In this document: in pieces, positions 1 to 64,000 of the stretch
How positions within the stretch are numbered: the stretch's first letter is position 1
How the letters are laid out: each line of letters begins with the position of its first letter
From: Ectothiorhodospiraceae bacterium 2226
GTDB lineage: Bacteria; Pseudomonadota; Gammaproteobacteria; GCA-013348725
Reading direction: 5' to 3'
Assembly (NCBI GenBank): GCA_013348725.1
Contig: CP054689.1
Location: 1-64,000 of the forward strand
Length of the DNA stretch: 64,000 nucleotides
The notes under the pieces: generated by a model
Told to the model about the DNA's origin: nothing
The model's input: the letters and a program-made list of their open reading frames with translations, nothing else
Databases searched by the model: none
Program-made: the position numbers and the translations under genes

Positions 1-552
1 ATGACGGACGACGATTCCATCAACGAGGACGAACGCGCGCTGTTTCGTGCCGCGGTGGCGGACGTGATCCCGCTGCGCCACGACCGCGTGCCGCCGCCCG
101 CCACGTCGGTGCCGCCGCGCCCGCGGCAGCTCGAGGCCGACGAGCAGCAGGTGTTGCGCGACCTGCTTTCGGACGAGTACGACCTTGCCGAGGTCGAGAC
201 CGGCGAAGAGCTGCTGTTTCAGCGCCCCGGTATCCAGCAGACGGTGATGCGCCGGCTGCGCCGCGGGCACTACGTGGTGCAGGGCGAGCTCGATCTGCAC
301 GGCATGACGGTGCCGGTGGCGCGCGCGGAGCTTGCGGCGTTCCTGTTCGATTGCCGGGCGCAAGGCGCGCGCTGCGTGCGCGTCATCCACGGCAAGGGAC
401 ACGGCTCGCGCGGCAAGCAGCCGGTGCTGAAGGTGAAGGTGAACGGTTGGCTGCGCCAGTGGGACGACGTGCTCGCGTTTGCCTCGGCCCAGCCGGTGGA
501 CGGCGGTACCGGCGCGGTGTACGTGCTGTTGCGGCGGCCCAAGTCGGGCTGA
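1..552 (+). CDS. Smr-domain protein (putative DNA endonuclease)
   Basis: Protein of 183 aa. The C-terminal half carries an Smr domain: LDLHGMT at about residues 97-103 and HGKG at 130-133, the two signature motifs of the Smr family (MutS2 C-terminal domain, SmrA/SmrB). The N-terminal 80 residues are proline- and charge-rich, as in proteobacterial stand-alone Smr proteins. Family members nick DNA or, in some cases, cleave RNA; which applies here cannot be read from the sequence. The ATG is the first base of the window, so the true start could lie further upstream. It converges on truD with a 50 bp gap. Confidence 0.85.
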   Translation: MTDDDSINEDERALFRAAVADVIPLRHDRVPPPATSVPPRPRQLEADEQQVLRDLLSDEYDLAEVETGEELLFQRPGIQQTVMRRLRRGHYVVQGELDLHGMTVPVARAELAAFLFDCRAQGARCVRVIHGKGHGSRGKQPVLKVKVNGWLRQWDDVLAFASAQPVDGGTGAVYVLLRRPKSG

Positions 553-602
553 CGCGCCGCTAGAGCGTTCCGCGCCACATTGGATTGCCTCGCGCGCCTG
601 CC

Positions 603-1622
603 CTAAGCGGCGGAGGTGTCCTCGGCCGCTGGCTGGTCCACCAACTCGACCAACTCCCTGAGCACGCTGGTCGCATAAGCGCCGGCCGGCAGCCAGAAGC
701 TCAGCTGCCACCCCTCCTCCGTGCGCTGCCAGGCCAGGTCCGCCACGGGCAAGGCGAGTGCGCGGCGCTCCTGCTTGAGCCCCACATGCTCCAGCGCCTC
801 GCAGAGCGCCGCGTACGGCGCAAGGGCATCCCGCTCCACCTGCGCGGCGGCCCCGAACACCGGGCTGCGCCCACGCCCCCACAGCGGTCCGCTCGGCCCG
901 CGTCGGTAGCCCTGGCCGCCGTAGAACGGCGCCTCCCCGGCCAGCGCGGTGCGCCAAGTGTCCGCGGCGACGCGCGCGCCCAGCACTTGGTTGAACAGAA
1001 ACGAGCGTGCCGCCGAGAGATACAGTCCCCGCTGGTGGCGCGGCGGGCGCAACTCCCCCGCCAGCATCAGCGCCGCGCGGCGCAGGTTGTCGCCGCCGCG
1101 GCCGAAGCGCTGCGGACCGAAGTAGTTGGGGACGCCCTGCTCACCGAGTACCGGCAGCAGCGTCTCGAGCGCATCCAGATCGCCCGCGAGATCGGTGAGC
1201 TGCAGGGTGAAGCGGTTGCCCGCGAGCTCCCCGCGACGCAGCTTGCGCGGATGGCGGCCCACCGCGAGCACTTCGTAGTCCTCGCCTGCCAGCCCGGCGG
1301 GGTCGGGATCGCGGCCGGCGAGATCGATGCTGAACCACTGCGTGGTAACCGCGTGGCGGTCCTTGAGCCCGGCGTAGCCGACGTCCAGCGGGGGTACGCC
1401 GGCGGCCTGCGCCAGTTGGCGCGCGACCCACTCGGTGTTCGCGCCGCGCTTGCGCACCTGCACCCACAGGTGCTGTCCCTCGCCCAGCGGCGGCTCGAGT
1501 GGCTCCTCGTCGACCTGAAAGTGCTCCGGACGCGCGCGCACGCGCCCACGCACGCGCGGCCCGCCGTAGGCGTAGGGATCGGGAGGGAACGGGCCGGCGA
1601 GACGCGCCGCGAGCTCAGCCAC
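603..1622 (-). CDS. truD: tRNA pseudouridine(13) synthase TruD
   Basis: Protein of 339 aa, near the usual length of about 350. TruD converts U13 of tRNA-Glu and others to pseudouridine. The family signature [13 protein letters not shown] is present at residues 83-95, with the catalytic Asp at D88. An [14 protein letters not shown]-type stretch follows in the middle of the protein. The start overlaps the ispF stop by 8 bp, so it is probably co-translated as the last gene of the ftsB-ispD-ispF-truD set, the same order as in E. coli. No surE follows; the neighbour is a convergent Smr gene. Confidence 0.95.
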
Positions 1623-2091
1623 GTGGCAGGATGAGGGCCACGGCGTGCGTCGCGATACCCTCGCGCCGGCCGATGTAACCCATGCCCTCGGTGGTGGTGG
1701 CCTTCACGTTGACTTGGCTCTCGGCGACCTGCAGGTCCGCCGCCAGCAGACGCCGCATGGCGGCGATGTGCGGCGCGAGCTTCGGCACCTGGGCGACCAC
1801 CGTGAGGTCGATGTTGCCCACCTGCCAGCCGGCCTCGGCCAGGCTCGCCACCACGCGGCGCAGCAATACCCGGCTGTCGACGTCCTTGAACTCGGCACTG
1901 GTGTCCGGGAAGTGGCGGCCGATGTCGCCGAGGCCCGCGGCGCCGAGCAGCGCATCGCACAGCGCGTGGATGACCACGTCGCCGTCGGAATGCGCCAGCA
2001 GGCCCTCGGTATGCGGCACCTCCACCCCGCCCAGAATCAAGGCGCGCGCCGCACCGAAGCGGTGCGCGTCGTAGCCGTGCCCGATCCTCAT
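1615..2091 (-). CDS. ispF: 2-C-methyl-D-erythritol 2,4-cyclodiphosphate synthase
   Basis: Protein of 158 aa, full length. It catalyses the fifth step of the MEP isoprenoid pathway, cyclising CDP-ME 2-phosphate to MEcPP with loss of CMP. The zinc ligands are visible as D8 and H10 ([10 protein letters not shown]) and H42 ([13 protein letters not shown]). The C-terminal [17 protein letters not shown] stretch is typical of the family. The start codon overlaps the ispD stop as ATGA, so translation of the two MEP enzymes is probably coupled. Confidence 0.97.
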
Positions 2092-2798
2092 GCCTCCTGC
2101 TCCTGCTGTTGGCGCAGGAACAGCGCGGCGAGCGCGAGGTCCTGCGGGCGGGTGATCTTGATGTTGTCGGCGTGACCTTCAACCATGAGCGGCTGCAAGC
2201 CCAGGCGCTCCATGGCGCCGGCCTCGTCGGTGATCGGCTCGCCCGCGCGCTGCGCGGCCTCCAAGGCCTCGCGCAGCGCACCCAGGCGAAACATCTGCGG
2301 GGTAAGGGCGCGCCACAGCCCCTCGCGGCTGACCGTGGCGGTCACGCTGCCGCGCGCATCGCTGCGCTTGACCGTGTCGTTCACCCGCACCCCGAGCAGA
2401 GCGCCCACGGCGTGGTCGGCGGCGGCGTCGATCAGGCGGTCGATGTCCTGCGCGCGCAGGCAGGGACGCGCCGCGTCGTGTACCAATACCCACGACGACG
2501 CGCTCGCCTGCTCGCCGAGGAGCATCAGGGCGTTGCGCACCGAGTCACTGCGTTCGGCGCCGCCCGCCACCAGCCATACCGGCTTGTCGAATACGCGCTG
2601 CAGGGCGGCCCAGTGCCCATCGTCGGCCGCCAGCGCCAGCACCACACCGGCCACGCGCGGGTGCGCGAGCAGCCGCTCCACGGTGTGTTCGATGACCGTC
2701 TTGCCGTGCAGGGGAAGGTACTGCTTGGGGATGGATGTGCCCATGCGCGCGCCGCTGCCGGCCGCGGGGACTACTGCCCACAGGGGTGTGTCGTTCAC
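2088..2798 (-). CDS. ispD: 2-C-methyl-D-erythritol 4-phosphate cytidylyltransferase
   Basis: Protein of 236 aa when started at GTG 2798. It makes CDP-ME from MEP and CTP in the third MEP-pathway step. The nucleotide-binding loop [12 protein letters not shown] and the downstream PKQYLPL lie near the N-terminus, and VHDAARPC marks the substrate site. An open frame continues about 70 codons upstream, but that part is a shadow of ftsB. The GTG overlaps the ftsB stop as GTGA and puts the conserved loop at the normal position, so this start is preferred. Confidence 0.95.
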
Positions 2799-3067
2799 TC
2801 GCCTATCACCTGAAAGAAGGTCTCGCCCTCCTTCACCATGCCGAGCTCGCTGCGCGCCCGCTCCTCCAGCGCCTCCAGGCCTTGCTTGAGGTCCAGCACC
2901 TCGGCCTCCAGCGCACGGTTGCGCTCCGAGAGCACACGGTTCTCCTCCTGCTGCTCGGCGATCTGCTGCTTGTAGTGCCACACGTCGCGCAGCCCGCCCT
3001 GCCCCGCCCACAACGTGTATTGGAGCAGCAGCAGCAAAACCGCGAGCGTTGCGACGATCGGCTTCAT
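2795..3067 (-). CDS. ftsB: Cell division protein FtsB
   Basis: Protein of 90 aa. A single membrane segment (VATLAVLLLLLQYTLWAG) at about residues 5-22 is followed by a leucine/glutamate-rich coiled coil from about 30 to 75. This is the bitopic architecture of FtsB, which joins FtsL and FtsQ in the divisome. The position directly upstream of ispD agrees with the usual gammaproteobacterial order. A long inverted repeat separates it from eno. Confidence 0.92.
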   Translation of the reverse strand: MKPIVATLAVLLLLLQYTLWAGQGGLRDVWHYKQQIAEQQEENRVLSERNRALEAEVLDLKQGLEALEERARSELGMVKEGETFFQVIGE

Positions 3068-3088
3068 GTCCCTAGCCTACCCCAGCCC

Positions 3089-3142
3089 TGACCGCGGCGT
3101 GCGTGGCGGCACGCACAGGCCCGCCACGCACGCCGCGAGCGG

Positions 3143-3145
<3 letters not shown>
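3089..3145. other. Long inverted repeat between eno and ftsB
   Basis: The arms GGCGTGCGTGGCGG (3096-3109) and CCGCCACGCACGCC (3121-3134) are perfectly complementary. The outer arms TGACCGC (3089-3095) and GCGGTCA (3139-3145) also pair, leaving a GCGA bulge. The whole stem is 21 bp with an 11 nt loop. The eno stop codon is part of the stem base. No U-tract follows in the direction of transcription, so this is not a classical intrinsic terminator. An mRNA-stability or partial attenuation role between eno and ftsB is an inference. Confidence 0.8.
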
Positions 3146-4528
<1,383 letters not shown>

Positions 4529-5362
4529 CTACAGTTCCAGCTCGTCGAAGGGGCGGGCCTTCACCGCCGCGTCCAACTCGCGCAGCACGCCCAACAGGCG
4601 TTCCATACGCCCCAGCGGCCAGGCGTTGGGGCCGTCGCTCAGTGCCTCGTCGGGACGCGGATGCGTCTCCATGAACAGGCCGGCGATGCCGGCGGCGACC
4701 GCCGCGCGGGCCAACACCGGCACGAACTCGCGCTGGCCGCCGGAACTGGCGCCGCGGCCGCCCGGCTGCTGCACCGAGTGGGTGGCGTCGAATACTACCG
4801 GGCAGCCGGTCTCGCGCATCACGGCCAGGCCGCGCATGTCCGAGATCAGCGTATTGTAGCCAAACGACACGCCGCGCTCGCAGACCATGAGCTGCTCGTT
4901 GCCGGTGGCGCGGGCCTTGTCCACCACGTTGCTCATGTCCCACGGCGCCAGGAACTGGCCCTTCTTGATGTTCACCGGCTTGCCCTGACGCGCGACGTTC
5001 TGGATGAAGTTGGTCTGGCGACACAGAAACGCCGGCGTCTGCAGCACGTCCACCACCGCGGCCACCTCGTCGAGCGGCGTGTCCTCGTGCACGTCGGTCA
5101 GCACGGGCACCTTGAGCTGCGCGCGCACGGTCTCCAGGATACGCAGCCCCTCTTCCATGCCGGGACCGCGATAGCTGCTGGTGGAGGTGCGGTTGGCCTT
5201 GTCGAAGGAGGACTTGTAGATGAACGGCACGCCGACGCGCGCCGCGATCTCCTTGAGTTCGCCGGCGGTGTCGAGCGCGAGTTGCTCGCTCTCGATCACG
5301 CACGGGCCGGCGATCAGGAAGAACGGTCGGTCCAGGCCGACCTCGAAACCGCAAAGCTGCAT
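4529..5362 (-). CDS. kdsA: 3-deoxy-D-manno-octulosonate 8-phosphate synthase
   Basis: Protein of 277 aa, normal length. It condenses PEP with arabinose 5-phosphate to Kdo-8-phosphate for the LPS core. Visible motifs are IAGPCVIES at residues 17-25, [11 protein letters not shown] for PEP binding, TDVHED, and [11 protein letters not shown] in the C-terminal half. The gene sits between pyrG and eno, as in Pseudomonas. It implies a Gram-negative outer membrane with Kdo-containing LPS. Confidence 0.97.
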
Positions 5363-5377
5363 GGGCGCTCCTAGTCG

Positions 5378-8507
<3,130 letters not shown>

Positions 8508-8523
8508 CGCGCCCTCCGCCCTC

Positions 8524-9483
<960 letters not shown>

Positions 9484-9548
9484 TGTCAATCACGATTGTT
9501 ATAAGCGGGTCATTGTAGCGTCTGGCGCGGGCGCGCGGTACCGGCAGC

Positions 9549-13072
<3,524 letters not shown>

Positions 13073-13076
<4 letters not shown>

Positions 13077-13747
13077 GGGACCGCCCCTTCTTCAGACGCC
13101 ATGGCCACCGGCGCGGTGGCACCGACCACGTCCAAACCGAGGGCCGCGCGCACCGGCGCGAAGGAGCGCCGGTGGATGGCGCAGGGGCCCAGCGCCCGCA
13201 GCGCCTCGAGGTGCATGGCAGTGGCATAGCCCTTGTGCTGGGCAAAACCGTAGCCTGGATAAGCCGCATCCAGCGCGGCCATTTCGGCATCGCGCGCGAC
13301 TTTGGCGAGGATGGAGGCGGCGCTGATGCAGGGCACGCGCAGATCGCCCTGCACCACCGCCTCGGAGGGACACGGCAGGTGCTCGGGGCAGCGGTTACCG
13401 TCCACCACGGCGTACTCGGGCACCGTCGCGAGCGCCTCCACTGCGCGGCGCATGGCCAGCAGGGACGCATGGAAGATGTTCAGGTGGTCGATCTCCTCCA
13501 CCTCGGCGCGCCCCAGCGCGCAGGCCAGCGCGCGCGCGCGGATCTTCACCGCCAGCGCCTCACGCTGCTCGGCGCTCAGTAACTTGGAGTCGGTCAACCC
13601 GCGGATGCGCGGGCGATCGGGCAGGATGACGGCGGCGGCGACCACCGGGCCCGCGAGCGGGCCGCGCCCGACCTCGTCCACGCCCGCGAGCAAGGTGACG
13701 CCGGAGGCGAAATCGAGTTGAAACTGCTGCGTTCTTCTTCGTGCCAT
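13073..13747 (-). CDS. rnhB: Ribonuclease HII
   Basis: Protein of 224 aa. RNase HII cleaves at single ribonucleotides in DNA and at RNA-DNA hybrids. The catalytic residues are visible as D24 and E25 (GVDEVGRG) and D117 (YAVVDGNRC), and the GYATAMH region follows. In most relatives lpxB lies directly upstream. Here a tandem-repeat array and a tRNA gene take that place, so the usual fabZ-lpxA-lpxB link is broken. The gene is the first of the minus-strand series running to truD. Confidence 0.95.
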
Positions 13748-14540
13748 CCGCGTCTCGATGCCTTCGGGTCGCTGCCACGCGGGGCGCGCGCCGTGCGCTT
13801 CTGTATGAACCTAGGTCTGAATCCATCCATCCGGGATGGCTCAGACCACGCTGCGCGAAAAGCGTGGTTTTCGCTTCGCTTCGTGATCAACGGCTTGGCA
13901 GCCGCCGATCACGGCGGCGCTGTTATAGGGTCTGAATCCATCCATCCTGGATGGCTCAGACCACGCTCAGCGAAAAGCGTGGTTTTCGCTTCGCTTCGTG
14001 CTCAACGGCTTGCAGCCGTCGATCACGGCGGCACATCCCTGTGCCGCGGGTAGGTCTGAATCCATCCATCCTGGATGGCTCAGACCACGCTGCGCGAAAA
14101 GCGTGGTTTTCGCTTCGCTTCGTGCTCAACGGCTTGCAGCCGCCGATCACGGCGGCACATCCCTGTGCCGCGGGTAGGTCTGAATCCATCCATCCTGGAT
14201 GGCTCAGACCACGCTGCGCGAAAAGCGTGGTTTTCGCTTCGCTTCGTGCTCAACGGCTTGCAGCCGTCGATCGCGGCGGCACATCCCTGTGCCGCGGGTA
14301 GGTCTGAATCCATCCATCCTGGATGGCTCAGACCACGGTGCGCGAAAAGCGTGGTTTTCGCTTCGCTTCGTGATCAACGGCTTGCAGCCGTCGATCACGG
14401 CGGCGCTGTTATAGGGTCTGAATCCATCCATCCTGGATGGCTCAGACCACGCTCAGCGAAAAGCGTGGTTTTCGCTTCGCTTCGTGATCAACGGCTTGCA
14501 GCCGTCGATCACGGCGGCACATCCCTGTGCCGCCTGTGCC
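13748..14540. repeat. Six-copy tandem array of hairpin-rich 115-124 bp units
   Basis: The array proper covers 13814 to about 14540. Units begin with GGTCTGAATCCATCC at 13814, 13929, 14053, 14177, 14301 and 14415. The first and fifth are 115 and 114 bp and end in GGCGGCGCTGTTATA; the others are 124 bp and end with GCACATCCCTGTGCCGC. Each unit holds consecutive inverted repeats: GGTCTGA/TCAGACC, CCACGC/GCGTGG, ACGGCT-tgc-AGCCGT, and in long units GCGGCACA-tccc-TGTGCCGC. Several frames stay open through the array, but the predicted peptides are shadows of the repeat. There are no unique spacers, so it is not CRISPR. The 66 bp between rnhB and the first unit show nothing else. Confidence 0.9.
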
Positions 14541-14557
14541 GCGCCTCCGCGGTGCAG

Positions 14558-14647
14558 TGGCGGAGGGTCAGGGATTCGAACCCTGGAGGGGCTTTCGCCC
14601 CTGCTGGTTTTCAAGACCAGTGCCTTCAACCGCTCGGCCAACCCTCC
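14558..14647 (-). tRNA. tRNA-Ser (anticodon TGA)
   Basis: 90 nt including the encoded CCA. The 5' acceptor strand GGAGGGT (14647-14641) pairs with ACCCTCC before the G discriminator and CCA. The anticodon arm ends are TGGTC and ACCAGC-like around the loop CTTGAAAA, giving anticodon TGA, which reads UCN codons. A long variable arm (AGGGGC/GCCCCT) marks a class II serine tRNA. The T-arm has GGTTCGAATCC. The gene is transcribed towards the tandem repeat array. Confidence 0.97.
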
Positions 14648-14707
14648 CGAGTGAGGCCGTAGAATACCCCAGGGGCGTCGGAAAAAGCAGTGCGCGAGGC
14701 CACCGTC

Positions 14708-14735
14708 TTGATATTCAACGGCCTTAGGGTATGCT
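14708..14735 (+). promoter_or_regulatory. Sigma-70-type promoter for the yccA-like gene
   Basis: TTGATA at 14708-14713 and TATGCT at 14730-14735 are separated by 16 bp. They lie about 80 bp ahead of the membrane protein gene at 14814 and point towards it. The match is four to five of six bases in each box. The assignment is by eye only. Confidence 0.5.
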
Positions 14736-14813
14736 AGGGAACCAAGCGCGCTGCGCCCGGTCAAAGTCCGCGTAAAGAACAACTTACAGCCAACGTACGA
14801 GGTAGGCTCAACG

Positions 14814-15482
14814 ATGAATCCGAATCCGCAGATGGTTGCCCGCGGCGGTGTGCTCGGCACCGAAGCGACCAACAAACTGATCCGCAACACCTACACGCTC
14901 CTGTCCATGACCTTGCTGTTCGCGGCATTCATGGCCGGCGTCTCCATGGCGTTGGGGCTCCCGCATCCGGGCTTGGTCATCACTCTGGTGGGCTTCTTCG
15001 GTCTGCTGTTCCTGACCACCAAGTTCCGCGACAGCGGCTTGGGTCTGCTGTTCGTGTTCGCCTTGACGGGCTTCATGGGCTACACCCTCGGCCCGATCAT
15101 CAGCGCATACCTCGCGCTGCCGAACGGCGATCAGATCGTGATGCTGGCCATGGGCGGCACCGCCGCGATCTTCCTGGGGCTGTCGGGCTACGCGCTCAGC
15201 ACGCGCAAGGACTTCAGCTTCATGGGCGGCTTCCTGATGGTGGGCATCCTGGTCGCCTTCCTGGCCGGTCTGGCGGCATACTTCTTCCAGATGCCCGGCC
15301 TGTCGCTGGCTGTCTCCGCCATGTTCGTGCTGCTGATGTCCGGTCTGATCCTATGGCAGACCAGCCAGATCGTGAACGGCGGCGAGACCAACTACATCAT
15401 GGCCACGATTACGCTGTTCGTGTCCATCTACAACCTCTTCACCAGCCTGCTGCACTTGCTCGGCGCGTTCAACAACGACTAA
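14814..15482 (+). CDS. Bax inhibitor-1/YccA family membrane protein
   Basis: Protein of 222 aa with seven predicted membrane helices beginning at about residue 25, the architecture of the BI-1/YccA family. The charged N-terminal segment (residues 1-25) is cytoplasmic by the positive-inside rule. E. coli YccA is a substrate and modulator of FtsH; whether this protein does the same is inferred from family only. It has its own promoter-like sequence upstream and a strong terminator downstream, so it is probably monocistronic. Confidence 0.88.
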   Translation: MNPNPQMVARGGVLGTEATNKLIRNTYTLLSMTLLFAAFMAGVSMALGLPHPGLVITLVGFFGLLFLTTKFRDSGLGLLFVFALTGFMGYTLGPIISAYLALPNGDQIVMLAMGGTAAIFLGLSGYALSTRKDFSFMGGFLMVGILVAFLAGLAAYFFQMPGLSLAVSAMFVLLMSGLILWQTSQIVNGGETNYIMATITLFVSIYNLFTSLLHLLGAFNND

Positions 15483-15520
15483 GCGCCGCATCTGCCTCCG
15501 GGCAGGCTCGGGAAAAAAAG

Positions 15521-15548
15521 AAAATCCCCCGCTTCGGCGGGGGATTTT
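15521..15548. terminator. Bidirectional intrinsic terminator
   Basis: AAAATCCCCCGC-ttcg-GCGGGGGATTTT forms a 12 bp stem with a stable TTCG tetraloop. It is flanked by A-rich sequence on the left and T-rich sequence on the right. It can serve both the yccA-like gene on the plus strand and serS on the minus strand. Confidence 0.92.
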
Positions 15549-15586
15549 CGTTTCGACGGTGCGCCTTGCGTGGTCCGGCGCGCCGC

Positions 15587-16864
<1,278 letters not shown>

Positions 16865-16901
16865 TCAGTTCGCGGTTCAGATGTGGGCGCGCGAGCGCCT
16901 G

Positions 16902-17204
16902 TCAAAGGTTGGTGGACGCGTCCCAGACCACAAGATGGCCGGGCGGGACGCGATCGGCAACCGCCGCCAGCGCGGCGTCGACCTTCTCGGGAGCGTCGAA
17001 GAACTCCACCACCACCGGCAGGTCCAGCGACAGGTCGAGCAGCCGGGCCGACAGCACGCCATGCTCACCGAAGCCGGCGATGCCGCGCAGCACGGTCACG
17101 CCGCGCAGGCCCGCCTCGCGCAGCGACGCAGTCAGGGCGTCGACCTGCCCCTCCCTCTCCGACAGATAGAGCCTTGCGACGCGCACCGCTTGCCGTCCGT
17201 TCAC
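16902..17204 (-). CDS. DUF190 family protein (CrcB partner)
   Basis: Protein of 100 aa when started at GTG 17204, which overlaps the crcB stop as GTGA. Recognised by VRVARLYLSERE, GLRGVTVLRGIAGFGEHG and LPVVVEFFD, typical of DUF190. The family has a PII-like ferredoxin fold and is often found next to crcB, which suggests a regulatory role in fluoride export; this role is inferred from gene association. An alternative start 15 codons upstream inside crcB is possible but not needed. Confidence 0.85.
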   Translation of the reverse strand: MNGRQAVRVARLYLSEREGQVDALTASLREAGLRGVTVLRGIAGFGEHGVLSARLLDLSLDLPVVVEFFDAPEKVDAALAAVADRVPPGHLVVWDASTNL

Positions 17205-17572
17205 AGCCGCCTCCCCAACGCGAGCCCGAGCCAGGTAGCCAACAAGCACAGGACGAGGCTCAGCATGATATTGGCCAAGGCCTTACCGTACTCGCGGCCG
17301 TCCACGAGGGCCAGCGTCTCGAGGGAAAAGGTCGAAAAGGTGGTGAAACCGCCGAGCACCCCGATCAACAACGCGGCGCGCCATTCGGGGGCGACCGCGT
17401 AGCGCTCGGTCAGCAGCACGTACAACAGACCGATGGCGAGACAACCCGACACATTGACGGCCAGGGTGCCGTAGGGGAAGCCGCGGCCGAGCCACTGGTG
17501 CACTTGTAGCGCCAAGCCGTAGCGCAACACCGAGCCGAGCGCGCCGCCCAGGGCAATCGCCACCAGCGTCAT
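17201..17572 (-). CDS. crcB: Fluoride ion channel CrcB/Fluc
   Basis: Protein of 123 aa with four membrane helices. Family signatures are GGALGSVLRY near the N-terminus, NVSGCLAIG in helix 2 and GFTTFSTFSLE in helix 3, where the Phe and Thr residues line the fluoride path. Fluc channels act as antiparallel dimers and release cytoplasmic fluoride. I saw no obvious fluoride riboswitch just upstream; rarA ends only 12 bp before the start, so the gene is probably read through from rarA. Confidence 0.93.
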   Translation of the reverse strand: MTLVAIALGGALGSVLRYGLALQVHQWLGRGFPYGTLAVNVSGCLAIGLLYVLLTERYAVAPEWRAALLIGVLGGFTTFSTFSLETLALVDGREYGKALANIMLSLVLCLLATWLGLALGRRL

Positions 17573-17584
17573 GCGCCCGGCCCT

Positions 17585-18910
17585 TCAGTCGGGCTTGCGC
17601 GCCTTATGGGTCGCCCGCCACTGCCGGTCGAGCGCGCGCAAATGGCGCAGCTTCTCGGCGATGCGCTGCTCGAGACCCCGATCGACAGGCTGGTAATAGC
17701 TCCGCTCCCCCAGCTCCGGCGGGAAATAGGTCTCGCCGGCCGCATAGCCCTCGGGTTCGTCGTGCGCGTAGCGATAGCCACTGCCGTGCCCGAGGTTCTT
17801 CATTAGCTTGGTGGGCGCGTTACGCAGATGCATGGGCACGTCCAGCGAGCCGCCGGAGCGCGCATCGGCCCGCGCCGCGCCGAAGGCATTGTACACAGCG
17901 TTACTTTTGGCTGCACAAGCGAGGTAGACCACCGCCTGCGCGATGGCGAGTTCGCCTTCGGGGCTGCCGAGCCGCTCCTGCACGTCCCAGGCCTGTAGCG
18001 CGAGTTGCAGCGCGCGCGGATCGGCATTGCCGATGTCCTCGCTGGCCATGCGCACCACGCGGCGGGCGATGTACAGCGCGTCGCAGCCGCCGTCGAGCAT
18101 GCGCGCCAGCCAGTACAGGGCGGCATCCGGCGCGGAGCCGCGCACCGCCTTGTGCAGTGCGGAGATCTGGTCGTAGAAAAGGTCGCCCCCTTTGTCGAAG
18201 CGGCGCAGGGTATCGGTGAGCACGGCATCGACCACCGTCTCGTCGATGCGGCGGCCAGGCTCGGCGCTGGCGAGGTCGGCGGCCAGCTCGAGCAGGTTGA
18301 GCGCGCGCCGGGCGTCGCCGTCGGCGGCGCGTGCCAAGCGCGCCCGCTGCTCCGCCTCGCAATTGACATCCAGGGCGCCGAGACCGCGCTCGGGGTCCGC
18401 CAACGCCCGCTCGAGCAGGGCCTCCAGGTCGCCCTCATCCAGGCGCTTCAGCACATAGACGCGGGCGCGCGAGAGCAACGCGCTGTTGAGCTCGAAGGAC
18501 GGATTCTCGGTGGTGGCGCCGATGAAGGTCACGGTGCCGTTCTCCACGAACGGCAGGAAAGCGTCTTGCTGGGCCTTGTTGAAGCGGTGCACCTCGTCCA
18601 CGAACAACACGGTGGCGCGTCCTTCCAGGTTGCGCAGGCGCTCGGCGGACTCCACCGCGGCGCGGATGTCCTTCACCCCGGCCAGCACCGCCGAGAGACT
18701 CAGGAAATCCGCCTCCACCCGCTGCGCGACCAAGCGCGCGAGCGTGGTCTTACCGGTGCCGGGCGGGCCCCACAACACGAAGGAATGCAGGTGCCCCGAT
18801 TCGAGCGCCTCGCGCAGGGGCCGACCGGGGGCGAGCACGTGCGGCTGGCCGACGTACTCGGCGAGGTCCGCCGGCCGCATGCGGTCCGCGAGCGGGCGGT
18901 AGGCATCCAT
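17585..18910 (-). CDS. rarA: Replication-associated recombination protein A (AAA+ ATPase)
   Basis: Protein of 441 aa of the RarA/MgsA/WRNIP1 family, which acts at stalled replication forks. Walker A GPPGTGKT is at residues 48-55 and Walker B VLFVDE at 101-106, followed by [17 protein letters not shown] and the sensor-1 region [14 protein letters not shown]. The C-terminal tetramerisation domain contains [10 protein letters not shown] and the [15 protein letters not shown] tail. It starts 8 bp after lolA, in the conserved ftsK-lolA-rarA-crcB-serS order. Confidence 0.95.
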
Positions 18911-18918
18911 GGAAGGCC

Positions 18919-19554
18919 TTAGCTGCCCGGGTCGCCGACCACGTCGACGCCGGGCGGCGGCTCGAACTGGAACAAGGCGCGGTCCAGGCGCGGGTTGCGC
19001 TGCAACTGGGAGAACTCGAGGCGGGTGGTCTGGCCGAAGTTGTCCTTCAACTCCATGATGTGCAGCGTGTCGCCGCGAAAGCCCAGGCGCACGAACTCGA
19101 ATCCGCCCTCCCCGCGGCGCGGGCGCAACTCAACCCACTCGCTGCCGTCACGGGCGCCGATCGCGTGCACCGAAAAGGTGTCGCGCACCGCTTCGGGTTG
19201 GGCGAGCAGCAGGGCCGGCGTGTCATCCAGGCCGGACTCCTGTTCGCGCACGGTGACCTGTTCCAGGTCCTGGTCGTAGGCCCACAGGCGCTGGCCGTCA
19301 CCCACGTACTGCTGCTCGTGGGGGCGGTGGTAATCGAGGCGGAAAAGCCCGGGCTGCTGTACCGCCATGGTGCCCCAGCTTTGATCGAGCACCCGCCCCT
19401 GCGGGCCGAGCACGGTCTGTTTGAACTCGGCGTGCACGCTCTGCAGGCCGTCGAAGAAGGCATCCAGGCGCGCCTCGCCGGCGGCCACCGGCAGGCTCGC
19501 GAGCAGGCCCAACAAACCCGCCCAGAGCGCGGTGCCCAGCGGAAATCTCTTCAT
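18919..19554 (-). CDS. lolA: Outer-membrane lipoprotein carrier protein LolA
   Basis: Protein of 211 aa from ATG 19554. Residues 1 to about 24 are a Sec signal peptide ending at PVAAG. The mature part has the beta-sheet pattern of LolA, which ferries lipoproteins across the periplasm from LolCDE to Lol[14 protein letters not shown] and [24 protein letters not shown] are characteristic. A GTG two codons upstream is an alternative start. GAGG lies five bases before the ATG. It follows ftsK with a gap of seven bases. Confidence 0.93.
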
Positions 19555-19561
19555 ACACACC

Positions 19562-21868
19562 TCAGTCGATGGGGGGTGGCGGCGGTGCCAGCACCTCGCG
19601 GCTGCCGTTGGACTGCAACGGACCCACGACGCCCTGTTGCTCCATGACCTCGACCATGCGCGCCGCGCGGTTGTAGCCGATCTTCAAGCGGCGCTGCACG
19701 GCCGAGATGGAGGCCCGGCGGGTCTCGGTGACCATCCGCACCGCCTGATCGTATAGCGGATCGGCCTCTTCATCAGACGCCATATCGCCCGGGAAGTTGC
19801 CGCCACCGTCGCTCTCGCCGCCCTGCAGGATCTCGTCCAGGTAATCCGGTTCGCCGTGCTCCTTGAGGTGATCGGCGACGCGGTGCACCTCCTGGTCCGC
19901 GACGAACGCGCCGTGCACGCGCTGCGGCAGGCCTGTGCCCGCCGGCAGGTAGAGCATGTCGCCGTGGCCGAGCAGGTGCTCCGCCCCGTTCTGGTCGAGG
20001 ATGGTGCGCGAGTCCACCCGCGAGGACACCTGGAACGAGATGCGGGTCGGAATGTTCGCCTTGATCAGGCCGGTGATGACGTCCACCGACGGCCGCTGCG
20101 TGGCGAGGATGAGGTGCACGCCGGCCGCGCGCGCCTTCTGCGCGAGGCGCGCAATCAGCTCCTCGACCTTCTTGCCGACGATCATCATCATGTCGGCGAA
20201 CTCGTCGATCACCACCACGATGTACGGCAGCGGCTCCAGCGTCTCCGGTTCCTCGTCCTCGCCGGGCGGCGGCGCGAACGGGTTCACCAGCGGCTTGCCG
20301 GCGTCCTGCGCGTCCTTCACCTTGCGGTTGAAGCCCGCGAGGTTGCGCACTCCCACCGAGGACATCAGCCGGTAGCGGCGCTCCATCTCCGCCACGCACC
20401 AGCGCAGCGCGTTGGCGGCCTCCTTCATGTCGGTGACCACCGGCGCGAGCAGGTGCGGGATGCCCTGGTAGACCGACAGTTCCAGCATCTTGGGGTCGAT
20501 CATGATCAGGCGCACCTGCTGGGGCGTGGCGTTGAACAGCAGGCTGAGGATCATCGCGTTGATGCCGACCGACTTACCGGAACCGGTGGTACCGGCCACC
20601 AGCAGATGCGGCATCTTGCCGAGGTCCGCCACCACCGGTCGCCCGGCGATGTCCTTGCCGAGCGCCAGGGTGAGCGCCGAGGAGGCGTCGGCGTACTCGC
20701 GCGACTGCAGCGTCTCGACCAGCGACACCGTCTCGCGGTGCTCGTTGGGGATCTCCAGGCCCACGGTGGACTTGCCCGGGATGACCTCGACGATGCGCAC
20801 GCTGACCACCGACAGGGCGCGCGCGAGGTCCTTGGCGAGGTTACTGATCTGGCTGACCTTCACCCCCGGCGCGGGCTGCATTTCGAAGCGCGTGATGACC
20901 GGCCCCGGATGCGCCGCCACCACCTCCACTTCGATGTTGAAGTCCTTGAGCTTGATCTCGACTTGGCGCGAGATCGCCTCCAGCGCCTCCTTGGACAGCG
21001 CGTGGGTGGCCGGCTGCGGCGGATCCAGCAGCGACAAGGGCGGCAGTGCGCTGTCGGCCGGCAGCTTGAACAGCGGCACCTGACGCTCACGCGCGGCGCG
21101 CGCACTGATCGGCGTCGCCTTGATCACCGGTTCGATACGCAGCGGCTGGCGCTTCTCGCGCTTCTTTTTCTCTTCCTCGACATGCGTCTCGCGGGTCTGA
21201 CGCGCTTGGCGCGCGAGGCGACGCTCGCGCATGCCCGCGCGCAGCGCCTGCAGGCCGCGCCAGAAGGCGATCGCCGCGGCGCCGGTGCGATCCATCACCC
21301 CGAACCAGGAGATGCCGGTGGCCAGGGTCACGCCGGTCAGGAACAAGGCCAGCAGGAACAGGGTCGCGCCCAACAGGTCGACCGTGTTCACCAGGCCCGC
21401 GCCGATCACGCTCCCGAGGATGCCGCCGGCCCCTTGCGGCAGCGCCAAATGCCCCTCCGCGACGTGCAATGCCGCGAGGCCGCTGCCGGCGCCCAGGGTC
21501 AGCGCGAAGCCGAGCAGGCGAAAGCCGGTGCCGGCGCCCTCGTGCTCGTCACCGGCGTCGCGTTTGCGCCCGGCAAACAGCACCCAGCCGACGTAGCCCA
21601 CGATGACCGGGAACACGAAGGCCATATAGCCGAACAGGTGCAGAAAGACGTCCGCGAACCAGGCGCCCACCGGTCCGCCGAGGTTGGCCACCCGCTCCGC
21701 GTTGGTGCTGTAGGACCAGCCGGGGTCCTCGGGGTGATAGGTGCCGAGCGCCAGGATGAGGTACAGGGCGGTAAAGCCGAAGACGAACAGGGCGCCCTCG
21801 CGCAGACCGCGGCGGATGTGCGCCGCCAGCGGCACGGGGGGATTCTTCTTGCGACTTGCCTGCGACAT
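19562..21868 (-). CDS. ftsK: DNA translocase FtsK
   Basis: Protein of 768 aa. Four membrane helices within the first 200 residues anchor it at the septum. A short charged linker (about 205-260) is much shorter than in E. coli. The motor follows with Walker [15 protein letters not shown] and Walker [16 protein letters not shown]. The C-terminal gamma winged-helix domain (about 700-755, [20 protein letters not shown]) recognises KOPS. It moves chromosome dimers to XerCD at dif. Confidence 0.96.
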
Positions 21869-21952
21869 GGGAGCCCTATGCTTGACCGTCTTGGACAGTC
21901 CTTTTGTTTCAGATTCTTAGAATAGAAAGCTCAGACCATTCTATAGAGGTTC

Positions 21953-23011
21953 TCAGGCGTCGAGCAAGGCCGGGTGCACCACTTTGTGATCCGCCACGTT
22001 GATGCCTGCCCGCAGCGCGAAATTGTCGCGCCATTCCCCCTGCGCCAACGCCGCGACATAGGGGATCAGTGCGGCCGACAACGCCTGCGAGGCGCTGCGC
22101 GGCACCGCCCCCGGCATATTGGTCACCGCGAAGTGCACCACGTCCTCCCACACATAGGTCGGCGCCCGATAGTCGGTGGGGCGCGTGGTCTCCACGCACC
22201 CGCCCTGATCCACCGAGATATCCACGATCACGCTGCCGGGCTGCATGCGCCGTACCGTCTCGGCGTCCAGCACGTGCGGCGCGCGCGCCCCGACAATGAG
22301 CACCGCGCCGATCACCAGGTCGGCGCCCAGCACGGCCTTGCGCACGGACTCCTCGTAAGGATAGAGCGCGGTGACGTTCGGCCCGAACGCCCGCATCGCC
22401 TCCAGGCGGTCGCGGTTCAGGTCGAACACCACCACCTCGGCGCCGAGACCGGCCGCCACGCGCACCGCGCTGCCACCGGCCACGCCGGCCCCGATCACCA
22501 CCACCCGTCCGCGTTCGGCCGCCGGCAGCCCGCCGAGCAATACACCGCGGCCGCCCTGCGGCGCGTGTAACAGATGCGCGCCGACCTGGGCGCCGAGCCG
22601 CCCCGCGATGTCGCTCATGGGCGCCAGCAGCGGCAGGCGCGCGCCTTCCGCCACGGTCTCGAAGGCGACCGCGGTGAGGCCGATCCGGCACAAGGCCTCG
22701 GTGAGCGCCGGGTCGGCGGCCAGATGGAGATAGGAGAACAACAGATGGTCGGCGCGCAGCAGCGCCAGCTCCTCGACCTGGGGCTCCTTCACCTTGACGA
22801 TCAACTCCCCCGCCCCGTAGACGGCGGCGGCATCGTCGAGGACATGCACGCCCAGGGCGCTGTAATCCGCGTCCCTGTAGCCGCTTTGCAGCCCCGCGCC
22901 GGCCTGGACATAGACCTCGTGGCCGCGCTTGACCAACTCACCGGCCGCCGCCGGAATCAGCGCGACGCGCCCCTCCATGATCTTCAGCTCGGTGGGGATA
23001 CCAATGCGCAT
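21953..23011 (-). CDS. ald: Alanine dehydrogenase
   Basis: Protein of 352 aa from ATG 23011, which has GGAG five bases ahead. It interconverts alanine and pyruvate plus ammonium with NAD. Visible motifs are MRIGIPTE and EGRVALIP at the N-terminus, VKVKEPQ (substrate-binding Lys), FSYLHLAADP (catalytic His), and the Rossmann loop VVIGAGVAGGSAVRVAAGLGAEV. It is somewhat shorter than the common 370 aa. An upstream ATG 15 codons earlier lies in the divergent promoter region and is less likely. It is divergent from trxB. Confidence 0.92.
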   Translation of the reverse strand: MRIGIPTELKIMEGRVALIPAAAGELVKRGHEVYVQAGAGLQSGYRDADYSALGVHVLDDAAAVYGAGELIVKVKEPQVEELALLRADHLLFSYLHLAADPALTEALCRIGLTAVAFETVAEGARLPLLAPMSDIAGRLGAQVGAHLLHAPQGGRGVLLGGLPAAERGRVVVIGAGVAGGSAVRVAAGLGAEVVVFDLNRDRLEAMRAFGPNVTALYPYEESVRKAVLGADLVIGAVLIVGARAPHVLDAETVRRMQPGSVIVDISVDQGGCVETTRPTDYRAPTYVWEDVVHFAVTNMPGAVPRSASQALSAALIPYVAALAQGEWRDNFALRAGINVADHKVVHPALLDA

Positions 23012-23093
23012 CGAAACTCCTCTGGGCGTCAATCGTGTGGCCAGAAATGATAACATCCCGGGTAAACCCCAGACCGAACTGGAGCGCCTGTAG

Positions 23094-24116
<1,023 letters not shown>

Positions 24117-24147
24117 CCCGCGCGCGCGGCAGGAGGCCACGCGACCG

Positions 24148-25290
24148 ATGCAACTCACCGTTTGCAAGCGCCTCGACGAGGTCGCCGCGCCGGCGTGGAA
24201 CGCGCTCAACCCGCACGGCAATCCGTTCCTGCGGCACGAGTTCCTATGCGCACTGGAGCGCCACGGCTGCCTCGGACCGCGCTACGGCTGGCTACCCCAT
24301 CATCTGTTGGTCCACGACGACGGCGGGCGCCTGATCGGCGCCGCGCCGCTCTACGCCAAGACCAACTCCTATGGCGAATTCGTGTTCGACTGGGCCTGGG
24401 CGGATGCCTATGCGCGCGAGGGCCTGGCTTACTACCCCAAGCTGGTAGGTGCCGCGCCCTACACGCCGGCGACCGGGCCGCGGCTGCTGGTACACCCCGA
24501 GGCCGCCCGCGGCGCGGTCGTCGATGCCCTGATCGACGGCGCTCTGGCGCTTGCCCGTGACCTGCGCGCCTCGTCGGCGCACTGGCTGTTCACCAACCGC
24601 GACGACACCGAGCACTTGGTCGCGACACGGGGATTCCTGCCCCGCCTCGGCTGTCAGTTCCACTGGGAGAACCGCGGCTACAGCGACTTCGAGGCCTTTC
24701 TCGCCGCCCTGTCGGCCGACAAACGCAAGAAGCTGCGCCGCGAGCGCCGACGGGTGGCCGAACAGGGCGTCGAACTGACGACCCTGCAGGGTGCGCAAAT
24801 CGAACCCGAGCACTGGGCGGTGTTCCACCGCTTCTATACCCAGACCTTCGACCGCAAGGGCGGCGTGCCCACCCTGAGCCGCGCCTTCTTCGAGGCGGTG
24901 GCGCACGACATGCCCGAGGCGGTCGTGCTGGTGCTCGCCAGTTTCCGGGGCCGGTACATCGCCGGAGCGCTCAGTTTCGCCGGCGGCGGCGTGCTGTACG
25001 GCCGCCATTGGGGGGCGGAAGCCGACTTCCACAGCCTGCACTTCGAGGCCTGCTACTATCGGGGCATCGACTATTGTATTTCCCAGGGATTGCAGCGCTT
25101 CGAGCCGGGCGCCCAGGGCGAACACAAGGTCAGTCGCGGTTTTCTCCCCACGCGCACCTGGTCGGCGCACTGGATCGCGCACCCGGCGTTCGGTCACGCC
25201 CTCGCCGATTATGTGCAGCGCGAGCGGGAGGCGATGGAACAGTACATGGCCGAGCTCGGTCGCCACAGTCCCTATCGGCAGGCGGACTGA
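24148..25290 (+). CDS. DUF482/COG3146 acyltransferase-fold protein
   Basis: Protein of 380 aa from ATG 24148 with AGGAGG ahead. The pattern [20 protein letters not shown] at the N-terminus, [14 protein letters not shown] in the middle and [21 protein letters not shown] towards the C-terminus fits COG3146, a GNAT-like family distantly related to FemAB peptidyl transferases. The function is not established; some databases call it a peptidoglycan biosynthesis protein on fold alone. It lies between trxB and aat, only 2 bp from aat, so it is probably in one transcript with the N-end-rule genes. Confidence 0.82.
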
Positions 25291-25292
25291 AC

Positions 25293-26018
25293 ATGCAGCA
25301 GCTCCGGTGGCTGGACCCCCATCACGATGCGGCGTTCCCGGACGTCTCCTACGCGCTGCGGGAACCCGACGGCCTGCTGGCACTAGGCGGCGACCTGCAC
25401 CCGGAACGCCTGTTGCGGGCCTACCGCCAGGGCATATTCCCCTGGTACAGCGCAGGTCAGCCCATTATGTGGTGGTCCCCGGACCCGCGCGCGGTGCTCC
25501 TGCCCGGGGAGTTGCGTGTCTCGCGCAGCCTGCGCAAGGCACTGCGCCGAGGCGACTACCGCGTCACGCTGGACACGGCGTTCGAACAGGTAGTCCAAGC
25601 GTGCGCCGCACCGCGCGGCGACGGGCTGGGTACCTGGATCACCGCCGAGATGGCCGCGGCGTATGCCCGGCTGCACGCGCTCGGCTACGCCCATTCCATC
25701 GAGGTGTGGCGCGACGAGGAGCTGATCGGCGGCCTGTACGGTGTGGCGCTGGGGCGGGTGTTCTTCGGCGAATCGATGTTCAGCCGGGCGCGCGACGGCT
25801 CCAAGATCGCGCTGGTGTACCTGGTGCGCCAACTGGCCCGCTGGGGCTTCGAACTCATCGACTGTCAGGTTCGCTCCGAACACCTCGACAGCCTGGGGGC
25901 GCGCTGTATCCCGCGTGAGGCGTTCGCCAAGTGGCTGGGGAGTGCCTGCGACCGGTCGTCGCGGCCGCCGCCGTGGCGCTTCGACAACGACTTTCGGCTC
26001 GAGGAGGTCAGTGCATGA
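25293..26018 (+). CDS. aat: Leucyl/phenylalanyl-tRNA--protein transferase
   Basis: Protein of 241 aa. Aat adds Leu or Phe to N-terminal Lys or Arg, creating an N-degron. [18 protein letters not shown] and [11 protein letters not shown] are all present near the N-terminus, and the GNAT-like core has [19 protein letters not shown]. Together with bpt, clpS and clpA further along, the window holds the complete bacterial N-end rule pathway. The stop overlaps the bpt start as ATGA. Confidence 0.96.
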
Positions 26019-26743
26019 AGGACGTACTCAACCGACGTCGCTCGGCGAGTCTGACCTTCTACGCCACCGTACCGAGCGCCTGCGGTTACCTGGACAGCCG
26101 CAGCAGCGTCAATCTGTTCGCCGATCCGGCCAAGCCGATGACCATGGAGCTGTATTCGCGCTTGGCCGACTACGGCTTTCGGCGCAACGGCGAGTACGTC
26201 TACCGTCCCCGCTGCCCCACCTGCGACGAATGCATTCCGTTGCGCGTGCCGGTGGCCCAATTCGCACCCAACCGCAGCCAACGGCGCACCTGGCAGCGCA
26301 ATGCGGGACTGGAGATCACGCGCCTGCCGGCCGGCTACCGCGCCGAGCACTTCGACCTCTACCGGCGTTATATCTCGACCCGCCACGCGGGCAGCGGCAT
26401 GGATACGGCCGATCCCGCCTCCTACCGGCACTTCATCAACAGCAGCTGGGCGCAGACTTGGCTGTACGAATTTCGCGAGCGCGGCGCGCTTAAGGCCGTG
26501 GCGGTGGTGGACGAACTGAGCCAAGGCCTGTCGGCGGTGTATACCTTTTTTGATCCGCGCGAGGCAAAGCGCGGTCTCGGCACCTACGCAATCCTGTGGG
26601 AGATCGAAGAAACCCGCCGGCTGGGATACTCCTGGCTGTACCTCGGCTACTGGATCGCCGACAGCCCCAAGATGCGCTATAAGACCGCCTTCGAGCCCGT
26701 GGAGGCCTACCGCAGCGGACGTTGGCAGCCGTTCACCCCCTAA
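26015..26743 (+). CDS. bpt: Aspartate/glutamate leucyltransferase Bpt
   Basis: Protein of 242 aa. It transfers Leu to N-terminal Asp or Glu. The N-terminal cysteine-containing region has PSACGYL and [18 protein letters not shown], typical of the ATE family. The C-terminal GNAT-like domain has [20 protein letters not shown] and LYLGYWI. The ATG overlaps the aat stop, and GAGGAGG lies 9 bases ahead. It provides the second class of N-degrons read by ClpS. Confidence 0.95.
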
Positions 26744-26840
26744 GGCAGGTCCGTACAACTCCATCCCGGCGTTACCAGTCCACGCGACGCCGCACCACCC
26801 TGTGCCACGGAAAGCGCTGGGTTAATCAGAGCTTCGCTGA

Positions 26841-27155
<315 letters not shown>

Positions 27156-27212
27156 CCGCCCCCGTCGCCGCGCGCCGGACGGGGCGCGGCGCCGGAGCGC
27201 ACCCCGCCTGCG

Positions 27213-29471
<2,259 letters not shown>

Positions 29472-29500
29472 GACGTACCTCGCTCGCTCAAGCGCGGACG

Positions 29501-29824
29501 CTAAGCGGCCTCCATGGTGCACAGCAGCGGGTGCTGATGCTGCCGCGAATACTCGTTCACCTGGGCCACTTTCGTCTCCGCGATTTCCCGCGGGAACACC
29601 CCGCAGACTCCCTTCCCCCGGGTGTGGACGTGCAACATGATGCGCGCCGCCTTCTCCCGCTCCATGCCGAAGAAGTACTCGAGAATGTGTACCACGAACT
29701 CCATGGGTGTGTAATCGTCGTTCAACAGAACGACCTTATACATCGGCGGCCGTTTGAGCTTCGGCTTCGCCTCCTCGACGGCCAACCCGTCATCGTGTCG
29801 GGTTTGCTGATCGTGGTCTTTCAT
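29501..29824 (-). CDS. clpS: ClpA adaptor protein ClpS
   Basis: Protein of 107 aa. ClpS reads N-degrons and loads them on Clp[20 protein letters not shown] contains the Asn-Asp pair and Met that line the N-degron pocket, and the conserved [20 protein letters not shown] follows. The N-terminal 25 residues are flexible and charged, as expected. It lies 29 bp before clpA on the same strand. Confidence 0.97.
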
Positions 29825-29971
29825 CGTCGAATCAAGTCTAGCCCAGCCGCAATCCAGCGCCGCGCCCGGCGGCTGTTCCCGCCGCCCCGACGCCCTCGCC
29901 TCGGTTTCATTCTATCCAAGGCCGCGAAGCGTTTCATCACACGCCGCCCCGTCCCCTGCGGTTCCATCCGT

Positions 29972-31222
<1,251 letters not shown>

Positions 31223-31328
31223 GATGGCTCCAAATAACGGGACGACGACTGGATGACCGGCAGCCCAGGACCGGCGGCTGCCGAAGGGCCCAGTTTAACA
31301 CGCCGCTTGGCGCGCCGTGCCCGTCGGC

Positions 31329-32450
31329 TCAGCCGGCCGCCTCGCTGCGCACGCGGATGGCGCGCATCAGGCGCTCGCGGTCGATCCACCCGACCAGCCG
31401 CTCCCCTTCCATGACCGGCACCTGATTGAGGCTCTGGCGCTCCATCGCCCGCAGCACGTCCTCCAGTCCGGTGTCGGGTGCCACCACCTGCAGACGCTCG
31501 CGCGGGGTCATGACCTCGTCCACCGCCACCAGCCCCCAGCGCTCGCGGGCCACCTTGCGCGCGTCGCTCAAGGTCACCAAACCGACCACGTCGGCGCCGC
31601 GCGTCACCACCGCCGCGCGCTCGCCCCCGGCCAGCGCGCCCGCGTCGACCCAATTCTGCAGCGCGGTGCCCGCGGCGACCTGCGGCACGTCCGGGCGCAG
31701 AATCTGCCGCGCGCTGACCCCGCGCAGCAGCTGCCCCAGGGTGAAGTCGCGCGAACTCGCCTCGGCCGCGCTCAACAGGAACCAGGCGATCGCCGCGAGC
31801 CACAGGCCGTTCAGCAGCAGCCCGTGCATGATCGCGAGCCATGCCCCTACCCCGAGCAAGCCGTAGGCCACCAGCCGTCCGCCCATCACCGCCCAGGCCA
31901 TGCCCTTGGCGGGGTTGCCGGACAAGCCCCACACAGTGGCGCGAAACACACGCCCGCCGTCGAGTGGAAAGCCGGGGATCAGATTGAACACCGCCACCAC
32001 CAGGTTGATGAACGCCAGCCAGCCGAAGGCCACGGCCGCCGGCTCGCTCAGGCCCTGCATGAGCGCGCTCAAGACATAGAACGCGGCGGCCAGCGCCAGG
32101 CTGACCAGCGGCCCCGCAATGGCGATCCAGAACTCGTCCTGGGCGCGCTCGGCATCCCGCTCGGTCTGCGCCACGCCGCCGAAGATGAACAGGGTGATGG
32201 AGCGCACGGGGATGCCTTTGCGCAGCGCCACCAGGCTGTGCCCGAGCTCGTGCAGCACGATGCTGAGAAAGAACAGCAGCGAGGTCACCACGGCCGTGGT
32301 CGTCACCTGCGCCTGCGGCCAGTGGGGGTAGCCGGCCTGGAACAACAGCATCAGGGACAGGGTCAACAGGGCGAAGATGATGAACCAGGTGTAGTGGATC
32401 CCGATGCGGATTCCCGCCACACGCCCGATGGTCACCGCCGACTCCAGCAT
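31329..32450 (-). CDS. Site-2 protease family (M50) zinc metalloprotease with CBS domains
   Basis: Protein of 373 aa. Six or so membrane helices fill the first 210 residues. The zinc motif HELGH is at residues 67-71, and the third ligand is in [12 protein letters not shown] (about 156-167). Two CBS domains (about 240-365) close the protein; these often sense adenosine ligands. The family cleaves membrane-embedded substrates, such as anti-sigma factors; the substrate here is unknown. It is divergent from rluE. Confidence 0.9.
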
Positions 32451-32512
32451 TCACGCCTCCTGCGGCCTTGCGACGCCGCGGCAAGAGGCAAGCGGCCACA
32501 CCGCCCGCCCCG

Positions 32513-32518
32513 TATAAT
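32513..32518 (+). promoter_or_regulatory. -10 element placed for a leaderless rluE transcript
   Basis: A perfect TATAAT ends only 6 bases before the rluE ATG, so a start seven bases downstream of the box would fall on the A of the start codon. No Shine-Dalgarno sequence can be seen. A -35 box is not clear. Confidence 0.45.
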
Positions 32519-32524
32519 GACTTC

Positions 32525-33175
32525 ATGTCCCAGGTGGTGCTGTTCAACAAGCCCTATGGCGTGCTGTGCCAATTCACGGATGCCGCGGGGCGTCCCACCC
32601 TGGCCGACTATGTGTCCCTGCCTTCAGTCTACGCCGCCGGGCGACTCGACCGCGACAGTGAAGGCCTGGTCGTGCTAACCGACGACGGCCGGCTACAGGC
32701 GCGCATCAGCGCGCCGCAGCACAAGTGGCCGAAGACGTACTGGGTGCAGGTGGAGGGTGAGCCGGACGCCGCCGCCCTCGCCCGGCTCGCGAGCGGGGTC
32801 GCGCTGAAGGACGGCGTCACGGCGCCGGCGCAGGCGCAGCGGCTGGCGTCGCCCGACCTGTGGCCGCGCGAACCGCCGGTGCGTTACCGGGCCAGCATCC
32901 CCACCGCGTGGATTGCCCTCACCCTTCGCGAGGGGCGCAACCGTCAGGTACGGCGCATGACGGCGTCCGTGGGCCACCCGACCCTGCGCCTGGTGCGCTG
33001 GGCGGTGGGACCCTGGACCCTCGAAGGCCTTGCCCCCGGCGCCTGGCGCACGGTACCCATGGAGGAAGCTGATGCCTATGCCCGACAAACCGGCCGTGAC
33101 CGTGGCGGCCATCGCCCAACAAGACGGCCGCTTCCTGCTGGTGGAGGAGCGCGCGGACGACGCCGTGGTGATTAA
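32525..33175 (+). CDS. rluE: 23S rRNA pseudouridine(2457) synthase RluE
   Basis: Protein of 216 aa (E. coli 217). It is a RsuA-family pseudouridine synthase that modifies U2457 of 23S r[16 protein letters not shown] begins the protein and the catalytic Asp lies in [36 protein letters not shown] is the C-terminal family signature. The last 35 residues overlap the nudJ start by 104 bp and are Arg/Gly-rich, unlike the family, so the frame may simply read on past the normal end. Confidence 0.92.
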
Positions 33176-33524
33176 CCAGCCTGCCGGGCACCTGGAGGCG
33201 GGCGAGACCCTGCTGGAGGCGGTGGTGCGCGAGACGCTGGAAGAGACCCGCTTTCACTTCGTGCCGGAGGCCCTGGTCGGGGTCTACCAGTGGGCCACGG
33301 ACGATGGCCGCGTGTATGTGCGCCTGGCATTTAGCGGCCACTTGGCCGGGGAATCGGCCGAGCGGACTCTGGATGAGGGGATTCTGCGCCCGCTGTGGCT
33401 CTCCCGCGACGAGCTGGCGCAGCGCGACAACCGGCGCAGTCCGCTGGTGCTGCGCTGTGTGGACGACTACCTCGACGGGCAGCGCTACCCGCTCACGGTG
33501 ATCAACGAGATCGGGGATGAGTAA
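33072..33524 (+). CDS. nudJ: Nudix phosphatase NudJ
   Basis: Protein of 150 aa. The Nudix box runs [20 protein letters not shown], with the usual closing Gly-hydrophobic replaced by Arg-Phe. NudJ in E. coli hydrolyses HMP-PP and nucleoside tri- and diphosphates. The ATG at 33072 has GGAGGAAG ahead. The order rluE-nudJ-mnmA-hflD matches E. coli closely. The 3' end overlaps mnmA by 8 bp. Confidence 0.92.
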
Positions 33525-34629
33525 GCGGCCGGTCATGGTCGGCCTGTCCGGCGGCGTCGACTCCTCGGTCGCGGCCCTGCTGCTACAGAACGAGGGGCGC
33601 CGCGTCGAAGGCCTGTTCATGAAGAACTGGGAGGACGACGACCGCGACGGCCATTGCACGGCGGCCGAGGACTACGCGGACGCGCGCGCCGTGTGCGAGG
33701 TGTTGGAGATCCCACTGCACGCGGTGAACTTCGCGCGGGCCTATTGGGACCGCGTGTTCCAGCACTTTCTGGACGAGTACGCCGCCGGGCGCACCCCCAA
33801 CCCCGATGTGCTGTGCAACAAGGAGATCAAGTTCCGCGCCTTTCTCGATCACGCCCTCGGGCTCGGCGCCGAGCGCATTGCGACCGGCCACTACGTGCGC
33901 AGCGACGAGGTCGAGGGCCGCCACCGCCTGCTCAAAGGTCGTGACCCTGAGAAAGACCAGTCGTACTTCCTCTACACCCTGAATCAACACCAACTCGCGC
34001 ACAGCCTGTTCCCGGTCGGCGAGTTGCACAAGTCCGAGGTGCGCGCCCGCGCGGCGGCGGCCCGACTGCCGACGCACGCCAAACGCGACAGCACCGGCAT
34101 CTGCTTCATCGGCGAGCGGCATTTCCGCACCTTCCTGGCGCGCTACCTGCCCGCGCAGCCGGGGCTGATGGAGACGCCCGAAGGCGAGGTGGTCGGTGAA
34201 CACGCCGGGTTGATGTACTACACCCTCGGCCAGCGTCAGGGGCTCAACATCGGCGGACGCCGCGGCGGCAGCGGTGCACCGTGGTTCGTGGCGGGCAAGG
34301 ACCTTGAACGCAATGTACTGATGGTGGTGCAGGGCAAGAACCACCCCCTGCTCTATCGCGACGCCTTGGTGGCCACGGACCTGCATTGGGTCAGTGGCGG
34401 GCCGCCGCCGGCCGGGCAGCGCCTGACCGCCAAGACGCGCTACCGCCAGCCCGACCAGTCATGCACGGTCACCACCTCGGAGCCCGAGCGGCTGACGCTG
34501 CGCTTCGACGCCCCGCAGTGGGCGATCACCCCGGGGCAGTCGGTGGTGTTGTATGCGGGCGACGAATGCCTCGGCGGCGGGATCATCGCCGCATCCGCCC
34601 CCGCTGACGCGGAGGTCGCGACCTGCTAA
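33517..34629 (+). CDS. mnmA: tRNA-specific 2-thiouridylase MnmA
   Basis: Protein of 370 aa. It inserts sulfur at C2 of U34 in tRNA-Lys, -Glu and -Gln. The PP-loop SGGVDSS is at residues 11-17. The catalytic cysteines are C100 ([12 protein letters not shown]) and C196 (STGICFIGE). The C-terminal beta-barrel has [11 protein letters not shown]-like and YRQPDQSC elements. It takes sulfur from the TusBCDE/TusA relay in relatives; those genes are not in this window. Confidence 0.97.
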
Positions 34630-34696
34630 CTTCAACGGAACGGCCGCCCGCGCGGCCGGCGACTTCCCAGCGAAGAACCAATAACCCGGAGGTCCG

Positions 34697-34735
34697 ATGA
34701 AAGCTTCGCTCCGCCATTTGCGCGTGTGCCCCTGA
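34697..34735 (+). CDS. Possible 12-codon leader peptide
   Basis: An ATG at 34697 with a strong GGAGG four bases ahead opens a 12-residue frame (MKASLRHLRVCP). Its TGA overlaps the ATG of the next membrane protein gene as TGATG. The only good ribosome site in this gap belongs to this mini-frame. It may serve translational coupling. A frameshift in a longer gene start is the alternative reading. Confidence 0.4.
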   Translation: MKASLRHLRVCP

Positions 34736-35007
34736 TGGATCTGCTGGTTCCCCTGCTCATCGCCGTGGCCTGTATGGCAGCCGCGATCTACGCCCACCTG
34801 CGCATCCCCCATCACGCCCCCGGTCAGGGGTGGGGCGCACGCCTGATCCTGGTCGTTACCGGCGTCGCGTTCGGCTATGTCATGGCGGCGCACTATCTGC
34901 CAGCCGAGGGCCTGCGCTTCTGGCTGGTGTTCCTGTCCGGCTTCGGCGTGGTCCACGTGCCGGCGGCGGCCATCCTGTTCATCAAGCGCCAGCGCGCTCG
35001 CGTCTGA
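34735..35007 (+). CDS. Small three-helix membrane protein, unrecognised
   Basis: Protein of 90 aa from ATG 34735; a GTG nine bases earlier is an alternative. Three hydrophobic segments are visible: residues 1-21, about 38-54 and about 64-83, with short charged loops and a KRQRARV tail. No family was recognised. It lies between mnmA and hflD, which are adjacent in E. coli, so it is an insertion in a conserved pair. Translation may depend on the upstream 12-codon frame. Confidence 0.6.
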   Translation: MDLLVPLLIAVACMAAAIYAHLRIPHHAPGQGWGARLILVVTGVAFGYVMAAHYLPAEGLRFWLVFLSGFGVVHVPAAAILFIKRQRARV

Positions 35008-35122
35008 GGCTTAACCCGGTCGTTTCCTCCGCCCTTTCTTCCCGCCGGTTTCCGCCGGGCCGTTTCCTCCATCCGGCGCGACCCGATACCATAAGCGCCT
35101 TTTGAGGCGCGACGAGATACAC

Positions 35123-35755
35123 ATGGCGACGCATCCCTACCGTAACCGCACCCTCGCCCTGGCGGGCGTCTTCGAGGCGGTGCAACTGGTCCAACAGGTG
35201 GCCCGGCGCGGCATGACCGACAGCGCGGCGCTCGAGCGCGTGCTGCACACCCTGTTCGAACTCAATCCGCCGGAGGATGTGGCGCTGGTGTATGGCGGCG
35301 TCGGGGCGCTGCAACAGGGTCTGTGCGGCCTCGTCGATCAGCTTCAAGGCCGCAAGGACGCCGAGGCCATGGAGGTGACGCGTTACGCGATCAGCGTGGT
35401 GCACCTGGAGCGGCGCCTGGCGAAGCAGCCGGCCATGCTGGCGCGCATCGCCGAGGGGCTCGAGGCGGCGCGTGGGCAAGCCAATCACTTCGGCCTCACG
35501 CATGCCAACGTGCTCGCCAACCTCGCCAGCATCTATAGCGACACGGTCAGCCAACTGACACCGCGCGTGATGGTGAGCGGGGAACACGGGCACCTACAGC
35601 ATCCCGACAACGTGAACAAGGTGCGCGCACTGCTGTTGGCTGCGATGCGCTCGGCGGTGCTGTGGCGTCAGTGCGGCGGGCGTCGCTGGCAGCTCATCTT
35701 CCGCCGCGGCGAGTACGTGCAACAGGCCCGACAACTACTCACCCCCACCGCCTGA
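35123..35755 (+). CDS. hflD: High-frequency lysogenization protein HflD homolog
   Basis: Protein of 210 aa, all alpha. NRTLALAGVFEAVQLVQQVAR opens the protein and LASIYSDTVSQLTPRVMVSGEHGHLQ marks the family core; LLLAAMRSAVLWRQCGG is near the C-terminus. In E. coli HflD is a membrane-associated factor that affects lambda CII; its normal cellular role is not well known. The position after mnmA matches the E. coli order. An in-frame ATG seven codons upstream is less likely than MATHPYRN. Confidence 0.92.
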   Translation: MATHPYRNRTLALAGVFEAVQLVQQVARRGMTDSAALERVLHTLFELNPPEDVALVYGGVGALQQGLCGLVDQLQGRKDAEAMEVTRYAISVVHLERRLAKQPAMLARIAEGLEAARGQANHFGLTHANVLANLASIYSDTVSQLTPRVMVSGEHGHLQHPDNVNKVRALLLAAMRSAVLWRQCGGRRWQLIFRRGEYVQQARQLLTPTA

Positions 35756-35814
35756 GACCTCTGCCGCTGCCCAGCGCCAAACGTCGCCTTCCGGCGACAA
35801 CTCGGCGCGCGGGC

Positions 35815-35844
35815 AAAAAAAAAGCGCGGCGAGGGGCGCCGCGC
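35815..35844 (-). terminator. Intrinsic terminator of the EF-hand gene
   Basis: GCGCGGCG (35824-35831) pairs with CGCCGCGC (35837-35844), with a five-base loop. Nine A residues to the left become a U-tract for minus-strand transcription. It lies about 60 bp beyond the EF-hand stop codon and also close to the hflD end. Confidence 0.85.
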
Positions 35845-35905
35845 AAAGTTCACCCAGGGGGGGTGAGGGAGGAACGTAATTCTTTAGATCGAGTTCGGCA
35901 GTGCC

Positions 35906-36385
35906 TTACAGGCCGCCACCGCCCATGCCGGGCTCGCCGCCGGGCTCACCGCCAGGCTCCGTGCCGGGCTCACCGCCGACGCCGGGGTCATCCATGCCAG
36001 GGGTGGTCGGCTCCTCGCCCACGCCGGGCGCGGCGCCATCCTGCTCTTCCATGAACTGCGCGAACTCGGACTCGTCGATCACGCCGTCCTGATTGCGGTC
36101 GATCTCATCGAACTGCTGAGACAGTTGCGGATCGGCCTGAGCCTCTTCGCGGGTGATCTCTCCCGTGCCGGCCTGATCCAGCTGCTCAAAGCGGTCGCGG
36201 TCCTCCCCGGTCAGCTCAGCGGTCCCCTCGCCGTTCATGCCGACGCCGGGCTCCGCCATGCCGGGCTGATCCATGCCAGCCCCCGCACCTGCGCCCGGAT
36301 CTTCGCCGCCCATGCCCGCCGCCATCGAAGCGCCGGAAAACATCGAGAGCGCCAGTACCAGCGCAGCCTTGTCCTTAAATGCCAT
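35906..36385 (-). CDS. Secreted EF-hand protein with Gly/Pro/Glu-rich tail
   Basis: Protein of 159 aa from ATG 36385 with AAGGAGG ahead. Residues 1-23 form a signal peptide ending ASMAA. Two EF-hand loops follow: a degenerate one (DQAGTGEITREE, about 70-81) and a canonical calcium loop (DRNQDGVIDESE, about 96-107). Both flanks are low-complexity: GMGGEDPGAGAGAGMDQPG before and PGTEPGGEPGGEPGMGGGG at the end. It is probably periplasmic or outer-surface and calcium-binding. No defined family beyond EF-hand was recognised. It is monocistronic, with its own terminator. Confidence 0.8.
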   Translation of the reverse strand: MAFKDKAALVLALSMFSGASMAAGMGGEDPGAGAGAGMDQPGMAEPGVGMNGEGTAELTGEDRDRFEQLDQAGTGEITREEAQADPQLSQQFDEIDRNQDGVIDESEFAQFMEEQDGAAPGVGEEPTTPGMDDPGVGGEPGTEPGGEPGGEPGMGGGGL

Positions 36386-36844
36386 GTTCGTGCCTCCTTG
36401 AATTTCTGTAGTCGTAAATCGTGGGCCTTCTTGGCCGACGTGGTCAGGAGAGCAATCGCCGTGCCAGTACGAACATCGAGCCGGGAAGTCAATCACATAG
36501 AGCACACTCACGGGATTGGGCGCCCGCCAGAGCGTGGCGGCGGCGCGGATTTCGTCGCCGCCACGCAACATCTACCGCTTTCCCGACCGCGCGGCCTGCG
36601 CCCCTGCCCAGCGGCGACGCCCGTCGGTCGGTTGTCAATGTGCGCCGCACCCCCATATGCGCCTAAGTCCGCGATTGAGTGCGATATCGACCGCGCGACG
36701 TATCCTGCAGCCCGGCTCTTCCCAACCCTGCGGAGCGTCCCGGGATCACGACACCGCGCGCGCCCCGCAGCGCCGCGACACCCGTCAACTACCGCGGCAT
36801 TGGCGTAGGCGCTAAACTACGCCGTTTTCCCGCATCGGCACCGC
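36386..36844. other. Intergenic region between the EF-hand gene and mfd
   Basis: 459 bp without a supportable gene. It must contain the divergent promoters of the EF-hand gene and mfd. Just before mfd, GGCGTA (36802-36807) and TACGCC (36818-36823) followed by GTTTT form a small hairpin. I see no RNA gene here. Confidence 0.6.
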
Positions 36845-39800
36845 ATGGACGACAACGACCCCACCACCCTCGCGCCCCAACTGCCGCGCGCCCCCGGCGA
36901 CGTTGTTCGTTGGGGGCAGCTGTATGGCAGCGCGGCGGCACTCGCCCTGGCCGAGGCGGCCCGCCGACTCGCCGCGCCCCTGCTGGTTATCGCGCCGGAT
37001 GCCGCGGCCGCCCAGAGCCTGGAGCAGGAGGTACGCTTCTATGCCGGCGACTGCTGCCCCACGCTCGCCTTTCCGGACTGGGAGACGCTGCCCTACGACG
37101 TGTTCTCGCCGCACCAGGACATCATCTCGGAGCGGCTCGCGACGCTATACCGCCTGCCGACGCTGACGCGCGGTCTGCTGGTCATTCCCGTCTCCACGCT
37201 TATGCAGCGCCTGCCGCCGCGCCAGTACCTCGAGGCGCACAGCCTGGTGCTGGACGTGGGTCAGCGCCTCGACCTGGAGGACTTGCGCCAGCGGCTGGAG
37301 AACAGCGGCTACCGCTGTGTCTCGCAGGTCATGGAACACGGCGAGTTCGCCGTGCGCGGCAGCCTGATCGATCTGTACCCGATGGGCGCGCCCCTGCCCT
37401 ACCGCATTGAGCTGTTCGACGACGAGGTGGAAACCCTGCGCACCTTCGACCCGGAGACGCAGCGCTCGGCCGACAAGGTCACGCAGGCTCGGCTGTTGCC
37501 GGCGCGGGAGTTCCCCCTGGACGAGGGGGCCATCAACCGCTTCCGGGCCGCCTACCGCACCCGCTTCGAAGGCGATCCCCAGCGGTCTCTTATTTATAGG
37601 GAGGTAAGTCAGGGCAACGCGCCGGCGGGTATCGAGTACTACCTACCGCTGTTCTTCGATGCCACCGCCACCTTGTTCGACTACCTGCCGACCGGGACGG
37701 TCGCGGTCACGGTCGAGGACGTGCATGGGGCGGCCGAAACCTACTGGGAGGAGATCGCCCACCGGTACGAGCAGCGCCGCCACGACACCCAACGCCCGCT
37801 GTTGCCGCCGCTGGACATGTTTCTGCCGACCGATCAGTTGTTCGGCGCGCTGCGCGCGTTCGCGCGCGTCGAATCGCAGCGCTTCGAGCAGGCTGCCGGT
37901 GCCGGACGCAGTAATCTCGCCACCCAGCACCCCCCGCCGCTGGCCATCGATGCGCGCGCCACCCGGCCGGCCGCGCGATTGCAGAGCTTCCTCGCGGAGT
38001 TCCCCGGTCGCGTCCTGTTCGCCGCAGAGACAGCGGGCCGGCGCGAAAGCCTGCTGGAACTGCTGCGCGGGATCGACGTGACGCCGACCCTCGTCGAGGA
38101 TTGGCGCGCGTTTGCCACGGGGGACGCGCACTGCGCCATTACCGTCGCCCCGCTGGAACAGGGCCTGGTGCTCGAGCATCCGCCCATTGCGGTGGTGACC
38201 GAGGCGCAGTTGTTCGGCGAACGGGTGCTACAACGTCGGCGCCGGCGCGGCCGCTCACGCGACAGCGAGCAGGTGGTGCGCAGCCTGGCCGAGCTGACCG
38301 AAGGCGCGCCGGTCGTGCACGAGGATCACGGCGTCGGCCGCTACCTGGGCCTCCAGACCTTGGACGTCGGCGGCGTCACCACCGAGTTTCTGACGCTGGA
38401 GTATGCGGGCGGCGACAAGCTGTACGTGCCGGTGTCCTCGCTGCACCTCATCAGTCGCTATGCGGGGGCGGCGCCGGAGAGCGCGCCGCTGCACAAGCTC
38501 GGCAGCGGCCAATGGGAAAAGGCCAAGCGCCGTGCATCGGAGCGCGTGCGCGACGTGGCCGCCGAACTGCTGGACATCTACGCCCGCCGGGCGGCGCGCC
38601 AGGGGCATGCGGCCAAGCTGGACGACGGGCAGTACGCCGCCTTCGCCGCCGGCTTCCCCTTCGAAGAGACCCCCGACCAACAGGCGGCCATCGATGCGGT
38701 GCTGGAGGACATGCGCGCGCCGCGTCCGATGGACCGCCTGGTGTGCGGCGACGTGGGCTTCGGCAAGACCGAAGTGGCGATGCGCGCGGCGTTCGTCGCC
38801 GTGCAGGACGGGCGCCAGGTGGCGGTGTTGGTGCCGACCACCCTGCTCGTCCAGCAACATACCCAGACCTTCCGCGACCGCTTCGCGGACTGGCCGGTGC
38901 GCGTGGAAGGGCTGTCGCGATTTCGCTCCAAGAAGGAACAGGAGGCGGTGGTCAGTGCCGTCACCGACGGTACGGTGGACATCGTCATCGGTACCCACAA
39001 GCTCCTGCAGGAGGACATCCGCTTCAAGCGCCTGGGGCTGGTGATCATCGACGAGGAGCACCGCTTCGGGGTGCGCCAGAAGGAGCGCTTCAAGTCGCTG
39101 CGTGCCGAGGTGGACGTGCTTACGCTGACCGCCACCCCGATCCCGCGCACCCTCAACATGGCGCTGGCCAGCCTGCGCGACCTGTCGGTCATCGCCACCG
39201 CGCCCGCGCGCCGGCTGGCGGTGAAGACCTTCGTGCACGAGTGGAACGACAACCTGATCCAGGAGGCCTGTCTGCGCGAGGTCAAGCGCGGCGGCCAAGT
39301 GTACTTCCTGCACAACGACGTGGAGACCATCGAACGCCAGGCGCGCGAGCTCGAGGCGCTGGTGCCGCAGGCGCGGGTGGCGGTGGCCCATGGGCAGATG
39401 CGCGAGCGCGAACTCGAGCGCGTGATGTCGGACTTCTATCACCACCGCTACAACGTGCTGGTGTGCACCACCATCATCGAGACCGGCATCGACGTGCCCT
39501 CCGCCAACACCATCGTCATCAACCGGGCCGACCGCTTCGGCCTCGCCCAGCTTTACCAGCTGCGCGGGCGCGTCGGCCGCTCGCACCACCGCGCCTACGC
39601 CTACTTGGTGGTCCCGCCGCAAAAGCGCATGACGCCGGACGCCGTGAAGCGCCTGGAGGCCATCGAGGCCATCGAGGAACTCGGCACCGGCTTCACCCTG
39701 GCGACACACGACCTGGAGATCCGCGGCGCCGGCGAGTTGCTCGGCGACGAGCAGAGCGGGCAGATGCACGAGATCGGTTTCAACCTGTACAGCGAGCTGC

Positions 39801-40312
39801 TCGAGCGCGCGGTGCAGGCCCTCAAGGCCGGTCGCCAGCCCGAGCTCGACCGCCCCTTGGACCACGGCGCGGAGATCGATCTGCACCTGCCGGCGCTGAT
39901 CCCCGAGGACTACCTGCCGGACGTGCATACCCGCCTGGTGATGTACAAGCGTATCGCCAGCGCCAAGGACGCCGACGAGTTGCGCGAGCTGCAGGTGGAG
40001 ATGATCGACCGCTTCGGTCTGCTGCCGGATCCGACCCGGCGCCTGTTCGAGGTCACCCAGCTGAAGTTGAAGGCGACGCCGCTCGGTATCGAAAAGATCG
40101 ACGTGGGCCCGCAAGGGGGCCGCGTGCTGTTCCGCGACGAGCCGAACGTGGACCCGGTCGCCATCATCAACCTGATCCAGGGGCAACCGAAGATCTACAA
40201 GCTCGACGGCGGCAACAAGCTCCGCCTGGTGGCGCCGCTGCCCGATGCCGAGGCGCGTATTCGCGCGCTGGACGACCTCCTTCAGACCCTGGGCGCGCGC
40301 GATGCGGCCTGA
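36845..40312 (+). CDS. mfd: Transcription-repair coupling factor Mfd
   Basis: Protein of 1155 aa, full length. Mfd removes stalled RNA polymerase and recruits UvrA. The N-terminal UvrB-like domains are followed by the RNAP-interacting domain (about residues 480-550, VHEDHGVGRYLGLQ). The RecG-like translocase has Walker A DVGFGKTEVAMRAAF near 635 and the DEEHRFG box near 734, then TATPIPRTLNMA and QLRGRVGRS. The C-terminal TRCF domain contains LPALIPEDYLPDVHTRLVMYKR. Confidence 0.97.
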   Translation: MDDNDPTTLAPQLPRAPGDVVRWGQLYGSAAALALAEAARRLAAPLLVIAPDAAAAQSLEQEVRFYAGDCCPTLAFPDWETLPYDVFSPHQDIISERLATLYRLPTLTRGLLVIPVSTLMQRLPPRQYLEAHSLVLDVGQRLDLEDLRQRLENSGYRCVSQVMEHGEFAVRGSLIDLYPMGAPLPYRIELFDDEVETLRTFDPETQRSADKVTQARLLPAREFPLDEGAINRFRAAYRTRFEGDPQRSLIYREVSQGNAPAGIEYYLPLFFDATATLFDYLPTGTVAVTVEDVHGAAETYWEEIAHRYEQRRHDTQRPLLPPLDMFLPTDQLFGALRAFARVESQRFEQAAGAGRSNLATQHPPPLAIDARATRPAARLQSFLAEFPGRVLFAAETAGRRESLLELLRGIDVTPTLVEDWRAFATGDAHCAITVAPLEQGLVLEHPPIAVVTEAQLFGERVLQRRRRRGRSRDSEQVVRSLAELTEGAPVVHEDHGVGRYLGLQTLDVGGVTTEFLTLEYAGGDKLYVPVSSLHLISRYAGAAPESAPLHKLGSGQWEKAKRRASERVRDVAAELLDIYARRAARQGHAAKLDDGQYAAFAAGFPFEETPDQQAAIDAVLEDMRAPRPMDRLVCGDVGFGKTEVAMRAAFVAVQDGRQVAVLVPTTLLVQQHTQTFRDRFADWPVRVEGLSRFRSKKEQEAVVSAVTDGTVDIVIGTHKLLQEDIRFKRLGLVIIDEEHRFGVRQKERFKSLRAEVDVLTLTATPIPRTLNMALASLRDLSVIATAPARRLAVKTFVHEWNDNLIQEACLREVKRGGQVYFLHNDVETIERQARELEALVPQARVAVAHGQMRERELERVMSDFYHHRYNVLVCTTIIETGIDVPSANTIVINRADRFGLAQLYQLRGRVGRSHHRAYAYLVVPPQKRMTPDAVKRLEAIEAIEELGTGFTLATHDLEIRGAGELLGDEQSGQMHEIGFNLYSELLERAVQALKAGRQPELDRPLDHGAEIDLHLPALIPEDYLPDVHTRLVMYKRIASAKDADELRELQVEMIDRFGLLPDPTRRLFEVTQLKLKATPLGIEKIDVGPQGGRVLFRDEPNVDPVAIINLIQGQPKIYKLDGGNKLRLVAPLPDAEARIRALDDLLQTLGARDAA

Positions 40313-40430
40313 CGAGCGGGTGAAGAACGGCCCGCTCCCGCTGGGCCCGCGCGGGCGCCTTTGCGGACGCCTGTCGCGGCGCCGGGCCGGGACCGCGTGG
40401 TATAGTCCGCTGCAGCGAGAGGAGGCAAGC

Positions 40431-41129
40431 GTGAAGCGATCAATGGGGCGGATGCTGGTGGGCTTGGTACTACTGCTGATGGCGCCGGGCCTGATGGCAC
40501 AGCAGTCACCGACCTGGTACACCGTCGAGGTCATCGTGTTCGAGCGCACCGTCGGGGCTCAGGCGCCCGGCGAGGTCTGGCCGCCGCTCGACTCGGTGCC
40601 GGCGGTGGACGCCGCGACTCCGCTGCTGCCCCCGTTCCGGGGCTCGCTGGCGCAAGTGCCGTTCCGTCTCCTGCCGGAAGGTGAACTGCGCCTCGCCGAG
40701 GCCGCCCGTGGTCTGGGGGCCTCGCCGGCCTACAACGTGCTACGCCACCTGGCGTGGCGCCAACCCGGGCTGGACGCCGAGGAAGCGGTCGCTGTGCGGC
40801 TGGCCCCGCGCGGCGGGGAAGCGCTGTTGGCGGATCGGCTGTTGCGCCACGAGGCGGGGCTGGCGACCGGGGAAGCGGATGTCGAGGGCGTGCTGCGCCT
40901 GGTGCTGTCGCGCTTCTTGCACATCGAAGCCGACCTGCTCTATTACCGCCCGCAGCCGCGCCCGCAAGCGGCCGTGTTCGAGCAGGACGAGGAAGAACTC
41001 ACCCCCAGCCTCGCCGCGTTCCGCATGATCGAGTCGCGGCGGATGCGCAGCGGCGAGATTCACTATCTCGATCACCCCTTGTTCGGGGTCATCGTCAGCG
41101 TGCAGCGCTACACGCCGCCGCGCAGCTAA
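40431..41129 (+). CDS. CsiV-family periplasmic protein
   Basis: Protein of 232 aa from GTG 40431, with GAGAGGAGG six bases ahead. A signal peptide ends at APGLMAQ (about residue 23). TWYTVEVIVFERT directly after it and HYLDHPLFGVIVSVQRY at the C-terminus match the CsiV family, which in Vibrio binds peptidoglycan and helps LpoA. No lpoA is nearby, so the same role is inferred only. TATAGT about 25 bp upstream could be the -10 box. It follows mfd, a common location for this gene. Confidence 0.82.
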   Translation: MKRSMGRMLVGLVLLLMAPGLMAQQSPTWYTVEVIVFERTVGAQAPGEVWPPLDSVPAVDAATPLLPPFRGSLAQVPFRLLPEGELRLAEAARGLGASPAYNVLRHLAWRQPGLDAEEAVAVRLAPRGGEALLADRLLRHEAGLATGEADVEGVLRLVLSRFLHIEADLLYYRPQPRPQAAVFEQDEEELTPSLAAFRMIESRRMRSGEIHYLDHPLFGVIVSVQRYTPPRS

Positions 41130-41163
41130 GCAACCGCAGTCACACGCGCGGCACGACGCCGCC

Positions 41164-41919
41164 TCACATGCGAGGAATAAGTGCGCCGAGCAGGCTGCGG
41201 ACCTCTTCCATGCCGCGCTTCAGGTAGCGGTCGATCTCTTCCATGGTGATCTCCCCCTCCCCCTTGCCGGCCGCCCAGTTGGCGACCACGGCACAGGACG
41301 CATAGCAGAGGTTCAATTCGCGTGCGAGCGCCGCTTCCGGCATGCCCGTCATGCCGACCATGTCGCAACCGTTACGTTCCAGGCGCACGATCTCAGCGGC
41401 GGTTTCGAGGCGCGGCCCCTGCGTAGCGCCATAGGTGCCTCCCTCCACCACCGCGAGCTCCGCCGCCTGCGCGGCCGCGACCAGCTGGCGCCGCAGGGCC
41501 TCGCAGTAAGGCTGCGTGAAGTCGATGTGCGTGACCGAGGTCAGGCCCTCGTCGAAATAGGTCTGCACCCGCGACCAGGTGTAGTCAATGATCTGATCGG
41601 GAAACACCAGCGTACCGGGCACCATGTCCGCGCGAATGCCGCCCACCGCGTTGACCGCCAGCACGTTGCCCACGCCGGTCTCCTTGAGGGCCCAGATGTT
41701 GGCGCGGTAGTTGATCTTGTGCGGCGGGATGGTATGGCCGTAACCGTGGCGCGCGAGGAATACCACATTGCGGCCGCACAGCGTGCCGTGCGTGACCGGG
41801 CCGGACGGTTCGCCGTATGGGGTGTGGATCATCTCTCGCCGGGTGATCTCCAACGCGTTGATCGAGGTCAGTCCCGTGCCGCCGATGATGGCGAGTTCCG
41901 GCCGTTCGTCCTTGCTCAT
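41164..41919 (-). CDS. S-methyl-5'-thioinosine phosphorylase (MTAP/PNP family)
   Basis: Protein of 251 aa. AIIGGTGLTSI, RHGYGHTIPPHKINYRANIWAL and VVEGGTYGATQGPRLETAAEI identify the purine nucleoside phosphorylase/MTAP family. In Pseudomonas the homolog next to nagZ is an S-methyl-5'-thioinosine phosphorylase, so methionine salvage with prior deamination is the likely role. MTAP activity cannot be excluded by eye. The start overlaps the phosphoribosyltransferase stop by 4 bp. Confidence 0.85.
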   Translation of the reverse strand: MSKDERPELAIIGGTGLTSINALEITRREMIHTPYGEPSGPVTHGTLCGRNVVFLARHGYGHTIPPHKINYRANIWALKETGVGNVLAVNAVGGIRADMVPGTLVFPDQIIDYTWSRVQTYFDEGLTSVTHIDFTQPYCEALRRQLVAAAQAAELAVVEGGTYGATQGPRLETAAEIVRLERNGCDMVGMTGMPEAALARELNLCYASCAVVANWAAGKGEGEITMEEIDRYLKRGMEEVRSLLGALIPRM

Positions 41920-42473
41920 TCGTGGTCCTCGTGTACGGCATAAATGCCCGGCACGTTGCGCAGGTAGCCCTTGTAATCCATGCCGTAGCCGAACAAATAG
42001 CGATCCTCGGTTTCCAGGCCGACGAAGTCGGCGGCGCGCGGGTGCTTGCCCTCGCGTCGCTTGTTGATCAGCACGGCGCTGTAGACTTCGCGCGCGCCGG
42101 CGCGCTCGCAGGCCTCCAGGATAGCCGCCAGGGTGATGCCCGCGTCGTGGATGTCATCCACCACCAGCACCACCCGATCCTGCAGCGAATTCGTGGGACG
42201 CACGCGCCAGTCCAACTCGCCGCCGCGGGTGCGGTGGCCGTAGCGCGTGGCGTGGATATAGTCGACCTGCAACGGGAAGTGCAGGCGGGTAAGAAGATGG
42301 CCGGCGGGAATTACGCCGCCGGCCATGACGCACAGTATCAGTGGATCCCGCTCTCCGAGACGAGCGGTGATTTCCGCCGCCAGACGGTCGAACGCGCGCT
42401 CGACCTGCGCCTGCTCGTAGAGACAGTCGGCGGCCTCGTAGACCGCCCACGCCTGCTGTGCGCTGACTGCCAT
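41916..42473 (-). CDS. Hypoxanthine-guanine phosphoribosyltransferase-type enzyme
   Basis: Protein of 185 aa. The PRPP-binding motif VVLVVDDIHDAGITL lies at about residues 95-110, and LILCVMAGGVIPAGHLLTRL and VDYIHATRYG are typical of type I phosphoribosyltransferases acting on hypoxanthine or guanine. It can use the hypoxanthine released by the phosphorylase encoded next, so the two genes make a short salvage route to IMP. The ATG is 10 bp after the DsrE-family gene. Confidence 0.87.
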   Translation of the reverse strand: MAVSAQQAWAVYEAADCLYEQAQVERAFDRLAAEITARLGERDPLILCVMAGGVIPAGHLLTRLHFPLQVDYIHATRYGHRTRGGELDWRVRPTNSLQDRVVLVVDDIHDAGITLAAILEACERAGAREVYSAVLINKRREGKHPRAADFVGLETEDRYLFGYGMDYKGYLRNVPGIYAVHEDHE

Positions 42474-42483
42474 GCCGAACGAC

Positions 42484-42852
42484 TTAGTAGGTGAAGGTCA
42501 CCGTGTCGTCGTCCATCGCCTGGCTGATGACGTACGCGCCGCCGACGGTCTCGTCGATCTCGGGGATCAGGTCGTCGCCCCACAGATCCAAGGTCGGGGT
42601 GCAGACCTTGAACACCACGCCGGCTTCGTGCGCGTCCTTGATGAAGTCGTACACGCTCTTCGGGCTGCCTTCTTGCACGAACAGGTTCTCGGCCACGCCC
42701 TTCTTGGCGAGCTCACCGGCGCGGCCGGTCATGATCACTTCGACATCGAATTCCATCGCCGCGGCAACCGTCGCCTGGAAGAACGGCGCACCCAGCTCGG
42801 AACCGTTCTTGGGGTCCGTGTTCACCATCACAATCATCAGCTTATCAGCCAT
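42484..42852 (-). CDS. DsrE/DsrF-like family protein
   Basis: Protein of 122 aa. KLMIVMVNTDPKNGSELGAPFFQA, VEVIMTGRAGELAKKG and FKVCTPTLDLWGDDLI fit the small DsrE-like fold known from sulfur-relay and peroxiredoxin-like proteins. One cysteine is visible in KVCTP. True DsrE/TusD sulfur carriers use a conserved Cys, and I cannot confirm equivalence. The acidic C-terminus (AMDDDTVTFTY) is short. It leads the salvage operon with a good promoter. Function is unknown. Confidence 0.72.
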   Translation of the reverse strand: MADKLMIVMVNTDPKNGSELGAPFFQATVAAAMEFDVEVIMTGRAGELAKKGVAENLFVQEGSPKSVYDFIKDAHEAGVVFKVCTPTLDLWGDDLIPEIDETVGGAYVISQAMDDDTVTFTY

Positions 42853-42917
42853 CTTTCGTCTCCAGGTTTGGGTATTAGATGCGGGGTGGCCGCGCGCTGG
42901 GCCGCTGAAAGCGGTCG

Positions 42918-42946
42918 ATTATAGGCCTGCCGGCCGTCGGCGCCAA
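42918..42946 (-). promoter_or_regulatory. Sigma-70-type promoter for the DsrE-hpt-mtiP operon
   Basis: Read on the minus strand, TTGGCG (42946-42941) and a perfect TATAAT (42923-42918) are 17 bp apart. The start codon of the first gene lies about 65 bp downstream. Confidence 0.65.
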
Positions 42947-43035
42947 GATCATCATTTTAAAATACGGTAATAAAGCCAGACACACCCTCCGACGTGGCAT
43001 TGCCGGGCACGCGCCAACGCATCGCGCCGGAGACC

Positions 43036-44043
43036 TCAGGCCAACGCCTCGGCCGCCGCGTACCAGCTTTCTGCCGCGCGCAGGTCGGCCAGTTCGAGCT
43101 CCGGCCCCGCACCATGCAGGCGCTCCAGGCGCTTGCTGAGCGCTCCATCGGAGCGCCCGCCCAGCCCCTCCACCACCTCGACGGCGGCGGGCCGGTTGTT
43201 GCACACCAACACCATGTCGCACCCGGCGGCGAGCGCCGCCCGCGCGCTATCGAGATAGCCGCCCGCGACACGGGCCCCCTCCATGTTCAAGTCGTCGCTG
43301 AACACCACGCCGTCGAAGCCGAGGCGCCCGCGCAACACCTCCTGCAGCCAGAACGGCGAGAAGCCCGCCGCTTCAGGCGCGGCCTGTGAATAGACCACGT
43401 GCGCGGGCATCACCCCGGCGAGGGCGCCCGCCAGGCGCTGAAAGGGAATCAGGTCCGCCTGCGCAATCTCATCGAACGGGCGCGTGTCGACCGGGATCGC
43501 CAAGTGCGAATCGGCCGCCACGCCGCCATGGCCGGGAAAGTGCTTGCCGACCGCGATGGTGCCGGCCCGCTGCAGGCCGCGGATGCAGGCCTCCGCGAGC
43601 TGCGCCACCGTTTCCGGCTGGGCATGGAAGGCGCGGTCGCCGATGACGTCGCTGATGCCGCGGTCGAGGTCCAGCACCGGCGCGAAGCTGAAGTCCACGC
43701 CCACGGCGCGCAGCTCCGCGCCAATCATCCAGCCGAGCGCCTCGGCGAGCGCCAGGCCCTCGGCCGGGTCGCGGTCGTAACGCTCGCCGGCGCGGCGCGC
43801 GGCCGGCAGGCGCGTGAAGCCCTCCTGGAAGCGCTGGATGCGCCCCCCCTCCTGGTCCACCGCCACCAACAAGGCCGGGTTGCGCACGCCATGGATGGCC
43901 GTCACCAGCTCGCGCACCTGGGCCGGCGACTGGTAGTTGCGCGCGAACAGGATCACGCCGCCGACCGCCGGGTGACGCAGCAGCTCCACGTCCTCGTCGC
44001 TGAGCGCGAGGCCCTCCACATCCACCATTACCGGTCCCAGCAT
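43036..44043 (-). CDS. nagZ: Beta-N-acetylhexosaminidase NagZ
   Basis: Protein of 335 aa from ATG 44043, which has GGAG five bases ahead and gives the normal MLGPVMVDVEG N-terminus. An alternative ATG at 44055 overlaps the previous stop as TGATG. NagZ, a glycoside hydrolase family 3 enzyme, trims GlcNAc from recycled muropeptides in the cytoplasm. The catalytic loop KHFPGHGGVAADSHLAIP is present, as are VDQEGGRIQRF and FSDDLNMEG with the nucleophile Asp. Confidence 0.95.
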   Translation of the reverse strand: MLGPVMVDVEGLALSDEDVELLRHPAVGGVILFARNYQSPAQVRELVTAIHGVRNPALLVAVDQEGGRIQRFQEGFTRLPAARRAGERYDRDPAEGLALAEALGWMIGAELRAVGVDFSFAPVLDLDRGISDVIGDRAFHAQPETVAQLAEACIRGLQRAGTIAVGKHFPGHGGVAADSHLAIPVDTRPFDEIAQADLIPFQRLAGALAGVMPAHVVYSQAAPEAAGFSPFWLQEVLRGRLGFDGVVFSDDLNMEGARVAGGYLDSARAALAAGCDMVLVCNNRPAAVEVVEGLGGRSDGALSKRLERLHGAGPELELADLRAAESWYAAAEALA

Positions 44044-44054
44044 TGCCTCTCCCA

Positions 44055-44540
44055 TCACGCTTCGATCAAGACCTCGGTGCCGACGGGCACCAAGTCGAAC
44101 AGGCGCATCACGTCCTCGTTGCGCATCTTCACGCACCCGTGCGACGAAGGCACGCCCATCGGGTGCTCATCCGGGCACCCGTGGATGTACACATAGCGGC
44201 GCATGGTGTCCACGCGCCCGAGCCGATTGCGCCCCGGCTCCAGCCCGCTCAGCCACAGGATGCGCGTGAGGATCCAATCGCGGCCCGGGTGGGCTGCACC
44301 GAGCGCCGGGCTGTACACCTCTCCGGTGGGGCGGCGTCCGACGAACACGGTGTTCGGCGCGCAGCCGGCGCCGATCTTGGCGCGTATCACGTGCCGCCCG
44401 CGCGGGGTACGCTCGCTGCCAAAAGTCTCGCCCGCCCCGTTGCGCGCGGTGGCCACACGCACATCGAGCAGCACCTCATCGCCCTGCCGGCAAACCAGGC
44501 GCTGCGCAGCGAGGTCGACATGGATGCGGCGCGCGCTCAC
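44055..44540 (-). CDS. L,D-transpeptidase (YkuD domain)
   Basis: Protein of 161 aa from GTG 44540, whose codon overlaps the previous stop as GTGA. The YkuD active site is visible as YIHGCPDEHPMGVPSSHGCVKM, with the conserved His and the nucleophile Cys in SHGCV. No clear signal peptide is seen, which is common in short family members of this type but leaves its site of action open. It sits directly before nagZ, so peptidoglycan metabolism is the shared theme. Confidence 0.9.
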   Translation of the reverse strand: MSARRIHVDLAAQRLVCRQGDEVLLDVRVATARNGAGETFGSERTPRGRHVIRAKIGAGCAPNTVFVGRRPTGEVYSPALGAAHPGRDWILTRILWLSGLEPGRNRLGRVDTMRRYVYIHGCPDEHPMGVPSSHGCVKMRNEDVMRLFDLVPVGTEVLIEA

Positions 44541-45019
44541 CCTGCGCTCCAGTCCTTGTACGGATGCGTCACCAGACACACATTGTAATAACGTGCATCG
44601 TGCGAGACCTCCTCGCCCAGCCAGGGCGGATGCTCGAAGGGCTCGTCCTCGTGTTGCAGCTCGATCTCCGCCACCACCAGGCCGGCGTTATCGCCCTCGA
44701 ACACGTCGATCTCCCACAGATGCGCGCCGTGGCGCACGTGGTAGCGGCGTTTCTCGATTAGCGCGCCTTCGCACAGCGCGAGCAAGGCCTGCGCCTCGTC
44801 CACGGGGATCGGATACTCGAACTCGCTGCGCCGCACGCCGAGCTGCGCGCTCTTGATATTGAGATTGGCGGACTCGCCCGCGATGCGCACCCGCACCGAG
44901 GCCCTGCCCGGTTCGCACAGATAGCCCTGGCGATACGCCGCGCCGGCGTCGGCGCCCGCGCGCCAGCGCTCGTCGCGCACCAGGAATTTTCGTTCGATCT
45001 CGACCGCCACCTCGGCCAC
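44537..45019 (-). CDS. CYTH-domain protein (triphosphate tunnel metalloenzyme)
   Basis: Protein of 160 aa, apparently starting at GTG 45019. EIERKFLV at about residues 7-14 is the ExExK signature of CYTH proteins, followed by RVRIAG, RRSEFEYPI, KRRYHV and WEIDVFEGDNAGLVVAEIEL, which supply the acidic and basic residues of the tunnel. Bacterial members often hydrolyse inorganic triphosphate; adenylate cyclase IV activity is a less likely option. The gene is divergent from a quinone oxidoreductase-like gene. Confidence 0.88.
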   Translation of the reverse strand: MAEVAVEIERKFLVRDERWRAGADAGAAYRQGYLCEPGRASVRVRIAGESANLNIKSAQLGVRRSEFEYPIPVDEAQALLALCEGALIEKRRYHVRHGAHLWEIDVFEGDNAGLVVAEIELQHEDEPFEHPPWLGEEVSHDARYYNVCLVTHPYKDWSAG

Positions 45020-45112
45020 CCACGTTCACGTCGCCAAAGCGTAATATGATACCAACATCCCCTCGGCACACCCGTGCCGGGCGCGCGTTTTGCGCAGGCT
45101 TCGGAGGCAGAC

Positions 45113-46108
45113 ATGAAGGCGATCGTCATGACCACGGCGGGCGGGCCGGAGGTGTTGCAGCCGCGCACCCTGCCCAAGCCCCACATCCAGCGCCCCAACC
45201 AAATCCTGGTGCGCCTGCGCGCGGCCGGCACCAACCCGGTCGATACCAAGCTACGCAGCCGCGGCACCTACTTCCCCGACCGCATGCCCGCCGTGCTCGG
45301 CTGCGACGGCAGCGGCGTCGTCGAGGCCTGCGGCCCGCAGGTCGCGCGCTTTCGCGTGGGCGACGAAGTCTATTTCTGCGCCGGCGGCATCGGCGACGAA
45401 CAAGGCACCTACGCCGAGTACGTGGTGCTGGACGAGCGCCATGCGGCCATCAAGCCGGTCTCACTGAGTTTCGCCGAAGCGGCGGTGGCGCCGCTGGTGG
45501 CGATCACGGCCTGGGAATCGCTGCACGACCGCGGCCGCATCGGCGAGGGTATGCGCGTATTGATCCACGGCGGCGCCGGCGGCGTCGGCCACGTGGCGAT
45601 CCAACTCGCCCGTGTGGCGGGCGCCGCCGTCGCCACCACGGTCGGCAACGAGGAAAAGGCCGACCTCGCGCACCGATGGGGCGCGGAGCACGTCATCCAT
45701 TACAAGCACGAGGACTTCGTGCAGAGCGCGCGCGCCTGGACGAACGACCAGGGGGTCGACCTTGCGCTCGACACGGTGGGCGGGGCCACCTTCGCGGCCA
45801 CGATGGCGGCGGTCAAGGTCTACGGCGACGTGGTGACCCTGCTCCAACCGGCCGAGATGGACTGGAAAGAAGCGCGCCTGCGCAATCTGCGCGTGAGCTA
45901 CGAGCTCATGCTCACGCCCATGTACTACCAGATGGAGGCCGCGCGGGCCTATCAGGCCCGCATCCTCGAGCAGTGCGCGCGCCTGTTCGATACCGGCCAA
46001 CTGCGCATCCACCTCGGCGCCACGCTGCCGCTCGGCGAGGCAGCCGAGGCCCATCGGCGCATCGAACGCGGCCACCTCGGCAAGCTCGCTCTGCTGATGG
46101 ACGACTGA
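45113..46108 (+). CDS. Quinone oxidoreductase-like MDR-family protein
   Basis: Protein of 331 aa from ATG 45113, with GGAGGC ahead. GROES-like N-terminal half (AAGTNPVDTKLR, PAVLGCDGSGVV) and Rossmann half with HGGAGGVGHVAIQLARVAGA place it in the zinc-independent quinone oxidoreductase group of the medium-chain reductases. No complete zinc ligand set is visible. NADPH-dependent reduction of a quinone or enone is expected from the family; the substrate is not known. Confidence 0.85.
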   Translation: MKAIVMTTAGGPEVLQPRTLPKPHIQRPNQILVRLRAAGTNPVDTKLRSRGTYFPDRMPAVLGCDGSGVVEACGPQVARFRVGDEVYFCAGGIGDEQGTYAEYVVLDERHAAIKPVSLSFAEAAVAPLVAITAWESLHDRGRIGEGMRVLIHGGAGGVGHVAIQLARVAGAAVATTVGNEEKADLAHRWGAEHVIHYKHEDFVQSARAWTNDQGVDLALDTVGGATFAATMAAVKVYGDVVTLLQPAEMDWKEARLRNLRVSYELMLTPMYYQMEAARAYQARILEQCARLFDTGQLRIHLGATLPLGEAAEAHRRIERGHLGKLALLMDD

Positions 46109-46143
46109 GCCCGCCGCGTGTTGCGACGAGCCCTGCCCGGGGA

Positions 46144-47013
46144 TCAGTCGCCTTGCGTGAGGTGCTCGCGAAGGAAGTCCGCAGTACGCACGATCGCGTC
46201 GCGCGACGCCAGGTCATCGGCGAAGGTGCGGGTGGGCGGCGCGCGAAAATCGAAGGCGCGGCCCACGCCCGGGTACTCCACCAGGCGCACCGGCCGACCG
46301 GCGGCCTCCAGGGTGGTCACCGACATCTCGATCGAGCGCTTGCGCTGATACTGTTCGTGCTCGCCCACGAACACCAGGAAGGGAATGGTGAGCTCGCCGA
46401 TCTCGGGCGCATGCCGGTAGACCTGCATCGGCTCGGGCGCGTTGGGATCCTGCAGGTGCGGATAAAAGGCCACCATGCAGCCCACACCGTTGTGTTGACG
46501 CTCGTGCGTAACCGCCGCCTTGAGCGTGTAATAGCCGCCGCGGGTGATGGACACGAAACACACCTCCGGTCCCTGCACGGCCTCCAGCTCGAGCGCGAAG
46601 TCCACCGCCGCGGCCAGATCTTCCTCCAACTGGTAATCGTGCTCGATGGGCATGGCGGCAATGAAACGCCCCGAGTACAGATCCGGCGCCACCACCGTGA
46701 AGCCGCGCGCCGCCAGGCGCTGGACCTGCATCTGCGCCAGGTCGTCCAGCCCGCGCCGGCCGTGCACCCACACCACCCCCGGGAACGGCTCCTCGCCCTC
46801 GGGGCGCACAATCAGGGTCGGCACCTCCACGTCCTCGTGGGTATAGCTGGACCATTCCTGCGTGACCCTGTGGTTCTGCGGCTGCGGCAGTTGTCCTTCG
46901 TACCACCATGCGCTGTCCAGCCACCAAGGGTCGCCGCCCTTCTCGGCCGCCGCGGCGACGGGCGCGAGCAGCAGCAAGGCCAGACAGGGGATCCAGAAAT
47001 AACGCATATGCAT
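46144..47013 (-). CDS. Secreted dienelactone-hydrolase-like protein lacking the catalytic triad
   Basis: Protein of 289 aa. Residues 1-23 are a signal peptide (LALLLLAPVAAAA). The alpha/beta-hydrolase fold of the DLH family is visible: PFPGVVWVHGRRGLDD, GFTVVAPDLYSG, and YPGVGRAFDF. The usual nucleophile elbow GFCxGG reads SITRGG here (T157 for Cys), the Asp in the G-E-x-D motif is E220, and the His before AF is R252. All three catalytic residues therefore appear replaced. It may be a binding protein or pseudoenzyme. It is divergent in style from its neighbours but has a normal GAGG ribosome site. Confidence 0.75.
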   Translation of the reverse strand: MHMRYFWIPCLALLLLAPVAAAAEKGGDPWWLDSAWWYEGQLPQPQNHRVTQEWSSYTHEDVEVPTLIVRPEGEEPFPGVVWVHGRRGLDDLAQMQVQRLAARGFTVVAPDLYSGRFIAAMPIEHDYQLEEDLAAAVDFALELEAVQGPEVCFVSITRGGYYTLKAAVTHERQHNGVGCMVAFYPHLQDPNAPEPMQVYRHAPEIGELTIPFLVFVGEHEQYQRKRSIEMSVTTLEAAGRPVRLVEYPGVGRAFDFRAPPTRTFADDLASRDAIVRTADFLREHLTQGD

Positions 47014-47110
47014 GCTGGCGCCTCTTTGAACAGTGGGACCTGCAACCCATTGTGGGTGCTCGCCCGCGACCGAACAAGCCGTACCACCCGACGGCGAAGC
47101 GCGCGCGCGC

Positions 47111-47620
47111 TCAGCGGCCCTCGACGTCGAAGTGGAACGGGACCACGCGCACCGCGTCCGGCCCCTCGAGGATGAGTTCGGCGCTCCAGGTCATGCGGCC
47201 CGTGACGCACACCGGCAGCGTCCCCTCCCCGACATACCGGCCCGCCCCCAGGGATTGCAGGCGCACCCGGTTGTGCCCCATGTACATGTCCACGCCACTG
47301 AACGAGACCGCCGCCGCCTGCACCGGCACACCCTCCACCTGCACGTCGATGTCGAGCGGCTGCAGGGCACGGATGGGGCGCGGGGCCAGGGTGAGCGTCA
47401 CGCTGCCGCCGTCGACCGCGCTCCGGCAGGGCCCGCGGTGCAGGTCGCACGCCTCGGCCGTGACGGGTTCGACCTCGACCAGCGGCTTGCCGTGCACGGG
47501 CACTTGCTCACGCAGCCACCAGGCACCCAGCAGGCCGCCCAGCATGAGCACGATCAACAGCCCGAACAGCCAGATAAAGGAGCGAGGCACGCGCGGCGAT
47601 TCCAGCGAGGACAAAGGCAC
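47111..47620 (-). CDS. FixH/YtkA-like membrane-anchored periplasmic protein
   Basis: Protein of 169 aa. One membrane helix at about residues 14-34 is followed by a periplasmic beta-rich domain. VSFSGVDMYMGHNRVRL and GTLPVCVTGRMTWSAELIL resemble the FixH/YtkA-type domain seen near copper and cytochrome-oxidase assembly genes. The Met-x-Met-Gly-His cluster and three cysteines could bind metal, which is inference. There are no oxidase genes next to it. The start may be the non-ATG codon at 47620. Confidence 0.6.
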   Translation of the reverse strand: MPLSSLESPRVPRSFIWLFGLLIVLMLGGLLGAWWLREQVPVHGKPLVEVEPVTAEACDLHRGPCRSAVDGGSVTLTLAPRPIRALQPLDIDVQVEGVPVQAAAVSFSGVDMYMGHNRVRLQSLGAGRYVGEGTLPVCVTGRMTWSAELILEGPDAVRVVPFHFDVEGR

Positions 47621-47659
47621 ACGCTAGCACACGGCGCGAGGGCGGCTCCACCGCGCGCG

Positions 47660-47986
47660 TTACCAGGTTCGCGCGCGTGCGCGCCACCAACGGTGCGCCA
47701 GCGCCAGGGCATCGATCGGGCTCGCCGCGCGCCCCAGCGCGCAAGGCGATGGCCGCCGTGCCGACCACCGCAGCCTCCCCGTAGGATCCCGCTCCCGGCC
47801 AGAGCCGACGCAGGGCGCCAACCTCCACACGCGCCGGTTTCAGGTGGCGCAAGCCGCCGGCGATGCCTCACCCGCCGGTAACGCGCCCATCGCGGCCTCG
47901 GCCTCCGCCGCGCTAAGACCACGGACCCCGCGCTTGCCGCGGCCCAGGGCCTGAATGCAGGCATGGATGTCGGACGCGACGCTCAC
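47660..47986 (-). pseudogene. Remnant of a trpD2/ybiB-like phosphoribosyltransferase gene
   Basis: A GTG at 47986 overlaps the cysG stop as GTGA and opens 48 codons that read IHACIQALGRGKRGVRGLS, like the N-terminus of YbiB/TrpD2 (anthranilate phosphoribosyltransferase-like). A stop follows at 47840. Another frame then gives YGEAAVVGTAAIALR, and after a further shift ASPIDALALAHRWWRARAR before TAA 47660, like the family C-terminus. The middle 200 or more codons are missing. It looks like the last gene of the nitrate operon that has decayed by deletion and frameshift. Confidence 0.6.
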
Positions 47987-49398
47987 AGCGTGCCGACCGC
48001 GCGTACCGGATCGCGCGCGGCGCCGTCCGTCGCCCGAGCATTCAGCGCCTCACGCAAGCGGACCACCTCCCCCACCACCAGCAACACCGGTGCGTCGGCA
48101 TCGAGGCGCTGCGCGAGCTGCGGCAATTCGACCAACGGGGCGGTGATCACGGTCTGCGTGGGGCGCGTGCCGTCGGCGATCAAGGCCGCGGGGGTCGACG
48201 CGGACAGACCGTGCGCGACGAGCTGCGTGCATAGCGTCCCCAGCACCGGGCGGCCCATGTACACCACCAGGGTCTGGCCACGCTGTGCCAGCGCGCGCCA
48301 ATCGAGATTCAACTCCCCGTTACGGCCGTGCGCCGTGACGAAGGTGCAGGCTTGGGCGCTGCCCCGGTGAGTGAGCGGGATCCCGGCCAGCGCCCCACAG
48401 CCGTTGGCGGCGGTGATACCGGGCACCACCTGAAACGGGGTCGCGGCCTGCACCAGGGCCTCCATCTCCTCGCCGCCGCGCCCGAACACGAAGGGGTCGC
48501 CACTCTTCAGGCGCAGCACGCGCTTGCCCGCCTGCGCCAGTTCGATCATGCGCGCGTTGATTGCCGCCTGGCTCATCCCGCGCCCGCCGGTGCGCTTGCC
48601 CACATACACGCGTTCAGCGTCGCGGCGAACCAGGTCGAGCACCTCGGCGCTCACCAGCCGGTCGTACAACACCACGTCGGCCTGTTGCATGAGGCGCAGC
48701 GCGCGCAGCGTCAGCAGCTCCGGGTCGCCCGGCCCGGCCCCGACCAGGTACACCTCGCCGCGCGCCGGTTCCTGGTCGCGCAGCAACGCCTCGAGCGCGC
48801 CCTCGGCGTCGGCGTCGCGGCCCGCGAGTACGTGCTCCACTACGGGGCTGTCGAACACGCGCTCCCAGAAGCGGCGGCGCAGGGGTGCGGGCAGTACGGC
48901 CTTCACGTGGGCGCGGTAGCGCGCGGCCAGGGCCGCGAGGCGCCCGTAGCGCGGCGGCAGCAGCCGCTCGATGGCGAGCCGCGTGCGCCGCGCGAGTACC
49001 GGCGAAGCGCCGCCGCTCGACACCGCCACCACCAGCGGGCCGCGCTCGACCAAGGCCGGCATGACGAAGGCGCTCGCCGGCCCGTCGTCCACCGCGTTGG
49101 CCCACACCCCGGCCTCGGCGCTCAGGCGCGCGATATGCCGGTTCAACAGCGGCTGATCGGTGGCGGCGATCACCAGCCGATAGCCGTGCACGTCGGCATC
49201 GCGAAACCCGCGCGCGACGTGCACCAACGCGCCGCGCTGCGCACACGCCGCCAAGTCCTCGCCCAGTCCCGGCGCGATCACGGTGAGCCGCGCGCCGGCG
49301 GCGAGCAGCCGCTCCGCCTTGCGGGCCGCGACGGTGCCGCCCCCCACCACCAGGCAGGGTGCGCCTTTCACATCGACATACAACGGCAGGTAATCCAT
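47983..49398 (-). CDS. cysG: Siroheme synthase CysG
   Basis: Protein of 471 aa from MDYLPLYVDV. The N-terminal CysGB half (VVGGGTVAARKAERLL) oxidises precorrin-2 and inserts iron; the C-terminal CysGA half (VYLVGAGPGDPELLTLRALRLMQ) methylates uroporphyrinogen III. GDPFVFGRGGEE and VPGITAANGCGALAGIPLTHRG are the SUMT signatures. Siroheme is the cofactor of NirB, which explains its place 31 bp after nasA in this operon. Confidence 0.96.
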   Translation of the reverse strand: MDYLPLYVDVKGAPCLVVGGGTVAARKAERLLAAGARLTVIAPGLGEDLAACAQRGALVHVARGFRDADVHGYRLVIAATDQPLLNRHIARLSAEAGVWANAVDDGPASAFVMPALVERGPLVVAVSSGGASPVLARRTRLAIERLLPPRYGRLAALAARYRAHVKAVLPAPLRRRFWERVFDSPVVEHVLAGRDADAEGALEALLRDQEPARGEVYLVGAGPGDPELLTLRALRLMQQADVVLYDRLVSAEVLDLVRRDAERVYVGKRTGGRGMSQAAINARMIELAQAGKRVLRLKSGDPFVFGRGGEEMEALVQAATPFQVVPGITAANGCGALAGIPLTHRGSAQACTFVTAHGRNGELNLDWRALAQRGQTLVVYMGRPVLGTLCTQLVAHGLSASTPAALIADGTRPTQTVITAPLVELPQLAQRLDADAPVLLVVGEVVRLREALNARATDGAARDPVRAVGTL

Positions 49399-49429
49399 GT
49401 CTCCCCCTCGCTCCGAGCCGGTCGCAGCA

Positions 49430-52093
49430 CTAGACCGGCGCCACCGCGGCCGCATCCAGCGCGGCCGCCCCTTCCTCCGCCCGCGCGTGGCTGCGCAGCA
49501 GGCGCACCAGCTCGCCCCGGCAGGTCCCGCAGGCGCCGCCCGCGCCGGTGCGTGCCGCCAGGGCCGCGAGGTCGCACGCACCGGCCTGCAGCGCCTGCGC
49601 GATCGCGCCCGCGTGCACGCCGGCGCACGCACACACCAAGGCCCCCTGCCAGCGCGCATCGCCCGCCGCCGCGCCCAACAGCCGCAGCGCCGCCTCCGGC
49701 GCCACCGGGGCGCCGAGCTGCTGCGCGAGCCACGCCCGCGCCGGCAGGACGTCCCAGCGGGCATCGACGCACAACACCAAGCGCACCCGACCGCGTTCGA
49801 GACACACCCAACGCTCGCCCTGCGCATCGCGATAGCTCAACCAGCGCTGGTCGGTGTGCGGCGCCACCAGGGCCTGCGCGAACGCCTCCCACGCGCCCTC
49901 GGCGGCGGTGCCGGCGAGCTCGTAGCGATAGCCCGCGCGCAGCCGACTCGCCGCCCAGTACACGCCGTCGGGGAACACCAGTGGTTCGGTGGCGAGCGCG
50001 AACCCGTGCCACCGCGCGGCGACGCGCTCGAGCCGCACCCGCGCGTGCTTGAGCGCCGGTTGCCCGGAGACCGGATCCACCACGGCGGCCACCGCCGCAT
50101 TCACCGCGCCGACGTTCCCCCAGGGCGCGCTCCAGTGCATCGGCAGGAACACCGTGCCGGGCGGCACGGCATCGGCGACCGCCACGCGCGCGACCACCGA
50201 GCCGGCGGGTCCGCATAGGCGTGCCAAGTCGCCTTCGGCGAGGCGCCCCCGCGCCGCATCGTCGGGATGCACGCTCATCCGCGGTTCCAGCTGGTGAGCG
50301 CTCAGGCGGGCGCACAGCGCGGTGCGCGTGAGGGTATGCCAGTGGTCGCGCGTGCGGCCGGTGTTGAGCACCACTTCGGTGCTATGCAATGGGAGCCGTG
50401 CGGGCGCATCGGTCGCCACCGGCACGAAGCGCGCGCGCCCGTCGGCGGTCGGGAACTGCCCCTGCGCGAACGGGGCGCCGCCGGTGCTCAGCGGCCAACG
50501 CGTGGGCGCCAACTGCTCGTAGTCGGCATCGCTGAGTCGCGCGAAGGGGCGTATGTCGAACAGGCGGCCCGGCGCGCCGCTGAGGCGCGCATGCTCGCGG
50601 AAGATCTGCGCCGGGCGCGTGTAGGGAAAGGCGTCGTGATAGCCGAGCCGCTGGCCGACACGCGCCAGCGCCCACCAGTCGGGCCGCGCCTCGCCGGGCG
50701 CCGGTAGGAATGCCCGCTGGCGCGAGATGCAGCGTTCGGAGTTGGTCACCGTACCGTCCTTCTCCCCCCAGGCCAGCGCCGGCAGCGCCACGTGTGCGTA
50801 GCGCAGCGCTTCGCTGCGTCGGCTGACCTCGGAGACGACCACCAGCGGGCAAGCGCGCAGCGCCCGGCGCACGCGCGCCGTATCCGGCATGGAGACCAGC
50901 GGATTGGTGCCCATGATCCACAGCGCCCGCACCCGACCGTCGGCGACCGCCTCGAACAGGTCCACCGCCTTCAAGCCCGGGCGCTCGGCCACACGCGGCG
51001 CCCGCCACAGGCGCTGCACCTCGGCGCGCGCCGCGGGCGAGAAGTCGCGGTGGCCGGCGAGCTGCGTGGCGAGGCCGCCGACTTCGCGCCCGCCCATGGC
51101 GTTGGGCTGGCCGGTGATGGAGAACGGCCCCGCCCCGGCGCGCCCGAGGCGCCCGGTGGCGAGGTGGCAGTTGATGATGGCGTTGACGCGGTCGGCCCCG
51201 CGCGCCGACTGGTTGATGCCTTGCGAGTACAGCGTCACGGTGCGCCGGGTGCGCGCAAAGCGCCGGTAGAAATCGATGACCTGGTCGGTGCCGAGGCCGG
51301 TGGCGGCCGCCACCGCGGCGACGTCGGGCGCCTCCTCGCGCGCCGCCGCCAGCGCGTGCTCGAAGTCGCGCGTGTGCGCCGCGATATAGCGCGCGTCGAG
51401 ATGCCCGTGCGCATGCAGGTAGACCAGCAGGCCGTTGAACAGCACCGCGTCGCTGTCGGGGCGCAACGCGAGGTGCCCGTCCGCCTCCTCCACGGTGGCC
51501 GTGCGACGCGGATCGATCACCCACACTTCGGGGCCACCGCCGCGCTCGGCGCGCGCCTGCAGCAGCCGTTGATGCACCACCGGGTGGCACCAGGCGAGGT
51601 TGGAGCCGACGATCAGCACCAGCTCCGCCTGTTCCACATCGCGGTAGGACACCGGCACCACGTCCTCGCCGAAGGCGCGCGTCTGGCCCGCCACGGCCGC
51701 CGCCATGCACAGGCGCGAGTTGGTGTCGATATTGGCCGAGCCGATGAAGCCTTTCATCAGCTTGTTGGCGACGTAGTAATCCTCGGTCAGCAACTGACCG
51801 GAGACATAAAACCCGACCGCGTCGGGGCCGTGCCGCGCGGCGGTGTCGCGCAGGCCCGCCGCCACGGCGTCGAGCGCCGCCTCCCAGCCGACGCGTTCGC
51901 CGTGCAGGGTCGGATACAACAAGCGCTCCTGCAAGCCGAGGGTGTCGCCGAGGGCCTGGCCCTTGCCGCACAGCCGCCCGGCGTTGGCCGGATGCGCGGC
52001 ATCGCCGCGCAGCGCGAGCCCCTCGGGCCCCCGCTGCGCGACCAGGCCGCAACCCACGCCGCAGTACGGGCAGGTGGTGCGCACCTCGCTCAT
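49430..52093 (-). CDS. nasA: Assimilatory nitrate reductase catalytic subunit
   Basis: Protein of 887 aa from MSEVRTTCPYC. The N-terminal [4Fe-4S] ligands are C8, C11, C15 and a fourth in GRLCGKGQAL. The molybdopterin-binding core runs to about residue 700 (SNLAWCHPVVHQRLL, SQGINQSARGADRVNAIINCHLA, GQPNAMGGREVGGLA). A C-terminal BFD-type [2Fe-2S] domain has VCACAGVH and GACGTCRGEL, as in Klebsiella NasA, where it probably takes electrons directly. It is cytoplasmic and lacks a Tat signal. It overlaps nirD by ATGA. Confidence 0.95.
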   Translation of the reverse strand: MSEVRTTCPYCGVGCGLVAQRGPEGLALRGDAAHPANAGRLCGKGQALGDTLGLQERLLYPTLHGERVGWEAALDAVAAGLRDTAARHGPDAVGFYVSGQLLTEDYYVANKLMKGFIGSANIDTNSRLCMAAAVAGQTRAFGEDVVPVSYRDVEQAELVLIVGSNLAWCHPVVHQRLLQARAERGGGPEVWVIDPRRTATVEEADGHLALRPDSDAVLFNGLLVYLHAHGHLDARYIAAHTRDFEHALAAAREEAPDVAAVAAATGLGTDQVIDFYRRFARTRRTVTLYSQGINQSARGADRVNAIINCHLATGRLGRAGAGPFSITGQPNAMGGREVGGLATQLAGHRDFSPAARAEVQRLWRAPRVAERPGLKAVDLFEAVADGRVRALWIMGTNPLVSMPDTARVRRALRACPLVVVSEVSRRSEALRYAHVALPALAWGEKDGTVTNSERCISRQRAFLPAPGEARPDWWALARVGQRLGYHDAFPYTRPAQIFREHARLSGAPGRLFDIRPFARLSDADYEQLAPTRWPLSTGGAPFAQGQFPTADGRARFVPVATDAPARLPLHSTEVVLNTGRTRDHWHTLTRTALCARLSAHQLEPRMSVHPDDAARGRLAEGDLARLCGPAGSVVARVAVADAVPPGTVFLPMHWSAPWGNVGAVNAAVAAVVDPVSGQPALKHARVRLERVAARWHGFALATEPLVFPDGVYWAASRLRAGYRYELAGTAAEGAWEAFAQALVAPHTDQRWLSYRDAQGERWVCLERGRVRLVLCVDARWDVLPARAWLAQQLGAPVAPEAALRLLGAAAGDARWQGALVCACAGVHAGAIAQALQAGACDLAALAARTGAGGACGTCRGELVRLLRSHARAEEGAAALDAAAVAPV

Positions 52094-52422
52094 GCGCTGG
52101 CCTTGTGCAACAGGCCGGCGAGGTCGAGCCACACCCGGCCCTGTTCCACCCGCACCGGCACGCGCGCGGCACAGCCCTTGTCCGGGGCGACCGCCTGCCC
52201 GGTGGCCAGATCGATGCCCCAGTTGTGCAAGGGACAGGTCACCGTGCGCCCGTGCACCATGCCTTGCGACAGTGGCCCGCCCTTGTGCGGACAACGGTCC
52301 AACAGCGCGAACACCTCGTCGCTCGCGGTGCGAAACACGGCCACATCCGCCGCCGGGGTGCGCACTACCCGGGCGCCCAGCTGCGGGATCTCCGCCACAT
52401 CACCCAAACAATGCCAGCTCAT
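52090..52422 (-). CDS. nirD: Nitrite reductase small subunit with intact Rieske motif
   Basis: Protein of 110 aa, Rieske-fold subunit of the NADH-dependent assimilatory nitrite reductase. CPHKGGPLSQG and CPLHNWGIDL supply two Cys and two His in the spacing of a true [2Fe-2S] Rieske site. The E. coli NirD has lost these ligands; here they are kept. Both ends overlap neighbours by ATGA (nirB and nasA). Confidence 0.93.
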   Translation of the reverse strand: MSWHCLGDVAEIPQLGARVVRTPAADVAVFRTASDEVFALLDRCPHKGGPLSQGMVHGRTVTCPLHNWGIDLATGQAVAPDKGCAARVPVRVEQGRVWLDLAGLLHKASA

Positions 52423-54878
52423 ACGCGTTCCTCCATGTCCAACGGTTCGAGGGGGGTGAATTCCCGGCGCGCGGCATCCTGCACACGCTCTTGCCAGGGG
52501 TCTTTCTGCGCGTAGCGTTGCGCGCGCAGGAATCGCTCGTAGTAGCGCTTGCGCTGGGCGGGGTCGTCGACCACCGCCGCCTTCACGGCGGCGAGCCCGT
52601 TGCGCTCGATCCAGTGCGCGGTGCGCTCGAGGTAACGCGCCTGCTCGCGGTACATCTGCAGGAAGGCGCCGGCGTACTCGAGCACCTCGGCGGGCGTGGC
52701 GACCTTGCACAGCAGCTCGGTGCCGCGCAGCTTGATGCCGCCGTTGCCGCCGACGTGCAGCTCCCAGCCCGAGTCCACCGCGATGACGCCGAAGTCCTTG
52801 ATGGTCGCCTCGGCGCAGTTGCGCGGGCAGCCGGAGACGGCGAGTTTGACCTTGTGCGGGGTCCAGCTGCCCCAGGTCATGCGCTCCAGGGCGATGCCCA
52901 TGCCGGTCGAGTCCTGGGTGCCGAAGCGGCACCATTCGGAGCCCACGCAGGTCTTCACGGTGCGCAGCGCCTTGCCGTAGGCGTGTCCCGAAACGAGCCC
53001 GGCGCGGCCGAGTTCGTCCCACACCGCGGGCAGGTCGTGCTTGTGCACCCCGAGCAGGTCGATGCGCTGGCCGCCGGTCACCTTCACGGTGGGCACCTTG
53101 AAGCGCTCGGCGACGTCGGCGATAGCGCGCAGCTCGGCCGGCGTGGTGATGCCGCCCCACATGCGCGGCACGACCGAATAGGTGCCGTCCTTTTGGATGT
53201 TGGCGTGTGCGCGCTCATTGATGAAGCGCGATTGGGCATCGTCGGTGTAGCTCTCGGGCCACGCCACCAGCAGGTAGTAGTTGAGCGCCGGACGGCAGCG
53301 GTGGCAGCCGTCTTCGCTGCGCCAACCGAGCGCGTCCATCACCGCGCGGATGCTGTTGAGGCCCTGCGCGGCGATCTGCTCGCGCACCGCGTCGTGGCCA
53401 AGGTCGGTGCAGGCGCAGAGCGGCGGGTCGGCCACCACCTCCTGCGCCCGCCCGGTGACGCTCGCGAGCAGTTCCTGCACCTGTCCGGTACAGGACCCGC
53501 ACGACGACGAGGCCTTAGTATGCGCGCGCACCGCCTCCAGGCTGTCCAGCTTGCCGGCTTGAATGGCGGCCACGATGGTGCCCTTGCACACGCCGTTGCA
53601 GCCGCAGATCTCGGCATCGTCCGGCAAGGCCGCCACGCCGCCGCCCTCGCCCGCCGGTTCGGTGGGACCGAAGGCGAGCGTGGCGCGCAGCGGCGCGAGG
53701 TCGGTCGCCTCGCGCAACAGGCGGAAGTACCAGGGGCCGTCCCCCGCGTCGCCGTACAACACGGCGCCGCGCAGCCGGTTGTCGCGCAGCACCAGCTTCT
53801 TGTAGATACCGCGGCCCGGGTCCTGCAGCACGATGGTCTCGTCACCCGCCGCGGGCTCGAATTCGCCCGCCGAGAACAGATCCACCCCGGTGACCTTGAG
53901 GCGGGTGGCGGTCGCCGAGCCCTCGTAGCGCGCCTGCACCTCGCCGGCCAACTGCGCCGCGCAGACCTTGGCCTGCTCGAACAGCGGCGCGACCAAGCCG
54001 TAGCTGATGCCGCGGTGCTGTACGCACTCGCCGACGGCGTAGACATCCGGTGCCGAGGTGCGCAGCTGATCGTCCACCAGCACACCGCGCTCGCAGGCGA
54101 GCCCGGCGCTGTGCGCCAGCGCGGCGTTGGGTCGTATGCCGACGGCCATCACCACCAGGTCGGCCGGCAGCTCACGCCCATCCTCCAACGCGACGGCGCG
54201 CACCCGACTTTCACCTGGGCCCTCACCCAGCAGCGCCGTGGTACGCGCCTCCAGCGCGAAGCGCAACCCGTTCTGCTCGAGGTGTCGGTGCAGCAGCGCG
54301 CCGGCGGCGGCGTCGAGCTGACGTTCCATCAGCGTCGCGCCGATGTGCACCACCGTCACGTCCATACCCTGACGCGCGAGCCCGTGCGCGGCCTCCAGGC
54401 CGAGCAGGCCGCCGCCGATCACCACGGCACGGCCGCCGCGGCGCGCCGCCCGCTGCATCGCCTGCACGTCGGCGATGTCGCGAAAGCTCACCACGCCCTC
54501 GAGTTCGACGCCGGGCACCGGGAGGATGAAGGGCTCGGAGCCCGTGGCGAGCAGCAAGCGGTCGTAGGCCTCGCTGCTGCCGTCCGCCAGAGTGCAACGG
54601 CGCGCGCCAAGATCGAGCTGTTCGACACGCACGCCCTTGCGCAAGCGCACGCCGTGCTCGGCGTACCAGGCCTCGCTGTTGAGTTCGATCTGGTCCAGCG
54701 ATTTCTCGCCCGCCAGCACCGGCGAGAGCAGGATGCGGTTGTAGTTGACGTGCGGCTCGGCGCCGATGACGGTGATGTCGTATGCATCCGGCGCGCGCGC
54801 GATCAGTTCTTCGATGGTGCGCATGCCGGCCATGCCGTTGCCGACCAGCACCAGACGGGGTTTGCGTTCGCTGCTCAT
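52419..54878 (-). CDS. nirB: Nitrite reductase (NADH) large subunit
   Basis: Protein of 819 aa from ATG 54878, which overlaps the nrtD stop as TGATG. It reduces nitrite to ammonium with six electrons. The N-terminal FAD/NAD domains have LVGNGMAGMRTIEELI and VIGGGLLGLEAAHGLA. A BFD [2Fe-2S] domain follows (CGCNGVCKGT, SSCGSCTGQVQELL). The siroheme/[4Fe-4S] ligands are CVGSEWCRFG and SGCPRNCAEA. A longer upstream frame is only the nrtD shadow. Confidence 0.96.
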   Translation of the reverse strand: MSSERKPRLVLVGNGMAGMRTIEELIARAPDAYDITVIGAEPHVNYNRILLSPVLAGEKSLDQIELNSEAWYAEHGVRLRKGVRVEQLDLGARRCTLADGSSEAYDRLLLATGSEPFILPVPGVELEGVVSFRDIADVQAMQRAARRGGRAVVIGGGLLGLEAAHGLARQGMDVTVVHIGATLMERQLDAAAGALLHRHLEQNGLRFALEARTTALLGEGPGESRVRAVALEDGRELPADLVVMAVGIRPNAALAHSAGLACERGVLVDDQLRTSAPDVYAVGECVQHRGISYGLVAPLFEQAKVCAAQLAGEVQARYEGSATATRLKVTGVDLFSAGEFEPAAGDETIVLQDPGRGIYKKLVLRDNRLRGAVLYGDAGDGPWYFRLLREATDLAPLRATLAFGPTEPAGEGGGVAALPDDAEICGCNGVCKGTIVAAIQAGKLDSLEAVRAHTKASSSCGSCTGQVQELLASVTGRAQEVVADPPLCACTDLGHDAVREQIAAQGLNSIRAVMDALGWRSEDGCHRCRPALNYYLLVAWPESYTDDAQSRFINERAHANIQKDGTYSVVPRMWGGITTPAELRAIADVAERFKVPTVKVTGGQRIDLLGVHKHDLPAVWDELGRAGLVSGHAYGKALRTVKTCVGSEWCRFGTQDSTGMGIALERMTWGSWTPHKVKLAVSGCPRNCAEATIKDFGVIAVDSGWELHVGGNGGIKLRGTELLCKVATPAEVLEYAGAFLQMYREQARYLERTAHWIERNGLAAVKAAVVDDPAQRKRYYERFLRAQRYAQKDPWQERVQDAARREFTPLEPLDMEERV

Positions 54879-55678
54879 CACGCCGCCTCCGCTGCCGGGT
54901 TGCGATGGCGCTCGTGCAAAAAGCGGAGCACCTCGCTGCGGTAGTGGTTGTACTGGGGGTTGTCGGCCATCGCGAGGCGCTCGCGCGGGCGCGGCAACTC
55001 GATCTGCAGCACCTCGCCGATGGTGGCGGCCGGGCCGTTGGTCATCATGACGATGCGGTCGGAGAGCAGCACCGCCTCGTCCACGTCGTGCGTCACCATC
55101 AGCACGGTGTTGCCGAGCTGCGTCTGGATGCGCATCACCTCGTCCTGCAGGTGCGCGCGCGTGAGCGCGTCCAGCGCGCCGAACGGCTCGTCCATCAGCA
55201 GGACCTTGGGCTGCATCGCCAGCGCGCGCGCGATCCCCACGCGCTGTTTCATGCCGCCGGAGATCTCGTCGGGGCGCTTGTCGAGCGCGTGCCCCATGCC
55301 GACCATCTCCAGGTGGTGCACCACCCACTCGCGACGTTCGGCCGCCGACTTGGTGCCACGGAAGGTCTTGTTCACCGCCAGCGCCACGTTGTCGCGCACG
55401 GTCAGCCATGGCAGCAGCGAGTGATTCTGGAACACCACGCTGCGGTCCGGGCCGGGCCTACTCACCTCCTTGCCGTCCAGGATCACCGCGCCGCTGGTGG
55501 TCTCCAGCAGCCCTGCCACGATGTTCAGCACGGTGGATTTGCCGCAGCCGGAGTGGCCGATGATGGCGATCACCTCGCCGCGATCGACCTGTAGGTTTAC
55601 CTCGCGCAGCACCTCGGTGGCCGCGGCGCCGGCGCCGAAACGCTTGTGCACGTTCTCGATGGAGAGATAGCTGGTCAT
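54878..55678 (-). CDS. nrtD: Nitrate ABC transporter ATP-binding protein
   Basis: Protein of 266 aa of the nitrate/sulfonate/taurine ABC class. Walker A GHSGCGKST, signature SGGMKQRVGIARAL and Walker B VLLMDEPFGALD are complete. The operon has one ATPase and no NrtC-type fused ATPase with a sensor domain, so it works as a NrtA-B-D2-type importer (NasFED arrangement). It lies 25 bp after nrtB. Confidence 0.93.
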   Translation of the reverse strand: MTSYLSIENVHKRFGAGAAATEVLREVNLQVDRGEVIAIIGHSGCGKSTVLNIVAGLLETTSGAVILDGKEVSRPGPDRSVVFQNHSLLPWLTVRDNVALAVNKTFRGTKSAAERREWVVHHLEMVGMGHALDKRPDEISGGMKQRVGIARALAMQPKVLLMDEPFGALDALTRAHLQDEVMRIQTQLGNTVLMVTHDVDEAVLLSDRIVMMTNGPAATIGEVLQIELPRPRERLAMADNPQYNHYRSEVLRFLHERHRNPAAEAA

Positions 55679-55703
55679 GATGTGCCTCCTTGTGCGGTAT
55701 CAG

Positions 55704-56666
55704 TCAGCCTTGTTGGGTGCCGTGGGTGACCCACTTGCCGGCCAGGGCCACCAGGCGGTCGAGGATGAAGCCCACCAGGCCCACGTAGATCAGCGCGAGC
55801 ACGATGTCGCTGAGCATCGAGGCGTTCCACGCATCCCAGATGAAGAAGCCGATGCCGACCCCGCCGATCAGCATTTCCGCCGCCACGATCGCCAGCCAGG
55901 CGAGGCCGATGCCGATGCGCAGCCCCGAGAAGATGTAGGGCGCGGCGGCCGGCAGCATGATGCGGGTGAAGTACTCCACGCCGTTGAGGCGCAGCACCCG
56001 GGCGACGTTGACGTAGTCCTGGGAGATGTTGCGGATACCGACCGAGGTGTTGATGATGATCGGCCAGATCGCGGTGATGAAAATGACGAAGATGGCGGAG
56101 GGATTGCTGTCCTGAAACGCGGCCAGCGAGATCGGCAACCAGGCCAGGGGCGGCACGGTGCGCAGCACCTGGAAGATCGGGTCGAGCCCGCGCATCGCCC
56201 AGGTCGACTGCCCCACCAGGACACCGAGCGCGATGCCCGCGACCACCGCCAGCAGGTAGCCGTAGGCGACGCGCTCCAGGCTCGCCAAGAGCTGCCACGC
56301 CATGCCGACATCGTTGCCGCCGTGGTCATAGAACGGATTGACGATCAACTCCCAGGTATCCGTCACGACGAGTGACGGGGGCGGTAACGTGGCCCCCGGG
56401 GAGGATGCGAGCATCTCCCACATGAGCAAAAAAACGGCGGTCACGATGAGCGGCGGGAGCATGGTGCCGGCCAGATGGCGCAGGCGCTGCCGCCAGCGGC
56501 TCGGTGGCGGGGGCGGCGCACCCGCGGCGGCAGCCGGCGCCGCGGCAATGGCCGGCGCCTGCGGCGCGCGGCCACGCTCGGGACGCGAGGGGGTGACGGT
56601 GGAGGCCGTAGCGGACATGGTGGGCTCCTCGGTCGGCTGGGCGACGGACGGCGCGGGGCGGGTCAT
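55704..56666 (-). CDS. nrtB: Nitrate ABC transporter permease
   Basis: Protein of 320 aa. The first 60 residues are Ala/Pro-rich and cytoplasmic, followed by about six membrane helices. The EAA-type loop is visible around VARVLRLNGVEYFTRIMLPAAAPYIFSGLRIG. It is a member of the NtrB/SsuC/TauC family. The start overlaps the nrtA stop by 4 bp (ATGA). Confidence 0.93.
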   Translation of the reverse strand: MTRPAPSVAQPTEEPTMSATASTVTPSRPERGRAPQAPAIAAAPAAAAGAPPPPPSRWRQRLRHLAGTMLPPLIVTAVFLLMWEMLASSPGATLPPPSLVVTDTWELIVNPFYDHGGNDVGMAWQLLASLERVAYGYLLAVVAGIALGVLVGQSTWAMRGLDPIFQVLRTVPPLAWLPISLAAFQDSNPSAIFVIFITAIWPIIINTSVGIRNISQDYVNVARVLRLNGVEYFTRIMLPAAAPYIFSGLRIGIGLAWLAIVAAEMLIGGVGIGFFIWDAWNASMLSDIVLALIYVGLVGFILDRLVALAGKWVTHGTQQG

Positions 56667-57952
56667 GACGCGATCCGCTTGATCGCCAGGCTGTCCAGAT
56701 ACGCCTGGGGGTTGTCCGGATCGAAGGTCTTGCCGTCGAAGAAGGTCTCGGTGCCGCGCGAGGTCGACGCGGGAATCGCCTGCCCATCCACGCCCAGCGC
56801 CTGTGCCGCCTCGCGCCAGATGTCCTCGCGGTTGACCTCGTCGACCAGCGCCCGGGTGTCGAGCCCGGCCGGCAGGTAACCCCAGCGAATGTTCTCGGTC
56901 AGGAACCAGAGATCGTGGCTCTTATACGGATAGGAGGCGTGGTCGTTCCAGTAGCGCATCTGTGCTGGATGGTTCTCGACCACGCGTCCGGTGCCGTAGT
57001 CGAAGTTCCCCTGCATACGGTCGATGATGTCGGCGTAGGGCGCATGGATGTAGCGGCGCCGCGAGCAGATCTGGGCGACCTCTTCCTTGTGCGCCGGATC
57101 CTCGCAATACATCTGCGCCTCCATGATCGCCATGGTCAGTGCGCGCGCGGCGTTCGGATGCGCCTCGACGTAATCGGCGCGCATGGCGAAGGCCTTCTCG
57201 GGGTGGTTGTGCCACAGCTCGCCGGTGGTGTTGGCGGTGTAGCCGATCCCCTGATTGATGAGCTGCATGTTCCAGGGCTCGCACACGCAGAAGGCGTCCA
57301 TCGACCCGACGCGCATGTTGGCGACCATTTGCGCCGGCGGCACCGTGATGGTCGCGATATCGCGATTGGGATCGATGCCCGCCGCGGCCATCCAGTAGCG
57401 GATCCACAAATCGTGCGTGCCGCCGGGGAAGGTCATCGCGGCGCGCACGTCCGCGCCGCGCTTACGCTTCCCGGCAAAGACCTCACCGAGCCCGCTGGCG
57501 TCGGTGCCCACGGCCAGCTCCGCATACTCGCGCGCCACCGAGATGCACTGCCCGGCGAGGTTCAGCCGCGCGAGGATCGCCATGCGCGTGTTGCCGCGGT
57601 GATGAATCAGGTACGGCATCGGCGTGAGGATGTGCGCGCCGTCGATGCCGTTACGGCGCGAGCCGAGCTCCAGATTGTCGCGCGTGGTGCCCCAGGACGA
57701 CTGCTTCTCCACCCGCACGTCCGACATGCCGTGCTTGGCGAAGAAGCCTTTTTCGAGCGCAATGAACAGCGGCGCGGCATCGGTCAGCGCGATGAACCCG
57801 AGTGTCGCGCGTGTCGTCTCCGGCTTGGCGCCGGCGGCGCGGGCGAACCCCCAAGGCGCCAGTCCGCCCATGCCGACGGCGCCCACCCCGGCTGCCATGG
57901 CGCCGAGGAATCGCCGGCGCGACATGCCCTTGCTTCGATCGTCTGTGCTCAT
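56663..57952 (-). CDS. nrtA: Nitrate-binding periplasmic protein, Tat-exported
   Basis: Protein of 429 aa. The N-terminus carries a twin-arginine signal, MSRRRFLGAMAAGVGAVGMG, so export in the folded state by Tat is likely. The mature protein is a NrtA/SsuA-type solute-binding protein; PLFIALEKGFFAKHG, GTHDLWIRYWMAAAGIDP and SMDAFCVCEPWNMQLI are family landmarks. It is the first gene of the nitrate operon, with a long regulated leader upstream. GAACAG is the only weak ribosome-site-like sequence before the ATG. Confidence 0.94.
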   Translation of the reverse strand: MSTDDRSKGMSRRRFLGAMAAGVGAVGMGGLAPWGFARAAGAKPETTRATLGFIALTDAAPLFIALEKGFFAKHGMSDVRVEKQSSWGTTRDNLELGSRRNGIDGAHILTPMPYLIHHRGNTRMAILARLNLAGQCISVAREYAELAVGTDASGLGEVFAGKRKRGADVRAAMTFPGGTHDLWIRYWMAAAGIDPNRDIATITVPPAQMVANMRVGSMDAFCVCEPWNMQLINQGIGYTANTTGELWHNHPEKAFAMRADYVEAHPNAARALTMAIMEAQMYCEDPAHKEEVAQICSRRRYIHAPYADIIDRMQGNFDYGTGRVVENHPAQMRYWNDHASYPYKSHDLWFLTENIRWGYLPAGLDTRALVDEVNREDIWREAAQALGVDGQAIPASTSRGTETFFDGKTFDPDNPQAYLDSLAIKRIAS

Positions 57953-57982
57953 CTGTTCTTCTGTCCCCTTGGCCGTTCATGA

Positions 57983-58005
57983 AAGGTCTGAATCGATCAG
58001 ACCTT
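57983..58005. other. Inverted repeat in the nrtA leader after the terminator
   Basis: AAGGTCTGA (57983-57991) and TCAGACCTT (57997-58005) form a perfect 9 bp stem with a five-base loop. It lies between the leader terminator and the nrtA start codon. The core GGTCTGA/TCAGACC is the same as that opening each unit of the tandem array at 13.8-14.5 kb. There is no U-tract after it. Confidence 0.8.
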
Positions 58006-58011
58006 CCTCAG

Positions 58012-58067
58012 AAAAAAGGCGCCGCATCGCACGGAGCCGCCTACGCAGCCCGGCAATGGACGCCTTT
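58012..58067 (-). terminator. Intrinsic terminator in the nitrate operon leader
   Basis: On the minus strand, AAAGGCG (58067-58061) pairs with CGCCTTT (58021-58015) and the U-tract runs on through 58012. Between the arms lies more GC-rich self-complementary sequence. Its 5' arm is the loop and one stem base of the second hexaloop hairpin, so both structures cannot form together. This is the expected off-switch of NasR-type antitermination. Confidence 0.82.
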
Positions 58068-58134
58068 GTCCAGGTCCCCGTCCGCCACCCGCGGGTGTTC
58101 GGAGGGTCAGGAGACGAACCGCCGTTGGATCGTC
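58057..58134 (-). promoter_or_regulatory. Two-hexaloop ANTAR target in the nrtA leader RNA
   Basis: Hairpin P1 (58134-58113): arms GACGATCC and GGTTCGTC with one U-U mismatch and the hexaloop AACGGC. Hairpin P2 (58072-58057): arms TGGAC and GTCCA with hexaloop AAAGGC. Both loops have A at position 1 and G at position 4, the rule for ANTAR-protein targets. The 40 nt between them hold another hairpin (58103-58081, TCCG/CGGA and CACC/GGTG). P2 overlaps the terminator arm. Binding of a NasR-type protein would stabilise P2 and allow readthrough; this is inferred from the Klebsiella NasR system. Confidence 0.8.
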
Positions 58135-58147
58135 TTGCCCATGAGGT

Positions 58148-58163
58148 TGCAGATCACGTGCCA
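58148..58163 (-). promoter_or_regulatory. Sigma-54 promoter of the nitrate operon
   Basis: The minus strand reads TGGCACGTGATCTGCA, against the RpoN consensus TGGCACGNNNNTTGCA, with one mismatch and exact GG-GC spacing. Transcription would start near 58136, directly at the foot of hairpin P1. This fits NtrC-type nitrogen control on top of nitrate-dependent antitermination. No rpoN or ntrC gene is in the window. Confidence 0.8.
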
Positions 58164-58291
58164 ACTCATGGATCGCGCACAGGCCATGCCGCCGCGCGGC
58201 ATAAGTGCCCGTATTGCGTGGCGGGTTCGCTCCACAGCGCGAACATTTCGTGATGAGTGACGGCGCAAGGCAGGGTCGGCGGCGGCCGGGG

Positions 58292-58337
58292 GCACCAGCC
58301 TGGGGCGTGGCGGGGCCCCGGCGGGCCAGGCTGGTGC
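58292..58337. other. Inverted repeat between nasR and the nitrate promoter
   Basis: GCACCAGCCTGG (58292-58303) and CCAGGCTGGTGC (58326-58337) are perfectly complementary over 12 bp with a GC-rich 22-base loop. It lies 29 bp after the nasR stop and about 130 bp before the sigma-54 promoter. It may end nasR transcription, although no U-tract follows. The arms carry GCACC and GGTGC, half-sites known from NtrC enhancers, at unusual spacing. Confidence 0.7.
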
Positions 58338-58365
58338 ACGGTGCGGCGGACCGGTCTCCCGGCCG

Positions 58366-59657
58366 CTAGCGCAACAGGTCGGCCATGGCCACGGCGGCCT
58401 CCGCCACTTCGACGAGGCGGCGATTCTGCTCCATCGCGGTCTGGCGCAGGAGCTTGTAGGCCGCGTCCTCGGACAGCCCCCGATGGCGCATCAGCAGGCC
58501 CTTGGCGCGCTCGATCACCTTGCGCTCGGCGAGCGCAAGACGCGCCGCATGTAACTCATCCTCCATCGATTGCAGGCGGCCGGCTTGGCGTTGCACGAGC
58601 TCCATCACCGAGTGCGCCACGATCGGCAGGTTGAGGATCTCGTCGCGGACCTGGCCGGGAGGAACCTGGGGCTGGGCATCGAAAAAGACCGCATACGGCA
58701 CGGCGTCGCGCAGCTCGGTGGCGGTGCGCTGCGCAATGCGCTCGCGCACCGCCCCAGATCCGCCCGACAGGCCGCGATACGCGCCGCGCAGCAGCGCCCG
58801 AGGTGCCGCTCGAGGCGGTCTTCGATCGCGCGCATGCCATCGATGAGCGCGGTGGTGCAGTCGAACCACTCGCCGAGCAAGGCGGTCATCGCACCGCATG
58901 ACGATGGCGAAGATGGCGTACAGGCGCGGCGACGCAGGCGCTCCACCGCTGCCCACTCGGGCACGCGCTGTAGGCGCTCCCAGGCGGCGCGGTCCTCCTC
59001 CGCGACGAACACCAGAAAGGTGGCAAAGCAGCGCCCCTGGGCATCGATGCGATGCACCAAGGCCTGCCGCTGCTCGGCTTCGAACCCGCCGGCGCCGAAG
59101 CCGGCCGCCCCAATGGCGCGCTCCTGCCCGGCCAGTTCCTTGCCCTGCATAAAGTTCAGCAGCGCCACCAGGGCGCGGGAGACGTCCGGGTCGGTGGCGG
59201 CGTCGGCCGCCTCGACGACCGCCGCCAACAGGCCGCGGATCAGGTCGCTGTAACGGTGCATTGCGGCCATCGGAAGGATCGCCCGTTCCGCCACTTGCGC
59301 GCGCAACGACGCCAGCGCCGACAAGCCCTGCAGCGCCAGCGCCACGCGCGCCAGCAGGCGGCTCTGCGCCTGCGCGCAGGCGCCCGGCTGCAGCCAGCCC
59401 GCGAGTTCCTCCGCGAACGCTCCCAGCGCGGCGTCGGCCGCCTCACGCGCGTGACGCAGGCGTTGGGCGTAAGCCTCGCCGCACGCGCTCAAGTGGAGCG
59501 TGGAGATACCGCGCTCGAGTTGGAGTTGATGGACCAGGGCGCGGATGCGGCCCACCAGGCGCACCGCTGCCTGCAACTGCTCCAGGGCAACCAGTTCGCA
59601 CCGGCGCGAGGCCAGCAGCAGATCGCCGACCGTTTCTTCATACGGGAGAGCCTTCAC
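58366..59657 (-). pseudogene. NasR-like nitrate-responsive antiterminator (NIT-ANTAR), frameshifted
   Basis: The 5' part, from about GTG 59657, encodes a NIT-type nitrate sensor domain: VHQLQLERGISTLHLSACG, ALVALLNFMQGKELAGQERA, and LGEWFDCTTALIDGMRAIEDRL. Good similarity then stops near 58740-58800. The frame one base back continues with DEILNLPIVAHSVMELVQRQ and a complete ANTAR domain (LAERKVIERAKGLLMRHRGLSEDAAYKLLRQTAMEQ) to the stop at 58366. A single lost base would explain the split. It may be a real inactivation or a sequencing error. The location directly upstream of the ANTAR-type leader fits NasR. Confidence 0.8.
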
Positions 59658-59755
59658 GTGCTTGTCGTCCCCTTCTCCGCCCGCCGATCGGGCATGCACC
59701 GAGAAGAGAGAAGCACGCGACGTGCCAGGCGCCGGTGGGGGCGCGAGAGGCGTGC

Positions 59756-59842
59756 GATGCCGCGGGCGGCGCGGGACGATGCCGCGGCGGCGCCGGGTGA
59801 TGGTGCGGGCGGCGCCGAGTGATGCTGCGGGCGGCACCGAGC
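59756..59842. repeat. Four tandem copies of a 21-22 bp GC-rich repeat
   Basis: Units start with GATGCCGCGGG, GATGCCGCGGC, GATGGTGCGGG and GATGCTGCGGG at 59756, 59778, 59799 and 59821, each followed by CGGCGC(G/C)GGG-like sequence. They lie about 100 bp upstream of the likely nasR start. The rest of this roughly 295 bp gap (59658-59952) has only GGGCGGAG/CTCCGCCC (59869-59887) as a further hairpin. Confidence 0.75.
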
Positions 59843-59952
59843 CAAGGGGAGGAAGGCGTGCCGCTATTTCGGGCGGAGAAGCTCCGCCCCTCCGCGGGAC
59901 CCGCTCCAGGAAGGGGCCTGCCCCATTCCGAATGGATTGTGTCAGACCGTAA

Positions 59953-60531
59953 TCAATGCGGACGCCCGCTGCTCATATCCTCGAAGAACTTCATCGCCTT
60001 CTGGAGAGCGAACTGCGGCGCCTCGGCCATGCTGCGTTCCTCCGTGGGGGGCGCAACGTCGATGTAGTACTTGCGCATGGCGAACACATGTAAGGCGAGG
60101 TCCTTGATGAACAGCGGGTTCAGTTGCAGGAAGTAGTGCGCCAGCGCCACCACCGCACGCGCGGTACGCTCGGCCTCGCCCTGCGGCAGGTGTAGCTCCA
60201 ACTCGGGCCAGCCACTCGCCTGCGGGACCACGTTAAGCACGTGCACCGCCTCCATGCCGGCGGCCCCGCCCTCTCGCACCGCGAGGTCGGGAACGACGGT
60301 CGATGCCCCGTCCGCGGCAAGCGCCGCCGGGTCCTCGAAGATGCGGGCAATCACCTGCGCGGCCCAATCCTCCATGGTGCGGCGCAGCCACTCGCCCTCC
60401 GGACGCTCGGCCAACACGTGGAGCACCGCCGTGTAGAACTGGTCCCACACCCAGATCTGCTCGTGCTCCGGCAGCGCCTCGTCGCTGATCACCTGCGCCT
60501 GCGCCGCCGCCTCGAATCCCACCGTAATCAT
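59953..60531 (-). CDS. Unrecognised cytoplasmic protein
   Basis: Protein of 192 aa from MITVGFEAAAQ. No signal peptide or membrane segment is seen, and it looks mainly helical (LRRTMEDWAAQVIARIFEDP, ARAVVALAHYFLQLNPLFIKDLALHVFAMRKYYID). No family was recognised. It is divergent from the first binding-protein gene with a 241 bp gap, and on the same strand as nasR. The codon use is like that of its neighbours. TorD-like chaperones are also helical and of this size, but no motif supports that. Confidence 0.65.
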   Translation of the reverse strand: MITVGFEAAAQAQVISDEALPEHEQIWVWDQFYTAVLHVLAERPEGEWLRRTMEDWAAQVIARIFEDPAALAADGASTVVPDLAVREGGAAGMEAVHVLNVVPQASGWPELELHLPQGEAERTARAVVALAHYFLQLNPLFIKDLALHVFAMRKYYIDVAPPTEERSMAEAPQFALQKAMKFFEDMSSGRPH

Positions 60532-60772
60532 CGCTCGTCTCCACTCGTGCTCGCATCGTCCGCGCCGGCCTTGCCGGCAGGCGACGGGCCGGGCACGCAT
60601 GATCGCATATCCGCGTAGCCGACGGCACGCCGTCCCAAGGACCGCCCGTCCGCGATCGCGCTTCCATTCCGGTATATCCGTATATTAGAATCTGCCCGCT
60701 CTCTAGCCACCCGAGCCGCCACGACGACTTCGTGAGGGCTCGGGCCACTAAGAACAACCAACGGCGGCACGA

Positions 60773-61666
60773 ATGACAACGATAACCTCGCGCAAACCCT
60801 CGCTGTTTCTTGGCACCCTGCTGGGCGCTCTCATCCTGGCCGCACCCCTCGCTGCGTCCGCCCAGGACCAGGAGCAGCTTATCTGGGCCGGCTGCACCAT
60901 CACGCAGAATGCCTTCATGAACGAGATTGCCGCCGCCTATGAGCGCAAGACGGGCGTGGCGGTGGTGCTCGAAGGCGGCGGCGCCACGCGCGGCATCCGC
61001 GCGCCCGCCCGGGGCGAGGTGCACGTCGGTGGCTCCTGTCGCATGACCCTCCCGAACCTGGACCAGTCGGAGCTGTTCGTCACCTCCCACCCCGTGGCCT
61101 GGGATGCACTCACCTTCATCGTGCACCACGACAATCCGGTCCAGGGGATCACGCGCGAGCAGGTGCGCCGGATCTACCTCGGTGAGATCACCAACTGGCA
61201 GGAACTGGGCGGACCGAACGCTCCCATTCACTTGTACGCCACGCGCTCCAAGGTCTCCGGCGTCGGTTATGCCAAGCGCCAATACATCTTTCAGGACACC
61301 GAGATCGACTTCGTCACCGACCACTTCGTGGCGGGCTCCGACCAAGTGGAGACCTCGGTACAAAAGGACACGCTGGGCATCGGCGTGACCGGCGTGAGTA
61401 GCGCCCGGCGCCTCGAGGGGGTGAAGATCCTCGCCCTGGAGGGCGTCTACCCCACCTATGAAGCGGTGCGCGACGGCAAATACGACCTGTACCGCCCGCT
61501 CTACCTGAACACCTCCGCGGCCCCCACCGGGCACGTGAAGGGGCTGGTGGACTTTGCTAACTCCGAGGAAGGGCGCCGGATCATGCGCGAACAGGGCACC
61601 GTACCCTACCGCGAGGCCCTGCACCTGATGTCCAAGTTGACCATCTACGGCTTCGGCATGCACTGA
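60773..61666 (+). CDS. Phosphate-type periplasmic binding protein, copy 1
   Basis: Protein of 297 aa. The signal peptide ends at LAASAQ (about residue 30). The mature part belongs to the PstS-like PBP_like_2 group: WAGCTITQNAFMNEIAAAYE, VVLEGGGATRGIRAPARGEVHVGGSCRM, GITREQVRRIYLGEITNWQELGG and NSEEGRRIMREQGTVPYREA. The ligand could be phosphate or another oxyanion; the binding-site consensus TGSGTG of PstS reads GGATRG. No ABC permease genes are adjacent. The leader has AAGAACAACCAACGGCGG just before the start. Confidence 0.82.
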   Translation: MTTITSRKPSLFLGTLLGALILAAPLAASAQDQEQLIWAGCTITQNAFMNEIAAAYERKTGVAVVLEGGGATRGIRAPARGEVHVGGSCRMTLPNLDQSELFVTSHPVAWDALTFIVHHDNPVQGITREQVRRIYLGEITNWQELGGPNAPIHLYATRSKVSGVGYAKRQYIFQDTEIDFVTDHFVAGSDQVETSVQKDTLGIGVTGVSSARRLEGVKILALEGVYPTYEAVRDGKYDLYRPLYLNTSAAPTGHVKGLVDFANSEEGRRIMREQGTVPYREALHLMSKLTIYGFGMH

Positions 61667-61752
61667 CCGTCCTCCGGGGCAGGGACGCCCCAACGCATTC
61701 ATTCCCCGCCGCCCACAGCGCCCGGCGCGGCCGCCTGCGCCCCGGGTTTAGC

Positions 61753-61774
61753 CGTGTAAGCCTTTCCTTACACG
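61753..61774. other. Hairpin in the leader of the second binding-protein gene
   Basis: CGTGTAAG (61753-61760) and CTTACACG (61767-61774) are perfectly complementary with a six-base loop. TATTAT at 61784-61789 ten bases later may be a -10 box. It could be a protein-binding site ahead of the second binding-protein gene or the end of the first transcript. The remaining 5' region to 61960 contains further small hairpins and no gene. Confidence 0.6.
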
Positions 61775-61960
61775 CTGCGTCCGTATTATGCTGTCCCCGT
61801 CAACGTCCGGCGGAACACCGTTCGGACAGGGCGCACGAAGTGCCCTGAAGTGGTTAAGCGCCTGTGCATCACGTACAGGGAGGCGGTGACGCCTCGTGCG
61901 ACGCCAAGGATCGGCCCACGCACGACCCGATCATTCAAGAACAAACAAACGGCGGCGGGC

Positions 61961-62860
61961 ATGACAGCAAAATACAGCAACTCAGCCATCGGCTGGCTTT
62001 CCGGCATCCTTCTGGCAACGTCCACAGCGCTCCTCGCGCCCTCTCCGGGCCAGGCCCAGGACCAGGAACAGTTGCTTTGGGCGGGCTGCACCATCACCCG
62101 CAACGCATTCATGAACGAGCTCGCGGCGGCCTACGAGCAGAAGACGGGTGTGGCCGTCGTGCTCGAAGGCGGCGGCGCGACGCGCGGCATCCGGGCGCCC
62201 TCCAAGGGCGAAGTGCATGTCGGCGGCGCCTGCCGCATGTCACTGCCCCACCTCGACCAGTCCGAGTTTTTCGTGACCATGCATCCCGTGGCCTGGGATG
62301 CGCTGACCTTCATCGTGCACGAAGACAATCCGGTCTCCGAGATATCCACGGATCAGGTCCGCCGGCTCTACCTCGGCCAGATCACCAACTGGAAGGAACT
62401 CGGCGGCCCCGATGCACCGATTCACCTGTACGCCACCCGCTCCAAGGTATCCGGCGTCGGCTACGCCAAGCGTCAGTACATCTTTCAGGATGCGGACGTG
62501 GATTTCGTCTCCGACCGTTTCGTGCAGGGCTCGGTGCATGTCGAGAACAACGTCCAGAAGGATCCGCTCGGCGTCGGCGTAACCGGCGTCAGTAGCGCGC
62601 GTCGCCTGGAGGGCGTGAAGATTCTAGCGCTCGACGGGGTCTTCCCCACCTACGAGGCGGTGCGCGACGGCCATTACGACCTCTACCGGCCGCTATACCT
62701 CAACACCTCGTCTGCGCCCACCGGTCACGTGAAGGGCCTGGTCGAATTCGCGAGTTCGGAGGAAGGCCGCCGCATCCTGCGCGAGCAGGGCACGGTACCC
62801 TACCGCGATGCGCTGCACCTGATGTCCAAAATGACCATCTACGGCTTCGGGGTCCAGTAA
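61961..62860 (+). CDS. Phosphate-type periplasmic binding protein, copy 2
   Basis: Protein of 299 aa from ATG 61961, very similar to copy 1 over the whole mature length (WAGCTITRNAFMNELAAAYE, GGGATRGIRAPSKGEVHVGG, YATRSKVSGVGYAKRQYIFQ, GVTGVSSARRLEGVKILAL), while the signal peptides differ. The pair is a tandem duplication that has diverged at conservative sites. The leader shares AAGAACAAACAAACGGCGG with copy 1. A good terminator follows. Ligand and partners are unknown. Confidence 0.82.
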   Translation: MTAKYSNSAIGWLSGILLATSTALLAPSPGQAQDQEQLLWAGCTITRNAFMNELAAAYEQKTGVAVVLEGGGATRGIRAPSKGEVHVGGACRMSLPHLDQSEFFVTMHPVAWDALTFIVHEDNPVSEISTDQVRRLYLGQITNWKELGGPDAPIHLYATRSKVSGVGYAKRQYIFQDADVDFVSDRFVQGSVHVENNVQKDPLGVGVTGVSSARRLEGVKILALDGVFPTYEAVRDGHYDLYRPLYLNTSSAPTGHVKGLVEFASSEEGRRILREQGTVPYRDALHLMSKMTIYGFGVQ

Positions 62861-62883
62861 CGCCCGCCCCAAGCAGCGGCCGG

Positions 62884-62909
62884 GGCCGTATCGCCTCGGC
62901 CGTTTTTTT
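62884..62909 (+). terminator. Intrinsic terminator after the second binding-protein gene
   Basis: GGCCG (62884-62888) and CGGCC (62897-62901) pair around an eight-base loop, and a run of seven T follows. It lies about 25 bp after the stop codon. Confidence 0.85.
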
Positions 62910-62919
62910 ATGCTCTCGC

Positions 62920-63155
62920 GCATTACCGGAGAAGGCCGCACGGAGCTTCAGGAAGAGGTGCTCCTCGTCGCGGTAGCCATAGGTTATGCGCTTGATCACC
63001 TTGATCTTGTTGTCGATTCTCTCTAATGGCGTAGGCGCGGTACCAGCTCGCACGGCGCATGGCGGTACGCCCAGAGACGCTTGAGATCCTCGTTCAGCCC
63101 ATAGTCGGTCATCAGCGGCTGATTGACCGCCCGCAGTTCGTAACATCCCCGCGCT
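62920..63155 (-). mobile_element. Decayed ISL3-like transposase fragment
   Basis: On the minus strand one frame reads YELRAVNQPLMTDYGLNEDL then KRLWAYRH, and another reads ERIDNKIKVIKRITYGYRDEEH then LFLKLRAAFSGN. Both resemble the C-terminal part of ISL3-family transposases, where NNKIKVIKR is typical. The segment normally between them is missing and the frames do not join, so this is a remnant. No terminal inverted repeats were found. The surrounding 62910-63450 shows no intact gene. Confidence 0.65.
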
Positions 63156-63451
63156 CGTCCTTCGTCGCATCGCTCTCGTCGTCACGACCTTCGGCCGGGG
63201 CCTCGGCCACGTTCAGCAGCTTTTCCAGGGGGGCGCCATCCTGCGTACCCCACCCTCCTGTTACGCCGCGACACCCTGCTCGCGCGCACCCGCAGCGGCC
63301 GTCACGAGCTTGCTCTGCGCCGCTCGGCTCATGGCGTGTACGGCCTGCAAGGAGACGGCGCGCTGGAGGGGTTTCGGCCGCAGTTCGGTAGCCTCGCCTG
63401 CGCCACACTATGCTCAAGGAGTGCCAGGAACCGATCCCCAAGGAGGGTCTG

Positions 63452-63853
63452 ATGCGACAGCTGCCGGATGCAATCCAAAAGGAATACGTAGCGCTACTTT
63501 CCCGCGCCGTGGAGTCCCTACAGCAGGAAGGCTATGAGGATCTGCACGTCGACGGCCTGGCCGGGTATCCGGACCCCGCGCCGCTCACGGTCCGGGTGCT
63601 CAACGCGCCAATCGAACCGGATCTGACGGCGCAGCGCGCCGAACAGGCCCCCCTAGTCGGCTTCGTGGAGGTCTCCACCGACCTCAGCATCGAGGACACC
63701 GGTCGGCGATGGCAGTGGATCCAGGCGCACTGGCTGCCTGAACACGGCGGAAGCCTCGCGGTGTTCGTGCATCCGGAAGACGAACAGCGTGCGCGCGAGA
63801 TCGCTCGCCGCTGGCATCTGGACGAGGACGTGGTGCGGCCGCTCAGCAGTTGA
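63452..63853 (+). CDS. Unrecognised small cytoplasmic protein
   Basis: Protein of 133 aa from ATG 63452, with AAGGAGG nine bases ahead. No signal peptide or membrane segment. It appears to be mixed alpha/beta (EYVALLSRAVESLQQEGYEDL, PLVGFVEVSTDLSIEDTGRRW, SLAVFVHPEDEQRAREIARRW). No family was recognised. It is a stand-alone gene after the transposase remnant, so it may belong to an accessory segment. Confidence 0.6.
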   Translation: MRQLPDAIQKEYVALLSRAVESLQQEGYEDLHVDGLAGYPDPAPLTVRVLNAPIEPDLTAQRAEQAPLVGFVEVSTDLSIEDTGRRWQWIQAHWLPEHGGSLAVFVHPEDEQRAREIARRWHLDEDVVRPLSS

Positions 63854-63893
63854 GGGGAATCGGCCGCCCCGCGGTACCGCGCAGCCACGCAGG

Positions 63894-64000
63894 CTAGTTG
63901 AGCTTGTCAGGATTGGGAGGCAGCGGCAGCACCGGTACACCCTCCTCCGTCAGCGACTTCACCTCTTCCGCGGAAGCCTGACCGCGAATGTTGCGGTGCT
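63894..64000 (-). CDS. 3' end of an unrecognised gene
   Basis: The last 34 codons of a minus-strand gene running off the window end: HRNIRGQASAEEVKSLTEEG followed by VPVLPLPPNPDKLN and the TAG stop at 63894. The proline-rich end is not enough for identification. Confidence 0.45.
   Translation of the reverse strand, partial: HRNIRGQASAEEVKSLTEEGVPVLPLPPNPDKLN

Follow-up and report, generated by a model that had tools for sequence, protein, structure and literature searches.

The array and the question it raises

What kind of element forms the tandem array between rnhB and a tRNA-Ser gene of Ectothiorhodospiraceae bacterium 2226, how was it multiplied, and why is its folded structure retained? 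The array lies in the window, that is, the 64,000-nucleotide stretch analyzed here (contig CP054689.1, positions 1 to 64,000). Our overall explanation, to which we assign a probability of roughly 60%, is that it represents a locally amplified IS5-type MITE with a CsrA/RsmE-type hairpin core.

The preliminary description reported six near-identical units built from inverted repeats and located between these two genes, and our analysis arrived at the same number, composition and flanks (Table 1). The last unit stops at 14533 rather than at 14540, as given there; the description is otherwise accurate. The array units measure 114–124 bp, with successive spacings of 115, 124, 124, 124, and 114 bp. 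Each long unit consists of four hairpins (A, B, C, and D) and folds with z-scores of −5.1 on the plus strand and −7.1 on the minus strand, none of 200 shuffled sequences being as stable. The two hairpins described as perfect in most copies were recovered: the terminal GCGGCACA-TCCC-TGTGCCGC hairpin in units 2, 3, 4, and 6, to the exclusion of the short units 1 and 5, and GGTCTGA/TCAGACC in all six units. The stem of hairpin B is imperfect in its lower part in the window array. With units arranged head to tail and spacers absent, the locus is not a CRISPR array, and we also agree that it is not a coding repeat.

Table 1. Features of the array and its flanks in the window
Feature	Position	Strand	Details
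Tandem array, six units	13814..14533	+	A-B-C-D hairpin core, plus orientation
Unit 1	13814..13928	+	Short form without hairpin D; junction GGCGGCGCTGTTATAG
Unit 2	13929..14052	+	Long form
Unit 3	14053..14176	+	Long form, reference unit
Unit 4	14177..14300	+	Long form
Unit 5	14301..14414	+	Short form without hairpin D
Unit 6	14415..14533	+	Long form, hairpin D at its end
Hairpin A of unit 3	14053..14086		Left terminal repeat and its own inverse; minus-strand apex CCAGGATGG, GGA 14071-14069
Hairpin B of unit 3	14089..14118		GC..GCGAAAA-GCGTGG-TTTTCGC
Hairpin C of unit 3	14121..14151
Hairpin D of unit 3	14152..14171		Minus-strand GCGGCACAGGGATGTGCCGC, includes CANGGANG; GGA 14162-14160
rnhB	13073-13747	-	ORF; name from the preliminary description
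tRNA-Ser(TGA)	14558-14647	-

Copies in the home genome and across the class

The home genome, a single contig, measures 2.96 Mb. Searching its DNA with the unit gave 77 matches, and a covariance model, R1, built from 35 home-genome copies, identified 89 non-overlapping copies at 54 sites (E < 0.001), so that the element is not confined to the window locus. At 18 of the 54 sites, the copies are tandem, with two to six units each. Units of one array have private variants in common, such as AACGCC in L083 and CCAAGCG in L081, which indicates that the arrays grew locally. A fifth hairpin, E (GGGAAGCTCTGAATAAATCAGAGCTTCC), which is absent from the window array, is present in copies that stand alone (for example, L013, L030, and L053), and reduced forms consisting of A+D+E, A+E, or E alone are found in the home genome as well. 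Within the window, a solo terminal hairpin E (GAAAGGTCTGAATCGATCAGACCTTCC) at 57981-58007 is a relic of this family in its smallest form. At the junction of hairpins D and E, micro-expansions occur: short GTGCCTCT-like repeats separate D from E at the right end of the L082 array, and in L087 hairpin D is followed by repeats resembling GTGCCGCGA.

The four-hairpin core was detected with R1 in 55 of the 369 genomes of the class, spanning about 40 families, often in at least nine copies. A pattern scan of named genomes returned at least 118 stretches; among the matches listed, the titles were Gammaproteobacteria, Chromatiales, Methylococcaceae, or “Proteobacteria” throughout. The viral contigs, plasmids, and phages that we searched yielded no match. 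This distribution bears on the notion of a neutral satellite, under which the array would have expanded in tandem by chance and would be without effect. Locus-specific unit variants are what local duplication predicts, and the units decay freely; we nevertheless consider this account unlikely because it covers the array and not the conservation of the core across genomes.

The preliminary description did not recognize the family, and our searches found no named family either. All Rfam families stayed below their cut-offs on the element, and none was a fit even at a loose threshold, the matches being weak ones to the CsrB clan and scattered low-scoring, chance-like ones; a match to sX4 overlapped the tRNA and was rejected. 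A partial literature search, outside ISfinder and the MITE databases, produced no description of the element, so it may already have a name, and a literature sequence search with the element returned no bacterial-repeat subject among the matches listed.

Terminal repeats, target duplications, and IS5-family partners

In other genomes, the complete solitary element is about 150 bp long and is bounded by the terminal repeats GGAAGCTCTGAATAA and, outside them, by 4-bp target duplications of the type YTAR, in the layout YTAR - GGAAGCTCTGAATAA...hairpins...TTATTCAGAGGTTCC - YTAR. An exact 4-bp duplication flanks 29 of the 55 elements with readable ends, compared with a mean of 7.1 and a maximum of 15 in 2000 shuffles of the partners, and 26 of the 55 have YTAR on both flanks. 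A filled site in genome G276 (TATTAA-element-TTAACC) has matching empty sites in two sister genomes, TATTAACC in G168 and TACTAACG in G020, a comparison that rests on one locus; the product of the adjacent gene starts with MKKIEAVIKPF and is presumably P-II-like. A search for an empty site with L158 matched other repeats.

Transposases of the PF05598 family are encoded in 17 of the 34 element-bearing genomes examined. Genes of the IS5 family with the same ends as the element were identified in G261, G124, and G080 (NF033581, E-values of 3e-97 to 1e-105, for the three proteins scanned), the gene of G080 likewise lying between element-type ends, and PF05598 genes with such ends were found in G090 and G303. 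The ends of the G261 gene are GGAAACGCTGATTTATTCCC, with the YTAR-like duplication CTAA or CTAG, and an unusual CGCTGA end variant is common to the IS and the MITE of this genome. YTAR-like duplications also accompany the genes of G124 (TTAA, CTAA), G090 (TTAG), and G303 (ATAA). Given terminal inverted repeats (TIRs) that match those of insertion sequences in the same lineage, the 4-bp YTAR duplication, and the filled and empty sites, the element is almost certainly a MITE. Because IS5-family genes in several of the same genomes have matching ends, it would belong to a MITE superfamily mobilized in trans by IS5-type transposases.

The home genome and the window locus themselves speak against this assignment, the former by the lack of a matching transposase and the latter by the missing right end of the array. 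The home genome encodes two DDE_Tnp_1 proteins, and the ends of neither gene match those of the element; no PF05598 gene was found there, so that the copies in this genome may no longer move.

The preliminary description considered a compound REP-like element or a repeated structured RNA. An element of the first kind would be moved by a RAYT (Y1 HuH) transposase. The repeats are indeed palindromic, intergenic, and numerous, and the genome contains three Y1/RAYT-type (Y1_Tnp) genes. None of these is next to copies of the element, the nearest of the listed copies being at least 5 kb away, and few or no end-like motifs surround them; a target duplication is present where none is expected for REP/REPIN; and the TIRs, the 4-bp duplication, the empty site, and the IS5-family partners all fit a DDE element. 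We therefore regard a REP/REPIN-type origin as highly improbable.

Insertions often lie between convergent genes (17 of 41 copies) or at stop codons, with many copies no more than 12 bp from one, and terminator-like patterns match the plus strand of the window array. These observations would suit a bidirectional 3′-end element that stabilizes transcript ends or terminates transcription on both strands. Stop-codon placement, however, follows from target choice, since YTAR targets include TAA or TAG, and such a role leaves the CANGGANG apices described below unexplained; we judge it improbable.

The anatomy of the MITE suggests how the array may have arisen. In the full element, the left repeat is folded as A and the right repeat as E, the internal hairpins being B, C, and D and the YTAR duplications lying outside. 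Hairpin E is itself palindromic, so that its 5′ arm is a direct repeat, about 124 bp further on, of the 5′ arm of A. By slippage or unequal recombination, this pair of arms could generate A-B-C-D tandem arrays, and the window array would then represent local amplification of a non-autonomous element moved by IS5-family transposases supplied in trans. Slippage between the A and E arms does not account for the junctions of the short forms (GGCTGTTTGAAGG and the like).

A hairpin core under exchanged ends

The core is found under at least two terminal-repeat types besides the main one. In L325 and L326 (both in G009) and L175 (G162), the core hairpins B, C, and D recur together with re-formed A and E hairpins and GAGGGTGTCGCAAAAG-type terminal repeats; 5-bp duplications (TAAGA and TTCGA) flank L325 and L326. 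The other types are written GAGGGTGTCGC and ACAGG-GTTGAAAAA; ACAGG..GTTGAAAAA ends surround the same core in L337 (G312) and L361 (G066; 42-161). Occurrence under unrelated terminal repeats implies that the interior is kept while the ends are swapped, and the core behaves as a separate module.

Stem pairing is maintained. Within the home genome, changes on both sides were observed in 26 of the 47 pairs, a value reached in none of 500 shuffles. Across genomes, 45 of the 47 pairs covary, with 484 double-change cells compared with 105 after shuffling; the model was used to fit this alignment, but slid partners give at most 75 double changes. RNA of one strand should favor G-U, so that upkeep at the RNA level would show as an excess of G-U over A-C on the minus strand. 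The cross-genome alignment contains 58 G-T pairs and 56 A-C mismatches, that is, no strand bias, and the values in a second, genome-weighted set are 25.5 and 20.4; the symmetry holds in three alignments. Accordingly, the stems look maintained at the DNA level, through selection on both strands or palindrome correction.

This symmetry is one argument for a MITE in which the hairpins are purely DNA features, either cruciform or single-strand structures that aid transposition or palindromes perfected by template-switch correction, with the conserved loops serving as determinants for binding of the transposase or host proteins to DNA and CsrA playing no role. It is joined by the observations that both ends are palindromized terminal repeats even after a repeat swap and that orientation preference is absent. 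We treat this as a possible but somewhat doubtful reading: DDE transposases need the ends alone, yet B, C, and D persist across some 40 families, and the apices are conserved as the CsrA code would have it, the same two positions being free in both.

The loop of hairpin B is conserved as RYGYGRT between an A-run and a T-run in all copies, and its GCGTGG is complementary to CCACGC just upstream. An H-type pseudoknot between these segments would have loops of 0–1 nt, which is sterically implausible, leaving at best an alternative pairing.

CsrA-type apices on the minus strand

The apices of hairpins A and D retain GGA on the minus strand in 98% and 97% of genomes, respectively (weighted). The CsrA/RsmA/RsmE consensus, (A/U)CANGGANG(U/A), and the SELEX sequence RUACARGGAUGU are both quoted in PMC6849547. 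A CsrA/RsmA-binding RNA is expected to display GGA in hairpin apices within (A/U)CANGGANG(U/A) or CAGGAUG, and the minus-strand apices of A and D are in line with this. Genome-weighted frequencies along the D apex are C.98, A 1.0, N.63, G.98, G 1.0, A.99, N.64, and G.99, so the apex reads CANGGANG, with the two N positions alone free; the stem pairs next to it vary at 12–20%. This motif occurs in 92% of D hairpins on the minus strand, and the A apex fits C[AC]NGGANG in 93%, again on the minus strand only. Neither apex motif was found on the plus strand or in B, and at most 4% of C hairpins contain one (for CANGGANG, 4% of C hairpins, as against 0% in B and 0% for the plus strand). The apex alignment was derived from model-based searches with no selection for loop patterns, the model itself containing the loops. 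When the window array was folded, the minus strand presented six GGA in hairpin loops (0.88 in shuffled sequences, maximum 3) and the plus strand none. Among the weak Rfam matches in the arrays were those to RsmV (window array and L083) and RsmW (L082), all on the minus strand of the element, with E-values of 0.06–0.5; these CL00106 matches, at 13.7–28.4 bits, do not reach the gathering scores of 52–100.

By their sequence, the minus-strand apices of A and D resemble CsrA-binding sites. A minus-strand transcript would present two CsrA/RsmE-type hairpins, and copies within transcripts, arrays above all, may bind or titrate CsrA. We consider this the likeliest reason for retention of the core, with minus-strand transcription, CsrA binding, and any benefit all predicted from sequence; whether the MITE carries a CsrA payload is, in our estimate, an even call. 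The repeated structured RNA considered in the preliminary description would thereby take a more specific form, that of CsrA-type hairpins on the minus strand. Read-through from the tRNA-Ser gene, which precedes the array at a short distance on the minus strand, would produce the GGA strand. No promoter belonging to the array itself was found in the window. Besides the lack of strand bias in the wobble pairs, further observations speak against a CsrA role. Several of the arrays lie behind a gene from which they would be transcribed as the plus strand, and the orientation of the element relative to neighboring genes shows no bias. The presence of csrA does not discriminate, with 45 of 48 good element-bearing genomes encoding it and 280 of 314 in the class. 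In the home genome, GGA in D is kept in 27 of 35 copies, and older copies lose it, indicating that most copies are not individually under selection.

Relationship to known repeats and CsrA-titrating RNAs

The usual picture of bacterial MITEs is that of IS remnants whose interior holds little. In the present element, the interior is the conserved part, with four hairpins, compensatory changes, and occurrence across some 40 families under at least three kinds of terminal repeats. The element resembles IS5-family MITEs in its terminal repeats, which are like those of co-resident ISs, as well as in the 4-bp YTAR duplication, length of about 150 bp, noncoding nature, and empty site; it differs from them in the conserved four-hairpin interior that recurs under unrelated terminal repeats, the palindromized ends, the class-wide spread, and the CsrA-type apices. 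By description rather than by alignment, ERIC, Correia/NEMIS, and the Rickettsia palindromic elements are set apart by their ends and architecture. They are likewise palindromic intergenic repeats of 100–150 bp, and NEMIS transcripts have been proposed to be processed as RNA (PMC2229807). REP, BIME, and REPIN sequences with RAYT are also high-copy intergenic palindromes, sometimes clustered (PMC2817692, PMC3116915), but the element differs from them in having a target duplication and terminal repeats and no link to RAYT. The BrickBuilt MITE of Porphyromonas gingivalis similarly contains a tandem array, of a 23-bp minisatellite (PMC4596501), whereas here the whole 124-bp hairpin core is repeated.

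With the CsrB/RsmX/Y/Z/V/W sponge RNAs (CL00106), the element shares several hairpins with GGA in the loop on one strand, and the weak RsmV and RsmW matches. Unlike these RNAs, it occurs as scattered, mobile copies and not as one gene, and it scores far below gathering scores; no promoter or terminator was identified for it. None of the literature searched linked CsrA and MITEs, and a review of prokaryotic MITEs mentions neither CsrA nor hairpins. If the GGA apices do bind CsrA, transposition would spread sites for a global regulator, tandem expansion would offer a simple route to sponge RNAs such as CsrB or RsmZ, and mobile DNA would both spread and evolve CsrA regulation, the element making the origin of CsrA-titrating RNAs accessible to testing. 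Tentatively, class-wide transposable elements may carry paired CsrA-binding hairpins, swap terminal repeats and transposases, and, in some genomes, multiply into CsrB-like sponge arrays.

Other repeats and structured elements

Three further observations concern sequences distinct from the hairpin element. Within the window, a 22-bp tandem repeat in four copies (GATGCCGCGGGCGGCGCCGAGT) lies at 59756-59841, among long ORFs on both strands. Another repeat family, a 123-bp repeat (L158:925-1047 and L365) accompanied by about 40 short repeats of 25–40 bp, occurs alongside the hairpin element and is common to G261 and G149. A guanidine-I riboswitch aptamer (89.8 bits, above the gathering score) is located about 2 kb from one array, L082, at L082:111-209 on the minus strand (G000, about 1396110-1396208).
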